Shown here piece by piece: positions 1 to 64,000 of a stretch of DNA of 64,000 nt. Both the position numbers and the translations under genes were made by a program. This stretch comes from Lacinutrix jangbogonensis. Lineage in GTDB: Bacteria > Bacteroidota > Bacteroidia > Flavobacteriales > Flavobacteriaceae. The stretch covers positions 1-64,000 of the forward strand of contig NZ_JSWF01000012.1 of assembly GCF_000797445.1 (NCBI RefSeq), written 5' to 3'. Position 1 is the stretch's first letter. Every line of letters starts with the position of its first letter. The notes under the pieces were generated by a model. The model searched no databases. It saw only the letters and a list, made by a program, of their open reading frames with translations, and was not told where the DNA came from.

Positions 1-3000
1 TCGACTTAGTTGTTAATTCACTTCCAGTATTAGTCATCCCAACACCATTAGAAGTTTGTGATGATGGCACACCAGACGGCATGACACTCATTGATTTAAC
101 CCTGAAAAACAACGAGATTTCAGGTGGTAATCCAGCATATTCGGTAACCTATTATATTGACCAAGCAAATGCTGACGCAGAAACCAATGCACTTCCAAAT
201 CTATATACCAATACAACAGCAGATATGCAAACCATATTTGTGCGCGTCGAAGACGTTACTACCGGCTGTTTTGACACTACAACTTTAGACTTGTTAGTGG
301 AGCAAGCACCAATAGCGTTTACACCAACGCCCTTAGTAGATTGCGATCCAGACAGTGATGGTTTTGGAGTCTTTACACTCTCAGATACAACATTAGAAAT
401 CACAGGAGGCGCAGCAGGACTTACCGTAACCTACCATGAAACTATGGCAGATGCAGGCAATAATGTTAATGCATTAACTAGTCCATACAATAATATTGTA
501 GTCGATACACAAACCATTTACGTAAGAGTAGAGAGTTCAACCATTGCAACCGACTGCGCTACTTTTGTAGCATTAGTTCTTACTGTAAATCCAACACCAC
601 AAATTACAACAGCTGCTAATTTAACACCCTTAGAAGTTTGTGATAATGATGCCGATGGCTTTGCTGTTTTCAATTTATCAACTAAAGAACCAGAGATTCT
701 AAACTTATTAGACACAGATACGTCTAACGATTTAGACCCATTATTATACACCATTACGTATTATGAGAATATGGCTAATGCTGAAGCACCAAACAACCCT
801 ATCACTACTCCAAATGCATATGTAAACACAACTATGGACCTACAAACCATTTGGGTGCGTGTAGAAGATAATAGTACAGGTTGTTATAAAACAGTAGCCT
901 TAGAATTAATAGTAAACCCATTACCAGTACTAGTACAACCAACACCATTAGTGCTTTGTGATGTTACTAATCCTGGCGATGAGGTAGAAGCCTTTACTTT
1001 AGAAGATGCCAATGCACAAATACTAAACGGTCAAACAGGTATTAGTTTAACCTATTTTAGTACACAATTAGGTGCAGATACTAATGACACTGCAGTACAA
1101 ATAGCAAGTCCGTACACCAATACAGTAAACTCACAAACGGTTTATGTAAGGGCATCAAACAATACTACAGGCTGCGTAAGTACGATCACCTTAGATTTAA
1201 GAGTCAATCCATTACCATCACCAGCGATACCAGCACCATTACAAGCCTGTGATGATGATAATGATGGATTCTATGATCTATTCGATCTAGACAGCCAATC
1301 GGTAATTATAGAAAACGGAGAACCAAATGTTACAACTGCTTATTACGAAACAGCAGCAGATGCGATGAGTATGACCAATCCACTAGTAAGTCCATACTCC
1401 AATATTGTAGCAAACCTACAAATCATACACGTATTAGTAACCAACGATCTTACAAGTTGCTTTACTATTGTTACTATGGATTTAGAAGTATTACCATCAC
1501 CAGTAGTACCAATAGCTATTGAAGACTATGTTGTTTGTGATGATGATGCCGATGGTTTTAACCAATTCGATTTCGATGCTGTTATTACACCACAAATTTT
1601 ATCAGGCGGACAAACAGCAGCAGACTTTACTTTAAGCTATCACTTAACGCAAGCACAAGCAGACGCTGGTACTAATCCAATAGTAAACACTTCAAACTAT
1701 ACTAATGCAAGTAATCCACAAATCATTTACATTCGTTTAGTAAGCAATACTAATGGCTGTGTAACCACAACAGGTACATTCGAGATAAGAGTAGAATTTC
1801 CACCAGTACTTGATCCTGCATACGATAATGAATTAACGCAATGTGACGATTTAGATGCTGATTATATGGAAGCCAATAATGGCACAACAAGTTTCGATTT
1901 AACGGTAGAAGACCTTGAGATTACAGGTCCATTGAATGTGAGTTGGATTGTTACGTATTATGAAATCCTAGCAGATGCACAAGCAGATACTAATGCTATT
2001 CCAGACCCAACAGCCTATACAAATACTATGGCAGGTCCGCAAACATTATATGTACGTGTAACCGATAACGACACCAGCTGCTTTAGCTTTACAACGGTTA
2101 CTATTAGAGTGATCCCAAATCCATCACCAAGTCCAAATCCAGTAGATTTAGAACTGTGTGACGATATAAATGTTGTAGGTCCAAATGATTTGTTAGAAGT
2201 TTTTGATTTAACAGAAAACGAAGCTTTTATTCTCAATAACGAAGTTGGTGTAACCGCAAGTTACTATATCACACAAGACGATGCTATAATGGCTAACAAT
2301 GAAATAGTAGATCCAAGCATGCATACCAATGAAGATCCTGCAAATCCAGGCGTAGCCATAACACCACAAACTATTTATGTACGTCTTACCAATGGTACAG
2401 ACCCAACAGGATTAGGTGGTACAGGTTGTTACAGTTTGGTAAGTTTCGATGTGATTGTAAATCCATTACCAGTAGTGACTCCAGTAAACGATTATGTGAT
2501 TTGTGAACTCAATACAGATGCTATTGCAGACTTCGATTTAACAAGCATGACAGCTGCGATATTAAACGGACAAGACGCAACAGTCTTCACTGTAACTTAT
2601 CATGAAACGCAAGCAGAAGCAGACACTGCAATGAACGACTTAACGGTAAGTGGAGATTATACTAACACCAGTGATCCTCAAACTATTTATGTAAACATCA
2701 CCAACACAATAACAGGATGTGATACAGCGGTACTAACCTTCGACTTACGAGTAGATGAAGCAGCACAAGCAAATTCAGATGGTGTAGCAATACTCTACCA
2801 AGCATGTGATGATACTATGGCGTTTGATAATGATACTACGAATGATACTGTAGCATTCGACCTTACAACACAAAATGATTTTGTGCTAGATGGTCAAGAT
2901 GCAGCAAACTATACAGTGACGTATTACGACAATCAAGCAGACGCAGACGCAGCAACGAATCCGCTACCATTTACCTATACAAATACCGTAAATCCACAAG

Positions 3001-4121
3001 TAATAATAGCAAGAGTGGATAATGATATTATAGGAGTAGGACCATTGGCAATAGATTTAGTCGCTTTAGGTACAACAGGAATAGATTTTGATAACGATGG
3101 CGATATAGATACTATAGATACAGATGCAGATGGTATTTTTGATCTTATTGATACTACGGGAGATGGCGCCTCAAATGGAACAGATACCACAGGAGATGGC
3201 TTGATTGACCAAGTCGATATCGATGGTGATGGCATAGCAGATTATGTAGATCTTAATGGTGATAACGTAATAGACAATGAACAAGACAGTTCTACCTGTT
3301 ATGAAACAGCAGAGATCACCCTACAAGTCAATCCAATGCCATCCTTTACTTTAGAGGCTGAGTATTTATTATGTATCAATACTAATGGTACAGAAATTAT
3401 AAATTCGCCAGTAATAGACACAGGCTTAGATGCTACATTATATACTTTTGTATGGTCATTAGAAGGCACAGTATTACCAGGTGAAACAGGTTCAAGTATA
3501 GCGCCAACAAGCGGCGGTACTTATAGTGTTATAGCTACAGATAATGCTACAGGATGTGCAAGTATACCAGTAGACACTTTTGTAACAGTAAGCGAGCCAC
3601 CAGTAATAGATGCAGAAGTAACAAGCTTAGCCTTTGCAGACCAACACGATATTGCAGTAACAGCAAGTGCAAGCGATGCTACAAACAACTCCATAGCAAT
3701 ATACGAGTTTAGTCTAGATGGCGGTAGTTGGGAAACCAACGAGCCAAACGATAGTATGTACACGTTTACAGATGTTGCAGCAGGACAGCACACCATAACA
3801 GTAAGAGATAGGATAGGTTGTGGAGAAAGTACAATAACTATTATGGTTATGGATTACCCACATTACTTTACACCAAATGGTGATGGTTATAATGATACTT
3901 GGAATATATATGCTATTGGTAACCAACCAGATGCTGTGATTTACATCTTCGATCGTTATGGAAAGCTACTAAAACAATTAAGCCCAACAGGCGCAGGATG
4001 GAATGGTACTTATAATGGCAATCCAGTACCAACAAGCGACTACTGGTTTACATTAGAATATAGAGAACCAAATACAGACGAGAAGAAATCGATACGTGCT
4101 CACTTTACGTTGAAGAGATAG
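1..4121 (+). CDS. Giant repeat adhesin with type B T9SS sorting domain (5' end outside window)
   Basis: The frame is open from the first full codon at base 3, so the N-terminus and signal peptide lie upstream. About 1372 residues are visible. They contain roughly ten divergent repeats of 90-130 residues. Each has a CDxDxDG-like start, an FDL segment, a VTYY strand, PYTN, QTIYVRV, and a TGC motif ending in VNPLP. A thrombospondin-type-3-like stretch rich in DxDxDG calcium-binding motifs is inserted near bases 3075-3290. The last 90 residues begin YFTPNGDGYNDTWNI and match the type B (gliding-motility, CHU_C) T9SS sorting domain. Inference: a large secreted surface adhesin anchored after T9SS export. 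The family is certain; the ligand is unknown. It is followed at once by a strong terminator. Confidence 0.93.
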   Translation, partial: DLVVNSLPVLVIPTPLEVCDDGTPDGMTLIDLTLKNNEISGGNPAYSVTYYIDQANADAETNALPNLYTNTTADMQTIFVRVEDVTTGCFDTTTLDLLVEQAPIAFTPTPLVDCDPDSDGFGVFTLSDTTLEITGGAAGLTVTYHETMADAGNNVNALTSPYNNIVVDTQTIYVRVESSTIATDCATFVALVLTVNPTPQITTAANLTPLEVCDNDADGFAVFNLSTKEPEILNLLDTDTSNDLDPLLYTITYYENMANAEAPNNPITTPNAYVNTTMDLQTIWVRVEDNSTGCYKTVALELIVNPLPVLVQPTPLVLCDVTNPGDEVEAFTLEDANAQILNGQTGISLTYFSTQLGADTNDTAVQIASPYTNTVNSQTVYVRASNNTTGCVSTITLDLRVNPLPSPAIPAPLQACDDDNDGFYDLFDLDSQSVIIENGEPNVTTAYYETAADAMSMTNPLVSPYSNIVANLQIIHVLVTNDLTSCFTIVTMDLEVLPSPVVPIAIEDYVVCDDDADGFNQFDFDAVITPQILSGGQTAADFTLSYHLTQAQADAGTNPIVNTSNYTNASNPQIIYIRLVSNTNGCVTTTGTFEIRVEFPPVLDPAYDNELTQCDDLDADYMEANNGTTSFDLTVEDLEITGPLNVSWIVTYYEILADAQADTNAIPDPTAYTNTMAGPQTLYVRVTDNDTSCFSFTTVTIRVIPNPSPSPNPVDLELCDDINVVGPNDLLEVFDLTENEAFILNNEVGVTASYYITQDDAIMANNEIVDPSMHTNEDPANPGVAITPQTIYVRLTNGTDPTGLGGTGCYSLVSFDVIVNPLPVVTPVNDYVICELNTDAIADFDLTSMTAAILNGQDATVFTVTYHETQAEADTAMNDLTVSGDYTNTSDPQTIYVNITNTITGCDTAVLTFDLRVDEAAQANSDGVAILYQACDDTMAFDNDTTNDTVAFDLTTQNDFVLDGQDAANYTVTYYDNQADADAATNPLPFTYTNTVNPQVIIARVDNDIIGVGPLAIDLVALGTTGIDFDNDGDIDTIDTDADGIFDLIDTTGDGASNGTDTTGDGLIDQVDIDGDGIADYVDLNGDNVIDNEQDSSTCYETAEITLQVNPMPSFTLEAEYLLCINTNGTEIINSPVIDTGLDATLYTFVWSLEGTVLPGETGSSIAPTSGGTYSVIATDNATGCASIPVDTFVTVSEPPVIDAEVTSLAFADQHDIAVTASASDATNNSIAIYEFSLDGGSWETNEPNDSMYTFTDVAAGQHTITVRDRIGCGESTITIMVMDYPHYFTPNGDGYNDTWNIYAIGNQPDAVIYIFDRYGKLLKQLSPTGAGWNGTYNGNPVPTSDYWFTLEYREPNTDEKKSIRAHFTLKR

Positions 4122-4150
4122 AGAAAGAAAGACAAGTAATATTTTAACCA

Positions 4151-4180
4151 AAAACGCCTGAACTAATGTTCGGGCGTTTT
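4151..4180 (+). terminator. Rho-independent terminator after the adhesin gene
   Basis: A 13-bp stem (one G-T wobble) with a 4-nt loop begins 29 bases after the adhesin stop codon. The A-rich left arm and T-rich right arm make it usable in both directions. Confidence 0.85.
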
Positions 4181-4217
4181 TAGTTAAAAGAATAATGTGA
4201 GCTATTTGAATGAGCAC

Positions 4218-4378
4218 GCGTTAAGGGTGGAAGCGGCATCCTTTTTTTTCTAATGCTATTGCTTATTTAAATATATGTCCTTAGGTTAATAAGATGGTGA
4301 ACCGCGTTAAGTCGTATAAAAAAAAATATAGAGGATAGTCTGACCAAGATGATGCTTTTTAGTATGGCTTGGTAACGC
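4218..4378 (+). repeat. Dispersed intergenic repeat, copy 1 (MITE/REP-like)
   Basis: This about 160-bp stretch begins GCGTTAAGG...GGCATCC plus a T run. It ends with a GACCAAG...CTTGGTAACGC hairpin, so the ends are short inverted repeats (GCGTTA/TAACGC). The same two-part layout recurs at 40104-40269, and a shorter degenerate copy in opposite orientation lies at about 14701-14812. It occupies most of the gap between the convergent adhesin and antiporter genes. No gene is seen in it. Confidence 0.7.
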
Positions 4379-4463
4379 CGAAAATAATAGGCTTATCAAT
4401 TAACAAATAAAATAAGCTTAATAATTCAAATTATTTTGACCTCATTTTACTTCATAACTGGTG

Positions 4464-5402
4464 TTATTTAAAAGATAAGTATAGGAATAAGCAATAGCCT
4501 AATACTAAAAGCAAACCTTTGTATCTGCTTATTTGCATTCTTTTAGGGATTAATATTAGCAGTAATAGAATGGCTGAAAATCCAATCATCCAGAAAATGT
4601 CATTACCTAATATTTTTTCATCGGTAACAGGAATGGCTTTAATAATTGATGTTAACCCTAAAACAGAACCAATATTAAAAATGTTGGACCCTATTAAGTT
4701 TCCTAATGATAATGCCTTTTCTTGTTTGGCAGCAGCAATAATGGAAGCCGCTAATTCTGGCACGCTTGTACCAATAGCAATTACGGTTACAGCAATTACG
4801 GCATCACTAACTCCTAAAGTTTGGGCAAGACTTTTTGCTCCATCCACTAACCAAACAGAACCGAAATATAATGCTACTGCACCAATAAGTAACCAAGTAA
4901 TAATTTTGTAATTAGTTACAGTAGCAAGGTCATCGCTAACATCGCTAGAATCGGTATCTGATTTAGAATTCTTAATGATGATAACTATGAATACAACTAA
5001 GCTACAAAATAGTATTAAACCTTCTAAGTTTGTTAGCATATTATCATTAGCAAGAAAATAATATAGCATAAAAGAAAAGAAGAGCATTATAGGCCAATTA
5101 AGCTTGTAAAAAGATTTATCTACAGTAATAGGTCCAATTAAGGCAGTGACGCCTAAAACTAATCCGATATTGGCAATATTTGAGCCTACGACATTGTTTA
5201 AAGCTATGGCAGGAGAGCCTTTTAAAGCTGCCTGTAGACTTACTAATAATTCTGGTGCTGAAGTTGCAAAAGAGACCACCGTCATACCAATAACCATTTT
5301 GGAAATATTTATTTTAAAAGATAAGGCAATTGATGCTTTAACTAAAAAATCGCCTCCTATAACTAAAAGTATTAGACCCAAGACTACCCAAAGTATGCTC
5401 AT
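4464..5402 (-). CDS. Calcium/sodium antiporter, CaCA family (YrbG-like)
   Basis: A 312-residue inner-membrane protein of about ten hydrophobic segments. Two inverted alpha repeats are clear: TSAPELLVS...GSNIANIGLVLG near the start and GTSVPELAAS...GSNIFNIGSVLG in the second half. These are the ion-binding signatures of K-independent Na/Ca exchangers. The start is placed at the internal ATG giving MSILWVVLGLIL, because the ten codons before it are non-hydrophobic and unlike the family. It is transcribed alone, convergent with the adhesin gene and divergent from blaI. Role: exchange of cytoplasmic Ca2+ for Na+ (family knowledge). Confidence 0.92.
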   Translation of the reverse strand: MSILWVVLGLILLVIGGDFLVKASIALSFKINISKMVIGMTVVSFATSAPELLVSLQAALKGSPAIALNNVVGSNIANIGLVLGVTALIGPITVDKSFYKLNWPIMLFFSFMLYYFLANDNMLTNLEGLILFCSLVVFIVIIIKNSKSDTDSSDVSDDLATVTNYKIITWLLIGAVALYFGSVWLVDGAKSLAQTLGVSDAVIAVTVIAIGTSVPELAASIIAAAKQEKALSLGNLIGSNIFNIGSVLGLTSIIKAIPVTDEKILGNDIFWMIGFSAILLLLILIPKRMQISRYKGLLLVLGYCLFLYLSFK

Positions 5403-5502
5403 TGAATTAAAATTTATGCGAATATAAGACATTTGATTATTGATTTAACGATTCTGTTTTTGTAGTTATTTACAATTTATTGTCTTTTATTGTTTCTTTA
5501 AA

Positions 5503-5558
5503 AACTAAAAAAATAGTTAAAAAACTATATTTTTAGTTGCATAACTATTTTTTTAGTT
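5503..5558. promoter_or_regulatory. Triple BlaI-type operator
   Basis: Three 16-bp boxes of the form AACTA-N6-TAGTT begin at 5503, 5523 and 5543, exactly 20 bp apart. Box 1 is AACTAAAAAAATAGTT, box 3 is its exact reverse complement, and box 2 has centre TATTTT. They overlap the blaI promoter, so autorepression by the adjacent BlaI-family repressor is the natural reading (inference). The antiporter gene diverges from the other side and could share the control. Confidence 0.85.
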
Positions 5559-5565
5559 ATGTTTG
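5537..5565 (+). promoter_or_regulatory. blaI promoter
   Basis: A -33 TTG (5537-5539) and a -7 box TATGTTTG (5558-5565) are separated by 18 nt and match the Bacteroidetes sigma factor consensus. Transcription should begin about 5570, about 20 nt before the blaI ATG. Operator boxes 2 and 3 cover both elements. Confidence 0.75.
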
Positions 5566-5592
5566 TGGTGCGATACTAATTATGAAAAAATT

Positions 5593-5952
5593 ATGCAAAA
5601 ATTAACCAATAGAGAGGAAGAGGTTATGCGTATTTTATGGAGGCTTGAAAATGCTTTTGTAAAAGATGTAATGGCTGAAATAAAAAAAGACCAACCACAT
5701 TACAATACCTTATCTACAATGATTAGAAACCTTGAGGAGAAAGGTTATGTTGGTTATGAGGCTTTTGGAAAAACACATCGATATTTTCCAATTGTAAAAA
5801 AAGAAGACTATCGTAAACGCTTTATGAATACTGCAATAGACAACTACTTCAATAGTTCTTATAAAAATGTTGTGTCGTTTTTTGCAAAAGAAGAAAAGAT
5901 TAGCATTGCAGAGCTTAAAGAGATTATAAATTTAATTGAAAATAAAAAATAA
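5593..5952 (+). CDS. blaI: BlaI/MecI/CopY-family transcriptional repressor
   Basis: 119 residues, the usual family length. The N-terminal winged helix begins MQKLTNREEEVMRILW and continues through NTLSTMIRNLEEKGYV, the recognition-helix region. A dimerisation tail follows. The start is the ATG at 5593, not the TTG-like codon upstream, because family members begin at this motif. The stop is 2 bp before the M56 peptidase gene, so the two form an operon. The repressor is expected to be cleaved when the membrane peptidase is activated (known for BlaI/BlaR1). The signal sensed in this species is unknown. Confidence 0.93.
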   Translation: MQKLTNREEEVMRILWRLENAFVKDVMAEIKKDQPHYNTLSTMIRNLEEKGYVGYEAFGKTHRYFPIVKKEDYRKRFMNTAIDNYFNSSYKNVVSFFAKEEKISIAELKEIINLIENKK

Positions 5953-5954
5953 TT

Positions 5955-8207
5955 ATGGATTACTTTTTGAAAGCTTCAGCAATTATTACTTTATTTTATT
6001 TATGTTATAAGGTTTTTTTACAAGGCGAAACCTTTTTTCAATCTAATCGATGGTTTTTACTAATAGGTTTGTTTTTTGCTATTTTTTCACCTTTATTAAT
6101 TATTCCTATTTACATAGAATATGTCCCAGTTCCAATTAATTTTTCTGAATTTGAAGGCATTACAACTCAACAAGTAGAAACTTCAGAGTATCATTTTAAC
6201 TTTTTCTCATTACTAACTTATATCTATAGTATTGGGGTTGTCTTTTTATTTGCAAAACTATTAATTCAATTATATTCTTTAAAAACTCTTTTTAAGAGCA
6301 ACAAAAATATTAGAAATGGGAACTATGTTTTTATTGAGACGGATAAAGAGACTACTCCTTTTTCGTTTTTTAATCGTATCGTCTACAACTCAGAACTTTT
6401 TTCTAAAAATGAGTTGCAACACATTATTTCGCACGAAAAAGCACATGCCACACAACTTCATTCTATAGATGTTATTATTGCGCAGTTAGCAACAATTTTC
6501 TTTTGGTTTAATCCATTTACGTGGTTATATAAAAAAGAATTACAACAGAACTTGGAGTTTATTGCAGATCAAGAAGCACAACGTGAAATAGAATGTTCAA
6601 AAAGCTATCAAACCGTTATGCTGAAAACGAGTTTAAGTCAAAATCGAATCTCACTATCAAATGATTTTTATCAATCTTTAATCAAAAAACGAATTGTTAT
6701 GTTACAAAAATCGAAATCAAAAAAACGCAGCAAATTAAAACTAATTATTGTACTTCCGTTTTTAGCACTTTTTTTAATGAGTTTTAATGTCGAAGAAATT
6801 TACGTAGTTAAGGCTAAAACGCCACAATTAGGAATAGTAAACGAAGTCTTTATTATATCTTCAAAAGCTTCAGACAAGCAACTTGAAAACATAAAAAACA
6901 AGTTAGAGGCAAAAATAGATGGTTTGAAAATTAGTTTTTCAAACTTAAAGAGAAACGCTAATGGAGAGATTACAACACTTTCTATTGCAACAAAATTGGA
7001 AGGAAACACAAGCTATAATCGTAACGTTACTTATGAGAGTAAAGCTAGTAACCCAATTGAAAAAATTATTATAAAAATTATAAATGGAGAACTTGTTTTT
7101 GGAGACGAAAAACAAGATGCTATAATGCGCGCAACAGAAAAAGGTGTTATTACAGATAAACTTCCTGTAAAAAAGGAAACAGCTAGGACAAGTACCATTC
7201 ACACACAAGGTTCTGGCGACAATATAAAGATAGAAATAATTAGTAATAATAAGGAGAATGGTGGCCATAACTACGAAATAGTAACTGAAGAAGTTGATAA
7301 TATAAAAAGCGAACTACACGCTGTAGGAGTCAACAGTAAACCATTGTATATTGTAAATGAAATAATTGTAGAAGAAATTGAAACGAACATAACTGCCGAA
7401 AAAATTGTCTCTGTAAACGTGTTAAAAGGCAAAGTAGCCAGAGAAAAATATGGTGAGAAAGGAAAGGATGGTGTTGTTGTAATTACTACTGAAAATAATA
7501 ACAACATTACAAATGTTTTGTCTAATAATGGAAATACAGTATATGTTTCTAAAAACGAATTAAAAGAATCTAATTACAAGCAAGCTAAAAAAGAGAACCC
7601 ATGGAAAATTCAGTATGAGGTTTCGGAAATAAAAGGAATGATAACTGGCAGTGATTCTGAAAAAGAAAATGAGGTTTTTATAATAAACCAATTTAATACC
7701 AATAGCTCTAATAGAAATAAAGCATTACTAATTATTGATGGAAAAAAATCTAATCAATATGTTCTAAATGCTATGGATCACAGCATGATTGGCGCAATGC
7801 ATGTTTTAAAAACTAAAGAAGCAACAAGTCTTTACGGAGAAGATGGTAAAAACGGTGTTATTATTGTAACGACTAAAAATGAGAATCCTGGGAAATTAGA
7901 GTTAACAAAGGTGTCATTTATAGCCGATGAAGATGTTTCTAAAAACAGCAACACGTTTTACATTACTAAAACAACTCCTAAATCAATTTTAGAGCACTAT
8001 AAAACTGAATTAAAGACTCTTGGTATTGCGGTGAAATATTCTAAATTAAGACGTAATAAGTCTGGTGAAATAACAAGTATTAAAATAGCATTATCAGACA
8101 ATAATGGTAACAAATCTAGTGCTACTTTTAAAGTTAATAATGGAATATCAAAAATTATGTTTGGCAAAAAGGAGAACAAATTAATTGTAACTTCTAGTAA
8201 TTTATAA
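5955..8207 (+). CDS. M56-family membrane metallopeptidase (BlaR1/MecR1-like sensor)
   Basis: 750 residues. Three hydrophobic segments lie in the first 120 residues. The zinc-protease motif HEKAH is at residues 160-164 and the third-ligand motif EFIAD is about residue 205. A fourth membrane segment (LIIVLPFLALFLM) lies near 260-275. The rest is outside the membrane and carries degenerate TonB-receptor-plug-like segments ending KGKDGVVVITT and GKNGVIIVTT, as is common in flavobacterial M56 proteins. There is no penicillin-binding sensor domain, so beta-lactam sensing should not be assumed. It probably inactivates the preceding BlaI-type repressor on an envelope signal. Confidence 0.88.
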   Translation: MDYFLKASAIITLFYLCYKVFLQGETFFQSNRWFLLIGLFFAIFSPLLIIPIYIEYVPVPINFSEFEGITTQQVETSEYHFNFFSLLTYIYSIGVVFLFAKLLIQLYSLKTLFKSNKNIRNGNYVFIETDKETTPFSFFNRIVYNSELFSKNELQHIISHEKAHATQLHSIDVIIAQLATIFFWFNPFTWLYKKELQQNLEFIADQEAQREIECSKSYQTVMLKTSLSQNRISLSNDFYQSLIKKRIVMLQKSKSKKRSKLKLIIVLPFLALFLMSFNVEEIYVVKAKTPQLGIVNEVFIISSKASDKQLENIKNKLEAKIDGLKISFSNLKRNANGEITTLSIATKLEGNTSYNRNVTYESKASNPIEKIIIKIINGELVFGDEKQDAIMRATEKGVITDKLPVKKETARTSTIHTQGSGDNIKIEIISNNKENGGHNYEIVTEEVDNIKSELHAVGVNSKPLYIVNEIIVEEIETNITAEKIVSVNVLKGKVAREKYGEKGKDGVVVITTENNNNITNVLSNNGNTVYVSKNELKESNYKQAKKENPWKIQYEVSEIKGMITGSDSEKENEVFIINQFNTNSSNRNKALLIIDGKKSNQYVLNAMDHSMIGAMHVLKTKEATSLYGEDGKNGVIIVTTKNENPGKLELTKVSFIADEDVSKNSNTFYITKTTPKSILEHYKTELKTLGIAVKYSKLRRNKSGEITSIKIALSDNNGNKSSATFKVNNGISKIMFGKKENKLIVTSSNL

Positions 8208-8280
8208 TAGTCAATATAACTTCGTTTAAAACAAAAGAACTGACTTCATTGAGTTTGTTTTTTGATTTAACGATATATTA

Positions 8281-10271
8281 TTAATTAATAATAATCTTTT
8301 TCATTATGCTTTCGGCTCCAGCTTCAATTTTAACTAAGTATAAGCCACTTGCTAGTTCTAAATCTATAAAGTTATTATTTTCTATTTTTTTGTTAATACC
8401 AAGCGACCTTCAGAAGAAAAAACAGAAATATCATACTGTTGTTTAGTGCCAGAAATAAATAATTTATTGGTTGCTGGATTTGGATAGACCTTTATGCTTT
8501 CGGTAGAAAAGTCTGTAACGCTTAAACTATTATCCCAAGTATCGCCAACGTTAACTCCCCAAATATATTCTACCAAATCTGGATGGTCTATAAAAGGATT
8601 TCTATTATTCTGCCAAGTATAAACGACGTTGTTTCTGTTCATTTCGTAATCATCTGGTGGATCGTTTCTATGCCAATCTAATAATGTCGCTAAATCTCCT
8701 AATAATCCATTGTTAGTTGCGTTTATAAAACCGTTAACAATGTCTAATCCGTTGTATCTAATGTCTAAAAATAAAACACTTCTAGCTACATCTCCTTTAA
8801 AGCTTCCTGCATTACCAGTTGGTCCATTGTATTGGCCATAATGTTGGTTGTTTCTAGAGCTGTTTTCTGGCCCATCTGCTGCTCTTAAAGCATGTGCGTC
8901 GGAATAGGCGTGATCTAGAAAGTTAGCATCGGTAGCCCAAAAAACATTAATACCATCTGCAATCTCACTGCCTTCAATTTCTTCAAAACCACCTCTAGAA
9001 CTTGGGAAAGTATGTTCTCTATTCCATTTTCCAACACTACTCCCTAAAGATTGTATGTCTAGTTTAGCTCTGCCTTGCTCAGTATAAACTAGCCAGACTT
9101 GATTGCTATTTTCTGGATTAACATCTGCATCTTTTAAAATAGTATTAACATCTGCATAGGTTTGTGCTTTAACCGTTGCAGGGTCTGCTACGATGTCTTG
9201 AAGCGCATTACGTAAACTAGAGTTTACGTCAGTTGATAATCCATCTATTGTGTCGTAATATCCAGTTGGCTGTGCACTGCTTACTATGCCATAAGTTGGA
9301 CTCGTTGGTTTTCCATAAGGAGCAACAACGAAATCATTATCGACAGCTCTTACTGTTATAAAATTATTAAATGGGATGTAAGGAGAAGTTAGATTAAAAA
9401 ATTTAATAAGAAGTTCTTCATCACCTTCATCTAATGTATCATCTACCAAAGTAATACTTGTTGTTACTGTATTTTGTCCGTTAGGAATTACAACAGTTGT
9501 ATTTCCTGTATAATCCGAAGTATTAAAGCCCGAATTATTTAACGTAAAATTAATTGTAGCATCTGCAGTTACATTGGTTTCTGAAGTAAAGGTAATGTCT
9601 AACGTTTCGCCTTCGGTATATTGTGTTTGTGTTACAGAAATTGTAATTGGATTAAAAATAACTCCACTACCATCGTTTAATTGTCTTGGCGTTGGAGTAG
9701 CAGCAAAGTAAGTTCCATCATTATTACGCTGAATGGATTTAGGATTTGCATTTGTACCATTATCATTTACTTGTTCTAGTAATTCAAAACCGGGAGCATC
9801 ATTAAAGAATTCAAGTAGATTTGTAACATCCGGGTCGTTAGTTTCGTAAACTAAGATGTCTACCACATTGGCTATGGTCGCATTAGTTAAATCTGGGAAG
9901 TCTGTGGCGTCTGCTTGATAAATAACGGCAACATCTGGACCGTTTTGTATAAGATTCTGACTGAAGAGCAACTGTGGAAAAGGTGTAACTAAATCACTAC
10001 CGATAACAAATAGTCCATTAATATCTGTAGTTAATCCATCTAAATCTAGAGCATAATAGCTTTTACCTCCTGTACTACTTGTATTAGAACCGTTATATAA
10101 TACTAAAACATAGCCGTTAAGACTTGTATTTGGATTTGGAGTTTTTAATTCTATAAATTCTTTCGTATCTGTGCTCGGTGTGTCGCAATCTATTTCGTTA
10201 ATAACTACATCTTGACTAAAAGCAATATTGCACAAAAACAATAAAAGGATACATTGGTAATGTTTTTTCAT
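8281..10271 (-). CDS. Secreted endonuclease I with lamin-tail domain; T9SS signal out of frame
   Basis: Start set at MKKHYQCILLLFLCNIAFSQ, a clear signal peptide; the seven codons before it are not family-like. Domain order: lamin-tail domain (about 20-165), Calx-beta-like domain (about 210-320), endonuclease I nuclease with NREHTFPSS (about 330-570), then a type A T9SS sorting domain. The sequenced frame stops at 8382 after LVLTKK. One extra A in the 7-base homopolymer at 8385-8391 would restore the tail (IENNNFIDLELASGLYLVKI through KKIIIN) to a stop at 8281. Thus either a sequencing error or a slippage-variable tract. Role: extracellular DNA/RNA degradation for nutrients (inference). Confidence 0.88.
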
Positions 10272-10292
10272 AGGTACTATTTTTTTTGGCAA

Positions 10293-10835
10293 ATATAAGA
10301 CTATAACTTAATCAGAATCAATTTGAAGGATTATTTAACTTTTTTGAAATTTAGATTAATGAAAACATGAAATGTGATGCTTTTTTAAATGAAAACGCCC
10401 TTGGTTTAAAAAAACCTCTACAAAAAGGCTCTACAACTGTATTGTATTTATGGGTAAAATGTTTGATTTGGTTAGTAATTGAAACTTTTTTAAAGAAATT
10501 TAGTTTAATATCGAAAGCATATGCGTTTATTTTGTTATAAAAGTAAAGTCAGTTGTATTAATTTATGATATTTTCTTTGGTGGTTAATATTGAAAAAATA
10601 TATCTTCAAAAAACAATCAAGAAAATACAGTTATTATTAACCTTTAAAACCTAAATATTATGCTAGCACTTGCCAAAATTATTATCGATATTATATTATG
10701 GATATTTCTATAAAAAATTTGTAAAACTTAGTCTAGAATAAGTTTTAACTTTTTTTTATAAGAACAGTATTTGGCAAACATTAATTAATAGTATAATTTT
10801 GAAGCCTAATAACGGTAGATTATTTTCAATGCATT
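10293..10835. other. Long intergenic stretch with only a 17-codon ORF
   Basis: About 540 AT-rich bases separate the endonuclease gene from the small basic protein gene. The only open frame of note is 10660-10713 on the plus strand, encoding MLALAKIIIDIILWIFL, a 17-residue wholly hydrophobic peptide. It has no recognisable promoter box and may be chance. No RNA gene, repeat or remnant was recognised. Confidence 0.4.
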
Positions 10836-10988
10836 ATGAAGAAACAAACGTTTAAAATACTTGCTAAAGTGAATAAATTAATTTTACCAAGCTATACAAA
10901 GAGGAGATTAGATTTAAGTAAAGCCACAAAGGTACAGATGGCTATTTTTGGTTGGAAGTTATACGTCACCAAAAATGCATTAGATTAA
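10836..10988 (+). CDS. Small conserved basic protein (50 aa)
   Basis: A 50-residue ORF, MKKQTFKILAKVNKLILPSY followed by TKRRLDLSKATKVQ and ending YVTKNALD, with 13 Lys/Arg. Similar short basic proteins with LPSYTK and LDLxKATK are, from memory, widespread in Flavobacteriaceae and are often mislabelled as SsrA-binding protein. It has none of the SmpB fold, which needs about 150 residues. It lies about 100 bp upstream of tRNA-Arg on the same strand. Function unknown. Confidence 0.7.
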   Translation: MKKQTFKILAKVNKLILPSYTKRRLDLSKATKVQMAIFGWKLYVTKNALD

Positions 10989-11045
10989 TTATATCAATCA
11001 TTTTAAAGTTCATTTGATTTAAGTTTATTATTTTATGCTATAATC

Positions 11046-11076
11046 TTGACCATTATATAAAAAAAAGATATATTTG
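11046..11076 (+). promoter_or_regulatory. tRNA-Arg promoter
   Basis: TTG at 11046-11048 and TATATTTG at 11069-11076, spaced by 20 nt. The mature tRNA begins 13 nt after the -7 box. Confidence 0.75.
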
Positions 11077-11088
11077 CACCCACAAAAT

Positions 11089-11162
11089 GGCCTCGTGGCG
11101 CAACTGAATAGCGCACTTGATTACGGCTCAAGAGGTTACTGGTTTGAATCCAGTCGAGGTCA
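11089..11162 (+). tRNA. tRNA-Arg (ACG)
   Basis: A 74-nt cloverleaf without encoded CCA. Acceptor GGCCTCG pairs with CGAGGTC (one G-T). The anticodon stem is CTTGA/TCAAG with loop TTACGGC, giving anticodon ACG (read as ICG). The T-loop GGTTTGAATCC is canonical. Confidence 0.95.
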
Positions 11163-11164
11163 CA

Positions 11165-11196
11165 AAAAAGTCTGTACAGAAATGTGCAGACTTTTT
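11165..11196 (+). terminator. Terminator after tRNA-Arg
   Basis: AAAAAGTCTG pairs with CAGACTTTTT around a 12-nt loop, starting 3 nt after the tRNA. The right arm ends in a T run. Confidence 0.85.
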
Positions 11197-11248
11197 ATTT
11201 TTACATGAAATAGGCCTTCATTTATTACCTAAAAGAACAAGAACCTCT

Positions 11249-11434
11249 TTATTTTTTAATTCCCAATTTCACTAATATAGTTTCTAATAAACACCATTTT
11301 GTAAAAGCAGACTGTATTAAGTTTACGCCAATAAAAACGGTAAACCATATCCAATTTGGATGCACATAAACACTTAGTACAGCACTTAATAGTACCATTA
11401 TACCGACGATAACTCTAAAATACTTATTTAACAT
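11249..11434 (-). CDS. DUF2892 (YgaP-type) small membrane protein
   Basis: 61 residues with two hydrophobic helices separated by YVHPNWIWF, then LIQSAFTKWCLLETILVKLG, a typical DUF2892 ending. It lies 15 bp after the RND permease gene and is the last gene of the TolC-adaptor-RND operon. DUF2892 proteins often accompany rhodanese or efflux genes; their function is not established. Confidence 0.85.
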   Translation of the reverse strand: MLNKYFRVIVGIMVLLSAVLSVYVHPNWIWFTVFIGVNLIQSAFTKWCLLETILVKLGIKK

Positions 11435-11449
11435 TTTTATTAGTTTTAA

Positions 11450-14400
11450 TTATTTATAATTCTTCTTTTCAATCATATAATATACTAATGGCACAACCAA
11501 TAAGGTTAATACTGTGGAAACAATAGTTCCACCCATTAATGAAATCGCTAGGCCTTGGAAAATGGGATCAAATAAAATCACGAATGCTCCAATTACAACC
11601 GTTCCAGCTGTTAATAAAATTGGTGTTGTACGTACTGCTCCTGCTTCAATTGCTGCTTGTTTAAGTGGCACACCTTCGGCTGTTCTTAGGTTGATAAAAT
11701 CGATTAGTAATACCGAATTCCGTACCATAATTCCTGCTAAAGCAATCATTCCAATAAACGAAGTTGCAGTAAAAAAGGCTCCCATAATCCAGTGCCCTAG
11801 AATAATCCCGATTAAGGATAAAGGGATTGCAACCATCATTACAATTGGAGCTTTAAAGTTTTGGAACCAACCAACAATTAAAATGTAAATCAAGATAATA
11901 GCGCCTAAAAAGGCAATACCTAAATCTCTAAATACTTCTAAAGTAATTTGCCATTCTCCATCCCATTTTACAGTATAGTTATCTTCAAAATCTGGCTGGC
12001 CCAAATACATTTCGTTTAACTCATAACCTTTTGGTAATGGTATTTCTTTCAACTTTTCTTCCATTCCTAAAATTGCATAAGCAGGACTTTCTAATGCTCC
12101 AGCCATATCTGCCATGACATAAACCACACGTTTTTGGTTTTTACGATAAATGCTTTTTGCAGCTGTAGTTTTTGTAATGTCTACCAAATCTGCAATTGGA
12201 ACCATGTTTCCTTGTTTCGATTTTACTTTTAATTGCGAAATATCAGAAATTGTCGATTTCTCCTTTTCATCTAAAGCCAATACTAATCCAATTTGGTTTA
12301 CAGCATTTTCATTATATATATTGGTGATTGCTCTGTTTGATAATGCCATATTCATGGTGTAGGTAATTTGTTGTGGAGCAACACCATATAACATTGCTTT
12401 TTCTTTATTAATGTCAAATTGATATTCAGTTTGATCGTCTTCCACCATCCAATCAATATCAACAACATCATCTGTATTCTTCAAAATATTCTGAACGCTA
12501 TTTGCTATTTTAATTTGCTCGTTATAATCAGGACCATAAACCTCTGCTACAATAGTCGATAATACAGGTGGTCCAGGAGGTACTTCAACCAACTTGACAT
12601 TAGCATTGTATTTTGAAGCAATTTTTTGAATATCTGGTCGTAATAATTTTACAATACCGTGACTTTGAATATCACGTTCACCTTTATCAATTAAATTCAC
12701 TTGAATATCTGCCATATTACTACCGCCACGTAAATCGTAATGACGTACCAAACCATTAAATGTTATTGGAGCAGAAGTACCAACATAGTTTTGATAATTT
12801 ACAACTTCTGGTCGTGTAGCTAAATATTGCGAAATCTCTTGAGTTACAACTCCGGTACGTTCTAAGGTTGTGCCTTCTGGCATATCAATTACTACTTGAA
12901 ATTCGTTTTTATTATCAAAAGGCAACATTTTTACAGCAACCGAATTTGTGAAAAATAAGACCATTGTTGCCAATAATACCACAAAAGTTCCTATTAAAAA
13001 CAACCAACGTTTTCTTTTGCTTTCTAATAAAGGGCGTTCAAATTGGTTGTAGATTTTATATATAAGTGTGTCTTCTACAGCTTTTTCCGGTTTGTTTTCT
13101 GCTCCTTTTTTATCTTTTTCTCTTAAAAAAATATAACCTAAATACGGCGTAATGGTTAAGGCTACAAATAGGGATAAAATCATTGCAATTGACGCTCCAA
13201 TTGGCATTGGTGCCATATATGGTCCCATCAGTCCAGATACAAAAGCCATTGGTAATACAGATGCAATGACAGTAAATGTTGCTAGAATTGTTGGGTTTCC
13301 AACTTCGTTAATGGCATATAAGGCTGCTTGTTTAAAAGGCAAGCGTTTCATTTTATAATGCCTGTGCATGTTTTCGGCAATAATAATAGAGTCATCTACT
13401 ACAATTCCTGTGACGAATACCAAAGCAAACAATGTGATTCTGTTTAACGTATAATCCATCATATAGTAACTCAATAACGTTAATGCAAACGTAATTGGAA
13501 CAGATAAAAACACTACCAATCCACCACGCCAGCCCATCGCCAACATTACAACCAGAGTTACTGCAAAGATGGAGCCTATGAGGTGCCACAATAATTCGGA
13601 CACTTTATTGGATGCAGTTTCTCCATAATTTCTAGTAACTTCAACATGTACATCGTCAGGAATTAAAGTAGCACGCAAATGTTCTACTTTATCTATAATG
13701 ATTTCAGCAATTTTCATGGCATCTGCACCTTTTCTTTTTGCAACTGAAATGGTTACAGCAGGATATTCCGATTTATAATCTGAAGACTTTATACTTCCTT
13801 TTCCAAACCCTAAACTCACATAGTTTTGAGGTATTTCTGGACCATCAATAATTTCTGCGATTTGCTTTAAATAAATAGGCTGGTTTTGTTGTACACCAAC
13901 CACCAAGTTTTCAACATCTGTAACAGATTCTAAAAACTTGCCAGTATTTATCAGGAATTCGGTATCGTTTTTATCAAAACTTCCAGCACTCATTTGACTG
14001 TTGCTTGATGTAATCATTTTAGAAACAGACAAGAAATCTAATCCGCTTGATGCTAGTTTATCTTTATCTAAAACCACACGTAATTGTCGATTTCTTCCTC
14101 CAATTTTATGCGTAATCGCTACATCGTTTACCTTTTTTATTTCAGCTTCAAGCTCTTGAGCCATTTGGTTTAATTGGTAATCATCATAATTCTCGCTCCA
14201 CAATGTTAAGCCTAACATCGGGACATCATCAATAGCACGTGTTTTTACTAACGGAAACGTTACGCCTTCTGGCATTTCGTCCATGTGCTTATTAATTTCG
14301 TTGTATAATTTTACAAAAGAACGCTCAATATCTTCGCCAACATAAAATTGTACGATAACCATTCCTTGTTCTTTCATAGATGTAGAATACACATATTCCA

Positions 14401-14644
14401 CGCCTTTAATATTCGAAATTAATTGCTCTAATGGCTTAATCACACGTGATTCTACTTCAGTAGGACTTGCACCAGGATAACCTATAAAAATGTCTGCCAT
14501 TGGCACATCAATTTGTGGTTCTTCCTCACGCGGAATTAAAAACGAACTATAGACTCCAACGACCATAAACACAATCATTAACAATATTGTTAACTTCGAT
14601 TGCATAAAGACTTTGGCTATTTTTCCTGCGATTCCTTCTTTCAT
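11450..14644 (-). CDS. Efflux RND transporter permease (AcrB/HAE1-like)
   Basis: 1064 residues, the family length. The layout is typical: TM1 near 15-35, a large periplasmic porter domain (PREEEPQIDVP, YPGASPTEVE), a membrane block at about 350-540, a second periplasmic domain, and a C-terminal membrane block. The start is taken at the internal ATG giving MKEGIAGKIAKVFMQSK. The 14 codons before it come from an intergenic repeat (FSPSWEW) and are not family sequence. It forms a tripartite pump with the adaptor and TolC encoded upstream. Whether substrates are drugs or metals cannot be read from the sequence. Confidence 0.94.
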   Translation of the reverse strand: MKEGIAGKIAKVFMQSKLTILLMIVFMVVGVYSSFLIPREEEPQIDVPMADIFIGYPGASPTEVESRVIKPLEQLISNIKGVEYVYSTSMKEQGMVIVQFYVGEDIERSFVKLYNEINKHMDEMPEGVTFPLVKTRAIDDVPMLGLTLWSENYDDYQLNQMAQELEAEIKKVNDVAITHKIGGRNRQLRVVLDKDKLASSGLDFLSVSKMITSSNSQMSAGSFDKNDTEFLINTGKFLESVTDVENLVVGVQQNQPIYLKQIAEIIDGPEIPQNYVSLGFGKGSIKSSDYKSEYPAVTISVAKRKGADAMKIAEIIIDKVEHLRATLIPDDVHVEVTRNYGETASNKVSELLWHLIGSIFAVTLVVMLAMGWRGGLVVFLSVPITFALTLLSYYMMDYTLNRITLFALVFVTGIVVDDSIIIAENMHRHYKMKRLPFKQAALYAINEVGNPTILATFTVIASVLPMAFVSGLMGPYMAPMPIGASIAMILSLFVALTITPYLGYIFLREKDKKGAENKPEKAVEDTLIYKIYNQFERPLLESKRKRWLFLIGTFVVLLATMVLFFTNSVAVKMLPFDNKNEFQVVIDMPEGTTLERTGVVTQEISQYLATRPEVVNYQNYVGTSAPITFNGLVRHYDLRGGSNMADIQVNLIDKGERDIQSHGIVKLLRPDIQKIASKYNANVKLVEVPPGPPVLSTIVAEVYGPDYNEQIKIANSVQNILKNTDDVVDIDWMVEDDQTEYQFDINKEKAMLYGVAPQQITYTMNMALSNRAITNIYNENAVNQIGLVLALDEKEKSTISDISQLKVKSKQGNMVPIADLVDITKTTAAKSIYRKNQKRVVYVMADMAGALESPAYAILGMEEKLKEIPLPKGYELNEMYLGQPDFEDNYTVKWDGEWQITLEVFRDLGIAFLGAIILIYILIVGWFQNFKAPIVMMVAIPLSLIGIILGHWIMGAFFTATSFIGMIALAGIMVRNSVLLIDFINLRTAEGVPLKQAAIEAGAVRTTPILLTAGTVVIGAFVILFDPIFQGLAISLMGGTIVSTVLTLLVVPLVYYMIEKKNYK

Positions 14645-14661
14645 TGCATTATTTTTTTTCC

Positions 14662-14812
14662 ATTCCCACGAAGGTGAGAATCTCAATTCTGTATTTTTTT
14701 GGCCGTTTTAACAGGCTATCCACTATATCTTTTTACTTGTTCTCGATACAAATTTGCTAAGGCAAATGCACTCGAACTGACGTAAAAAGGATGCCGTTTC
14801 TATCCTTAACGG
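14662..14812 (-). repeat. Dispersed intergenic repeat, copy 2, with adjoining hairpin repeat
   Basis: Read on the minus strand it has CGTTAAGG...GGCATCC plus T run, an inner inverted repeat (ATTTGC...GCAAAT) with flanks CAGTTCGAG and TCGAGAAC, then AAAAAGATATAGTGGATAG as in copies 1 and 3. It ends in TTCGTGGGAATGG, shared with the hairpin at 50993-51010. It fills the gap between adaptor and permease genes inside the efflux operon. Confidence 0.6.
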
Positions 14813-14822
14813 AACTTTTTAA

Positions 14823-15899
14823 TTATTGAACACTAACTTTCGCTCCATTAAATAATTTTCCTTCGGCAGAAACAATGTAGGCTTCATCTGCATTTAAACC
14901 AGATAATACTTCTATTTGATTTCCAAAAGTTCTACCTAAACGCAACCAACGTAATAATGCTGTTCCACTTTGACTTACTGTGTAAATCCCAGATAATTGT
15001 CCTTTGGTTACTATTGCTTCAGTTGGAATTAGAACGAGTTCTGATTTTGCTTTTCTTTCTACAGGAAACTGAACCGTTGTAAACATTCCAGATAAAATAT
15101 TTGCATCTGTTTTGTCTAAATCTATTTTTACTAAATATTGTCCTCCTGTATTTTTGGCAGATGTACTAATTTCTGTCACTTTTCCTTTAATAGTTTTGTT
15201 AATGGACTTTACTAAAACATCAACTGTAGTCCCTTGTTTGATTTCAGATATCTCTGTTTCTGGAACCATTGCCATCACTTCAAAATCACCTGGAGTTTCA
15301 ATACTTATTAGTGGTATTCCAGGATTTGCCATATTTCCAGCTTCAACATTTTTACTAGTTATTGTTCCGTTAAAAGGTGCTGTAATATTACTATACACAA
15401 ACTGTGCATTAATTTCGTTTTTCATTTGGTTTGTAGATTCTAAACGTGCTTTTGCTATTTCAAAATTAGCAGTCATATCGTCCATTTCTTTTTGCGATGC
15501 ACTATTATCAGCAAACAAGTTTTTAAAGCGTTTGTAGTCTTTTTGAGCATTATTATAAGCAGCAGTAGCTTCTGTAATTCCTGCATTTACTTGAGCACGT
15601 TTTGCTTGTAGATCAGAATTATTTATGGACATTAATAATTGTCCTTTGCGCACTTTATCTCCAACATTGACGTGTATTTTATTAACGTAACCCATCATTC
15701 TGGTGCTTAAATCTGCACTATTTGTTGCTTGAATTTTTCCGCTAACGCTTAAAAACGGACTGTTACTATTGGCAACTACTTTGCTTGTTTTTACACTTAT
15801 TGCTGGCGAATTGCCCTCAACTAATTTTTTATCTTCGCTACCACAACTCGCTAATAATAAAGCCACAGAAAGTGTAACAATTGTATATATTTTTTTCAT
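14823..15899 (-). CDS. RND efflux periplasmic adaptor (MFP) lipoprotein
   Basis: 358 residues starting with a lipoprotein signal (LLLASCGSED). A biotinyl-lipoyl half-motif is near 70-95 (GKIQATNSADLSTRM, VGDKVRKGQLL), then a coiled-coil hairpin (about 100-160), the second lipoyl half (YSNITAPFNGTITSKNVEAG), a beta-barrel and a membrane-proximal domain. It links the RND permease to TolC. It is second in the operon. The following gap to the permease gene is filled by a repeat element. Confidence 0.92.
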   Translation of the reverse strand: MKKIYTIVTLSVALLLASCGSEDKKLVEGNSPAISVKTSKVVANSNSPFLSVSGKIQATNSADLSTRMMGYVNKIHVNVGDKVRKGQLLMSINNSDLQAKRAQVNAGITEATAAYNNAQKDYKRFKNLFADNSASQKEMDDMTANFEIAKARLESTNQMKNEINAQFVYSNITAPFNGTITSKNVEAGNMANPGIPLISIETPGDFEVMAMVPETEISEIKQGTTVDVLVKSINKTIKGKVTEISTSAKNTGGQYLVKIDLDKTDANILSGMFTTVQFPVERKAKSELVLIPTEAIVTKGQLSGIYTVSQSGTALLRWLRLGRTFGNQIEVLSGLNADEAYIVSAEGKLFNGAKVSVQ

Positions 15900-15964
15900 C
15901 TTATATTTTTTTTAGCAAGAATATTTGTCTTGGCTCTTGGTTCTATTATCTTGTTTCTCTTTTA

Positions 15965-17269
15965 TTATTTAGTTAAAAATTGTAAATACGCTTGTGTGTA
16001 ATTGTATTCAAATATGGTTTGGTAATACTCTAATTGTTTTTGCGAATATTGTGTTTCAGCCATTAGTAAATCTGATGTTTTTTCTAAACCTTCTTTAAAT
16101 CTGTTGGTTCTAATTCTTAAAGACTCTTCAGATTGTTTTAATGCTAAAGTTGTTAGTTTTAATTTGTTTTTAGCATCTAAAAAAGCACGTTTTGCTTTAT
16201 TTAATTCTAAATTGCTTTTAGATACATATTGCTTGTATTCTAATTTAGATTGTTCGAATTTCGATTTGCTTTTTTGTGCTTTTCCAAAACGCTTAGAACC
16301 TTGAAAAATATCCCAACTTAATTGTGCTCCAAAAAGATAGCCATTAGAATCACCTTGAAAAATTTTGTCATCATACAGTTCATAACTTCCAAAAGCGTTT
16401 AGCCTTGGTAAAAAAGCCATTTTATCAGCTTTGGTGATAGCTTCGTAAGCATTTGAAGCTAGTTGCATTGCTTTGATGTCTGAACGGTTTTCAGAGATTA
16501 CTTTGTCTTCAATTGTAACGTTTGAAACTTCCAAACTATCTGTTGGTGTGTATATCACATAGGACTCGTCATTCATTAAAAAAGATAAATAATTTGAAGC
16601 ATTTTGCACATTACTTTTTGCTGTTTGTAACTGGTTTTGCACCTCTGTTACGCGTACTTCAACATTCAAAACATCTGCACGTTGTAAGTACCCTTGTTTA
16701 AAACGATTATCTGCTAATTTTTGATTAGCATTAGCCGCCGTTAACGCTTTTTCTAAAACAGCAACAGCTTTGTAGGCTAATTGCAACTGCATGTATGCTT
16801 TCTCAACCTCAAAAGCTAGAAAATCTTGTGTGCGTTCTGTTTTTAAAGAGATGGCTTCCATTTTCGACTTAGCAGCTTTACGTTGATAAATACCGTCTAA
16901 ATTTATAAGTGGTTGCAAAATCTCAAACTTTGTAGCATAATTTTCAATTTGAGTAGGATCATTTAATAATGCAGGATTAAAATCGCTTTGAGTTAAAATT
17001 TCCTGATTTAATTTAGACCCAAAAGCCATTAACGGATTTGTAGTTGCCATTGCAGTATGACTAGCTGTAATGTTTGGCAGAAACACAGCACTAGTTTGTT
17101 TGTAATCTGCTTTAGCTTGCTTAAACTCTTCTTCAGAAATCTTAATGCTAGTGTTGTTTTCGGAGACTTTAGATAAGACTTCTGTTTTTGTAATTGGAAC
17201 CAATTCTTGCGCTTGCGCGGATAAAGTAAAAACTGAGAGTAATAATGGTATATAAAAAGGGTTTTTCAT
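15965..17269 (-). CDS. TolC-family outer-membrane efflux channel
   Basis: 434 residues with an N-terminal signal (LLLSVFTLSAQAQE) and two homologous alpha-helical halves rich in Q, K, A and N, typical of the outer-membrane efflux protein family. First gene of a four-gene operon (TolC, adaptor, RND, DUF2892). Its promoter carries a GTAAC-N4-GTTAC dyad 22 nt upstream of the -7 box, suggesting activation by a Crp/Fnr-type regulator (inference). Confidence 0.92.
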   Translation of the reverse strand: MKNPFYIPLLLSVFTLSAQAQELVPITKTEVLSKVSENNTSIKISEEEFKQAKADYKQTSAVFLPNITASHTAMATTNPLMAFGSKLNQEILTQSDFNPALLNDPTQIENYATKFEILQPLINLDGIYQRKAAKSKMEAISLKTERTQDFLAFEVEKAYMQLQLAYKAVAVLEKALTAANANQKLADNRFKQGYLQRADVLNVEVRVTEVQNQLQTAKSNVQNASNYLSFLMNDESYVIYTPTDSLEVSNVTIEDKVISENRSDIKAMQLASNAYEAITKADKMAFLPRLNAFGSYELYDDKIFQGDSNGYLFGAQLSWDIFQGSKRFGKAQKSKSKFEQSKLEYKQYVSKSNLELNKAKRAFLDAKNKLKLTTLALKQSEESLRIRTNRFKEGLEKTSDLLMAETQYSQKQLEYYQTIFEYNYTQAYLQFLTK

Positions 17270-17291
17270 TTAAACTAATAATTTGATACTA

Positions 17292-17335
17292 CAAAAGTAT
17301 ACTTAAGAAAGGTAGAAGTCAGTAACAAAAGTTAC
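17292..17335 (-). promoter_or_regulatory. Promoter with Crp/Fnr-like activator site for the RND operon
   Basis: On the minus strand the dyad GTAACTTTTGTTAC (17335-17322) is followed by 22 nt and then the -7 box TACTTTTG (17299-17292). Estimating the start about 5 nt after the box, the dyad centre lies near -41.5, the class II activator position. The same dyad, spacing and box occur at 30353-30310. Confidence 0.7.
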
Positions 17336-17407
17336 CAACCAAAAAGGGCACTTATAAGAAAGTATAGTATGTTTTTTGGTTTGCATGATTTACTTTTGTA
17401 GAACACT

Positions 17408-18406
17408 ATGGATTCACTTACTCAAATAATATTAGGAGCAGCAGTTGGAGAGGTTGTTTTAGGTAATAAAGTTGGAAATAAGGCTATGCTTTATGGTGCT
17501 ATTGCTGGAACTATTCCAGATTTTGATGTTTTTGCTTCTTACTTTACAGATACTGTTACAGCACTTTCCATTCATCGTGGATTTACACATTCTATTGTGT
17601 TTTCTGTGCTTTTTGCGCCCATACTTGGTTGGCTTGTGTCGCGTTATGAAACTTTTAGAAATTTTAAAAGTTGGTCTTGGTTGTTTTTCTGGGCATTTGT
17701 AACACATCCTATTTTAGATGCGCATACTACTTGGGGAACACAATTATTTTGGCCTTTTGATTTAAGATTGGCTTTTAAAACCATTTTTGTTATCGATCCG
17801 CTTTATACTTTGCCTTTTTTAATGTTTTTAGTTTTGGCTATGCGACAAAAGCGAACGTCTAAAAAGCGTCAATTTTATAATAGAATAGGCTTAATGGTGA
17901 GTTCAAGTTATTTAGTGCTTACATTTCTTTTAAAATGGATTGCGTTTATTCAATTTCAATCTGCTTTAGAAATTCAAAACATAGAGTATTTGCAATTAGA
18001 TACTAGACCTTCTCCAATGAACACAATCCTTTGGAGTGCTAATATTGAAACAGAAGATGCTTATTTATTGGGGAATTATTCATTTTTTGATACGCAACCA
18101 ATAACTTTTGAATCTTATCCTAAAAACCATGAGCTATTAGGTAATCTTGTTAATCACGAAAATGTACAGCGGATGATTTCTATCTCTCAAGGATGGTACA
18201 CAATAGCGAAAGAAAATGGGAGTCTTTATTTTAACGATTTACGCTTTGGTCTTTTAAGTTTGGAACCAAAAGCTCAAAACTTTGTTTTTAAGTATAAAAT
18301 AGAAGGAGATGGTTTTGGAAATGTTCAATTTGTAGAGGCGCCTAAAGATAATCGTGATGGAAAAAAGTTGTTATCTCAATTGTGGTTGCGCTTAAAAGGG
18401 AATTAA
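17408..18406 (+). CDS. Membrane-bound metal-dependent hydrolase (YdjM/YbcI-like)
   Basis: 332 residues. The N-terminus MDSLTQIILGAAVGE and the motifs GTIPDFD, HRGFTHS and HPILDAHTTWGT are the conserved His/Asp positions of this DUF457-type family. Several membrane helices lie between residues 20 and 190; the C-terminal 140 residues are soluble. A -7 box TACTTTTG sits at 17391-17398, 9 nt before the ATG. It is divergent from the TolC gene. Substrate unknown. Confidence 0.85.
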   Translation: MDSLTQIILGAAVGEVVLGNKVGNKAMLYGAIAGTIPDFDVFASYFTDTVTALSIHRGFTHSIVFSVLFAPILGWLVSRYETFRNFKSWSWLFFWAFVTHPILDAHTTWGTQLFWPFDLRLAFKTIFVIDPLYTLPFLMFLVLAMRQKRTSKKRQFYNRIGLMVSSSYLVLTFLLKWIAFIQFQSALEIQNIEYLQLDTRPSPMNTILWSANIETEDAYLLGNYSFFDTQPITFESYPKNHELLGNLVNHENVQRMISISQGWYTIAKENGSLYFNDLRFGLLSLEPKAQNFVFKYKIEGDGFGNVQFVEAPKDNRDGKKLLSQLWLRLKGN

Positions 18407-18443
18407 AAATAGAAGTAGAATAGTTGTAAGATAACTGACAACA

Positions 18444-18472
18444 AAAAAGCACTTATAATTTCTTATAAATGC
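18444..18472 (-). terminator. Probable terminator for the minus-strand kelch gene
   Basis: GCACTTATAA and TTATAAATGC (one wobble) form a 10-bp stem with a 4-nt loop. In the minus direction it is followed by a run of six T. It lies about 180 bp past the kelch-gene stop. Confidence 0.5.
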
Positions 18473-18653
18473 CTTTAACTAACTAACCAAAACTGATAAC
18501 CACATCAGTTTACTTTTCTCGTGTCTCCGTGATCTTCAGTTACAACATTCATTATTTTTATATTTAAATAAATGAATTTAAAAAACTGAATGACTGGATT
18601 CATCGTTTTAAATTTTTGATATTTTGATTTGTATTTTTGATCATCTAATTATT

Positions 18654-19979
18654 TTAATTTTTATAAATAGTTACCTTAAAAACCTTACTGCTAGCTTTAC
18701 TTTGACTTCCATTATTATTGAAGAAAATATTCTCTTTTGTACTCTCAATGGCACCATAAATATAACCGACTAGATTGTTTCCTTTTTTTAGCTTATTGAA
18801 ATTTAAAATATCATTTTCCAAATACATGTTTTGACTTTTTATAGGAATAAACTCTGCTGCAGACCCTAAAAATCCTGGCATTTTTACGCCTAAATTTTTT
18901 TCTACCATAGTGCTGTCTTCATGTCTTACTATCATGCTAATTGTTTTAACAAAAGGAACATCGTCATCTTGAACTAACGCACCAGCTTCATTAAACTGAA
19001 ATTGACTCATGCCACCAAAAAAGATGGTGTACATCTCATTTTTTTTAGAATCATACATAGGGATTTTTGCACTATGATATTGACTGAGAAGTTGACGAAA
19101 TTCATTATTTACTTTATAACCACTTTCATTTATATCTACCGAGTTTAACCATGGGAGATTAACATCGTATTGAAAAACGCCACTAAAAATTGTAAAGCCT
19201 TGTTCACCATTTGGGAATATTTGAGGCACCATATTATAATCTCTTCGATGTAAGTTTTTTTGGTCTTTAGTGGCAGAATAATTGTTTATTGAAAGATTAA
19301 TACCGTCATCACGGATTTCAAATTTTCTAATCTCATCTGTATAATTCTGTATAAACCCTGGTCCGTGATCTGGTTCCATTGGATTGTATCTTCCTTCAAA
19401 ATATTGTCCTCCACACAAATAAAAGGTGTTATTTAAGTACCCTAACTGTCCACCTGTTACAGCTAAATTATCATTGCTTATTTGTCTAAAAAAAGGAGTA
19501 ATGCTGGTTTTATTGATAATTGCATCTGCTAAGCCATCAATATCTATTGCTGTTAAATTATTGTATGTAACATGGTCCTGTGCAGTTTCACTGTAACCAT
19601 AACCACCAATAACATATAATGTATTCTCTCTATGATGAAATTCTTGGTTTGTAGCTTGTAATTACTCAAAAATAGAAGGAGATAAAACGCTTAAATCTGT
19701 ACTCCAGGTTTTATTGTTTTCTGGGTCTATTAAGAAAACATTTTTATTATTCTCATTTTGTCTAAAGGCTTCAAAAGGTCTCATTTTATGAAGTCCTTCA
19801 ATTCTGCCTCCTAGTATTAACCATTTTCCATCACTTGTTTTCCCTAACGAATATGAGTGTACTCCTGGTGCATCTGTAATTGTTAATGGTTCAATTTTGA
19901 CCATAGATTGTTCTTGAGCAGAGTTGCAGCTTATTATAAATAAAGCGATAAAAAACGAAAAAATTGTATTTGTTTTCAT
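18654..19979 (-). pseudogene. Kelch-like lipoprotein gene interrupted by one in-frame stop
   Basis: The frame runs 442 codons but is cut by TAA at 19664-19662. Upstream (105 aa) begins MKTNTIFSFFIALFIISCNS, a lipoprotein signal, then kelch-like WLILGGRI. Downstream the same frame continues LQATNQEFHHRENTLYVIGG with further kelch blades (FYLCGGQYFEGRYN, YTIFFGGMSQ). A single C-to-T change (CAA to TAA) explains the break, since no frame change is needed. So this is either a recent nonsense mutation, a sequencing error, or readthrough. Blade motifs suggest a six- or seven-bladed propeller; ligand unknown. Confidence 0.8.
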
Positions 19980-20050
19980 TGAGTATTATTAATTATAAAA
20001 CAAATTTAGAATTAATAAAAAGCTTAAAATGTATCTAATGTTACACAAGG

Positions 20051-21172
20051 TTAATTAGTCTTCTTGTAGCTCCAAACAGCCAAACCATTCATAACTACAG
20101 CATATAACAATGTTTTTAGTAGTTGTGGAAGAATATCTGTAAATCCAGAGCCTTTTAGCATGACCATTCGCATGACTTCTACAAAATATTTTATTGGATT
20201 AAACTCGGTAAATATTTGAGCCCATTTTGGCATACTCTCAATTGGTGTAAATAATCCACTCATTAAAATAAAAATAACCTTAAAAAACCAAGCGATAAAC
20301 ATGGCTTGTTGTTGTGTGTCTGTAAAATTTGAAATGAAGAGTCCTATGCCTAAAATCACTAAAATATAAATGGACGTGTATAAATACATCAATGATAAAC
20401 TACCAATCATAGGAACATTAAATATGAGTCTTGCTAATAGTAATCCAACAGTTAATAAGCCCATTCCTATAACCCAAAACGGAAAGAGTTTTCCAATAAT
20501 AAACTGACTTTTCTTAATGGGTGTGACGTTTATTTGTTCTAAAGTTCCTATTTCTTTTTCGCGTACAATATTCATTCCTGAAAGGAAAAGTGTAATCATA
20601 GTTACCAATAAAACTAGTATTCCAGGAACCATAAATGTTTTATAATTTAAGGTTTTGTTATACCAAAACAGTGGAATGGTTTCTATAGTTATAGGCTGAA
20701 CCTGTTGGTCTGAAACTTGTACTAAATCGACTTTTAAATGTTGATTAAAGTGTTGAATAACCTGCGTGACATATACATTTTCAACACCAGCTGCTGCGCC
20801 ATCAATTGCGTTAATGGTAATGCCTAAATTATTGTGTTTTTCTTTTTGTAAATCGCGTTCAAAATAGTGTGGGATTTCTAAAATAATATCTACTTTTCCT
20901 TTTAGCATTTCCGAACTTGCTAATGCTTCCGAAGGAAAATCTGTTAATACATCAAAATAAGTAGAAGCATTAAATTTTTCGACTAATGCTCTAGATGTGG
21001 ATGTGCGATCATTATCGATGTAGCCAAATTTGATATTCTTCACTTCAAAAGTTGCGGCATTTGATAATATAACCAGTTGCAATAATGGCAAAATGAATAT
21101 TATAGGAAGCATGCCCTTATTTCTAAAGATTTGCTTAAACTCTTTTTGTATGATGTATAAGATTGTTTTCAT
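20051..21172 (-). CDS. ABC-2 type permease (YbhR-like), second subunit
   Basis: 373 residues: an N-terminal helix after a basic segment (KEFKQIFRNKGMLPIIFILPL), a large extracytoplasmic domain (about 45-170), and five C-terminal helices including REKEIGTLEQINVTPIK, the ABC-2 coupling region. The last gene of the TetR-controlled export operon; its start codon overlaps the stop of the preceding permease by one base. It is probably a heterodimer partner of that permease. Confidence 0.92.
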   Translation of the reverse strand: MKTILYIIQKEFKQIFRNKGMLPIIFILPLLQLVILSNAATFEVKNIKFGYIDNDRTSTSRALVEKFNASTYFDVLTDFPSEALASSEMLKGKVDIILEIPHYFERDLQKEKHNNLGITINAIDGAAAGVENVYVTQVIQHFNQHLKVDLVQVSDQQVQPITIETIPLFWYNKTLNYKTFMVPGILVLLVTMITLFLSGMNIVREKEIGTLEQINVTPIKKSQFIIGKLFPFWVIGMGLLTVGLLLARLIFNVPMIGSLSLMYLYTSIYILVILGIGLFISNFTDTQQQAMFIAWFFKVIFILMSGLFTPIESMPKWAQIFTEFNPIKYFVEVMRMVMLKGSGFTDILPQLLKTLLYAVVMNGLAVWSYKKTN

Positions 21173-22278
21173 TATTCCAGTCTAATTTTATATTTCTTAA
21201 CACTTAATGCTATAAAAAACACAGTCATTCCCAATAAAATCAAGGTTTCTTTCCATATATATTGGAGTCCAACGCCTTTTAGCATGATACCTTTAATGAT
21301 GATAATAAACCATTTAGCAGGAATAATATTACTAATCATTTGCAATGGTAATGGCATACTTGTAATAGGAAAAATAAATCCTGATAGTAAAATTACAGGA
21401 AGCATTAATCCCATTAAAGAAATCATCATGGCCGTTTGTTGTGTTGCTGAAATAGTTGAAATTAATATACCTAAAGCTAAAGCGCTTATTATAAAAAGAA
21501 TACTTTCTAAACCTAATAAAAACAAGCTGCCTTGAACTGGCATTTTAAAAATAAAAATACTTAATAAGACGATTACTACTGCGTTAATAATGGATAGAAA
21601 AATGTAAGGAAATACCTTGCCAATAATGACCTGAATTGGTTTTAATGGTGATACTAATAGTATTTCCATTGTTCCTAATTCCTTTTCTCGGGTAATGGAA
21701 ATGGAAGTCATCATTGCTGAAACTAACATTAAAATAATAGTCATTACTCCAGGAACAAACATATAGACACTCTTTAATTCTGGATTGTAAACCATACGTG
21801 TTTGTGGAACTATTTGGTATGCAATAGTAATGTCTTTATTTAATTCTTTTTGATACTTTTGAAGAATAGCATTTAGATAATTACTTATTGTATTTGCTGT
21901 ATTTGGATCTGTAGCATCTGTAATAATCTGAACCGTTGCTTTGTGGTCTTTCATTAGGTTTTTACTGAAATCTTTTTCGAAATTTAAAACGGCTTTAACT
22001 TCACCTTTTTTAAATACCGAAGCAATATCTGCTTCGCGATCAACCATTTGTTTAACACTAAAATATTTTGAGTCTGAAATTTTATTGATAATTTCTTCTG
22101 TAGTTGCATCTTTAGAATGGTCTAAAACAGCAATATCTACATTGTTTATTTCGTTAGTTATTGCGAAGCCAAACAGCAATATTTGTGCGATAGGCATTCC
22201 GAAGAGAATAAACAACGAGCGTCTATCTCTAAAGATATGGTAGAATTCCTTTTTTATAAAGCCTTTGAAACGTTTCAT
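21172..22278 (-). CDS. ABC-2 type permease (YbhS-like), first subunit
   Basis: 368 residues with the same layout as its neighbour: KEFYHIFRDRRSLFILFGMP, an extracytoplasmic domain, then ITREKELGTMEILLVSPLKP and five helices. The ATG overlaps the upstream ATPase stop by 4 bases, indicating translational coupling. It forms the membrane channel of the exporter with the following permease. Confidence 0.92.
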   Translation of the reverse strand: MKRFKGFIKKEFYHIFRDRRSLFILFGMPIAQILLFGFAITNEINNVDIAVLDHSKDATTEEIINKISDSKYFSVKQMVDREADIASVFKKGEVKAVLNFEKDFSKNLMKDHKATVQIITDATDPNTANTISNYLNAILQKYQKELNKDITIAYQIVPQTRMVYNPELKSVYMFVPGVMTIILMLVSAMMTSISITREKELGTMEILLVSPLKPIQVIIGKVFPYIFLSIINAVVIVLLSIFIFKMPVQGSLFLLGLESILFIISALALGILISTISATQQTAMMISLMGLMLPVILLSGFIFPITSMPLPLQMISNIIPAKWFIIIIKGIMLKGVGLQYIWKETLILLGMTVFFIALSVKKYKIRLE

Positions 22279-23003
22279 CCTCTTGCTAATTTTAAAAACA
22301 CATCGTTCATATTTGCAACCTTAAACTGTTCTTTTAGCTTTTTTGGAGTATCTAAAGCTTCAATTTTACCATTAACCATAATTGAAACACGATCACAATA
22401 TTCTGCTTCATCCATATAATGTGTGGTTACAAAAACGGTTGTTCCATTGTTGGCTGCTTTGTAAATCATTTCCCAAAACTGTCTTCTAGTAATTGGATCA
22501 ACGCCCCCTGTTGGTTCGTCTAAAAACACGATTTTAGGATCGTGAAGCAAAGACACAGAAAAGGAAAGTTTTTGTTTCCAACCCAATGGTAAGGAGCCAA
22601 CTAATTTGTTTGCAACCTGCTCAAGGCCTAATTCTTCAATTAAAACATTCGATTTTTCTTTTATTCGTTTTCTCGGTAATCCATAAATACCACCAAAAAA
22701 AGTAATATTTTCTTTAACGGTTAAGTCGTCATACAATGCAAATTTCTGACTCATATAACCAATATTCTTTTTAATGTCTTCTGCATGTTTAAATACATCG
22801 AACCCTGCTACTTTTGCCTTCCCAGAAGTTGGTTTAGAAATACCAATAAGCATTTTCATAGCAGTGGTTTTTCCTGCACCATTTGCGCCTAGGAATCCAA
22901 ATATTTCACCCTTATTAACTTCAAAAGTAATGTCGTTTACAGCTGTAAAATCTCCAAACATTTTAGTTAATCCTTCTACTTGTATGACTTTTTCGTTGCT
23001 CAT
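22275..23003 (-). CDS. ABC transporter ATPase, second NBD (degenerate signature)
   Basis: 242 residues. Walker A GANGAGKTT, Walker B IVFLDEPTGGVDP and H-loop TTHYMDEA are intact. The signature motif reads SLPLGWKQKL instead of LSGGQ. It corresponds to the C-terminal half of E. coli YbhF, which is a fused two-NBD protein; here the halves are separate genes joined by a one-base overlap. See the neighbouring NBD for the complementary defect. Confidence 0.92.
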   Translation of the reverse strand: MSNEKVIQVEGLTKMFGDFTAVNDITFEVNKGEIFGFLGANGAGKTTAMKMLIGISKPTSGKAKVAGFDVFKHAEDIKKNIGYMSQKFALYDDLTVKENITFFGGIYGLPRKRIKEKSNVLIEELGLEQVANKLVGSLPLGWKQKLSFSVSLLHDPKIVFLDEPTGGVDPITRRQFWEMIYKAANNGTTVFVTTHYMDEAEYCDRVSIMVNGKIEALDTPKKLKEQFKVANMNDVFLKLARG

Positions 23004-23905
23004 TATTTTGCTAGTTCCATAAAGGTGTCTTCAATCGTTGCTACTGTTTTTTTAATTTCAATATCAATTAGACTTTTAGATTCTAAAAACACCTTTAAAT
23101 TTTCAGGATTAAAATCTGTTCTACTGTTTGTATAATGCACAAACTCGCCAAAAGGATATACGCTATGGTTGTATTCGTATTCTTTTAAACTATTAATAAG
23201 TAGGTACATATTATTTGCACGTACATTATAAATTTGTTTTGTGTAATTTTTCACAATGGCTTCTGGTGAATCAATCTCCAAAATTTTCCCATCTTGAATT
23301 AATGCAATTCTATCACATAGAGCTGCTTCATCCATATAAGGTGTAGATACCAAAATGGTGATATGTTTTTGTTGTAATCGTTTTAACATGTCCCAGAATT
23401 CTTTTCTAGAAACAGGATCTACTCCTGTTGTAGGTTCATCTAAAAACAATACTTTAGGTTTATGGATTAATGCACAGCATAAAGCGAGTTTTTGTTTCAT
23501 TCCACCAGACAATTTGCCAGCACGACGATCTTTAAAAGGTTCTATTTGTACATAGATTTCTTTTATTAAATCGTAGTTTTCTTCTATGGTTGTTCCGAAA
23601 ATAGTAGCAAAAAATTTTAAATTCTCTTCAACTGTTAAATCTTGATAGAGCGAGAATTTTCCAGGCATATAACCAACATTTTTCCTAATGCTTTTGTAAT
23701 CGTCAACCACATCAAAACCAGCAACGGTTGCATTACCTTCATTTGCGATTAAAAGCGTGGTTAAAACTCTGAACAACGTTGTTTTTCCAGCTCCATCTGG
23801 ACCAATAAGCCCAAAGAGTTCACCTGGTTTTACATCAAAAGAAATGTCTTGTAAAGCTTTTGCTTTTTTGTAAGATTTTGATATGTTAGAAATGCTAATA
23901 CTCAT
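23003..23905 (-). CDS. ABC transporter ATPase, first NBD (no H-loop histidine)
   Basis: 300 residues. Walker A GPDGAGKTT, canonical signature LSGGMKQK and Walker B VLFLDEPTTGVDP are present, but the H-loop reads STPYMDEA with Pro where the catalytic His should be. About 60 extra C-terminal residues follow the NBD. Paired with the next ATPase this would give one complete and one defective ATP site. It lies 3 bp after the adaptor gene. Confidence 0.92.
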   Translation of the reverse strand: MSISISNISKSYKKAKALQDISFDVKPGELFGLIGPDGAGKTTLFRVLTTLLIANEGNATVAGFDVVDDYKSIRKNVGYMPGKFSLYQDLTVEENLKFFATIFGTTIEENYDLIKEIYVQIEPFKDRRAGKLSGGMKQKLALCCALIHKPKVLFLDEPTTGVDPVSRKEFWDMLKRLQQKHITILVSTPYMDEAALCDRIALIQDGKILEIDSPEAIVKNYTKQIYNVRANNMYLLINSLKEYEYNHSVYPFGEFVHYTNSRTDFNPENLKVFLESKSLIDIEIKKTVATIEDTFMELAK

Positions 23906-23908
23906 TCT

Positions 23909-24799
23909 TTAATTTGTTAGCCATAATTCTGCTGGCATTCCTATTTTAAGACTGCCATCATTTTTAACGTCAATTTTTACTGCATAAACCAGTGCAACAC
24001 GTTCTTCTTTAGTTTGAATTATTTTTGGTGTAAATTCGGCTTCTGAAGCTATCCAGCTAACCATCCCATTATAAGATTTCATAGTATCTGCATCATCAAT
24101 TTTAACAGAAACTTCTTGTCCTATTTTAATATTGGCTAATTGTGTTTCGCTAATGTACACGCGTAATTGCATGGTACTTAAATCTGCGATTTTATACAAT
24201 GGTTTTCCAAAAGCGGTAATTTCATTGGGTTCTGTGTATTTGGTTAAGACTGTTCCGTTTATAGGATTTGTAATTTTGCTTTTCTGGATTTGGTCATCAA
24301 TCTGTTTTATTTGAATATCAATAGATTTAAGTTCGTTAACCACGGGTGCATTTTGGATTTCTACACTTCTAATTTGACTTTTAATAACATCCATTTCTCC
24401 TGAAACATCGTCTAATTGCTTTTGCGTTCCTGCATTATCTCGAATTAGGTTTTCAACTCTAGTTTTGTTTATTTTGGCTGTTTTAAACTTGGAGTTTAGT
24501 ACAGATATTTGAGATAGCACACCTTTTGATTTTGAGCTAATAACAGTTTTAGATACTTCTAATTGTTCACGTTTTAATGCCAGTTGAATAGTATCGATAT
24601 AGCCTATAAACTGTTCTTCTTCGAGCACATCTCCTTCGTTAATAGTAAACGGCATTAGCTTTCCGTTAGTTTCCGCTGAAATGGTTATTTCTGTAGCTTC
24701 AAAATTTCCGTAACCATCTGCTTTTCCATTGTCGTTTTCACATGAAAACAAGCTAGTCGTCATGATGCTTAATCCTAAGATATAGTTGTAGTTTTTCAT
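23909..24799 (-). CDS. HlyD-family periplasmic adaptor (YbhG-like) lipoprotein
   Basis: 296 residues from the internal ATG (MKNYNYILGLSIMTTSLFSC), which gives a good lipoprotein signal. The longer frame would overlap the TolC gene by 20 bp and spoil the signal. There are two lipoyl half-motifs (about 30-60 and 185-215) around a long coiled-coil hairpin. It couples the ABC-2 permease to TolC across the periplasm. Confidence 0.9.
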   Translation of the reverse strand: MKNYNYILGLSIMTTSLFSCENDNGKADGYGNFEATEITISAETNGKLMPFTINEGDVLEEEQFIGYIDTIQLALKREQLEVSKTVISSKSKGVLSQISVLNSKFKTAKINKTRVENLIRDNAGTQKQLDDVSGEMDVIKSQIRSVEIQNAPVVNELKSIDIQIKQIDDQIQKSKITNPINGTVLTKYTEPNEITAFGKPLYKIADLSTMQLRVYISETQLANIKIGQEVSVKIDDADTMKSYNGMVSWIASEAEFTPKIIQTKEERVALVYAVKIDVKNDGSLKIGMPAELWLTN

Positions 24800-24809
24800 G
24801 TGTCTGTTT

Positions 24810-26060
24810 TTATTGTCCTTTGATGACATTGTAATTTGATTTTGTGAGTTTTAACTGAATTTCATGTCTTACCAACGTGTTTTCATCTTGGTATAAATTG
24901 GTGAGTTCTGTAACATATGCTGAAGACGTAATCACTCCATTTTTAAGTTGCGAATCGGCTGTTTTTAATACTTCTTTTCTAAGCTTAATAATTTTAGCAT
25001 CAGATATAATGATCACTTCCATTTTATCTATTTCTTTTTGGAGCTGATTTAATTTGATATTGGTGTTTAGTTTAAAGATTTCAGTTTCATTATCTATAAG
25101 GTCTTTGTTGATTACTAAAGACTCACGTTGCTTCTTATTTGAATGCCAGTCAAATATATTCCAATGTAATTTTACGCCAAGTGTGTAGAATGTTTGAAAC
25201 GAATTATCGAGCATATTCAATCCTGGATTACCATAGCCACCAGTTGCGAAACCAATTAATTTTGGTGCGTTTTGCTTGGAGATTAGTATTTCTGAACTTT
25301 CAATTTCTTCTTTTTTAAGTTGAAGTAATTCCAATTCAGGTCTTGATATTTCTGTTTGTAATTGTGTCTCTATAAGTGGGTTTTGAAATAGGGTAGCAGC
25401 ATTTAATTGTTGACTTATTAAACTTGAAAGTGTTTCAATAAGTGCAATTTTATTGCTTTCTAATTCTTGAAGTTGCTGGCTTATTTTTATTAATTCGGCT
25501 TCCAATATTAAATCCGAAGTTGGTAAAATTAAACCATACTTAATCCCAGATTGTACTTCTTTGTGTTTTGCTTGCACTTGTGTTTGCTTGGCGTTTAATA
25601 ATAATTCAGATTCCTGTGCGAGTAAAACAGAAAAATAGAGTTGATTGATTTGTTGTTTAAATTGATATAAACTTATTTCAACCTGTTTTTGTTTGGTTTT
25701 TAATTGAGCAGATTTAACCTGTAATGAAGCGTCCGTTAAACCTCCATTATAAATGATTTGATTTACTGAAACTGTGGCACGATATTGATCCTTGTTTAAA
25801 GGTTCTATATTAGCATTTGGTATAGGGATTTCGATAACTTCCGATTGATAAGTTACTTGAGCATCCATACTAAATTGTGGTAATTTTGAATTGGATATAA
25901 CATCTGAATCTATCTTATTTTGATCTTCAAATAGTTTACTTTGTTTGGCTAAAGGGTAATTGGTTTCAACTAAGTTATAACACGTATTTAAAGTTATGCT
26001 TTCTTGTGCTATAACAGAGAAACTAAACGTTAGTGCTAATATGAATACTAACTTTTTCAT
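24810..26060 (-). CDS. TolC-family outer-membrane channel of the ABC-2 exporter
   Basis: 416 residues with a signal peptide (LALTFSFSVIAQE) and two helical-barrel repeats. It sits 1 bp after the tetR stop and 10 bp before the adaptor start, so it is firmly inside the operon. It is the second TolC homologue in the window, in a different operon from the RND-linked one. Confidence 0.92.
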   Translation of the reverse strand: MKKLVFILALTFSFSVIAQESITLNTCYNLVETNYPLAKQSKLFEDQNKIDSDVISNSKLPQFSMDAQVTYQSEVIEIPIPNANIEPLNKDQYRATVSVNQIIYNGGLTDASLQVKSAQLKTKQKQVEISLYQFKQQINQLYFSVLLAQESELLLNAKQTQVQAKHKEVQSGIKYGLILPTSDLILEAELIKISQQLQELESNKIALIETLSSLISQQLNAATLFQNPLIETQLQTEISRPELELLQLKKEEIESSEILISKQNAPKLIGFATGGYGNPGLNMLDNSFQTFYTLGVKLHWNIFDWHSNKKQRESLVINKDLIDNETEIFKLNTNIKLNQLQKEIDKMEVIIISDAKIIKLRKEVLKTADSQLKNGVITSSAYVTELTNLYQDENTLVRHEIQLKLTKSNYNVIKGQ

Positions 26061-26061
26061 C

Positions 26062-26673
26062 TTATTTTTTTATTGAGTTAATAATAAAGTTGGCAACTTC
26101 TATTTTGCGTGCTTCAATTATTTGGTTAAAAGTCACTTCATCAGTGTTAATTAGCGCTTTTATTAATGGTCTGCCCACAAAAGGGAACACACAAAGTGAG
26201 AGGGTATTTATAAATAATTGTTCTCCACTAATGGATGTTATAATGTCTTTTTTAACCTCTTCATAGACTTGCTTTTTAAACTTTTCTAAATTTGGAAAAC
26301 CAGTGTTGTTCTTCATTTTTAAAATAAAATCTTCATTCCTATTAAGTTCCTGAATAATAAAATTTGGCAAATACGGATGCTTCATCATAAACGTAATATA
26401 GTTAGATGTGAATTTTTTTATTTTTTCCTCAATAGAGGAATCATCATTTAAAATAGCATTTAATTGCGGCGCTAATAGCGAAAATGCATTTGTAAAAACG
26501 GCTTCAAAAAGTAACTGTTTGCTTCTATAATAATAATGAAGCATGGCTTTATTAATTCCAGCTCTATCTGCAATTTCTTGCATACGTGCGCCATCCATTC
26601 CTTTAGACTGAAATATGTTTTTTGCAGCATCTAGTATTTTTACTTCAGTATTTTCGTCTTTCTTTTTTTTCAT
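26062..26673 (-). CDS. TetR/AcrR-family repressor of the ABC-2 efflux operon
   Basis: 203 residues. The N-terminal HTH reads KILDAAKNIFQSKGMDGARM then EIADRAGINKAMLHYYYRSK, a clear TetR domain. A helical ligand-binding domain follows. The start is set at the ATG at 26673; upstream codons overlap the palindromic operator. First gene of seven. By analogy to YbhL/CecR-type systems it is expected to repress its own operon until an exported compound binds. Confidence 0.93.
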   Translation of the reverse strand: MKKKKDENTEVKILDAAKNIFQSKGMDGARMQEIADRAGINKAMLHYYYRSKQLLFEAVFTNAFSLLAPQLNAILNDDSSIEEKIKKFTSNYITFMMKHPYLPNFIIQELNRNEDFILKMKNNTGFPNLEKFKKQVYEEVKKDIITSISGEQLFINTLSLCVFPFVGRPLIKALINTDEVTFNQIIEARKIEVANFIINSIKK

Positions 26674-26687
26674 TTCAACTATACGGT

Positions 26688-26703
26688 TTAACCATTTGGT
26701 TAA
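26688..26703. promoter_or_regulatory. TetR operator palindrome
   Basis: TTAACCATTTGGTTAA has perfect 7-bp arms (TTAACCA/TGGTTAA) around 2 bp, ending 15 bp upstream of the tetR ATG. It follows a partial -7 box (TGTATTTG on the minus strand). Its place is right for autorepression. Confidence 0.7.
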
Positions 26704-26778
26704 CAAATACACAAAAAATAATTATACTAGTATTTGTTTTGATTTTCAAAACTAAATTTAAAACATGACAAAAATCAG

Positions 26779-26808
26779 TTGTATTAAAAACACGATATAT
26801 TATTTTTG
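26779..26808 (+). promoter_or_regulatory. Promoter of the CNGKC-protein/TonB-receptor pair
   Basis: TTG at 26779-26781 and TATTTTTG at 26801-26808 are spaced 19 nt. The ATG at 26814 is only 5 nt past the -7 box, so the transcript may be leaderless or nearly so. Confidence 0.7.
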
Positions 26809-26813
26809 TGCCA

Positions 26814-27125
26814 ATGAAAATAAGTGCTTACATATTCTCTGTTATTTTAACAACACTACTACTTTTTAATAGTACTAGAGTTACATTAACTTATGCTTAT
26901 TACAATATAGATCCTGTTGGTTTTATTGAGGCCCTATGCGAAAATAAAGACAAGCCAGAACTTAAATGTAATGGTAAGTGTCATTTAAAAAAAGTTACAA
27001 AGTCTCTAGATAAAGACCAAAAAACACCTGAGAGTATTATCGATTTTAAAGAGCTCATTTTATTTTCAAGTGCTTTTGAAGTTGTTGTGTTTCAAAAATA
27101 TAACAACAAAAAAAAAGTCCTATAG
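26814..27125 (+). CDS. Small CNGKC-motif protein next to a copper-type TonB receptor
   Basis: 103 residues from ATG 26814. A signal/anchor helix (AYIFSVILTTLLLF) is followed by a conserved-looking segment CENKDKPELKCNGKCHLKK near residues 40-60, with three cysteines and one histidine. The rest is Lys-rich with a second hydrophobic stretch. From memory, small proteins with this NKxxPxLxCxGKC motif often precede TonB-dependent receptors in flavobacteria. The Cys/His cluster and the copper-type receptor downstream suggest metal binding, probably copper (inference). Confidence 0.75.
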   Translation: MKISAYIFSVILTTLLLFNSTRVTLTYAYYNIDPVGFIEALCENKDKPELKCNGKCHLKKVTKSLDKDQKTPESIIDFKELILFSSAFEVVVFQKYNNKKKVL

Positions 27126-27253
27126 TTTATCAAAACCTATACGCTTTTACAAGTGTAAACAATTGTTTTCATCCTCCTCAAGTATAGTTATTCTTTTATA
27201 CGAGGTAGTTTTTTCTACCAAAATTACTTAAGTTAACTATAATATTACTATAC

Positions 27254-29356
27254 ATGAAAACATTATATAGTGTGTTGTTATGCGCACTAATTACAGCTAT
27301 GTCTTTTGGGCAAGAACAAACCGAAACTCAAAAAGACACCACAAAACAAAAAATTAATACCTTAGACGAAGTACTTATTACTGGGAACCTAAAAAAAGAT
27401 CCAGTACTTACAATTGTTGCCAATAATTATGAAAAGGATATTGTGCAACCAAAAAACGTAGCAGATTTATTTAATGACATCAACGGACTCTCTGTTATAA
27501 AAAGAGGGAATTACGCAATAGATCCTTCTTTTAGAGCATCTCAATACGAGCAATTGAATATTCAGTACGATGGTGGTACTAAAGCCATGCATGCGTGCCC
27601 TAACAGAATGGACCCAATTACAACACATATTATTCCAGAAGAAATTGCTAAAATTGAAATTATAAAAGGCCCATACACAGTAAGATATGGAGCAACTTTT
27701 GGCGGTGTTGTTAATTTGGTAACTCAAAAACCAGATTATGAAGATTATGGTTTACACGGAAAAGTTTCATCTGGATATGAAAGTAATGGAGACGCATTAG
27801 TAAACTTAGCACAATTACAATACATTCAAGAGAAATATGACATTGTAGCTAATGTTGGTTATAGAGATTTTGGTAATTATGAAGATGGAAATGCTATCGA
27901 AATACCTTCGTCTTTTAGAAGTACAGACTACGGAATCAAAATAGGTTATAATTTGTCTGAAGACGAACGTTTACAGGCACATTGGAGACAATCTTTTGGT
28001 CGCGATGTTTTACACGCTGCCTTACCAATGGATACTGAATATGACAACAGTAGTATTTTAGCTTTAGATTATAAACTGGATAATATTGGTGAAATAGCAA
28101 AATCATTAACTGCAAAAGCCTATTATAGCTATGTAGATCATTTAATGACAAACGATAATAGACCTTCTTTTATGATGATGGAAGCAGTTTCTGCAGTAGA
28201 AGCAACAACTATTGGTGGTAAATTAGAATTAAATTGGAAACCAGCAGAAAAACTGAATGTGTTTTCTGGTTTAGATGCCATGCATATTGCTAGAGATGGC
28301 GGAAGAACCAGACTCGTGAAAGTTATGAACGGAAGCCCATTACCGATGCCAATGACTTTTAATGATAAGGTTTGGCAAGATTCTTATATTACAGATTTAG
28401 GTGTGTTTACGGAAGCAAAGTATACTATTAATGCTAAAAACATTTTTACAGTTGGCGTTCGGTATGACAATGTAACTTCAGACATAAAAGATCCCGAAGC
28501 GGATTTTGCAGCGTTATACAAACTTGAAAAAAGAACAGAACATAATGTAAGCGGAACAGTCTCTATTAAAAACAGAGTATCAGATCGTTTTACTTTAGAA
28601 GCTGCTTTTGGACGCGGAGTGCGTTCTGCTAATATGATAGAGCGTTTTATTAACCACTTTACTGTTGGTCAAGATCCTTATGAATATTTAGGGAACCCAA
28701 ATTTAAAAGCAGAAGTAAATAATCAATTTGAAATAGGTTTTAAAGGAAACGAACCGTTAGAAAATGGTTTTAATAGTTTTAAATATGAAACGTCCTTTTA
28801 TTATTCATCATTCGAAAACTATATAGTTGGAGTAGTAGATCCTACAATTACACGCAAGTTTATGCCAATGGCACAACCGAAATATGTAAAAGTGTTTCAA
28901 AATATAGATGAAGCTTATAAAACCGGGTTTGAAGCTATGGCTCAAGTCGATTTTTTAAAGGATTACTATTTTAGAACTGAGTTTGCCTATGTTTATGCAA
29001 AAAACAAAGATTTAGGAGAGTCTTTACCTTTAACACCTCCTTTAAGTACCAAATTAAGTTTAGGCTTTCAAAAAGAGAAATTTTGGGCAAACATAAAGTA
29101 TAACCTTATTTCTAAACAAGATAATATCTCTAAAAGTTTTGGTGAAACAGAAACCGATGGCTACCAAACTTTAGATATCCGTTTTGGTGTAAAACCAATA
29201 AAGAGTATAACGCTAGGTATTGCTGTAATTAATGCATTAGATGAAGCTTATAACAGTCATTTAAATTTCTCTTTTACTAATCAAGCAAATTTTGGAAGGA
29301 CTCCAATTACAGAGCCAGGACGAAATTTTTCAGCGTTTTTACAATATAAATTTTAA
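27254..29356 (+). CDS. TonB-dependent receptor, OprC/NosA-like, probable copper importer
   Basis: 700 residues: signal peptide (ALITAMSFGQ), TonB-box-like DEVLITG, plug domain (about 40-160; IEIIKGPYTVRYG) and 22-strand barrel ending in YKF. It carries CPNRM at residues 115-119 and HLM at 296-298. These fit the CxxxM and HxM copper-binding motifs of Pseudomonas OprC, and the spacing between them (about 180) is as in OprC. Neighbours are a Cys-rich small protein upstream and HMA/thioredoxin genes downstream. Role: outer-membrane uptake of copper ions (family knowledge plus inference). Confidence 0.88.
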   Translation: MKTLYSVLLCALITAMSFGQEQTETQKDTTKQKINTLDEVLITGNLKKDPVLTIVANNYEKDIVQPKNVADLFNDINGLSVIKRGNYAIDPSFRASQYEQLNIQYDGGTKAMHACPNRMDPITTHIIPEEIAKIEIIKGPYTVRYGATFGGVVNLVTQKPDYEDYGLHGKVSSGYESNGDALVNLAQLQYIQEKYDIVANVGYRDFGNYEDGNAIEIPSSFRSTDYGIKIGYNLSEDERLQAHWRQSFGRDVLHAALPMDTEYDNSSILALDYKLDNIGEIAKSLTAKAYYSYVDHLMTNDNRPSFMMMEAVSAVEATTIGGKLELNWKPAEKLNVFSGLDAMHIARDGGRTRLVKVMNGSPLPMPMTFNDKVWQDSYITDLGVFTEAKYTINAKNIFTVGVRYDNVTSDIKDPEADFAALYKLEKRTEHNVSGTVSIKNRVSDRFTLEAAFGRGVRSANMIERFINHFTVGQDPYEYLGNPNLKAEVNNQFEIGFKGNEPLENGFNSFKYETSFYYSSFENYIVGVVDPTITRKFMPMAQPKYVKVFQNIDEAYKTGFEAMAQVDFLKDYYFRTEFAYVYAKNKDLGESLPLTPPLSTKLSLGFQKEKFWANIKYNLISKQDNISKSFGETETDGYQTLDIRFGVKPIKSITLGIAVINALDEAYNSHLNFSFTNQANFGRTPITEPGRNFSAFLQYKF

Positions 29357-29375
29357 CACATAACTTTCGGTAACC

Positions 29376-29410
29376 AAAAAAGGAGTGCATTTTAAATGCG
29401 CTCCTTTTTT
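29376..29410. terminator. Bidirectional terminator after the TonB receptor
   Basis: A 16-bp stem with one wobble, a 3-nt loop, a 6-A left flank and a 6-T right flank starts 20 nt past the receptor stop. It also serves the convergent small gene on the minus strand. Confidence 0.9.
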
Positions 29411-29433
29411 ATAATTATTAGTTCAACTGTGAA

Positions 29434-29583
29434 CTATCTTTCTTTAGGTTCATCTTTATCTCTATCACTAGTAGCCATAAATTTTATTAATAAACCGACA
29501 AGAATTGCACAAACGAGTGCAAAAACAGCGATCATTACTACTCCGTTATTATAGTTTTGTAACGCAATGCTTAGAGATGTCAT
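29434..29583 (-). CDS. Small single-pass membrane protein (49 aa)
   Basis: The ORF begins MTSLSIALQNYNNGVVMIAV, continues with a hydrophobic helix (FALVCAILVGLLIKFM) and ends in a charged tail (SDRDKDEPKER). Codon use and the helix-plus-charged-tail design look genuine. It lies 83 bp downstream of the thioredoxin gene, same strand, and ends just before the receptor terminator. Function unknown; a structural role for the HMA/thioredoxin unit is possible. Confidence 0.65.
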   Translation of the reverse strand: MTSLSIALQNYNNGVVMIAVFALVCAILVGLLIKFMATSDRDKDEPKER

Positions 29584-29666
29584 AGTATTATAATTTAGTG
29601 TTATTTTAATAATGTAAAATTATTATATAGCTTTTATATTAAAGATGATATTTATCATTAAATCTA

Positions 29667-29963
29667 TTAATTTGAAGCTTCTATTATTTTAATTATTTCA
29701 TCTTTTTGTAATACACCAGATTGCCTCCAAACTTGTTTTCCGTTTTTAAACAATAGCATCGTTGGCACACCTTTAACTTGATACTTTGATGCCAACTCTT
29801 GGTTTTTATCTACATCTATTTTAATAATAGATACGTTTTCCTTTAATACATCTTTTACTTGTTTTAAAATAGGAGTCAATGCTTTACATGGTCCACACCA
29901 TGTTGCAAAAAAGTCTACTAAAACGGGTTTGTCTTGGTTTATTATTTCTGAAAATTTACTCAT
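29667..29963 (-). CDS. trxA: Thioredoxin
   Basis: 98 residues with the classic active site WCGPC (FFATWCGPCKALTP), cis-Pro motif GVPTMLLFKNG and no signal peptide, so cytoplasmic. It is slightly shorter than usual (about 105). It lies 8 bp after the HMA gene and is certainly co-transcribed. Pairing with a metal-binding HMA protein suggests a role in reducing or loading its CxxC site (inference). Confidence 0.93.
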   Translation of the reverse strand: MSKFSEIINQDKPVLVDFFATWCGPCKALTPILKQVKDVLKENVSIIKIDVDKNQELASKYQVKGVPTMLLFKNGKQVWRQSGVLQKDEIIKIIEASN

Positions 29964-29971
29964 AATTCTAA

Positions 29972-30241
29972 TTATTTTGAAAATTTACCAGTCGCACAAC
30001 TTACAAAAGATTTAGCTTTAGATGTCAATGAATTATTGGCTTCTATTGAAGGATAACCTAATGCTTTAAGTTTGTTTTTTACAGCTAGAGCATCTACTTC
30101 GTTTATATAATTGAATGATACTTTACTTTTATCTATACCTATATTAATATCTGAAATATTTTCAATTTCTGATACTTTTGAAGTAATTGTACTTGCGCAA
30201 CCACCACATTTTAAGTTTTGTACTACTATTGAGGTTTTCAT
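29972..30241 (-). CDS. Heavy-metal-associated (HMA) domain protein, copper-chaperone-like
   Basis: 89 residues. The ferredoxin-like HMA fold spans 1-68 with the metal site LKCGGCAS (CxxC at about 12-15); the last 20 residues (SKAKSFVSCATGKFSK) add one Cys. It is similar in size to CopZ/Atx1 chaperones. It is the first gene of an HMA-thioredoxin operon whose promoter carries the same Crp/Fnr-like dyad as the RND operon. Confidence 0.9.
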   Translation of the reverse strand: MKTSIVVQNLKCGGCASTITSKVSEIENISDINIGIDKSKVSFNYINEVDALAVKNKLKALGYPSIEANNSLTSKAKSFVSCATGKFSK

Positions 30242-30309
30242 TTTTAAGGCTATTTTAAATTTCGGAAAATGAATTTTATTTATTTGCCATTCCTGTTAAA
30301 TATATTTTA

Positions 30310-30353
30310 CAAAAATAGGAAAACACTTTGTTTTACGCAGTAACATAAGTTAC
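30310..30353 (-). promoter_or_regulatory. Promoter with Crp/Fnr-like activator site for the HMA operon
   Basis: Minus strand: dyad GTAACTTATGTTAC (30353-30340), 22 nt, then the -7 box TATTTTTG (30317-30310). Dyad, distance and box type match those at 17335-17292. Confidence 0.7.
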
Positions 30354-30490
30354 ACTGAAGGCAATCTTTTAAAATAAAAGAAGATGATTTATTAAAAACA
30401 GATATGATTTAGAATGGATTATATAATCTCTGCACTAATTACAGATTATAAAGCGCTGTAATAGCGTTTTTACCGAGATTTAAAAATATA

Positions 30491-30553
30491 TTATGGACTC
30501 TTATTCCAAGAATATATCGAAATAAGAACAAATAGGAGTTTTATGAATCTCAT
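30491..30553 (-). pseudogene. N-terminal remnant of an outer-membrane protein gene
   Basis: MRFIKLLFVLISIYSWNKSP then stop resembles the start of the intact gene at 32250 (MKSTTLLFLIISAYSWGQEG). About 70 bp upstream and across the start codon also align well with the region at about 32217-32300, including AATTAAAAGTTAG and AAAAAGAC. The homology ends abruptly after the signal peptide. This looks like a duplicated gene start that lost its body. Confidence 0.6.
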
Positions 30554-30624
30554 TGGTTTTACAATTAAAAGTTAGTAATAAAAAGACGAACAGGTAATAT
30601 TCTAGTTTTCATCTCTATTTTAAT

Positions 30625-30843
30625 TTATAGCTTATAAGCTACTCCCAAGCCTATTCCCCAAGAATTGTAACTGTTAAATTTTAAATCGTTGAGAAGGTTA
30701 GCAATCAGTTCTAAATTATGATTGATGCGCAGGCCATATTCTAAAACAGCTCTTACTATAAAAAAGGGCTGTTTTTTTGTGTATTCTGAGCCTAATAGGA
30801 AACTAAAATGATAAATATTATCGATTGTTTTTAATCTAGAAAA
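30625..30843 (-). pseudogene. C-terminal remnant of an outer-membrane beta-barrel gene
   Basis: An open frame of 72 codons without any start codon follows 6 bp after the intact porin-like gene. It reads FSRLKTIDNIYHFSFLLGSE, then QPFFIVRAVLEYGLRINHNL and ends SWGIGLGVAYKL. Alternating hydrophobic strands and a final barrel-type strand suggest the end of an outer-membrane protein. It does not match the end of the adjacent gene, so it comes from a different parent. Confidence 0.55.
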
Positions 30844-30849
30844 TCAACT

Positions 30850-32250
30850 TTATTCTGTTGCCTTTTTTATTTTGTTCTTGATATTGTCTGCTAGCGGAAT
30901 CTTTAAGCCGATTATAAATTGATAACGCTTATAGGACAGGCTAGAGTCTTGCGTGGTATTTAGGTCTAAACCTGATAAGTTTAAATTAAAGGGGTTTTGA
31001 AAACTTGAAGAACCAGAGGCATAAGTCACACCTAAAACAATATTTGCCCAAGACATTTTCCAATCAATTCCTCCGCTTAAATGATAATAGTCTGCTGCAA
31101 TAGCTGTATTCTCTGCATCATCAGTACTAAGATCAAAAACTGTAGCACTAGATTTATAAGCATTGAAATCTGTTGAAAATCCAAAATAGGATTTAAATTT
31201 ATCGCTAACATAGACCTCACCACCAACCCCAAAATTAAGTACAAATTGTCGCTCTTCGTTAAAAAATATGGGTGTTGATGAAGCATCTCCGATTTCAATA
31301 TTGGGAACATTAATTCTTGAATAATTTGAAAGGCCAGAGACAAAATCTATGTTTAAATGAATTTTGCTTCTTTTAATTGGTATGCCTGCACCTAATGAAA
31401 TACCTAATGGTTCTTTAAGGTTAGCACTAAGGTCCTCAAATTCGTAATCATAAAAAACATCAAATCCATTGCCTACTCCTGAAGTTACTTCATTGAAGTT
31501 ATAGCCACCTTCGTTATAGATTTCTATATACGGGACGTTAATATTTAAACCTAAATCGATGTTATTTAGTTTATAAAAAGCACCAAGCTTTATATGAAAA
31601 CCATACGACTTTTGATCAAAGCCTGTTTTAGTTAGAAAATAGGCGACAGCATCTTCATTGTACTGGATCGTATGATTTACACTTCTGACGCCATTATAAC
31701 TATAGGATGATCCAAATACAGAAATTCCTAAACTAAAGTTTTTAGAAATTTCCTTTGCCCAGGTTAGACCGTACCAGTCTTCATCCACTTTGCTGTTTAT
31801 TGAAGCTTTAAGATTATAGGTTTCAACATCAGGATATAATTCGGTAATATTATCTGTAATTTCTCGACTAGATAAACCTAAATTAAAGTTAGATCTTCTT
31901 CGGGCTAGAAAGGAGTATGCAAAGCGCTCACCAAATAATTTAAATGTTCCGCCTGCTAATGATGGAACGCCTCCAAAGGATGTATTGTCTAGTTGACGTT
32001 CTTCATCAAATATCGTAGTCAACTTTAAAGAATTTATCTGATAGGCTTTAGCGTTAAATTCAAACCCTATATTTTCTAATGCTGTTAATCTTGCTGGATT
32101 ATAGTAAACGAGACCAATATCAGACACACTACCCGTAACATTTCCAGATAGCAAAATAGATCTGTTCCCAAAATTATTAAATTTATAATTGCCTTCTTGA
32201 CCCCAAGAATACGCCGAAATAATAAGAAATAGGAGTGTTGTGGATTTCAT
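30850..32250 (-). CDS. Outer-membrane beta-barrel protein, FadL/OmpP1-like
   Basis: 466 residues: signal peptide (LLFLIISAYSWGQ), an N-terminal segment with IGLVYYNPARLTALE (the FadL-like YNPAxL motif), then many amphipathic strands. Unusually the last 15 residues are Lys-rich (NIKNKIKKATE) rather than ending in an aromatic residue, so the barrel probably ends at YQFIIGLKIPL. It is monocistronic; remnants of related genes lie just downstream. A role in hydrophobic-compound uptake is only a family guess. Confidence 0.75.
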   Translation of the reverse strand: MKSTTLLFLIISAYSWGQEGNYKFNNFGNRSILLSGNVTGSVSDIGLVYYNPARLTALENIGFEFNAKAYQINSLKLTTIFDEERQLDNTSFGGVPSLAGGTFKLFGERFAYSFLARRRSNFNLGLSSREITDNITELYPDVETYNLKASINSKVDEDWYGLTWAKEISKNFSLGISVFGSSYSYNGVRSVNHTIQYNEDAVAYFLTKTGFDQKSYGFHIKLGAFYKLNNIDLGLNINVPYIEIYNEGGYNFNEVTSGVGNGFDVFYDYEFEDLSANLKEPLGISLGAGIPIKRSKIHLNIDFVSGLSNYSRINVPNIEIGDASSTPIFFNEERQFVLNFGVGGEVYVSDKFKSYFGFSTDFNAYKSSATVFDLSTDDAENTAIAADYYHLSGGIDWKMSWANIVLGVTYASGSSSFQNPFNLNLSGLDLNTTQDSSLSYKRYQFIIGLKIPLADNIKNKIKKATE

Positions 32251-32376
32251 TGATCTCGCAATTAAAAGTTAGCATTAAAAAGACAAATAGGAAAAATTCA
32301 TTTTTATGTTAAGTTCTGGGTATTCTAATTATTTTCAAGTCTAGATTTTGATATTTGTAGCGTTCAATTGGCTATT

Positions 32377-33207
32377 TCAAAGTTCAATCGACATACCTTC
32401 ACGAGCAAGTGAACAGTTTTTAAATCGAGCTTGGCATTCTTTTTCTATCTTCCTAAGACATTCATCATCATGATCGGGATCGTGATGTGTCATTATGAGT
32501 TGTTTCGCTCCAGCGCGTTCTGCCACTTCAATGGCTTGATTGAAACTACTATGGCCCCATCCTTTATGACGTAGTAACTCCTCATCTGTATATTGTGCTT
32601 CATGTATTAAAAGATCAGCATCTTTGGCAAAAGCAACGATATCTTCGTTAATAGTATCGCCATGTTCTAGGTCAGTACATACAACAATGATGCATCCTTC
32701 AACTTCAAGACGATATCCAAAGGATCCTCCAGGGTGATTTTGTTTAATTGTTTTGAGTAGGATGCCCTTGTTTTCATAAATGTTATCTTCTTTGAAATCA
32801 AAGTTGAATTTGGCTCCCATATTTTCGAGCTGAATCGGAAAATATTCTTCTATCATGAGATTTTTGAAAATTTTTCGAAGGTCTGTAAATTGACCACCCT
32901 CTCCTAAAGCCGCAATATTAATTGTTCGATTTGGATTATATGCAGGATCAAAAAACGGTAAGCCTTGAATATGATCCCAGTGAAAATGAGTAAAGGCGAT
33001 ATCAATAGCACTTTGCTCAGAAAAATTCTCATTAATATGTTTGCCTAGGGCTCTGATGCCTGTTCCCGCATCTAGGATGCTAATACGGTTGGTGCTATGC
33101 ATAAGGAAAGCGATACAGGTGGTGTTACCTCCAAACTCAAGATATTTAGGGTCACAAATGGGAATAGACCCTCGAGTACCGTAAAAAGTAGTTGTGATGC
33201 GTGCCAT
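32377..33207 (-). CDS. MBL-fold metallo-hydrolase
   Basis: 276 residues, cytoplasmic. It starts FYGTRGSIP, a mark of the RNase Z/phosphodiesterase-like branch of the beta-lactamase superfamily. The zinc motif is THFHWDHIQG; other likely ligands are in CTDLEHGD and THHDPDHDD. Substrate is probably a cyclic nucleotide or other phosphodiester (inference). Transcribed alone. Confidence 0.85.
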   Translation of the reverse strand: MARITTTFYGTRGSIPICDPKYLEFGGNTTCIAFLMHSTNRISILDAGTGIRALGKHINENFSEQSAIDIAFTHFHWDHIQGLPFFDPAYNPNRTINIAALGEGGQFTDLRKIFKNLMIEEYFPIQLENMGAKFNFDFKEDNIYENKGILLKTIKQNHPGGSFGYRLEVEGCIIVVCTDLEHGDTINEDIVAFAKDADLLIHEAQYTDEELLRHKGWGHSSFNQAIEVAERAGAKQLIMTHHDPDHDDECLRKIEKECQARFKNCSLAREGMSIEL

Positions 33208-33397
33208 AAATAATGTTTGTTATTATGAATATCAAAAAGTATGAACTATATCTGTCTTAAGCTTGTTTTTAAGTGTATCAGCTTTTAATCGTTTTCTTCT
33301 GAAATAGGCCTGACTCAAATAAGCCAATTCATTAAAAAGCACAGCATAGAAACTCTTTTATTTTGTTACAGTTGTTTTAATTTTAACACACGACAAT

Positions 33398-34738
33398 CTA
33401 TTGATTAAAAATCGCCAACATAGATGTTATAGCTACCTTAGAGCCAAATGGAATGGCAGTTAAATCAACTTCAAAATTACCGTTGTGATTATTAAAAGGG
33501 AGTTGTCCTTTTTTGAAGGCGTCTTCAAAACGTTTTGGATTGGCAATACCAACATTGATATAAGCGTAGTCTTTTTTAGCATTATTAATAACCAAATGAT
33601 GGACATCCTCAGAACCCATAACTGATGGTACTACAGTTTCATCTAAAACAAACTTTTTATCTGAAACTAATGGATATATAGACTCCCTGACAACTTTAGT
33701 TAATTCCGTATTATTTTCTAGTGGATACGACCAGCCCTTAAATTTAATAGTAGGATATTTTTCCTTAGGTAAATCGTAGGCATGAGCGATACCTTCATTG
33801 ATTCGTGTGATGCCATCAATCATCAACCTTCTGTCTTTCTCGGTAAACCATCTCAGATTAACTTTTAGTAATGCCGTATCAGGAATTACATTATTATCTT
33901 TTCCTGCTTCGATTGAACCTACCGTAATCACAGCAGCACTTTTTGCATCAATACCTCGACTTATTATAGCTTGATACTGCATGATTGCAGAAGCAGCCAT
34001 AAGAATTGGGTCTTTAGATAAATGCGGATTAGAGCCGTGACCACCTATACCGTGAAAAGTGACATCAAATTGATCGGTTCCTGCCATTCTAACTCCTGAA
34101 GCAGCAGCGACCATACCTACTGAAATTGGCATAGAGTGAATTCCGAATAAATAATCTGGTTCTGGGATTTTATGTGTGGTGTATAAGCCATCTTTAACCA
34201 TTGCCTCAGCTCCAAGTATTGGTTCTTCTGCAGGCTGACCAATAAATATAACAGTACCTTTCCAAAGCGACTTATGTTCTGCCATAAACTTTGCAGCAGA
34301 TAACATCCAAGTTACATGCACATCGTGTCCACAAGCATGCGTGACCGGTGTTTCACTACCATCATCTAGCTTTACTATTTTAGTGCTTTTATAAGGTAAG
34401 TCGGTTAGTTCTAATACCGCATTGCAATCCATATCGGCACGATACATCACTATTGGACCATCTCCGTTTTTGAGTACACCGGCAACACCAGTGATACCAA
34501 TTTTTTCTGTCACTTTATAGCCATACGACTTTAGTTCTTTAGCGACGATGCCAGCAGTTCTTATTTCCATAAACCCTAGTTCTGGGTTTTCGTGGATATC
34601 TTTGAAGATAGCAACGTATTTGTCGTTACTCAAATTTACGGCCTGCTCTATGGTTGTTTTTTGATTCTGTGCTATTAGTGCAGTTGAAAAAAATGAGAAG
34701 ACTAAAACTAATACGCTGTTGAAATATTTGGTCTGCAT
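33398..34738 (-). CDS. Periplasmic M20-family amidohydrolase/peptidase
   Basis: 446 residues with a signal peptide (FSFFSTALIAQ). Motifs of the M20D amidohydrolases are present: ENPELGFMEIRTA, MYRADMDCNAVLE, THACGHDVHVTWML, GQPAEEPILGAEAMV and GIGGHGSNPHLSKDP. Usual substrates are N-acyl amino acids or small peptides. It lies 19 bp after an outer-membrane protein gene and forms a cluster with a second amidohydrolase upstream, suggesting uptake and hydrolysis of an acylated compound. Confidence 0.9.
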   Translation of the reverse strand: MQTKYFNSVLVLVFSFFSTALIAQNQKTTIEQAVNLSNDKYVAIFKDIHENPELGFMEIRTAGIVAKELKSYGYKVTEKIGITGVAGVLKNGDGPIVMYRADMDCNAVLELTDLPYKSTKIVKLDDGSETPVTHACGHDVHVTWMLSAAKFMAEHKSLWKGTVIFIGQPAEEPILGAEAMVKDGLYTTHKIPEPDYLFGIHSMPISVGMVAAASGVRMAGTDQFDVTFHGIGGHGSNPHLSKDPILMAASAIMQYQAIISRGIDAKSAAVITVGSIEAGKDNNVIPDTALLKVNLRWFTEKDRRLMIDGITRINEGIAHAYDLPKEKYPTIKFKGWSYPLENNTELTKVVRESIYPLVSDKKFVLDETVVPSVMGSEDVHHLVINNAKKDYAYINVGIANPKRFEDAFKKGQLPFNNHNGNFEVDLTAIPFGSKVAITSMLAIFNQ

Positions 34739-34757
34739 AAGGTGTTGTTTTTAAAAT

Positions 34758-35534
34758 TTATATGAAAAAAGTGGCCCCAAGTCTAATGGTATTCAATTCG
34801 TTAGTGAAATTAGGAAAGTATCCAATATTCGCTTTTAATTTGTTCTGAATAATCATATGGTTTAAGTTAAATTCCCCAGACCAAGCTTCGTTCCATTCAC
34901 CATTTGTATTTAGCATGGTCACAATTGGATTAACAAAAAGAAACCAGCTTTTATTGAATCTTATACTCATATTGGCTTGAGTCAAAAAACCTGTACCTGA
35001 AAATTTAAACGCATCAGGAATTAAATCTGTACTAGGCTTTGTTACATGAACAGCACTCAAACCAGGGAATAGCATAATTTTTTTAGAAACTGAAAACCCA
35101 TAAACAACGCCAGCAGATAACACAAAACTACTTGAGCCTAAACCGTTCTCAAAAGAACCAGTTGGTAAAGTAAGGTCAATAAAAGGTGCAATTACATGAA
35201 ACTTTTCTGCAGTCATTACGCGTTTTGCAATTGTAAAATAACGGACTCTAATATCACTTAGCCCAAAAGAACTTGTGGCATCATTGTAGAGTAAAGGGAT
35301 TTCTGCTAAGACTAAATTGTTAGGGTCGAATGAATATTGAACATTTGCCCTCATACCGTAGAGATGAGTACCATCTTTTAAAGATGTATATTCTCCTAAT
35401 ACATTAACTTGAGTATAAAGATTAGTTGGGTTAGAGGCATCAACCTCTGTTGATTCCGTGGTTGCTTTTTCTTGCGAATTCACTGTAGTTATTGAAAGAA
35501 TAGCTAATAATAAAATTACAGTAAACTGTTTCAT
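34758..35534 (-). CDS. Outer-membrane beta-barrel protein of the amidohydrolase cluster
   Basis: 258 residues, signal peptide (AILSITTVNSQ), strands rich in aromatic residues, final strand IRLGATFFI. It resembles the MetA-pathway/transporter-type outer-membrane proteins (FIDLTLPTGSF, GLGSSSFVLSAGVVY). It lies between two amidohydrolase genes, all on the same strand. Confidence 0.75.
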   Translation of the reverse strand: MKQFTVILLLAILSITTVNSQEKATTESTEVDASNPTNLYTQVNVLGEYTSLKDGTHLYGMRANVQYSFDPNNLVLAEIPLLYNDATSSFGLSDIRVRYFTIAKRVMTAEKFHVIAPFIDLTLPTGSFENGLGSSSFVLSAGVVYGFSVSKKIMLFPGLSAVHVTKPSTDLIPDAFKFSGTGFLTQANMSIRFNKSWFLFVNPIVTMLNTNGEWNEAWSGEFNLNHMIIQNKLKANIGYFPNFTNELNTIRLGATFFI

Positions 35535-35542
35535 TTTAATTT

Positions 35543-35668
35543 TTATTGTTTTTTAGAAATACGATGTACTTCATTAATGATTTTTACCACATTATTGTAT
35601 TTAATGGTTTTTCGGTCTTTAGTATTTCTACTTGTGTCATCTAATGCGGGTAAAATAGCAATTTTAAT
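35543..35668 (-). other. Possible short ORF or gene remnant without start codon
   Basis: The minus strand has an open 41-codon frame ending 8 bp before the start of the barrel gene: ILPALDDTSRNTKDRKTIKY, then NNVVKIINEVHRISKKQ. Its amino-acid make-up looks like coding sequence, but there is no ATG, GTG or TTG at its upstream end. It may be the tail of a lost gene or chance. Confidence 0.3.
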
Positions 35669-35688
35669 TCAAAGTCTTATAGTACTTA

Positions 35689-37407
35689 CTATTCTCTCTC
35701 AAAAACAATAGTTCCTTCTTTGATTGTTTTTAATACCACAATATCTTTGATGGCATCAATATCAACTTTTAATGGGTTGTCAGAGAGCACCACTAGATCT
35801 GCTAATTTTCCTTTTTCTAAAGTCCCTTTTTTATCATCTTCAAAATGCGAGTACGCAGACCAATCGGTAATACATTTTAGCGCTTCATAAGGCGTTAATC
35901 TTTCATTAGCTCCCATCACCATACCACTTCTTGATGTTCTACTGGCAGCTATCCAGACTACTCGCATTAAGTTTGGTAAAGCAACTGGTGCATCTGAATG
36001 TATGGTTAGTCTTAAGCCTTTATCTAAAGCTGTACGTGTAGGACTAATTTTCTTAGCGGCTTCTTCACCAATGATTTCTACGTGCCAATCTCCCCAATAA
36101 TAGGTATGCAAAGGAAAAAGTGAGACTGTAACATTTAGCTCTTTTAAAGCATCTAATTGGTCTGGTCTAATGTATTGCCCATGAAGTAAAACGTTTCTTA
36201 AATCCTTTTTACCATATTCCTTTTCTGCAGCTCTCAAACCTCTAATTAATTGGTCTATTGCGGCGTCGCCATTGGCATGAGAATTAATTTGCCAATTGTT
36301 TTTGTATACCATTTTGTATAAATCAGCAATTTCTTGCTCATCTGCTATTGCTGGATACCCTCTATAGTCTGCTTTACCTCCCTCTGGCGGCACTAAATAA
36401 GGTTCCGTTTTCCATGCGGTTTGTACTTGAGGCGCTCCATCTAGTGTCACTTTTAAACCTGCAACTCTGTAATGATTTTTATAATCTTTTGAATTCCATT
36501 CGGTGTCCATGTGTTGTGCAACCGTATAATCTAGGTACGACACAATATCAATATCAAATAATCCTTGATCAGCGAAAGCTGTTAAGGCATTAAATGTCTC
36601 CATGGTCTTTCCGTCTTGGAGTGTCGTATATCCATAACTTTTTGCCATTTCTACTCCCATTTTAGTCTGTTTTGCTAACTTTACTGGATCAGATGCAGCC
36701 AAAGCTGTGGCGATATGAGGTAATGCTGCTAGTTCTTCAAGCACTCCGTTTGGTTCGTTACTATTTGGCATTCTTCGAATAATACCGCCGTCAGGGTTTT
36801 GTGTATCTTTAGTAATGCCAGCTAACTCTAGTCCTTTACTGTTCATTACAACAAAATGTGCTGAAATATGCATAATGAGAACGGGATATTCTGTAGATAC
36901 CTTATCTAAATCTTCTTTTGTAGGAAACCGTTTTTCTGCCAATTGCGTTTGATCGAATCCAAGTCCGAAAATCCAACCTGTAATCTCCAAGTTTTCCGGA
37001 GTTTCTGCCCAAGTTTTTAATTCATTAACGAGTTCATCTATATTTTTAACACCTCCATCCGGTGGTGGTAATAAATTTGTTCCAGTGGCTTGTGGTCCAA
37101 ATGCAAAAAAGTGTGCATGAGCGTCAATAAAACCAGGAAGCATTGTTTTTCCTTTGAGGTCATTCATTTTATGACCTTCTCCCGCTATTTTCATAGCCTC
37201 TTCACTAGTTCCAATAAACAGAATAGTTCCTTCTTTTTCAACTAGTGCTTCTTGATAAGTAGGTTCGTCTCCAACCATATCAACGATATCTCCATTATAA
37301 TATACAGTTGCTGTAGATGTGTTATCATCATTTTTGCTGTTACTCTTGTCGTCTTTGCAACTCGTTAGACATAATAAGAAAATGAATAAATACGTAAAAT
37401 GCTTCAT
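35689..37407 (-). CDS. YtcJ-like amidohydrolase lipoprotein
   Basis: 572 residues. Lipoprotein signal (LFIFLLCLTSCKDD). Amidohydrolase-3 domain: GKTMLPGFIDAHAHFFAFG (metal HxH), INSHANGDAAIDQLIRGL, LTIHSDAPVALPNLM, and the composite-domain tail GKLADLVVLSDNP. Family members hydrolyse amide or ester bonds in small molecules. It is anchored on the periplasmic or outer side of the envelope. A -7 box TATTTTTG lies on the minus strand at 37441-37434. The AraC-type regulator lies directly upstream. Confidence 0.9.
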   Translation of the reverse strand: MKHFTYLFIFLLCLTSCKDDKSNSKNDDNTSTATVYYNGDIVDMVGDEPTYQEALVEKEGTILFIGTSEEAMKIAGEGHKMNDLKGKTMLPGFIDAHAHFFAFGPQATGTNLLPPPDGGVKNIDELVNELKTWAETPENLEITGWIFGLGFDQTQLAEKRFPTKEDLDKVSTEYPVLIMHISAHFVVMNSKGLELAGITKDTQNPDGGIIRRMPNSNEPNGVLEELAALPHIATALAASDPVKLAKQTKMGVEMAKSYGYTTLQDGKTMETFNALTAFADQGLFDIDIVSYLDYTVAQHMDTEWNSKDYKNHYRVAGLKVTLDGAPQVQTAWKTEPYLVPPEGGKADYRGYPAIADEQEIADLYKMVYKNNWQINSHANGDAAIDQLIRGLRAAEKEYGKKDLRNVLLHGQYIRPDQLDALKELNVTVSLFPLHTYYWGDWHVEIIGEEAAKKISPTRTALDKGLRLTIHSDAPVALPNLMRVVWIAASRTSRSGMVMGANERLTPYEALKCITDWSAYSHFEDDKKGTLEKGKLADLVVLSDNPLKVDIDAIKDIVVLKTIKEGTIVFERE

Positions 37408-37532
37408 CGTTTATTTTTTAATTTATTAATAATCAAAAATAAGTCGATGTTAATATATGTGGAGTATAATTAAAGAAAAACCTGTTCAAGATTTAAAATT
37501 TGAACAACATTTATAAGTGTTTCAAGTGAAGC

Positions 37533-38655
37533 CTATGAAATCGTCTTTTTATATTGAGAAGGCGTAGTCCCTGTTTTTTCTTTAAATGCTTTTATAAAAG
37601 TGGTTCTAGATTTGAAACCTACTTCAAGGGCTACTCCTTCAAGACTATAATTTAACCAATCTAAATTACTAAACTTTTTTAGGACAACATCTATCCGTTT
37701 TTCGTTAATGAGTTGGTTGAAAATTTTTTTGGTAAAGTTGCGTCGTTATTTGAGATAATTCCTTTTTTGGAATGCTTATAAATTTTGCTAAATCGTCTTG
37801 TCTGAAATCAGGTTTTAGGTAGCTAATTTCAGAAGTAAAAAAACCTTCAATTTGTTCTCGGTAGCCAATTAAATCTTTAGGTTCAAATTCTATATTTGTG
37901 TCTTGAGTGCCGCTAATTTTTTTCTTAACATCGATTAAAGCGCCATATAAAATTCTTGGTTCAAAAAAAGGATATAAAAATATAATAATGATATAGAGTG
38001 CAAAAACATAAGACGCGAGTGAGTGCGTGTCGAAGGAGGTTGAATCAAAAAGGAGAGAGATTATACCTATAAAGTTTCCTATAAACATAAGTGACGATAC
38101 GCAAATGAGCCAAATAATTTCACTTTTTGACTTGCTCTTATCTCTTATTCTTTTTGTAAGCATATATATGGCGGTAGAACTAAATAGCATACCTACCATA
38201 AACTGGGTTAAAAAATTCCAATAGGCAGATATATATCCTACGGTTATATAAAATATTGAATCTTCGTTATTCAGTATAAATTGGATATGATCTATTTTAA
38301 ACTCAACGGACTGAAAATAGAAAGGAGCTACGCCTATGAAGATTAGTATAGGAATACACAACAAAATTAGGTCTATTCGTTTTGGTGCCTTAATATTTTT
38401 TACGGTACTACGCACAAACAGCATAAATGTTACAAGATGTACAAAGTTAACTGGTGGTCCCGTGCCTCGTAGATGAGGGTGATTTATAATTAAACCTGTT
38501 TTTACCAAATAAACTAAAGCAGAATAATAAGTTAAAGAGAGTACATATACTAAAAGTAAGATTTTTTGATAGGTGTTTCTCTTATGCTTAAATACAATAA
38601 CCAAGAAGGTTATAACACCTATGATTACGGCACATATTTGAATTGTCTTTAGCAT
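37533..38655 (-). CDS. Membrane-bound AraC-family regulator (frameshifted)
   Basis: The N-terminal 235 residues form about seven membrane helices; the C-terminus carries an AraC HTH domain. The sequenced frame stops at 37705 after KNFQPTH. Removing one base in the A4T7 tract at 37720-37730 continues the HTH: NQLINEKRIDVVLKKFSNL, then EVGFKSRTTFIKAFKEKTG and TPSQYKKTIS, ending at 37533 (373 aa). With the error corrected it is a typical 7TM-AraC sensor. It lies directly upstream of the amidohydrolase cluster and probably regulates it (inference). Confidence 0.85.
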
Positions 38656-38711
38656 ATAATCTTCTAAATAAACTAGATGTTGTGTTTGAAATTTGACATA
38701 AATTGATTTTA

Positions 38712-38742
38712 GAAAAAGAAAAAGAAAAAGAAAAAGAAAAAG
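38712..38742 (+). repeat. Hexanucleotide repeat (GAAAAA)5 upstream of the AraC gene
   Basis: Five tandem GAAAAA units plus a final G, located 57 bp upstream of the AraC-gene ATG. On the coding strand it is a (CTTTTT)n tract in the promoter region. Such tracts can change length by slippage. Confidence 0.85.
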
Positions 38743-38932
38743 TTAATTAATTTGAATTCTAAATAAGCGGGTTAAATACCAAAATGTTTGTTTCTTATTA
38801 TTAGAAATACTTTTTAATTTTCGATTTATTTTAGGGCAAATATATTGAAAATTATGCTAATTGAATTTTGCCACATATTGAAAATAATAAACATTATTTT
38901 AACGTACTAAAGTCGTTTTGTCTCATGGTTTT

Positions 38933-39208
38933 TTAGACGATCTCAGCACTAAGTCCTGCTTCTAACAACATACTACATCTTGGTTTAAGTTCTTTTAAAG
39001 CACCAGTTTTAACGGTGCATTTTCCTTTGTAATGCACTAACAATGTACATTGTTCTGCCTGTTCTGGCGTATGATCACAAGCTTTAATAAGTGTTTCTAT
39101 AACGTGATCGAAAGTGTTATAATCATCGTTATAAACAACAATTTCGTTGTTAGGTTTTTCTAAAGTCTCAACTTCGTGATGTTCTTGTATTTTTTCTTTT
39201 GTACTCAT
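38933..39208 (-). CDS. clpS: ATP-dependent Clp protease adaptor ClpS
   Basis: 91 residues. The core IVVYNDDYNTFDHVIETLIKA is the ClpS signature, and AEQCTLLVHYKGKC completes the N-end-rule substrate-binding fold. It delivers N-degron proteins to ClpAP. It follows prmA by 27 bp and is the last gene of the tpiA-prmA-clpS group. Confidence 0.95.
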   Translation of the reverse strand: MSTKEKIQEHHEVETLEKPNNEIVVYNDDYNTFDHVIETLIKACDHTPEQAEQCTLLVHYKGKCTVKTGALKELKPRCSMLLEAGLSAEIV

Positions 39209-39235
39209 TCTTAAAGTTTTACAAACACTAAAATA

Positions 39236-40072
39236 TTAATTTTCGAAATGCAATGCAACCCAATTGTTACGATTTAACTTATTTTTTAACTTTAAACCGT
39301 TTGTGTTACATTCGGCTTCTATTATCGCGATATCAGTTTCGTAGAAACCACTTAGAAAAAGAGAGCCGTTATTGTTTAGGCAATTGGCGTACGTTTTAAT
39401 ATCGTTTAAAAGTATGTTTCGGTTTATATTGGCTATAATAGTATCGTATTTTTTATTTTCTAGCAAACTAGCATCGCCTTCGTAAACACTAATATTTTTG
39501 CAGTTATTACGTTCTGCGTTTTCTACACTATTTAAATAGCACCAATTATCTATATCTATTGCGTCTATTGGGTTTGCGCCTTTCATTTCTGCTAGAATTG
39601 CCAAAACTGCTGTACCACAACCCATATCTAAAACAGATTTTCCTTGAAAATCGTTTGCTATTATATGTTGAATCATCATGTGAGTGGTTTCATGATGTCC
39701 TGTTCCAAAACTCATTTTTGGTTCGATAATAATATCGTATTCTGTATCTGGTTTTTCGTGAAATGGCGCACGAACAGAACAGAGTTTATCTACAATGATA
39801 GGATTGAAATTTTTCTCCCATTCGCTATTCCAGTTTACTTGTTCTATTTCATCGAAAGTATAAGAGATTTCAAACTCTTCGCTAGTTAAAACGTAAATAT
39901 CTTGTAAAATGTTTTCACGCCACTCTTCTTTTTGAATGTAAGCTGTGACTCCAGTTTCGGTTTCAACAAAACTTTCGAATCCTGCATAACCAAGCTCTGC
40001 AATTAGAATTTCGGTTGCTGGTTGTAATGGTTTTACTGTAAAATAATAACCTATGTAAATTGTATTTGACAT
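39236..40072 (-). CDS. prmA: Ribosomal protein L11 methyltransferase
   Basis: 278 residues. An N-terminal L11-recognition domain is followed by a class I SAM methyltransferase: SFGTGHHETTHMM, motif I VLDMGCGTAVLAILAEMKG and IIANINRNILLND (the NxN-type catalytic motif). It trimethylates L11. Same strand as tpiA and clpS. Confidence 0.95.
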   Translation of the reverse strand: MSNTIYIGYYFTVKPLQPATEILIAELGYAGFESFVETETGVTAYIQKEEWRENILQDIYVLTSEEFEISYTFDEIEQVNWNSEWEKNFNPIIVDKLCSVRAPFHEKPDTEYDIIIEPKMSFGTGHHETTHMMIQHIIANDFQGKSVLDMGCGTAVLAILAEMKGANPIDAIDIDNWCYLNSVENAERNNCKNISVYEGDASLLENKKYDTIIANINRNILLNDIKTYANCLNNNGSLFLSGFYETDIAIIEAECNTNGLKLKNKLNRNNWVALHFEN

Positions 40073-40103
40073 TGAATAGTCTTTGTTTCTAGCAGGTAAT
40101 CCT

Positions 40104-40269
40104 GCGTTAGCGGTTGTAATGGCATCCTTTTTTTTGTTCTTAAGTTAATATCCTTTTTAAAAATTGAAAGAAGATTAGTTTAAAACGGTACTAAAACAAG
40201 TTCAGTATAAAAAAAAGATACAATGGAAGACGCGACCAAGTCCTGCTTTTTTGCAGGGCTTGGTAACGC
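40104..40269 (+). repeat. Dispersed intergenic repeat, copy 3 (MITE/REP-like)
   Basis: It has the same layout as copy 1: GCGTTAGCGG...GGCATCC plus T run at the left and GACCAAG...CTTGGTAACGC at the right, with identical terminal GCGTTA/TAACGC. The inner right part aligns with copy 1 over about 65 bp. It lies between tpiA and prmA, which are transcribed together, so it would be carried in their mRNA as a hairpin. Confidence 0.7.
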
Positions 40270-40282
40270 CCAAATTATTTAA

Positions 40283-41032
40283 TTAAAATGCGTTAATAAT
40301 AGCGTAAAAATCTTCAGCGTTTAAAGCAGCTCCACCAATTAATCCTCCGTCTACATCTGGTTTTCCAAATATTTCTTTAGCATTAGCCGGTTTTACACTT
40401 CCACCATAAAGGATGCTCATGTCTTGAGAGACTTGCTCGCTGTATTTAGTATTTAGTGTTTGTCTTATAAACTTGTGCATGTCTTGTGCTTGCTCAGGAC
40501 TTGCTGTTTCTCCAGTGCCAATGGCCCAAACAGGTTCGTAGGCTAAAACAATGTTTTTAAATGCTGATGCGTTTAAATGAAACAATGCATTTTTAATCTG
40601 ATTCCCGACGACTTTTTCTTCGTTACCAGCTTTTCTATCACTTAATTCTTCGCCAAAGCAAAAGATTACTCGCATATCGTTTTTTAATGCTGTATCTACT
40701 TTTTTAGCAAGTAGTTCGTCAGTTTCATTAAAGTAAGCACGACGTTCGCTATGCCCTAAAATGACAGTGTTTATACCAACGCTTTTTAACATTGATGCAC
40801 TAACTTCTCCTGTGTAAGCTCCGTTTTCTGCAAAGTGCATGTTTTGTGCTACAACTTCTATGTTAGAGTTTATTGTGTTATGGAACGCTTGAAAAAGATT
40901 TACTGCTGTTGGAGCAATCATAACTTCTGCACGCGACGTTTGATTCTGTTTTAATAAGTCTGCTATTAATGCTTCGGTTTGTGGTAAATCGTTATTCATT
41001 TTCCAATTCCCGGCTACTATATTCTTTCTCAT
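40283..41032 (-). CDS. tpiA: Triosephosphate isomerase
   Basis: 249 residues, complete TIM barrel. N-terminal VAGNWKMNN (catalytic Lys), GHSERR (catalytic His), AYEPVWAIGTG (catalytic Glu) and phosphate-binding YGGSVKPAN. Glycolysis: dihydroxyacetone phosphate to glyceraldehyde 3-phosphate. It follows the TlpA-like gene by 46 bp. Confidence 0.97.
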   Translation of the reverse strand: MRKNIVAGNWKMNNDLPQTEALIADLLKQNQTSRAEVMIAPTAVNLFQAFHNTINSNIEVVAQNMHFAENGAYTGEVSASMLKSVGINTVILGHSERRAYFNETDELLAKKVDTALKNDMRVIFCFGEELSDRKAGNEEKVVGNQIKNALFHLNASAFKNIVLAYEPVWAIGTGETASPEQAQDMHKFIRQTLNTKYSEQVSQDMSILYGGSVKPANAKEIFGKPDVDGGLIGGAALNAEDFYAIINAF

Positions 41033-41078
41033 ATTAATATTCTTATTAAGCCTTTATAATGAAAAGGTTTTGTTGCTG

Positions 41079-41573
41079 TTATATTTTTAATGCTGATTTT
41101 AATTTTTGGTCATCTGCTTTTACTGCTCTAAACAGTTTTATGTTTCCTGTTTTGTCAATTACTAAATAGCGAGGAATCCAGTCTAAATCTAGAAAGGATG
41201 CGAATTCACTTTTCCAGCCAGATTTTATGAAATAATGTTCCCCTTCAATGGTATATTTCTTAATGCCTTTTTTCCATGCTTCTTCACTTTTATCGAGTGA
41301 TAGAAAAAGAAAAACGGTCTCTTTATTGTTGGTTTGAAGTTTCTTAATTTTTGGCATTCCTTTTACGCAATCTTTACACCAAGAGGCCCAAATATCTATA
41401 ACAATTTGTTTGCCCTTGTATGCTTTTAAAATTTTTGAAAAAGCAATTTCATCACCTTTTGTGTCAATAAAAATATCTGCTAAAGCTTTCTCAGTAAAAA
41501 CTATTGGTTCTTCTTGAGCCTTGCAATTTGTAATTGCTATAAAAAGGATTAAAATAATGACAATTTTTTTCAT
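41079..41573 (-). CDS. TlpA-like thioredoxin-fold lipoprotein
   Basis: 164 residues from ATG 41573 with lipoprotein signal LILFIAITNC. The longer frame overlaps the permease gene by 210 bp and translates its antiparallel frame, so it is rejected. The redox motif WASWCKDCVKG (CxxC) lies in a thioredoxin fold; IPRYLVIDKTG holds the cis-Pro. Periplasmic thiol-disulfide reduction is likely. It lies 8 bp after the permease gene. Confidence 0.88.
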   Translation of the reverse strand: MKKIVIILILFIAITNCKAQEEPIVFTEKALADIFIDTKGDEIAFSKILKAYKGKQIVIDIWASWCKDCVKGMPKIKKLQTNNKETVFLFLSLDKSEEAWKKGIKKYTIEGEHYFIKSGWKSEFASFLDLDWIPRYLVIDKTGNIKLFRAVKADDQKLKSALKI

Positions 41574-41581
41574 AGTATTTT

Positions 41582-42658
41582 TTATTCTAATTTCACTTTT
41601 GGATCTAGCCAAGCGTAAATTATATCTACAAAAATATTGATAATTATAAAGAGTAAGGCTATAATTAACACAGAACCCATAATTACTGGTAAATCTAATG
41701 TGTTTAATGCGTTTACTATTTCTTTTCCTAATCCATTCCAGCCAAAAATATACTCTACAAAAACGGCTCCTGCTAACATAGAAGCAAACCATCCAGAAAT
41801 AGCTGTGACTACTGGGTTTAATGCGTTTTTTATGGCATGTTTTTGTATGATTTGAAACTCGCTTAAACCTTTCGCTCGTGCGGTACGAATGTAATCTTGG
41901 TTAAAGACTTCTAACAACGAATTTCGCATAAGCTGAATGACAACAGCCAAAGGACGGATACCCAAAACAATAGCGGGAAGTATTAAGTTTTTCCATTTAA
42001 TGTTTACTTTTTCACCAAAGTCATCAAGTTCGAAAAGGCTGCCTGTCATTTCTAGATTCGTATATTTATGAAGTACAAAACCAAAGAGCCAGGCAAATAA
42101 AATGGCACTAAAAAAGGAAGGGATACTCATGCCAATGGTGCTTAAAATTTGTATTGCTTTATCTATAAAAGTGTCTTTTTTTAAAGCAGAAATCACGCCC
42201 AAACTTATACCTAGTAGCAAAGCAATGCCAATAGCTGAAATTGCTAGAACGAATGTGTTTGGTAAAGTTTCGGATAGAACGGTACTTACTTTTTTTCCTT
42301 GTTTTGTAAACGATTCCCTTAAATACGGAAACTTTAAAGCGGTTGTTGTATTTCCAATGGTGAACAGTTTTACTGCTGAATATTTATGGTCTCTTAAAAA
42401 CGTATAATCATCTTCTGTATTAGAATGAAACGAAATAGGAGCGAGGTCATTTAAGTAATAAAAGTATTGGGTACCTATAGATTTATCGAAACCGTACTTT
42501 TTTTTCACGATAGCTAACTGCTCGCTGTCTTCGTTTTGTCCCAACATCATTTGTGCTGGATCTCCAGGTAAAATATTAAATAAAAAGAATATAACAGTCA
42601 CTACTCCAAATAATGTGAGTAGTGCATAGAATATTTTATTTAGTAGGTAGCTTAGCAG
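41582..42658 (-). CDS. OppB/DppB-type ABC permease, probable CTG start
   Basis: About 358 residues. The EAA loop (SLLEVFNQDYIRTARAKGLS) and YIFGWNGLGKEIVNAL are typical of OppB/DppB. The GTG at 42601 would drop the first membrane helix. In-frame codons upstream read LLSYLLNKIFYALLTLFGVV, the conserved OppB N-terminus, beginning at CTG 42658, 4 bp after the preceding stop. No ATG, GTG or TTG occurs between that stop and 42601, so a CTG start is proposed. No OppC, OppD or solute-binding partner lies nearby. Confidence 0.82.
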   Translation of the reverse strand: MLSYLLNKIFYALLTLFGVVTVIFFLFNILPGDPAQMMLGQNEDSEQLAIVKKKYGFDKSIGTQYFYYLNDLAPISFHSNTEDDYTFLRDHKYSAVKLFTIGNTTTALKFPYLRESFTKQGKKVSTVLSETLPNTFVLAISAIGIALLLGISLGVISALKKDTFIDKAIQILSTIGMSIPSFFSAILFAWLFGFVLHKYTNLEMTGSLFELDDFGEKVNIKWKNLILPAIVLGIRPLAVVIQLMRNSLLEVFNQDYIRTARAKGLSEFQIIQKHAIKNALNPVVTAISGWFASMLAGAVFVEYIFGWNGLGKEIVNALNTLDLPVIMGSVLIIALLFIIINIFVDIIYAWLDPKVKLE

Positions 42659-42662
42659 ATTA

Positions 42663-43968
42663 TTATTCTTTTAATGTGATTTTTATTAATCCTGTATAGT
42701 TGCTAGAGGTCATTGAATTAAGGATTTCTAGTTCTGGGCCTTCTTTTAAAACATTCATACCTCCTATAGTAGTAGGATCTAAAGCATCTATTTCTGCTTT
42801 TGTTACTTCTTCGTCATTAAGAAAGTACGCGATGTTATCTAAAACAACCGGTTCTGGTTTGCGTTCTACTTTTGGTAGCTCTAAATCCTCAGCATCATTA
42901 AAGTGTTCTTTTTGTATTACAGTTCCTTTTTCCAACTTTAAAATCCCTGGGTTAGAACGGATAACAGTTTTTAATGCTTTTTCATCACATAGGTAGAAAT
43001 CGAAATTTAAGTCGTAAGTCTGTTTTATGTATTGTTTAGCTTCAGCACCAGAAGCCGATAAGCCAATTACTGTGTAACCATTTTTAATAGCTTTGTCTGT
43101 TACTTTTTTAATGTTTTTCAAGCCTTCTTCATTTGCTTTTTCAAGGCTGTAGGCCACAACCATAACGAGATGGTCTTCAGCTAAAAATTTAGCGGTGAAA
43201 TCTTGATCAACAGTTTCAATAGAAAAATCTTTAACAGGAGGATCGTAAGCTTCTACTATAATTTTTGTTTCCACACCAACATAGTCTCCATCCACAGTTG
43301 GGTAACTTCCATCTGTAAGAAACTCTAGGTTTTCTCCACCAACATTAAAAGTCCATGTGAATTCTTGTACAGCCTTTTGCGCGTCTTCTGGTACAAGCAT
43401 ACCATCGGCAATATTTGCACCTACTTTATAGGCTCTAAAATCCCAAGTTGGTAAATGTGTTAACACATGGTATCCAAACCATAAACTACCAATAAAGCCT
43501 AATAAAGCTAAAAGTGTGGTTGGGAATTTGCCGAAAATTGGTTTTATGTGCTTAATTCCAAATACCAAAACAAGAATAAGAATAAGGAGTATTATGTCTT
43601 TTCTGAAACTCTCCCAAGGTTTTAGTTTTAAGAAATCTCCAAAACAACCACAGTCTTTTACTACTTCGAAAAAAAGCGGCGTAAAAGGTTAGGAATGTAA
43701 AAAATACAATCGTTGCTAAAAGCATCCAAATTGTGAATTTGCGCTTATACCCAAGTAATAAAAACACACCCAAAACAACTTCTAAAACAACCACAAATAC
43801 TGAGATTCCTAAAGCATAAGGATCTAAAAAAGGTAAATTTAAAACCTCTGTGCTAAAATATTCCTGTAGTTTGTAGGAGAATCCTAAAGGATCGTTTAGT
43901 TTTATCATTCCCGAAAAAATGAATAATCCTCCAACTAATATTCTGCAAATGTGTACTAAGTATTTCAT
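42663..43968 (-). CDS. BT_3928-type DoxX membrane protein with C-terminal thioredoxin-like domain (frameshifted)
   Basis: The sequenced frames are two pieces (43968-43552 and 43568-42663). One base too many in the 7-base run at 43669-43675 breaks them. Corrected, FYAAFF continues EVVKDCGCFGDFLKLKPWE, the conserved CGCFGD motif of DoxX/BT_3928 proteins, and runs into IKHIKPIFGK. The full protein (434 aa) has four N-terminal helices, one more helix, and a periplasmic domain with a redox-like fold. It is conserved beside DUF1599 and tpiA in Bacteroidetes. Confidence 0.87.
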
Positions 43969-43990
43969 AAATTTTTTATTAAAAATTTTT

Positions 43991-44503
43991 AAATTCCAAA
44001 TAACAAAAACTAAATTCCAAAAGGCTTAATCGGATTTATAAATTCCAAACTTGCTTAGGTGTTTTTAAAAATTCAAAACTTATTTTAATTTATTAATTAT
44101 TGCTGATAATATTTTTCTTAATTCTGAAGCTTCAGCAATTAATTGTTCAATTTTTTGTGTTTTATCTTCATTTAGATCTCTCAATAATTTTAACCAATAT
44201 TCACTTTCTTTAGCTTCCTTTCTTGATATTTTTAGTCTGAATTTTAAATCTTTATCTCCAAGTTTTTCATTCGCTTCTATATAATTCGCTCCAACAGATC
44301 CTGAAGATCTTATTAATTGTTTTCCATCTTCAATATTAGATGTTGTATTGTGTAAACTTCTAACCAAAAACCGACAATCTCTTGCAAATTCATAAGTGCG
44401 TTGTTCAAGATTATATTTTTTTTCGTTATTCAGAATTTTTAGATATTTTTATTTTTCAACACCAGAGTAAGTTTGGAATTTAGTTTTTTGTTATTTGGAA
44501 TTT
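43991..44503 (-). mobile_element. IVS-like element: four-helix-bundle gene between long inverted repeats
   Basis: The left arm 43991-44021 (begins AAATTCCAAATAACAAAAA) is the inverse of the right arm 44472-44503 with one extra base. A second, imperfect arm pair (about 44035-44057 against 44459-44481) extends the complementarity. The arms enclose one gene. The right arm supplies the final codons and the stop of the DUF1599 gene. As RNA the arms would form a stem around the ORF. It sits inside a conserved operon. No transposase. Confidence 0.65.
44080..44433 (-). CDS. Four-helix-bundle protein (23S rRNA IVS-protein family)
   Basis: 117 residues if started at CTG 44433 (LNNEKKYNLEQRTYEFARDC). 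A shorter start at TTG 44367 would lose helix 1. Family motifs: QLIRSSGSVGANYIEANEKL and FRLKISRKEAKESEYWLKLL. Such proteins are encoded in intervening sequences of 23S rRNA genes and in small stand-alone elements; the fold is a pentameric four-helix bundle. No ATG is available in frame. Function unknown. Enclosed by inverted repeats. Confidence 0.8.
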   Translation of the reverse strand: MNNEKKYNLEQRTYEFARDCRFLVRSLHNTTSNIEDGKQLIRSSGSVGANYIEANEKLGDKDLKFRLKISRKEAKESEYWLKLLRDLNEDKTQKIEQLIAEASELRKILSAIINKLK

Positions 44504-45039
44504 GATATTTCGAGATGAATCATTGCAAAAATCGCATAATTAATCATGTCTTGATAATTTGCGTCAATACCTTCACTTACAATTGTTTTACCAGCATTAT
44601 CTTCAATTTGTTTAACTCTTAATAATTTTTGTAGAATCAAATCTGTTAAAGAACTCACGCGCATATCTCGCCAAGCTTCACCATAATCATGGTTTTTATC
44701 TTGCATTAATTGTTTGGTACTAGCTACTTTTTTATCGTATAACACGGTAGCATCTTCGGTGGATAAATCTGGTTGTTCTACAACACCTTTTTCAAGTTGA
44801 ATAAGCGCCATAATAGAATAATTTATAATACCGATAAATTCGCTTTGCTCACCTTCATCAACCTTTCTAACGTCATTTTGTTGCAAACTTCTTATGCGCT
44901 GCGCTTTAATAAAAATCTGATCTGTAAGCGATGGTAATCTTAAAATTCGCCACGCACTTCCATAGTCACTCATTTTATTAATAAACAGACTGCGACAGGT
45001 TTCTATAACAGCATCATATTGTTTTGAAGTATCTTGCAT
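44491..45039 (-). CDS. DUF1599 domain protein
   Basis: 182 residues from ATG 45039. Two tandem copies of one motif are visible: MSDYGSAWRILRLPSLTDQI in the first half and HDYGEAWRDMRVSSLTDLIL in the second, each followed by KxxRxxxLE-like helices. The family is conserved in Bacteroidetes next to the DoxX gene and folP; the function is not known (nucleotide-pyrophosphohydrolase-like helices have been suggested). The last codons and stop lie in the inverted repeat of the inserted element. Confidence 0.85.
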   Translation of the reverse strand: MQDTSKQYDAVIETCRSLFINKMSDYGSAWRILRLPSLTDQIFIKAQRIRSLQQNDVRKVDEGEQSEFIGIINYSIMALIQLEKGVVEQPDLSTEDATVLYDKKVASTKQLMQDKNHDYGEAWRDMRVSSLTDLILQKLLRVKQIEDNAGKTIVSEGIDANYQDMINYAIFAMIHLEISNSK

Positions 45040-45144
45040 ATGTTGTTTCAAATTTCCGTAAATTTCGCATAAAATTGTTTAAAATTCAAGGTTTCACGTT
45101 TATAGTTTTTAAATGTGTTATAAACAACAAACTTAAAGGTATCA

Positions 45145-45966
45145 ATGACCATTAATTGTAAAGGCAAACTTATCGATTTATATACTCCAAAAGTAATGGG
45201 TATTCTTAACGTTACTCCAGATTCTTTTTTTGATGGTGGTTTCTATAAAGACGAGTCTAAAATCATTAATCAAGTACAAAAAATGTTGAATGATGGGGCA
45301 ACTTTTATAGATGTTGGAGCTTATAGTTCTAAGCCAAATGCAGATGAAGTGTCTCAAGAAGAAGAACTCCAGCGCATACTTCCAATTATTGAATTATTGA
45401 TTAAACATTTTCCAGAGATTCTAATTTCTGTAGATACGTTTCGAGCCGAAGTTGCAAAACAAAGTATTGCAAAAGGTGCTGCGATTGTTAATGATATTTC
45501 TGCAGGACATTTAGATGAACATATGATGCAAACAGTTGCGAGTCTTCAGGCGCCATATATTATGATGCATATGCGAGGTACACCACAGACAATGCAACAA
45601 CAGACTAACTACGATAATATTCTAAAAGATATTCTATTCTATTTTTCTGAAAGAATAGCATCTGCAAGGGCTTTAGGAATTAAAGATATAATTTTAGATC
45701 CAGGTTTTGGTTTTGCTAAAACATTAGAACAGAATTTTGTATTATTAAACGTGCTCGAAGGCTTTGAAATAACAGATTTACCATTATTAGCAGGACTGTC
45801 TAGAAAATCTATGATTTATAAAACACTGGTAACGTCTGCAACCGAAGCTTTAAATGGAACAACAGCATTACATATGATAGCTTTGCAAAAAGGAGCAAGT
45901 ATTTTACGCGTTCACGATGTTAAAGAAGCTGTGGAATGTATTACACTTTATAATAAACTTAATTAA
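45145..45966 (+). CDS. folP: Dihydropteroate synthase
   Basis: 273 residues, TIM barrel. VMGILNVTPDSFFDGG is the pterin-binding signature; DVGAYSSKPNADEVSQEEEL and ILDPGFGFAKTLEQN hold further active-site residues; SRKS is near the end. It joins dihydropterin pyrophosphate and p-aminobenzoate in folate synthesis. Divergent from DUF1599. The stop overlaps the next start by one base, heading an operon to cdaA. Confidence 0.96.
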   Translation: MTINCKGKLIDLYTPKVMGILNVTPDSFFDGGFYKDESKIINQVQKMLNDGATFIDVGAYSSKPNADEVSQEEELQRILPIIELLIKHFPEILISVDTFRAEVAKQSIAKGAAIVNDISAGHLDEHMMQTVASLQAPYIMMHMRGTPQTMQQQTNYDNILKDILFYFSERIASARALGIKDIILDPGFGFAKTLEQNFVLLNVLEGFEITDLPLLAGLSRKSMIYKTLVTSATEALNGTTALHMIALQKGASILRVHDVKEAVECITLYNKLN

Positions 45967-46661
45967 TGAAACATCTATTATATACAATTGTTCTGTTTGT
46001 AGTATTCTCATGCGGAAATGAGAAGTCCGTATTACTTCCTGAAATACAGAATGCTGAAATTACTGAAATTAGAGACGTGTCTCCAGCTTATCTTTTTTAT
46101 GATGAAACGAAGCCAGACAGTTTAGAATTAAACAGAAGTAATTTAATAATAACTACCAATTGGTTAGTAAATGTTGACAAGCGCTTAACACTAAAGCAAG
46201 CGATTCCTTCGATTATTAAGTTGCAGGATAAAAAAAGAAATTCTGGACATAAAAATAAAAGTGCTCGTAATTATTATACGTGTAACGACACCAGTATTAA
46301 AAACTTAGGATTTATTGATTTTACTGATGTGGTTTATAGAACATATCTGGATAAGGATGAAGGAATAATCCCTACAAATGATGCGCTTCATGTTTCTCTT
46401 ATAATTAAAAATCTTGACGAAATATTTATCAGTTCTTATTTTAATCATAATACCATTAAAGTCAATGATGTTGTTAGTATTCTCAAAGAAGAATTAAATT
46501 CGCTAGATTTAGATGATCCAGATCATGGAGCAGATTTTATTTCGCTCAACTTAAGCTTTAATCGAAACTTAAGCTTTCAAGATTATATAAATATAAAATC
46601 GAAATTAGTTAATTTCGAGATGGAGAATGTAATAGTTAGAAACATCGAATACATTTATTAA
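45966..46661 (+). CDS. Lipoprotein of unknown function between folP and cdaA
   Basis: 231 residues. The signal LLYTIVLFVVFSCGNEKS gives a lipidated Cys at about 16. No known domain recognised. The C-terminal half is mixed alpha/beta with polar surface. The start overlaps folP by one base, and cdaA follows after 35 bp. A link to cell-envelope or c-di-AMP signalling is only a guess from context. Confidence 0.7.
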   Translation: MKHLLYTIVLFVVFSCGNEKSVLLPEIQNAEITEIRDVSPAYLFYDETKPDSLELNRSNLIITTNWLVNVDKRLTLKQAIPSIIKLQDKKRNSGHKNKSARNYYTCNDTSIKNLGFIDFTDVVYRTYLDKDEGIIPTNDALHVSLIIKNLDEIFISSYFNHNTIKVNDVVSILKEELNSLDLDDPDHGADFISLNLSFNRNLSFQDYINIKSKLVNFEMENVIVRNIEYIY

Positions 46662-46696
46662 CTCAATTTCACTAAATTTACAAAAACCACTTTCTA

Positions 46697-47488
46697 TTGG
46701 AAATTTTCGACAACATCTTAAACTTCGGTATAAAAGACTATATAGATGTCTTTCTTGTTGCCTTGCTTTTGTTTTATATTTATAGATTAGTAAGAGGAAC
46801 GGTTGCTATTAATATTTTTCTTGGTATCGTCGTTATCTACTTTATTTATTTAATTGTAGAGGCTTTACAAATGGTGCTACTTACTAAGATTTTAGGTGGC
46901 TTTATTAGTGTTGGTTTTATTGCGTTAATAGTGGTGTTTCAGCAAGAGGTTAGAAAGTTTTTACTAATGATTGGTTCTACAAACTTCGCCTCTAAACGTG
47001 GTTTTCTAAAGCATATAAAATTTTTAAAAATGGATGGCGTTTCGGCATTATCAACAGATGTAGATGTGATTATTGCAGCTTGTAATAAAATGTCAACCAC
47101 TAAAACTGGTGCATTAATTGTTTTAGAGCGAAACAATAATCTGGATTTTCTGGTAACGACAGGAGACGAAATGAACATTAAAGTGACGCAACCAATTATC
47201 GAAAGTATCTTTTTTAAAAATAGTCCACTTCACGATGGTGCTATTATTATAGAAAATAATATTGTAAAAGCGACACGTGTAATTTTACCTGTAAATAACG
47301 AAAAAACTATTCCGCAACGTTTTGGATTAAGGCATAGAGCTGCAGTTGGTATTACCGAAAAAACAGATGCTATTGCAATAACAGTTAGTGAGGAAACTGG
47401 TCAGATTTCATGTTTTAGAAATGGGACATTTGTCGCTTTTAAAGATCCTACAGAATTAATAGAAATTATAAAAGAAGATTTAATTTAA
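46697..47488 (+). CDS. cdaA: Diadenylate cyclase CdaA (TTG start)
   Basis: 263 residues. Three N-terminal membrane helices (about 15-85), then the DAC domain with SPLHDGAIII and GLRHRAAVG, the two catalytic signatures. It makes c-di-AMP from two ATP. TTG at 46697 is the only start after an upstream in-frame stop and gives the family N-terminus (IFDNILNFGIKDYIDVFLV). It lies in an operon with folP, as in many Flavobacteria. Confidence 0.95.
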   Translation: MEIFDNILNFGIKDYIDVFLVALLLFYIYRLVRGTVAINIFLGIVVIYFIYLIVEALQMVLLTKILGGFISVGFIALIVVFQQEVRKFLLMIGSTNFASKRGFLKHIKFLKMDGVSALSTDVDVIIAACNKMSTTKTGALIVLERNNNLDFLVTTGDEMNIKVTQPIIESIFFKNSPLHDGAIIIENNIVKATRVILPVNNEKTIPQRFGLRHRAAVGITEKTDAIAITVSEETGQISCFRNGTFVAFKDPTELIEIIKEDLI

Positions 47489-48286
47489 ATGGTTTGTAAA
47501 AATTGTAAACGGTTATTACCACAACAAATAAGCTTCTGTAATGGTTGTGGAGCAAAAGTGATTAGAAATAGGTTAACGCTCCGTAATCTGTTTGAAGATT
47601 TTGCATACCGTTACTTGAATTATGAAAATCAATTTCTAAGAACTTTCTTGCACTTATTTACAAAGCCAGAACTGGTTATTGATAGTTATATAAGTGGTAC
47701 ACGTAAAAAGTATGTTAACGTTATTAGCTATTTTGCTATTGCGATAACATTAAGTGGTTTTCAAATTTTTATTCAACAAAAGTTTTTTCCTGAGTTAATG
47801 GATATGTCTGCATTTGCTCAAAAAGGACAAGAAGATGCGATGGCAGATTACATGTCATTTGTATCTGAATATCAATCATTAATATTTATTATCACAGTGC
47901 CGGTGTATGCCTTTATATCTAAAATTGTGTTTTTTAATATTAAGAAGTATAATTTTACTGAGCATTTGGTTTTAAACATGTACACGTCTGCTCATTTATC
48001 AATTTTAACTATAGTTATTGTTTTTATTTCTTTAATTTTTGGCATACAGGTTGTTGAGCTAAGTATAGCAATATTACCAATTCAGGTGCTCTATACGGCA
48101 TTTGCTTTTAAGCGCGTTTTTAAACTGAGTTTTAAACGTATCGCTATAAAAACAATTCTGTTTATGGTTTTACTAACGACTCTTTTTATAATAGCAATGA
48201 TAATTGGCGGTTTGTTAATGTTTGCTTTTGGAGGCTTAGACGAGATGATGGAGGCTGCTAAAGCAAAAAATGCTTTAAATAATTAA
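47489..48286 (+). CDS. DUF3667 membrane protein with zinc ribbon
   Basis: 265 residues. The N-terminus CKNCKRLLPQQISFCNGCGA is a four-Cys zinc ribbon. A RNLFEDFAYRYLNYENQFLR segment typical of DUF3667 follows, then about five membrane helices. It starts directly after the cdaA stop, so is co-transcribed. Its stop codon overlaps the stop of the convergent ABC gene by 4 bp. Confidence 0.85.
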   Translation: MVCKNCKRLLPQQISFCNGCGAKVIRNRLTLRNLFEDFAYRYLNYENQFLRTFLHLFTKPELVIDSYISGTRKKYVNVISYFAIAITLSGFQIFIQQKFFPELMDMSAFAQKGQEDAMADYMSFVSEYQSLIFIITVPVYAFISKIVFFNIKKYNFTEHLVLNMYTSAHLSILTIVIVFISLIFGIQVVELSIAILPIQVLYTAFAFKRVFKLSFKRIAIKTILFMVLLTTLFIIAMIIGGLLMFAFGGLDEMMEAAKAKNALNN

Positions 48287-50049
48287 GCAACATCAACCTT
48301 TAAAAATTGAACCTCGTAAAGATTTCTGTAATAGCCGTCTTTCTTTTTCAGTAGCTCTACATGAGTGCCTTGCTCTACAATTTCACCAGCGTCCATAACA
48401 ATTATTTTATCGGCTTTCTGAATAGTCGCTAGTCTATGTGCAATCACAATAGAAGTTCTACCTTTTGTAATTTTATCTGTTGCGTTTTGTATTAATTCTT
48501 CTGAGTACGAATCTACAGAAGAGGTTGCTTCGTCCAAAATTAAAATACTAGGATTTGTAACATAGGCTCTCAAAAAAGATATTAATTGTCGTTGCCCAGA
48601 ACTTAACATGGCACCACGTTCTTTTACATTGTAATGATAGCCATTTGGTAAACTAGAAATAAATTCGTGAATACCAATATCCTTTGCTGCTTGTATTACT
48701 TGCGCTTCAGTGGTTTTTGGATGATTTAAAGTAATATTGGCCATAATCGTGTCTGCAAACAAGAAGACATCCTGTAATACCACAGCAATCTGACTTCTTA
48801 ATGACCCTAATGTAACTGATTTAATATCAATGTTATCTATTGAAATTTTACCACTATTAATTTCGTAAAAACGATTTAATAAGTTGATAATAGTTGATTT
48901 CCCAGCGCCTGTTGAACCAACAATAGCTACTGTTTCTCCAGCTTTTACATCAAGAGAAATACCTTTTAGTACTTCTTCATTCTCAACATAACTAAAGTGT
49001 ACCGTGTTAAAAGTGATACCGCCTTTAAAATGTGAAGCTTCTATAGTTCCTGAATCATCAATTTGTGATGTTGTATCAATAACTTTAAAAACACGTTTGG
49101 CTGCGACCATTCCCATTTGTAGCGTATTAAACTTATCTGCAATTTGCCTTAAAGGTCTAAACAATAGCGGAATCATCATCATAAACGAAAATAATTGACC
49201 TACAGTTGCAGTATTTTCAACAACAACCATTAATGCGCCGTAGTATGCCACTAATCCTGTAGTGATACTAGCGAGGAAATCTGCAATTGGAAAGAAAATT
49301 GAATTATACCATATAGTCTTTAGCCAACCTTTTTTATGTCGCTCGTTAATAGCTTTAAAGTTTTTGTTCTCTGTGTATTCTCGTGTAAACAATTGAAGAA
49401 TTTTCATTCCTGTTACGCGTTCCTGCACAAACGAGTTAAGGTTAGAAACTTCTGTTCTTACTTCCTCAAAAGCTGTTTTCATATAACGCTGAAAAACCTT
49501 TGTAGCATACAAAACAATTGGCAAGGTTACAAACACTATTAAACTAAGCATTACATTTGTAGAGAGCATATAAATAGATATTACTAACATAACAGTTAAA
49601 TCTCGCATAATCATAAACAAGCCTTGACCAAAAATATCGGCAATACGCTCCATATCAGTAACAGCACGTGTTATTAACATTCCAACCGAAGAATTGTCAT
49701 AATACTTCATCTTAAATTTTAGCATATGATTAAACAATAGCACACGAACATCTTCAACAATATTTTGTCCGAGCCATGCGGCATAAAATTGAAAGAAAAA
49801 TTGAAAAATTGTTTGCACTAGAAGCAAAGCAATCATTAAAATAATATAATACAAGAAACCTTCTTCTTGAACAGTTTTTATATGCTCGTCTATTACTATT
49901 TGCAATAGTTTTGGTGTCGCAATACTTAGACCAGCAATAATTAATACAGATAATAGCACACCGTAAAAAACAGTTTTGTACGGTTTTGTGTATTGAAACA
50001 AACGTTTAAATAGCGTGATGTCGAATATGTTTTCTTTTTTATTACTCAA
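48283..50049 (-). CDS. ABC exporter with fused membrane and ATPase domains (MsbA/MDR-like)
   Basis: 588 residues: six membrane helices (about 20-320), then an NBD with GSTGAGKSTI (Walker A), LSSGQRQLISF (signature), ILILDEATSSVD (Walker B) and IAHRLATIQ (H-loop). A homodimeric half-transporter for lipid or drug export. Its first codons overlap the truA end by 8 bp, so it is translated from a truA-exporter operon. Confidence 0.93.
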   Translation of the reverse strand: MSNKKENIFDITLFKRLFQYTKPYKTVFYGVLLSVLIIAGLSIATPKLLQIVIDEHIKTVQEEGFLYYIILMIALLLVQTIFQFFFQFYAAWLGQNIVEDVRVLLFNHMLKFKMKYYDNSSVGMLITRAVTDMERIADIFGQGLFMIMRDLTVMLVISIYMLSTNVMLSLIVFVTLPIVLYATKVFQRYMKTAFEEVRTEVSNLNSFVQERVTGMKILQLFTREYTENKNFKAINERHKKGWLKTIWYNSIFFPIADFLASITTGLVAYYGALMVVVENTATVGQLFSFMMMIPLLFRPLRQIADKFNTLQMGMVAAKRVFKVIDTTSQIDDSGTIEASHFKGGITFNTVHFSYVENEEVLKGISLDVKAGETVAIVGSTGAGKSTIINLLNRFYEINSGKISIDNIDIKSVTLGSLRSQIAVVLQDVFLFADTIMANITLNHPKTTEAQVIQAAKDIGIHEFISSLPNGYHYNVKERGAMLSSGQRQLISFLRAYVTNPSILILDEATSSVDSYSEELIQNATDKITKGRTSIVIAHRLATIQKADKIIVMDAGEIVEQGTHVELLKKKDGYYRNLYEVQFLKVDVA

Positions 50050-50794
50050 TGTTGTACTTTATAGTTTCTGGATATTCAATTTCTGTTAAATATAATGCGT
50101 GAGCAGGAACAGAAAATCCAGCTTCACTTCTGTTTTTAGATTTAATGATATCGTGAAGCATTTCTACTTCAACTTTGCCAATACCAATGTTAATTAAGGT
50201 TCCAACAATAGCACGCACCATGTTTCTTAAAAATCGATCTGCTTTAATTGTAAAATGAAGCTCATTTTCAACAACTTGCCATTCGGCTTTCATTATATTA
50301 CAATTATACGTTTTTACGTCTGTATTACTTTTAGAAAAGCATTGAAAATCTTTATAGTCTAATAATATTGTGGTTGCTTCTTTTAGTTTGTCAAGATCTA
50401 ATTTTGGTTTTAACAAAAAAGCGTGTTCAGTATTAAACGGATTCTTTTCTAGGGCAATTTTATATAAATACTGTCGACTGAGAGCATGAAATCTTGCATG
50501 GGCATCAGCCTTTACTTTAAAAATGCTTTTAACTGCGATATCTTCTGGTAAAAATGAATTTAATTTATATGTAATTGTAGATATGTCAAAAGAGGCTTCG
50601 GTTTCAAAATGTGCATACAGTTGTTTGGCGTGCACACCAGCATCCGTTCTTCCAGCTCCCATTGTAGTAATAGGTTCTTTTAATAAAGTTGAAACACTTT
50701 TTTCTAAAATTTCTTGTACAGAGATTGCATTAGGTTGTATTTGCCAACCATGATATGCTTTTCCGTTGTATGAAAGTTCTATAAAATATCGCAA
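50042..50794 (-). CDS. truA: tRNA pseudouridine(38-40) synthase
   Basis: 250 residues. RYFIELSYNGKAYHGWQIQP and the catalytic GAGRTDAGVHA (Asp nucleophile), FQCFSKSN and FLRNMVRAIVGTL are TruA motifs. It modifies U38-U40 of tRNA anticodon arms. Confidence 0.95.
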   Translation of the reverse strand: MRYFIELSYNGKAYHGWQIQPNAISVQEILEKSVSTLLKEPITTMGAGRTDAGVHAKQLYAHFETEASFDISTITYKLNSFLPEDIAVKSIFKVKADAHARFHALSRQYLYKIALEKNPFNTEHAFLLKPKLDLDKLKEATTILLDYKDFQCFSKSNTDVKTYNCNIMKAEWQVVENELHFTIKADRFLRNMVRAIVGTLINIGIGKVEVEMLHDIIKSKNRSEAGFSVPAHALYLTEIEYPETIKYNIE

Positions 50795-50910
50795 AGAAAC
50801 TTGTATTTTTGTTTTTTCTGAAGAAACAAAGATAATTGTTTTTGTTCCTAATGAAATGCTAAATAATAATTAAAAGACTTTCGTTTTCTAATTATAGAAA
50901 TTGAAAAGAA

Positions 50911-51012
50911 CGGTCACACACAGGATGTCGAAGTGCGTTTGAAAACAATTTTATTTTTAACAAATAATAAGATACTGAAAGTAATAATAGAATTCCCACT
51001 TTCGTGGGAATG
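50911..51012 (+). repeat. Composite intergenic repeat with perfect hairpin
   Basis: It contains GTCACACACAGG...GTCGAAGTGCG, a motif of flavobacterial dispersed repeats (from memory), and a hairpin TTCCCACTTTCGTGGGAA (50993-51010) with 7-bp arms, whose right part recurs at 14662-14675 on the other strand. It lies 16 bp upstream of the phosphoesterase ATG, so it is in its leader. The rest of 50795-51028 shows nothing recognisable. Confidence 0.5.
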
Positions 51013-51028
51013 AATTTAAAGAAATTCA

Positions 51029-51526
51029 ATGAAAAAAATCCTACTACTATCAGACACGCATAGTCATATTGATGACGATATTCTGAAATACGTTAAACAA
51101 GCCGATGAGGTTTGGCATGCTGGAGATATTGGCGATTTAAAAGTAACAGATGCAATAGAAAAACTAAAACCACTAAAAGGTGTTTATGGTAATATTGATG
51201 GTGATAAAGTACGATTAGAATTCCCAGAGAACAATCGGTTTATGTGCGAAGATGTGGATGTATGGATTACGCACATTGGAGGCTATCCAAATAAATATAA
51301 TGTAAGAGTAAGAGAAGAAATATATAAAAATCCACCACGTGTTTTTATTAGTGGACACTCACACATTTTAAAAGTAATGCCAGATAAAAAACTAAATCTA
51401 ATCCACATGAATCCTGGCGCAGTAGGTAAACACGGCTTTCATAATGTAAGAACAATGTTGCGTTTTACAATAGACGGAAAGAAGATTGAGAATTTAGAAG
51501 TTATAGAGTTTCCAAAAAAACATTAA
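51029..51526 (+). CDS. YfcE/MJ0936-family metallophosphoesterase
   Basis: 165 residues. Motifs of the calcineurin-like fold: LLLSDTHSH, VWHAGDIGD, GNIDG, THIGGYPNK and SGHSHILK. It cleaves phosphodiesters; the natural substrate is undefined. Single gene with a hairpin repeat in its leader. Confidence 0.92.
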   Translation: MKKILLLSDTHSHIDDDILKYVKQADEVWHAGDIGDLKVTDAIEKLKPLKGVYGNIDGDKVRLEFPENNRFMCEDVDVWITHIGGYPNKYNVRVREEIYKNPPRVFISGHSHILKVMPDKKLNLIHMNPGAVGKHGFHNVRTMLRFTIDGKKIENLEVIEFPKKH

Positions 51527-51533
51527 ATAAAAA

Positions 51534-51557
51534 AGCCTAAGATCTTCACCTTGGGCT
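51534..51557. terminator. Terminator hairpin (first of a direct-repeat pair)
   Basis: AGCCTAAG-ATCTTCAC-CTTGGGCT. On the minus strand the stem is followed by TTTTTT, fitting a terminator for the minus-strand gene at 51580-51995. It may also end the plus-strand phosphoesterase transcript. It is 23/24 identical to the hairpin at 52053-52076. Confidence 0.75.
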
Positions 51558-51579
51558 CTGTTTAAATTATTTTTGAATT

Positions 51580-51995
51580 TTAATCGCTAATAATTATTGT
51601 TCTGGTACAATCTTTAGTTCCTTCAGTACATTTAGTACATCCCTTTTTTGCGTTTGGAATACAGCCAGTTTCACTATTAGAACATGATGTAGAAGTACAA
51701 GATATTCCCTAGAAAACAAGCACTTTATTTGAGTTTACCTCTAATAAAGAAGTTGTTACTTTTTCTCCATGAAAAGATCTTAAATAATATTCTCCATCAA
51801 TTTTAACAAGTTTTGACGATGTAAAGTTAATAGGGATTAAACTTTTCGTTGTAAAATCAGCTTCTAACAATTTAACAATTCTGTTTTTTCTGCGTCTAAT
51901 AAAGAAGGCTCTTCATTATTTACGTCATCTTTATTACAAGAAATAAATATAATAGATACTAAAACAAGCATCATGATTTTTTTTAAGTGGTTCAT
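51580..51995 (-). pseudogene. Cys-rich lipoprotein gene broken by a frameshift and a stop
   Basis: ATG 51995 begins a lipoprotein signal (MLVLVSIIFISCNKDD). The frame stops at 51864 after ELLNC. One missing base in the short A run at 51871-51873 restores LEADFTTKSLIPINFTSSKL to NKVLVF, then an in-frame TAG at 51709-51711 precedes a Cys-rich tail (SCTSTSCSNSETGC, KKGCTKCTEGTKDC) that ends at 51580. Intact length would be about 138 residues with eight Cys in the last 42. Function unknown. Either a decaying gene or one with two sequence errors. Confidence 0.6.
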
Positions 51996-52052
51996 AATAT
52001 TATTTAGATTAAATATAATATAGTATAATACCCAAATTTTAGGGCACAAAAA

Positions 52053-52076
52053 AGCCCAAGATCTTCACCTTGGGCT
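52053..52076 (-). terminator. Terminator of the DUF4293 gene (second of the pair)
   Basis: AGCCCAAG-ATCTTCAC-CTTGGGCT, a perfect 8-bp stem. On the minus strand it is followed by TTTTTT, 30 bp past the DUF4293 stop. Confidence 0.85.
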
Positions 52077-52105
52077 CACGCACTAATACTACTAAGATGT
52101 TAGGT

Positions 52106-52516
52106 TTAACGTAACCTATCTACAGATTTTACGAGATCTTCATCCTTTTTAATAGCCTTATTAGCCAGAGCCAATAATACTATAGACAGAATCGGAAGAA
52201 AAATCCCAATACCTTTCTCAGAAACCAAAGCTTCTCCAGATACATTTAGAGATTGATATACAAAAAATCCTAGTAAAATAAAGTTTAATATCATATTAAG
52301 GCGTCCCAATACAAATTGCAACTTCCTGTTTTTGAACATAACTAAAGATAACAAAGACAAAGCTGAAGACCCTAAAAAGAGTCCAAAAAATAAAAGCTCA
52401 TCCATAGCGAAGATTTTTACATCCTCGTTAGTTATCCATAAATGAAATACAAAAATCAATCCAGCCGAAATTCCAGCGGCAAGCAGTAAATAGACAGATT
52501 GAATACGTTGTATCAT
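52106..52516 (-). CDS. DUF4293 membrane protein
   Basis: 136 residues, four membrane helices, with MIQRIQSVYLLLAAGISAGL as the family N-terminus and a charged C-terminal tail. It is conserved divergently beside rho in Bacteroidetes. Function unknown. Confidence 0.88.
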   Translation of the reverse strand: MIQRIQSVYLLLAAGISAGLIFVFHLWITNEDVKIFAMDELLFFGLFLGSSALSLLSLVMFKNRKLQFVLGRLNMILNFILLGFFVYQSLNVSGEALVSEKGIGIFLPILSIVLLALANKAIKKDEDLVKSVDRLR

Positions 52517-52720
52517 TTATTTTAATCGAATAATTTCAGCATCAAAAATATAACTTCTTTTGGGAAATGTTGCTAAAAACTTAAAATAAAGTCGTATTAT
52601 TGCATAGGCGACTTGCAACTTTCACATTAGCAATGCGTTAATTCTTCAGAATCACAAAATATTTTTCTTCGGAAATTTTCAACAACATAATTTTTCAAAA
52701 AATATTCAATTAAACAATTC

Positions 52721-54479
52721 ATGTTTGAAATCTCACAATTAAAAGAAATGAAGCTTCCTGAGTTACAGGACATGGCTAAAAAGCTAAGTATTCCAAAGTT
52801 TCGTTCATTAAAAAAATTAGACTTAGTTTATCAAATTTTGGATAAACAAGCAGCTAACCCAAAGGCCGTTGAAGTTGTAAAAGCAGATATTCCTGCTCCT
52901 GTAGCACAAGAGAAACCCAAAAGAGAACGTGTACAACGTCCTGCGGCAAATAAGCCAAGGCCTCAACCAAAAGCACAACCAAAACCTCAGGTAAAACCTC
53001 AGGCAAAAGTGCAACCAAAACCTCAGGCAGAAGTACAACAAGAAGCTATAGCTTTTAAAGAGGAGGAAAGCAGAGACACTACTGAAGTTAAAGACAGTAT
53101 AGAATCAAAAGATAGTAAGGACGATAATAAACAAGTAAAAGAACCAGTTAAGGCACAACAGCCAAAGCCTCAGCATAAAAAACCTGTTCATAATCATCAA
53201 AATAAAAAAGACGACAAAAAGGATAATAATCCAAATCGTCAAAACACTCAGAATAAAAATCAGAATAAAAACCAGAATACTAATCAACGTAGTCAAGGTA
53301 AAAACGGAAACACACACGGAACCAGTGAAACACGAAACCGTTACCGTGAACCAGATTTCGAATTCGATGCTATCATAGAAAGTGAGGGTGTATTAGATGT
53401 TATGCAAGATGGTTATGGCTTTTTAAGATCTTCAGATTATAATTACCTGTCTTCTCCGGACGATATTTATGTATCGCAATCTCAAATTCGTTTATTCGGA
53501 TTAAAAGTTGGAGATACAGTACTTGGAAATGTTAGACCTCCAAAAGAAGGCGAGAAATATTTTCCACTTATTAAAGTAAATAAAATTAACGGACAAAGTC
53601 CAGATGTGGTTAGAGATCGTGTATCTTTTGAGCATTTAACACCATTATTCCCAGAAGAGAAATTTAATATTGCAGGAAAGCAAGCAACAATTTCTACGCG
53701 TATTATGGATTTGTTTGCCCCAATAGGTAAAGGGCAACGTGGTATGATTGTGTCGCAACCTAAAACAGGTAAAACAATGTTGCTTAAGGATGTTGCTAAT
53801 GCAATTGCAGCCAATCATCCAGAAGTATACCAAATGATCTTACTCATCGATGAACGTCCAGAAGAGGTTACAGACATGCAACGTAATGTTCGTGGAGAAG
53901 TTATTGCTTCAACTTTCGATAAAGAAGCTCACGAGCACGTAAAGATTGCAAATATCGTATTAGAAAAAGCAAAACGATTAGTAGAATGTGGACACGATGT
54001 AGTGATCTTATTAGATTCTATAACACGTTTAGCTAGAGCTTATAACTCAGTACAACCAGCTTCAGGGGAAAATACTTTCAGGTGGTGTTGATGCTAATGC
54101 ATTACACAAGCCAAAACGTTTCTTTGGTGCTGCACGTAATATAGAAAATGGAGGTTCGCTTACTATTATTGCTACTGCTTTAACAGAAACTGGTTCTAAA
54201 ATGGACGAAGTAATTTTTGAAGAATTTAAAGGAACGGGTAACATGGAGCTACAATTAGATCGTAAGATTTCTAACCGTCGTATTTTTCCAGCTATCGATT
54301 TAACATCGTCAAGCACACGTCGTGATGATATATTATTAGACAAGGTTACGATTCAAAGAATGTGGGTAATGCGCAAATATCTTGCAGATATGAATCCAGT
54401 AGAAGCTATGGAATTTATCAACGAGCGTTTTAAGCAAACAAGAAACAACGAAGAGTTTTTAATCTCAATGAATGGTTAG
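52721..54479 (+). CDS. rho: Transcription termination factor Rho with long disordered insert (frameshifted)
   Basis: 585 residues when corrected. N-terminal domain (1-45), a disordered insert of about 160 residues made of PKPQ-, [14 protein letters not shown]- and NQNKNQN-type low-complexity, RNA-binding OB domain (about 210-290), and ATPase with [13 protein letters not shown] (Walker A) and [16 protein letters not shown] (Walker B). One G too many at 54065-54068 shifts the frame after QPASG, where Rho should read [13 protein letters not shown]; the rest ([17 protein letters not shown] to SMNG) is intact. Rho is expected to be needed for life, so sequence error is likely. Confidence 0.93.
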
Positions 54480-54525
54480 AAGTCTATTCTCAATTAAATT
54501 TAGGAATTCACTCCAAAAATAAAAA

Positions 54526-54555
54526 AGCCCTGATTTATAGTCAGGACTTTTTTTT
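54526..54555 (+). terminator. Terminator after rho
   Basis: AGCCCTGA and TCAGGACT (one mismatch) with a 7-nt loop, followed by a run of T to 54555, 46 bp after the rho stop. Confidence 0.8.
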
Positions 54556-54617
54556 TGCAGTCTAAAATCTTAGTTATTATTTTGAATCAACTTGAAAAGA
54601 GTTTGTAGAGTAATATA

Positions 54618-54659
54618 AACGAGCAAGCCTTTGTATCTATATACAAAGGCTTGCTCGTT
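54618..54659. repeat. Perfect 19-bp inverted repeat between rho and the next gene
   Basis: AACGAGCAAGCCTTTGTAT, loop CTAT, then the exact reverse complement. It is the most stable simple hairpin in the window. No T run follows on the plus strand. It lies between converging genes, so a bidirectional transcription barrier is possible. Confidence 0.85.
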
Positions 54660-54681
54660 GTATTTAAAAATATATTAATGT

Positions 54682-55047
54682 TTAATAAGCCATTAAAAGC
54701 TCTTTGTATTCTCTTAAGTCTGAAATATTGTCTTTGTTATTAAGGTTTTTTGTAAGCGATAATAAGTATTTAAGACTTTCTACTGGAGAAGCATCATTTT
54801 TTTCTTCAACGACATCTTCTTCTTCATCTATAGGCTCATCTTCAAGAACGGGTATAAGAAATGATTGGTGCTCTTCTATGTGCTCATAAGCAAGCCTAAG
54901 TACCTTAACCACTAAAGGCACTTCCTCTTCCAGAGCAAAAGCTCTTAATGCTTTAATATCATCTATTAGTGTCTCTGTATTGATGCCAGATTTATCAAGG
55001 TTTTTAATAATTTTATCAATTGCCTTAATTGCGTTTGTGTTTTCCAA
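54682..55047 (-). CDS. Conserved hypothetical acidic helical protein
   Basis: 121 residues, cytoplasmic, mostly helical with an acidic linker (EDEPIDEEEDVVEEKND) between an N-terminal helical part (INTETLIDDIKALRAFALEE) and a short C-terminal helix. No known domain recognised. It lies downstream of rpsT on the same strand, separated by the rpsT terminator. Confidence 0.65.
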   Translation of the reverse strand: MENTNAIKAIDKIIKNLDKSGINTETLIDDIKALRAFALEEEVPLVVKVLRLAYEHIEEHQSFLIPVLEDEPIDEEEDVVEEKNDASPVESLKYLLSLTKNLNNKDNISDLREYKELLMAY

Positions 55048-55161
55048 AAGAGTTATATTTAAGTGAATGGTTAATTATTGCAAATTTATACTTTTTGAAA
55101 TTAAATAACAGACCTTATTTCGAGTAAATTCCTTTATAAACTAAAAGAATTTTGAAGTAAT

Positions 55162-55190
55162 AAAAAAGCCTATCGATTTCTCGATAGACT
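55162..55190 (-). terminator. rpsT terminator
   Basis: On the minus strand GTCTATCGA-GAAA-TCGATAGGC (one wobble) is followed by TTTTTT, 26 bp past the rpsT stop. Confidence 0.88.
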
Positions 55191-55215
55191 TTTATTTATT
55201 GTAGAATTAATTTAA

Positions 55216-55467
55216 CTATATCGCTGAAACGAACTTAGTTAAACCAGACTTTAAGTTAGCAGCTTTGTTAGCGTGTATAACGTTAGTCTTTGCTAATCTA
55301 TCTAACATAGAGCATACTGACGGTAAAAACGCTTCAGCTTCTTTCTTATCAGTTAACTCACGTAATTTTTTTATCGCATTACGAGTTGTTTTATGCTGAT
55401 ACTTATTTCTTAAGCGCTTAGTTTCGTTTTGTCTAATTCTTTTTAACGCTGACTTATGATTTGCCAT
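55216..55467 (-). CDS. rpsT: 30S ribosomal protein S20
   Basis: 83 residues, [20 protein letters not shown] at the start and [17 protein letters not shown] near the end, the standard S20 helical protein. It is placed 31 bp downstream of tRNA-Glu on the same strand and probably shares its promoter. Confidence 0.97.
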
Positions 55468-55498
55468 TTGTTTCTTTGTTTCTTTATTATAAAAATTG

Positions 55499-55570
55499 TA
55501 GCCCGTAGGGGAGTCGAACCCCTCTTACATGGATGAAAACCATGCGTCCTAGCCGATAGACGAACGGGCC
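55499..55570 (-). tRNA. tRNA-Glu (UUC)
   Basis: A 72-nt cloverleaf without encoded CCA. Acceptor GGCCCGT/ACGGGCT, anticodon loop GTTTTCATC with anticodon TTC, T-arm GAGGGGTTCGACTCCCC. Confidence 0.95.
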
Positions 55571-55587
55571 ATTTATTTAAGAGTGTG

Positions 55588-55617
55588 CAAATATAAATTA
55601 TATTTTTATTTCTGCAA
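55588..55617 (-). promoter_or_regulatory. tRNA-Glu/rpsT promoter
   Basis: Minus strand TTG (55617-55615), 19 nt, TATATTTG (55595-55588). The -7 box ends 17 nt before the tRNA. Confidence 0.8.
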
Positions 55618-55719
55618 AACTTTTCAAATAACTTTACAACGTTTCCATTGCGGATGCAAAAATACAACTATTTTCTACTTTTGCAATACCTAAGTAAACT
55701 TTTTTTAAAAAAAGTTTAC

Positions 55720-57198
55720 TTAATATGCTTTTGCAAACAATACTCTACGTTTTGAAGGCTTTCCTGAATACACACAAACACCATCTTCTAGCTTCCCTTC
55801 TAATGGAAGACATCTAATTGTTGCTTTTGTAATTTCTTTTATTTTATCTTCAGTCTCTGGTGTTCCGTCCCAATGTGCTGAGATAAATCCTCCTTTCTCT
55901 TCTAAAACAGTTTTAAAGGTGTCGAAATTTTCAACTTCCGTTGTGTGAGTATCTCTATGATTTAAAGCTTTATTAAATAGGGATTCTTGAATTTCGGTCA
56001 TTAACCCTTCAATCTTTTCAGTTAATGAATCTAAAGAAACAGTCTCTTTGGTTAAGGTATCTCTACGCGCTAACTCTACAGTTCCGTTTTCCAGATCTCT
56101 CGCTCCAATTGCAATACGTAAAGGAACACCTTGTAATTCGTGTTGCGCAAATTTTGCTCCTGGACGGTAGGTTGTTCTATTATCGTATTTAACAGTAATA
56201 TGCTTTGCTCTTAAATCTGTTATAATGCTATTTACGACGCTAGTGATTTCTTCAAGTTGTTCTTCAGTCTTATATATTGGAACGATTACTACTTGATTAG
56301 GTGCTAGGTTTGGAGGTAATACGAGTCCTTGATCATCACTATGTGTCATGATTAAAGCTCCCATTAATCGTGTTGAAACTCCCCAAGAAGTAGCCCAAAC
56401 GTAATCTTTTTTTCCTTCTTTATTAGTGAATTTCACATCAAAAGCTTTTGCGAAGTTTTGCCCTAAAAAGTGAGAGGTTCCAGCTTGTAATGCTTTTCCA
56501 TCCTGCATTAATGCTTCAATACAGTAGGTTTCGTCAGCTCCAGCAAAACGCTCACTCTCAGTTTTTAAACCCTGAACTACTGGTATTGCCATGAAATTCT
56601 CAACGAAAGTTGCATAGACGTTATTCATAGTTTCTGCTTCAGTTATAGCTTCTGCTTTTGTTTCATGAGCTGTGTGGCCTTCTTGCCAAAGGAATTCTGC
56701 AGTACGTAAAAATAAACGTGTACGCATTTCCCAGCGAACAACATTTGCCCATTGGTTTATTAGTAAGGGTAAATCTCTGTAAGATTGAATCCATCCTTTA
56801 AAAGTGCTCCAGATAATAGCTTCACTTGTTGGTCTTACAACAAGTTCTTCTTCTAGCTTAGCTTCGGGGTCTACACGCAGTTTTCCTGGGTTATCAGGAT
56901 CGTTTTGTAATCTATAATGCGTGACTACTGCACACTCTTTTGCGAAGCCTTCAGCATTTTTCTCTTCAGCTTCAAATAAGCTTTTAGGTACAAAAAGTGG
57001 GAAATAGGCGTTTTGATGTCCAGTTTCTTTAAACATTCTATCTAATTCTGCCTGCATTTTTTCCCAGATAGCATAGCCGTAAGGTTTTATTACCATACAG
57101 CCTCTAACCGCCGAGTTTTCAGCTAAATCAGCCTTTACGACCAATTCATTATACCATTTTGAATAATCTTCTGCTCTTGTAGTGAGTTTTTTGCTCAT
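55720..57198 (-). CDS. proS: Prolyl-tRNA synthetase
   Basis: 492 residues from ATG 57198 ([20 protein letters not shown]). Class II aaRS motif 2 ([20 protein letters not shown]) and motif 3 ([20 protein letters not shown]) are clear, followed by the anticodon-binding domain and the C-terminal domain ending KAY, as in the archaeal/eukaryote-type ProRS without editing insert. TTG six codons upstream is not used in the family. Confidence 0.96.
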
Positions 57199-57297
57199 AT
57201 ATAGTGTTTGGCACAAATATTGTGATTATGTTAAAAAAAGAAATAGTTCGACAAAACTAACTATTTTTGTTTTGTTCAACACTAAAAACTAAGAGTT

Positions 57298-58284
57298 ATG
57301 CAATTAAAAAAACACTTATTAAACAAACGACCAGCGATTGCTGTAATTTTATTTGCTATAGGACTTACTTCTTGTGGTTCTTACCAATATGTAGGGCAAG
57401 ATAGTGATGGCGTTTATGGAGAGGATTATAGACAGGTTGATGTTGTTCAAGCTGATACAAAAGAGAGCGGCGACAATACTTACTACAAAAATTACTTTAG
57501 GGAGAAGTCTATTCAAATGGATACTAATGCTAATCAAGAAGTTTTTGTAGATATAGATTCTTATGAAGGCCAGTATTCAGAGGATAATGTACAAGCCGGT
57601 AATGTGGACACAGGTTATGGTTCTTGGGGAGAAAACAGTACTGAGGTTATTGTAAATGTCAACAATAATGGTTTTGGATGGAACAATGGTTTTGGGTGGA
57701 ACAATGGTTTTGGGTGGAACAATGGTTTTGGGTGGAACAATGGTTTTGGGTGGAACAATGGTTTTGGATGGAACAATGGTTTTGGATGGAACAATGGTTT
57801 TGGATGGAACTATGGTTTTGGATGGAACAATGGTTTTGGATGGAACAATGGTTTTGGATGGAACAATGGTTTTGGATGGAACAATGGTTTTGGTTGGAAT
57901 AATGGATACAGTTTAGCTTATAACTCTACACGAAGAGGTAACGTATATGGTAGAAACTCAGTTTTAGGACGAAGAGTTCAAACGCATGCTAGAACAAGAG
58001 CTAATTCAATAAGAACAAGAACTTCGACTACTCCTAGAACAAGAACTAGAACAACTACTCCTAGAACTAGGACTAGAGGAGCAACAACGCCAAGAGTAAG
58101 AACAACAGCGCCAAGAACTAGAAATAATAGTTCTACACCAAGAAGTTCTACACCAAGGGTAAGAACAACAACACCAAGGACTAGAACTTCTAATACTAGA
58201 TCATCATCTCCAAGAAGCTCTACAAGATCCTCTTCTAGATCCTCCTCTTCTAGGTCTTCCTCAGGAGGAAGACGAAGAGGGTAG
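57298..58284 (+). CDS. Lipoprotein with 13 GFGWNN repeats and R/S/T-rich tail
   Basis: 328 residues in three parts. A lipoprotein signal (LFAIGLTSCGS) and an acidic domain (to about 118) come first. Then 13 tandem copies of GFGWNN (residues 125-202), one with Tyr at the last position. Then a strongly basic tail of RTRTRT, TPRTR and RSSSRSS type. A -7-like box TATTTTTG lies just upstream. Aromatic-glycine-asparagine repeats and an Arg-rich tail suggest a disordered, self-associating or surface-coating protein. No homologue recognised beyond flavobacterial vitellogenin/RS-like proteins. Followed after 39 bp by a FadL-like porin gene. Confidence 0.8.
   Translation: MQLKKHLLNKRPAIAVILFAIGLTSCGSYQYVGQDSDGVYGEDYRQVDVVQADTKESGDNTYYKNYFREKSIQMDTNANQEVFVDIDSYEGQYSEDNVQAGNVDTGYGSWGENSTEVIVNVNNNGFGWNNGFGWNNGFGWNNGFGWNNGFGWNNGFGWNNGFGWNNGFGWNYGFGWNNGFGWNNGFGWNNGFGWNNGFGWNNGYSLAYNSTRRGNVYGRNSVLGRRVQTHARTRANSIRTRTSTTPRTRTRTTTPRTRTRGATTPRVRTTAPRTRNNSSTPRSSTPRVRTTTPRTRTSNTRSSSPRSSTRSSSRSSSSRSSSGGRRRG
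57670..57903 (+). repeat. 13 tandem copies of an 18-bp coding repeat
   Basis: Unit GGTTTTGGATGGAACAAT; copies 2-5 have G for A at one position, copy 8 has TAT for AAT, and copy 13 differs at two positions. The identical block of copies 2-5 points to recent expansion. Because the unit is a multiple of 3, length change keeps the frame. Confidence 0.95.
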
Positions 58285-58323
58285 TGGTTAGTTTTTCAAA
58301 AGAGAAATAATTAAATAATTAAT

Positions 58324-59841
58324 ATGAAAAAAGATATATTTTTATTCATAGGTTTTATGTCTATGATTACAATTAACGCTCAAGATATAAACGATGCTTT
58401 ACGTTACAGTAATGGGGAAATTATAGGCTCTGCAAGATATAGAGCGCTTAGTGGGGCATTTGGAGCTCTTGGAGGGGATTTAAGTGCGGTAAGTGTAAAT
58501 CCTGCTGGTTCAGCGATATATAACAATAGTTTTGCTTCGGTTTCATTAAATATTAGTGATGTTGATAATGAAATGGGTTATTTTGGACAAACAAATGCTT
58601 CGTCAGATTCAGATCTATCTCTAAATCAGGGAGGAGGTCTTTTTGTCTTTAAAAATAGAAATGAGAATTCGCAATGGAGGAAATTCGCATTTAGTGTAGG
58701 GTTTGATAATACCAAGAATTATGACGATAATTGGAGGTCTAGAGGAACAAATTCAACCTCTATAGATCAATATTTTTTAAATAATGCACAAGGGTTGAGG
58801 TTGGATGAAATTTCTGCATTGCCAGGAGAGTCTTCTTCTAGCGCATATGCTGGTATTGGAAATGCTTATGGTTACGTTTATCAGCAAGCTTATTTAGGTT
58901 ACGACTCTTATATTTTAGAACCAGTTAGCGATACTGATGATAATACGTTGTACACTTCAAATATTGCAGCTGGAAATTTTGATCAAGAATATAATTATTC
59001 AGCAACTGGATACAACGGGAAAATCGCATTTAATTTAGGTGCTCAATATGGAGATGACTTGTATTTAGGCCTGAATTTAAATTCTCATTTTCTAAATTAC
59101 GAGCGTTCTACGTTTTTATATGAACAAAACAACAATACAGGCTCTGTTGTAAACCAAGTGGGTTTCGAAAACAATATTGTTACTAACGGTTCTGGATTCT
59201 CGTTTCAACTTGGTACAATCTATAAGTTGTCAAATTCCTTTAGAGTTGGATTTACATATGATTCTCCAACCTGGATGACTATTACTGAAGAAACGTCTCA
59301 ATATATAGAAACAATTAGAGTAGATGGAGAGGAGAATATTTTGCAAATTGTAGATCCCCAAATAGTAAATCTATTTCCAGATTACAATTTGCAATCACCT
59401 TCAAAAGTAACAGGTAGTTTAGCTTATATTTTTGGAAAGCAAGGTGTGTTGAGTTTCGATTATTCTAGAAGAGATTTTAGTAAAACAAAATTTAAGCCAA
59501 AGTCTGATGCTTATTTTAGAGCGCAAAACGATATTATTGCAAATAATTTAGTAGCGGCAGCAACCTATAAATTAGGGGGGGAATTTAAAGTTAATCAGTT
59601 TAGTTTTAGAGGTGGTTATCGTTTTGAGGAAAGTCCTTATAAAAACGGGAAAACTGTAGGAGACTTAGAGGGGTACTCTTTTGGATTGGGTTATAACTTT
59701 GGTAATACAAAATTAGATATAACTTACGATGCCTTTAATCAAACAAGAGCACATCAATTGTATAACACTGGATTGACTGACGCTGTAGCCATTGATGCTA
59801 ATAATTCTAATATTACTCTAACATTAGGCTTTCGATTATAG
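58324..59841 (+). CDS. OmpP1/FadL/TodX-family outer-membrane transporter
   Basis: 505 residues: signal peptide (FIGFMSMITINAQ), N-terminal hatch with ARYRALSGAFGALGGDLSAV and SVNPAGSAIYNNS (the family signature), then a 14-strand barrel ending GFRL. Related proteins pass hydrophobic compounds through the outer membrane. It follows the GFGWNN lipoprotein gene by 39 bp. Confidence 0.88.
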   Translation: MKKDIFLFIGFMSMITINAQDINDALRYSNGEIIGSARYRALSGAFGALGGDLSAVSVNPAGSAIYNNSFASVSLNISDVDNEMGYFGQTNASSDSDLSLNQGGGLFVFKNRNENSQWRKFAFSVGFDNTKNYDDNWRSRGTNSTSIDQYFLNNAQGLRLDEISALPGESSSSAYAGIGNAYGYVYQQAYLGYDSYILEPVSDTDDNTLYTSNIAAGNFDQEYNYSATGYNGKIAFNLGAQYGDDLYLGLNLNSHFLNYERSTFLYEQNNNTGSVVNQVGFENNIVTNGSGFSFQLGTIYKLSNSFRVGFTYDSPTWMTITEETSQYIETIRVDGEENILQIVDPQIVNLFPDYNLQSPSKVTGSLAYIFGKQGVLSFDYSRRDFSKTKFKPKSDAYFRAQNDIIANNLVAAATYKLGGEFKVNQFSFRGGYRFEESPYKNGKTVGDLEGYSFGLGYNFGNTKLDITYDAFNQTRAHQLYNTGLTDAVAIDANNSNITLTLGFRL

Positions 59842-59876
59842 AAAAATTAAAGTAAATTTATAATCTTTAATAAAAT

Positions 59877-59912
59877 AAAAAAAGCGTTTAAAAATTTTCA
59901 AACGCTTTTTTT
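59877..59912. terminator. Bidirectional terminator between porin and glnA
   Basis: AAAAAAAGCGTTT pairs perfectly with AAACGCTTTTTTT around a 10-nt loop, lying between convergent genes. Confidence 0.92.
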
Positions 59913-59930
59913 ATGGATGTAATTTTTGTT

Positions 59931-60944
59931 TTAGCTAATATTGGCAGATTTTACTGTCTTTATAATACGGCCTGCAATTTTGTATGGGTCACCATTAGAA
60001 GCTGGGCGTCTATCTTCTAACCAGCCTTTCCAGCCTTGTTCTACTGTAATAATAGGGATGCGTATTGATGCGCCTCTGTCTGAAACGCCAAAAGTGAAAT
60101 CAGAAACGTGAGCAGTTTCGTGTAAACCAGTCAAGCGTTCGTCATTAAATTCACCATATACGTCCATGTGCTCTTCAGTAACCGGTCTAAATGCTTCACA
60201 TATTTTTTCGTAAATTTCTTTAGAACCACAAGTTCTTAATGTGGTGTTAGAGAAGTTGGCGTGCATGCCAGAACCATTCCAATCTCCTTTAACAGGTTTT
60301 GGGTGGTATTCTATATAGTAATTGTATTTTTCTGTTAATCTGTCTAATAAATACCTTGATATCCAAATTTCATCTCCAGCTCGTTTAGCTCCTTTAGCAA
60401 ATAATTGATATTCCCATTGTCCTGGTGCAACTTCTTGGTTAATACCTTCAAAGTTTAATCCAGCGTCTATGCAAAGGTCTGCATGCTCTTCAACAAAATC
60501 TCTTCCCCAAGTATAGCGTCCTCCAACAGAACAGTAATATTTTCCTTGCGGTCCAGGAAAACCTCCTCTCGGGAAACCTAAAGGTAAGTCTGTTTTTGCA
60601 TCCATTAGGAAGTATTCTTGTTCAAATCCAAACCAGAAATCCTCATCATCATCATCTATAGCAGCTCTTCCGTTAGATGAATGCGGTGTTCCATCTGCGC
60701 TTAAAACTTCTGCCATTATTAAAAACCCATTCTTTCTTACAGGATCTGGAAAAATAGCTACAGGTTTTAGTAAACAATCAGAAGCACCTCCCGATGCTTG
60801 TTCAGTTGATGAACCATCAAAAGACCAAACTGGACAATCTTCTAATTTTCCACTAAAGTCGTATTCAACTTTAGTTTTACTTCTCATGTTTTGAGTTGGT
60901 TTGTGGCCATCTAACCATATATACTCTAATTTAAATTTTGCCAT
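59931..60944 (-). CDS. glnA: Glutamine synthetase, class II (GSII)
   Basis: 337 residues, as in the eukaryote-type decameric GSII rather than the 470-residue GSI. YIWLDGHKP and FDGSSTEQASG in the beta-grasp; FGFEQEYFLMD, INQEVAPGQWEYQ and DWNGSGMHANFS in the catalytic barrel; IRIPIITVEQGWKGWLEDRR near the end. Makes glutamine from glutamate, ammonia and ATP. Divergent from GSIII. Confidence 0.95.
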   Translation of the reverse strand: MAKFKLEYIWLDGHKPTQNMRSKTKVEYDFSGKLEDCPVWSFDGSSTEQASGGASDCLLKPVAIFPDPVRKNGFLIMAEVLSADGTPHSSNGRAAIDDDDEDFWFGFEQEYFLMDAKTDLPLGFPRGGFPGPQGKYYCSVGGRYTWGRDFVEEHADLCIDAGLNFEGINQEVAPGQWEYQLFAKGAKRAGDEIWISRYLLDRLTEKYNYYIEYHPKPVKGDWNGSGMHANFSNTTLRTCGSKEIYEKICEAFRPVTEEHMDVYGEFNDERLTGLHETAHVSDFTFGVSDRGASIRIPIITVEQGWKGWLEDRRPASNGDPYKIAGRIIKTVKSANIS

Positions 60945-60979
60945 AGTTATTTGTAAATAAATAGTTAATAATACAAATG

Positions 60980-60987
60980 CAAATATA
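60980..60987 (-). promoter_or_regulatory. glnA -7 box
   Basis: TATATTTG on the minus strand, 35 nt before the glnA ATG. No clear -33 TTG at the normal distance. Confidence 0.55.
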
Positions 60988-61086
60988 AATTAATTTTAAA
61001 ACAGCTATTAAAAAAAAAGGGTTAAAATTATTATTTTTATTAATATGTTATTAACAGCCCTATTTTTTTTGGGGTATAATTAGTTT

Positions 61087-61120
61087 TTGTTAAAAAAGAA
61101 GATTCAAATTGATATATTTG
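61087..61120 (+). promoter_or_regulatory. Promoter of the class III glutamine synthetase
   Basis: TTG (61087-61089), 23 nt, TATATTTG (61113-61120); the ATG follows 16 nt later. Confidence 0.65.
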
Positions 61121-61136
61121 TAAAAAATTGATAATT

Positions 61137-63323
61137 ATGTCTACACTTAGATTCTTCGCCATAAAAGAAACGCTAAATAGGAAGCCGCTCAAAATTACTG
61201 AGAAAAAGAAACGTTCAGAATTATTTGGGCAGAATGTTTATAGTCAAGCTAAAATGCGTCAAACATTAACCACTAGTGCGTATACAAGTGTAAGTACTGC
61301 GATAGAAAAAGGATCTAAAATAGATAGAAATATAGCAGATCAAATTGCATCAGCAATGAAGGACTGGGCATTAGCTAAGGGAGTTACACATTACACACAT
61401 TGGTTTCAGCCATTAACAGGAGCTACTGCAGAAAAGCATGATGCTTTTTTTGAAACTATTGAAAACAATGGCGCTATAGAAAAATTTGGCGGTACTCAAT
61501 TGGTGCAACAAGAGCCGGATGCTTCTAGTTTTCCAAATGGAGGTATTAGGAATACATTTGAAGCACGAGGTTACACTGCTTGGGATCCAACATCACCAGC
61601 TTTTATATATGGTACTACTTTATGTATTCCTACGGTATTTGTGTCTTATACAGGTGAAGCTCTTGATTATAAAACACCTTTATTAAGAGCTTTACAAGCT
61701 GTTGATAGTGCTGCAGTAGCCGTTTGTAAGTATTTTGATAAAAATGTAAAAAAGGTAAATGCTTCTTTAGGTTGGGAGCAAGAGTACTTTTTAATAGATA
61801 GTGCTTTGGTCTCTTCTCGTCCAGATATTCAATTAACAGGAAGAACGTTGTTGGGTCATGATTCGGCAAAAGGACAACAATTAGACGATCATTATTTTGG
61901 AACCATTCCTAATCGCGCAATGTCTTATATGCGCGATTTAGAGACAGAATGTATGTTGTTGGGTATTCCTGTAAAAACAAGACATAATGAAGTTGCTCCA
62001 AATCAATTTGAACTCGCTCCTATATATGAAGAAGCAAATTTAGCTGTTGATCATAATGCGTTGCTAATGGATGTTATGGATAAGGTAGCAGAGCGTCACG
62101 ACTTTAAAGTGTTATTTCACGAAAAACCTTTTAAAGGTATTAATGGTTCTGGTAAACACAACAATTGGAGTTTAAGTACGGATACAGGAGTGAATTTATT
62201 GAGTCCTGGAAAAACACCAATGAGTAATCTTCAGTTTCTAACCTTTTTTATTAATACAATAAAAGCTGTGAATGATAATGAAGAATTACTTCGTGCAGCT
62301 GTAGCTTCGGCAAGTAATGATCATAGATTAGGGGCAAATGAAGCGCCTCCAGCAATCATTTCGGTATTTATAGGAGAACAACTCACACATGTTTTAAATG
62401 AATTAGAAAACGTAACTAACGGGAAATTATCGCCTCAAGAAAAAACAGATTTAAAACTTAACGTAGTAGGGAAAATTCCAGAAATACTTTTAGATAACAC
62501 AGATCGAAATAGAACCTCTCCTTTTGCTTTTACTGGAAATAAATTCGAATTTAGAGCTGTAGGTTCTAAAGCTAATTGTGCAAACCCAATGACCTTGCTT
62601 AATTCAATAGTAGCAAAGCAACTTATAGATTTTAAAATTGAAGTAGATGTGTTAATAGCTAAAAAGGATCTTAAAAAAGACGAAGCTGTCTTTAATGTTT
62701 TAAGAGAGTATATTAAAAAGAGTAAAACTATTTTGTTTGAAGGCAATGGTTATGGAGACGCATGGGAAAAGGAAGCGAAAAAAAGAGGGTTAAGTAATAA
62801 TATATCTACACCAGAAGCTTTAAAAGCTAAAATTTCTAAGAAAGCATTTTCTTTATATAAGGACTTAGGTGTTATGAATGAGACCGAAGTACAAGCACGT
62901 TACGAAATAGAACTTGAAGATTATATTATGCGTATTCAAATAGAAGGACGTGTACTTGGAGACTTAGCAAGAAACCACATCGTGCCAACAGGAGTTAAAT
63001 ACCAAAATATATTAATTGAAAATGTAAAAGGGTTAAAAGATATCTATGGAAAGGAATTTAAAAAGTTAGCGCAAGCGCAATTACATTTAATTGAAGAAAT
63101 TTCTAGACATATAGAATCGATAAACAATTTGGTGACAAAAATGACAGAGGCTAGAAAAAAATCCAATCAAATTAAATCTTTAGAAGATAAAGCTATTGCT
63201 TATTGCAATACTGTAAAGCCCTTATTGGAAGACATAAGATACCCTTGCGATAAGTTAGAATTATTAGTTGATGATGAACTTTGGCCGCTAACTAAATATA
63301 GAGAATTGCTCTTTACTAAATAA
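61137..63323 (+). CDS. glnN: Glutamine synthetase, class III (GSIII)
   Basis: 728 residues from ATG 61137 (MSTLRFFAIKETLNRKP), the length typical of GSIII. Hallmarks: GWEQEYFLIDSAL, RHNEVAPNQFELAPIYEEAN, GINGSGKHNNWS, ASNDHRLGANEAPPAIIS and NRTSPFAFTGNKFEFRAVGS. The C-terminal 200 residues are helical. Same reaction as GSII but unrelated in quaternary structure. GSIII is the main form in many Bacteroidetes under nitrogen limitation. Confidence 0.96.
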   Translation: MSTLRFFAIKETLNRKPLKITEKKKRSELFGQNVYSQAKMRQTLTTSAYTSVSTAIEKGSKIDRNIADQIASAMKDWALAKGVTHYTHWFQPLTGATAEKHDAFFETIENNGAIEKFGGTQLVQQEPDASSFPNGGIRNTFEARGYTAWDPTSPAFIYGTTLCIPTVFVSYTGEALDYKTPLLRALQAVDSAAVAVCKYFDKNVKKVNASLGWEQEYFLIDSALVSSRPDIQLTGRTLLGHDSAKGQQLDDHYFGTIPNRAMSYMRDLETECMLLGIPVKTRHNEVAPNQFELAPIYEEANLAVDHNALLMDVMDKVAERHDFKVLFHEKPFKGINGSGKHNNWSLSTDTGVNLLSPGKTPMSNLQFLTFFINTIKAVNDNEELLRAAVASASNDHRLGANEAPPAIISVFIGEQLTHVLNELENVTNGKLSPQEKTDLKLNVVGKIPEILLDNTDRNRTSPFAFTGNKFEFRAVGSKANCANPMTLLNSIVAKQLIDFKIEVDVLIAKKDLKKDEAVFNVLREYIKKSKTILFEGNGYGDAWEKEAKKRGLSNNISTPEALKAKISKKAFSLYKDLGVMNETEVQARYEIELEDYIMRIQIEGRVLGDLARNHIVPTGVKYQNILIENVKGLKDIYGKEFKKLAQAQLHLIEEISRHIESINNLVTKMTEARKKSNQIKSLEDKAIAYCNTVKPLLEDIRYPCDKLELLVDDELWPLTKYRELLFTK

Positions 63324-63420
63324 ACTATTTTAGATTCTATTTTAAGTTATAAATGATGAGTTGTATATATTGATAATTATTTTTTTTAATCGTGATTTAG
63401 AGTATAACTACTAATAAAAC

Positions 63421-63428
63421 TATCTTTG
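63421..63428 (+). promoter_or_regulatory. purM -7 box
   Basis: TATCTTTG, 17 nt before the purM ATG; -33 element not clear. Confidence 0.6.
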
Positions 63429-63445
63429 CACCTTAATACACAACT

Positions 63446-64000
63446 ATGAGTTCGGAAATAAGTAAACGTTACAGTCAAAGAAGGTGTTTCAGCTTCAAAA
63501 GAAGATGTGCACAATGCTATAAAAACATAGATAAAGGCTTGTTTCCAAAGGCGTTTTGTAAAATTGTTCCAGATTACCTTACTAATGATGAAGATTATTG
63601 CTTAATCATGCATGCAGATGGTGCAGGAACAAAAAGTGCTTTAGCTTATATGTATTGGAAAGAAACTGGAGATGTATCAGTTTGGAAAGGTATCGCTCAA
63701 GATGCTTTAATTATGAATATCGACGATTTATTATGTGTTGGTGCAACAGATAATATTATGTTGTCTTCAACTATTGGGAGAAATAAAAACCTAATTACTG
63801 GAGAAGTCCTTTCCGCTATAATTAACGGGACAGAAGAACTTATAGAAGATTTAAAAACATTTGGTGTTACCATACATTCAACAGGAGGAGAAACTGCAGA
63901 TGTTGGTGATTTAGTGCGTACAATTATTGTAGATTCGACTGTTACAGCTAGAATGAAACGTAGCCATGTTATCGATAATGCTAATATAAAAGCAGGAGAT
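63446..64000 (+). CDS. purM: Phosphoribosylformylglycinamidine cyclo-ligase (3' end outside window; two compensating indels)
   Basis: The visible 185 codons start MSSEISKRYSQR and later read IDKGLFPKAFCKIVPDYLTN, MHADGAGTKSALAYMYWKET, DDLLCVGATDNIMLSSTIGR and STGGETADVGDLVRTIIVDS, clear PurM. Between codons 12 and 26 the frame reads RCFSFKRRCAQCY, but the shifted frame gives GVSASKEDVHNAI, as expected for the family. One extra base at about 63484 and one missing in the A run at 63521-63525 explain this. Purine synthesis, step 5. Confidence 0.93.
   Translation, partial: MSSEISKRYSQRRCFSFKRRCAQCYKNIDKGLFPKAFCKIVPDYLTNDEDYCLIMHADGAGTKSALAYMYWKETGDVSVWKGIAQDALIMNIDDLLCVGATDNIMLSSTIGRNKNLITGEVLSAIINGTEELIEDLKTFGVTIHSTGGETADVGDLVRTIIVDSTVTARMKRSHVIDNANIKAGD

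Follow-up and report, generated by a model that had tools for sequence, protein, structure and literature searches.

Four-helix-bundle (4HB) genes of the S23/IVS family, framed by inverted arms of degenerate heptads, form a real cassette class that we did not find described, and the copy in the window (the whole stretch of 64,000 nt analysed here, from genome G000) is an old member of it. The explanation as a whole, a dispersed class of cassettes built from a 4HB gene and inverted heptad arms, with the window locus as one copy, seems to us equally probable to be right or wrong. Since gene and arms are inherited together, and related cassettes occur at unrelated sites, sequence comparison establishes that the cassette is, or once was, mobile as a whole.

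A sequence-only reading of the window had placed an IVS-family gene between DUF1599 and DoxX, framed by an inverted repeat of about 31 bp with one extra base and by a second, inner imperfect pair. All of this was confirmed. The enclosed open reading frame matched PF05635 (23S rRNA-IVS/four-helix-bundle; E 1e-15, 58.2 bits vs a cut-off of 33.8) and TIGR02436 (E 1e-22, 80.3 bits vs 24). The outer arms, 31 and 32 nt long, are inverted copies save for the one extra base, and reached an arm score of 57, whereas 2000 shuffles scored no higher than 43. The features, in the direction of the mRNA, are as follows.

44491-45051, minus strand: upstream host gene DUF1599 (PF07659), which takes its end from the arm (profile match and ends in relatives)
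44472-44503, minus strand: 5' outer arm (mRNA sense) of CAAATNN-type heptads, holding the DUF1599 stop codon (inverted-repeat and heptad analysis)
44458-44482, minus strand: 5' inner imperfect arm (25 nt, 88% complementary to its partner)
44080-44448, minus strand: 4HB/23S rRNA-IVS open frame (PF05635, TIGR02436), no in-frame ATG
44039-44063, minus strand: 3' inner imperfect arm (inner inverted pair)
43991-44021, minus strand: 3' outer arm (mRNA sense) of inverted heptads (inverted-repeat analysis)
43552-43968, minus strand: downstream host gene DoxX/MauE (profile match)

The three genes are co-directional, with the 4HB frame in the middle, starting behind a TAA stop. Its translation holds the RxxxSxxxNxxE core (R-SSG-S-VGA-N-YI-E), with the leading G of GxxRxxxSxxxNxxE out of place, and is homologous to a solved structure of the family, 2rld (five chains in one entry; E 1e-10). 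Comparison with the copy in the congener G005 gave a dN of 0.148 and a dS of 1.66 over 100 codons, which argues that the frame was long under purifying selection despite the lack of an ATG. The window copy is an old insertion whose normal start codon is gone and which is perhaps decaying. The suggested folding of the arms into a stem around the gene is supported by the predicted structure of the minus-strand RNA from 43960 to 44530 (-99 kcal/mol, z -3.4), where the arms form the outer stem. Likewise, the proposal that the insertion replaced the end of DUF1599 agrees with the protein ends, ..EISNSK* in the window and, for example, ..LNEK* in relatives with an empty site. No rRNA family matched in the 64-kb window, and the element adjoins DUF1599 and DoxX rather than an rRNA gene. 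An identical stretch of 3309 nt is present on two G000 contigs (C12 42604-45912 and C35 24922-28230; L005, L006) and is probably assembly redundancy.

Counting that of the window, 13 genomes of the genus were compared, and 12 of them have the DUF1599 gene. In nine of these 12, DoxX comes next, 8-147 nt past the DUF1599 match, as the sequence-only reading had expected of these neighbours, and this is the insert-free junction that it had proposed to seek in relatives. The other three (G000, G003 and G005) carry the cassette in the gap, with the same arm type. Incomplete forms occur as well, with a lone right-arm remnant in G002 and a lone AAATTCTAAATAAT in G009. Outside the genus, a related 4HB gene occupies the gap in four other genera (L204, L211, L212 and L218, with 80, 64, 62 and 44% protein identity), with arms that are weak by score in L204 and absent in L218. 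Because of these four copies and the lone arm of G002, the cassette at this site looks old, with several losses. Either the gap itself has been occupied since long ago or it has been used more than once, with losses, and it seems to be a hotspot. A tree of the seven copies at this site is compatible with one or several origins (single-clade test, p-AU 0.318). A different short palindrome, starting TGTCATTC, lies in the same gap in G007, G011 and G001 (L041, L042, L044).

Filled and empty sites were also found next to other host genes, which we take, from their sequence, to be thiolase-like, acyl-CoA-dehydrogenase-like and metH-like. Past the thiolase-like gene, on its downstream side, a complete 4HB gene is present in two of 12 genus genomes and a 3' remnant in one; the other nine have neither. 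The metH-like gap was examined in nine genomes; G005 carries a cassette there (L246), where in G003 the matched parts lie 27 nt apart. To judge by the sequence, the gene upstream of L246 terminates in the left arm, and the right-arm heptads supply a new N-terminus to the downstream protein. Stops and starts encoded by arms can alter the ends of host proteins. The empty sites are too diverged to give a near-identical empty/full pair among the sites compared, so a target-site duplication is unreadable.

The gene family is widespread, with PF05635 matches in 11 of the 13 genus genomes and in 116 of 148 Bacteroidota genomes. The eight matches in G000 comprise the window locus, its duplicate contig, four further loci, and one broken copy in two pieces. 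We examined the flanks of 88 loci, 29 from the genus (of 32 matches, leaving out the duplicate contig and the broken copy of G000), 29 from the family (besides the window, among the matches listed) and 30 from the phylum, the best by score of a longer list. The 232 control genes (47 from the window, 185 from a set of 80 named loci) probably include gaps with gene-less hairpins. Arm pairing reached at least the 95th control percentile in 47 of the 88 loci and at least the 99th in 23. Either arm pairing or a heptad array was detected in 62 of the 88, compared to 31 of the controls, and neither signal was found by script in 26. Heptad arrays are not confined to 4HB genes, as 24 of the 232 controls also carry them. 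A minor signal comes from arrays at lag 8 (11/88 vs 1/232).

Autocorrelation in the flanks of 4HB loci is raised at lags 7, 14 and 21, and in the genus set also at lag 1. Strict period-7 arrays, searched at 168 non-cyanobacterial loci, numbered 23 within 150 nt of the frame (50 kb), compared to 14 farther away (673 kb); near the frame, lags 5, 6, 8, 9, 10 and 11 gave 0, 1, 4, 1, 0 and 0. A second periodicity score, computed in 28-nt windows over the 88 loci and controls, did not single out lag 7, since the share of loci above the 95th percentile of the controls was 20% at both lag 7 and lag 8. Arrays of four heptads most often have four of seven columns invariant (41 of 98 arrays). The motif itself varies, from CAAATNN in the window to CAAGANN, CTAGANN and more elsewhere.

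The sequence-only reading had advised looking for further copies around other 4HB genes. The exact letters of the arm are absent elsewhere in G000, as all four exact matches lie at the window locus and the duplicate contig. A genome-wide repeat with up to three mismatches was rejected (90 matches vs 98 for the reversed control). The arms at other intact G000 sites are of their own types, beating nearly all swapped pairs in L002, L003 and L004 and weak in L001; the contrary case of arms missing around every other copy was thus not observed. As one heptad class is common to most loci, the cross-locus arm control is uninformative. The proteins show purifying selection, with a median dN/dS of 0.07 over 60 stop-free pairs of named loci. 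For L072 and L073 (dN 0.031, dS 0.071, with a stop in L073) selection looks relaxed. Phage copies of the gene were not found at E 1e-3.

Arm likeness rises with protein identity even at sites without homologous neighbours (4117 pairs, 93 loci, i.e. the 88 and five picked by hand from the 80 named loci). An arm score of at least 30 was reached by 83% of 41 pairs at 65-75% identity, 47% of 106 at 55-65%, 8% of 417 at 45-55%, and about 1% below 45%. The pairs are not independent, and those of high identity are drawn from a handful of subfamilies and sites. In the opposite orientation, the proportion at 65-75% identity was 12%, and a Mantel test gave 0 of 999 permutations. These comparisons establish that gene and arms are inherited jointly. 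The window's subfamily has 11 relatives in six other neighbour clusters; the arms are of AAATTCC type in L205-L210, of AAATCAC type in L214 and L216, and weak in L215 and L217. A different picture is given by the 80 named loci, mostly from Flavobacteriaceae, of which 54 lie in the gap between the thiolase-like and acyl-CoA-dehydrogenase-like genes and 21 just upstream of the thiolase-like gene, as in vertical inheritance, which counts against a mobile class.

Some gaps thus keep the gene in many species, and together with the 26 loci lacking an arm signal this would suit an ordinary small operon gene whose flanks have collected slippage repeats or terminators. We disfavour this reading and regard it as extremely improbable, because arms are far rarer around controls, are inverted and co-inherited with the gene, and because empty sites exist.

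What do the two arms of a cassette share? In the gap between the thiolase-like and acyl-CoA-dehydrogenase-like genes, both arms carry a CAAGA core at 42 loci and differ at two, and upstream of the thiolase-like gene both carry CTAGA at 17; at the remaining named loci of these two gaps, at least one arm has a core that is tied or could not be typed. The full CAAGA/CTAGA table reads 44, 0, 2 and 17 for the 63 loci typed in both arms, with 15 others tied or motifless. A switch of both arms at one orthologous site was considered as its meaning and discarded, as the two types flank the thiolase-like gene, with CTAGA loci on its upstream side and CAAGA loci on its downstream side. All that the table shows is a core common to both arms of a cassette. 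In the CAAGA class (54 loci), own arms match no better than swapped ones (4491 of 5000 permutations were as good), and in the CTAGA class (20 loci) slightly better (59 of 5000). Therefore, the arms share mainly the core rather than a letter-by-letter pairing. This leans towards recognition of the repeated unit, and is also compatible with a loose stem or with hitch-hiking. The arms are also biased by strand. AG is enriched in the 5' arm and CT in the 3' arm at 67 of the 88 loci (reverse at 19, two ties) and at 70 of the 80 named loci (reverse at four, six ties). The window core, CAAAT, has no AG.

A simple reading-frame script scored the 4HB gene as running in the direction of both neighbours at all 29 genus loci, at 28 of 29 family loci (one unscored), at 78 of 80 named loci (two unscored) and at 23 of 30 phylum loci. 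All 57 scored loci of genus and family (58 loci in 31 neighbour clusters) are thus in sense, compared to a baseline of 25 of 49 window genes. Most simply, this bias is accounted for by a promoterless cassette that needs host transcription and would be expressed through read-through of the operon.

Plasmids of other phyla also carry the gene. Tblastn searches (20 and 30 records) provided 18 loci for analysis, 16 of them cyanobacterial, one from Gemmatimonadota and one from Alphaproteobacteria. Arms beat 95% of swapped pairs at nine of the 18. A period-7 array lies within 200 nt of the gene at 13 of the 16 cyanobacterial loci, some of which share a site (L235, L237), and array positions make up 456 of 6400 near the gene vs 213 of 33980 farther away. 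By annotation (PLSDB, incomplete), 11 of these 16 genes are in sense, four are antisense to both neighbours, and one lies between convergent genes.

The window element resembles the intervening sequences of 23S rRNA in having a PF05635 frame in a short element with inverted-repeat ends that form a predicted stem. The Coxiella IVS frame is described, in PMC4990558, as being under reductive evolution. Unlike those elements, which lie in rRNA, the window element sits between protein genes; its class has heptad arrays as arms, with a motif that follows the protein subfamily, and gene-less versions exist. Strictly IVS-like arms would be selected as a stem cut by RNase III, so that the 4HB message is released and the operon mRNA left unharmed, in a cassette that lives in transcripts. 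The shared family and layout, the stable predicted fold and the sense orientation throughout genus and family speak for such a role. Yet own arms are not favoured over swapped ones in the CAAGA class, the excess in the CTAGA class is weak, and antisense copies occur in cyanobacteria, so we hold it to be unlikely. The IVS-like unit that had been envisaged for the window is largely right, being supported by the protein family, by arms that belong to the element, by the sites empty in nine of 12 genus genomes, by the placement in sense between co-directional genes, and by related genes with related arms at other sites. The antisense and convergent plasmid copies speak against a purely mRNA-borne existence.

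Hairpins of inverted heptads were also detected away from 4HB genes. A script found 12 candidates in the flanks of the 168 loci, and 0, 0, 5 and 0 at lags 5, 6, 8 and 9. Seven of these candidates are in the gap upstream of the thiolase-like gene, which is occupied by the 4HB gene in 21 other named loci; there, such hairpins were seen by eye in L104, L109, L113 and L097. L143 has a second 4HB gene in this gap. In L142, a lone TTAGCTC heptad array lies about 1270 nt downstream of the 4HB gene, past the thiolase-like gene, with neither a second arm nor a 4HB gene beside it; this gap is the 4HB site in 54 other named loci.

REP/RAYT and MITE systems comprise both gene-carrying elements and gene-less hairpins, and heptad cassettes likewise occur with and without a gene, although the 4HB gene is no known transposase. 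The hairpins could thus be independent REP- or MITE-like elements moved by something else, with the 4HB gene as a passenger or inserted into them. The gene-less hairpins and the arrays in 24 controls fit this. So do the convergent inverted pairs that Xanthomonas heptamers sometimes form, 70 and 75 of them in two genomes, according to PMC4692102. Against it, the arm motif tracks the 4HB subfamily, and Y1 transposases matched in only five of 13 genus genomes (at full length in G000 alone), while 4HB genes matched in 11; a Y1 transposase was therefore rejected as a general mover. Independent hairpins are, in our estimate, quite unlikely. In the cassette reading, gene-less hairpins would be trans-dependent or decayed derivatives.

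A retroelement, whose Avd-like 4HB protein would rely on a reverse transcriptase provided in trans, appears very unlikely. Two other 4HB members show a weak similarity to the Avd protein of diversity-generating retroelements (NF033474; 22-29 bits, below the cut-off of 80; E 1e-6 and 1e-4), and RVT_1 matched in six of the 13 genus genomes. The window protein did not match NF033474 at E<=0.001. G000, the genus genome richest in PF05635 matches, has no RVT_1 match, and a reverse transcriptase in trans was discarded on this ground.

Avd/S23 proteins are pentameric. We infer that the oligomeric 4HB protein reads its heptads, with their fixed and free positions, on folded RNA or DNA. Such recognition would explain why both arms are kept to one motif while imperfect pairing is tolerated; hitch-hiking of the arms with the gene would give the same link of protein and motif, so recognition stays at the level of inference. 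The link offers a directly testable recognition code. Similar repeats are known, namely the tandem, degenerate, mostly intergenic heptamers of GGGAATC type in Xanthomonas and Nostoc (PMC4692102) and of TAACTGA type (PMC4679880). Neither "four helix" nor "S23" is mentioned in the text of these two papers. The repeats of our loci differ in being the arms of a gene cassette. In searches of open-access papers no link between 4HB genes and heptad arms was found, a weak negative, as subscription papers and preprints lie outside that scope.

Tentatively, a wider picture is possible, which we would sooner doubt than accept. In cassettes of several phyla, a pentameric 4HB protein would read arrays built of 7-nt units, each subunit perhaps taking one, by a code specific to the subfamily. 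Many heptanucleotide repeats of cyanobacteria (STRR), Bacteroidota and Xanthomonas would be arms, derivatives or scars, and the 23S IVSs a branch resident in rRNA. If true, this would join the spread of S23/IVS, the nature of heptanucleotide repeats, and the presence of IVS-protein genes in cas and other operons.

The last of these is visible on our own loci. PMC3936711 lists the 23S_rRNA_IVP family, with the motif GxxRxxxSxxxNxxE, among functions associated with CRISPR-Cas, and the same family lies between cas6 and cas4 in L187 and L189, and between cas10/cmr2 and cmr3 in L234. These copies carry arrays like those of copies elsewhere, of heptads in L187 and L189 and of octads in L234, and therefore look like insertions rather than parts of CRISPR function. 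Period 8 was found in L234 and in the Gemmatimonadota copy. More generally, a 4HB gene found in a cas or metabolic operon may have been inserted there. Elsewhere in the window, we noted a Flavo-1 RNA (RF01705) at 14705-14814 on the minus strand, and a tandem repeat at 57667-57905 with a unit of 18 nt, 13.3 copies and 97% matches.
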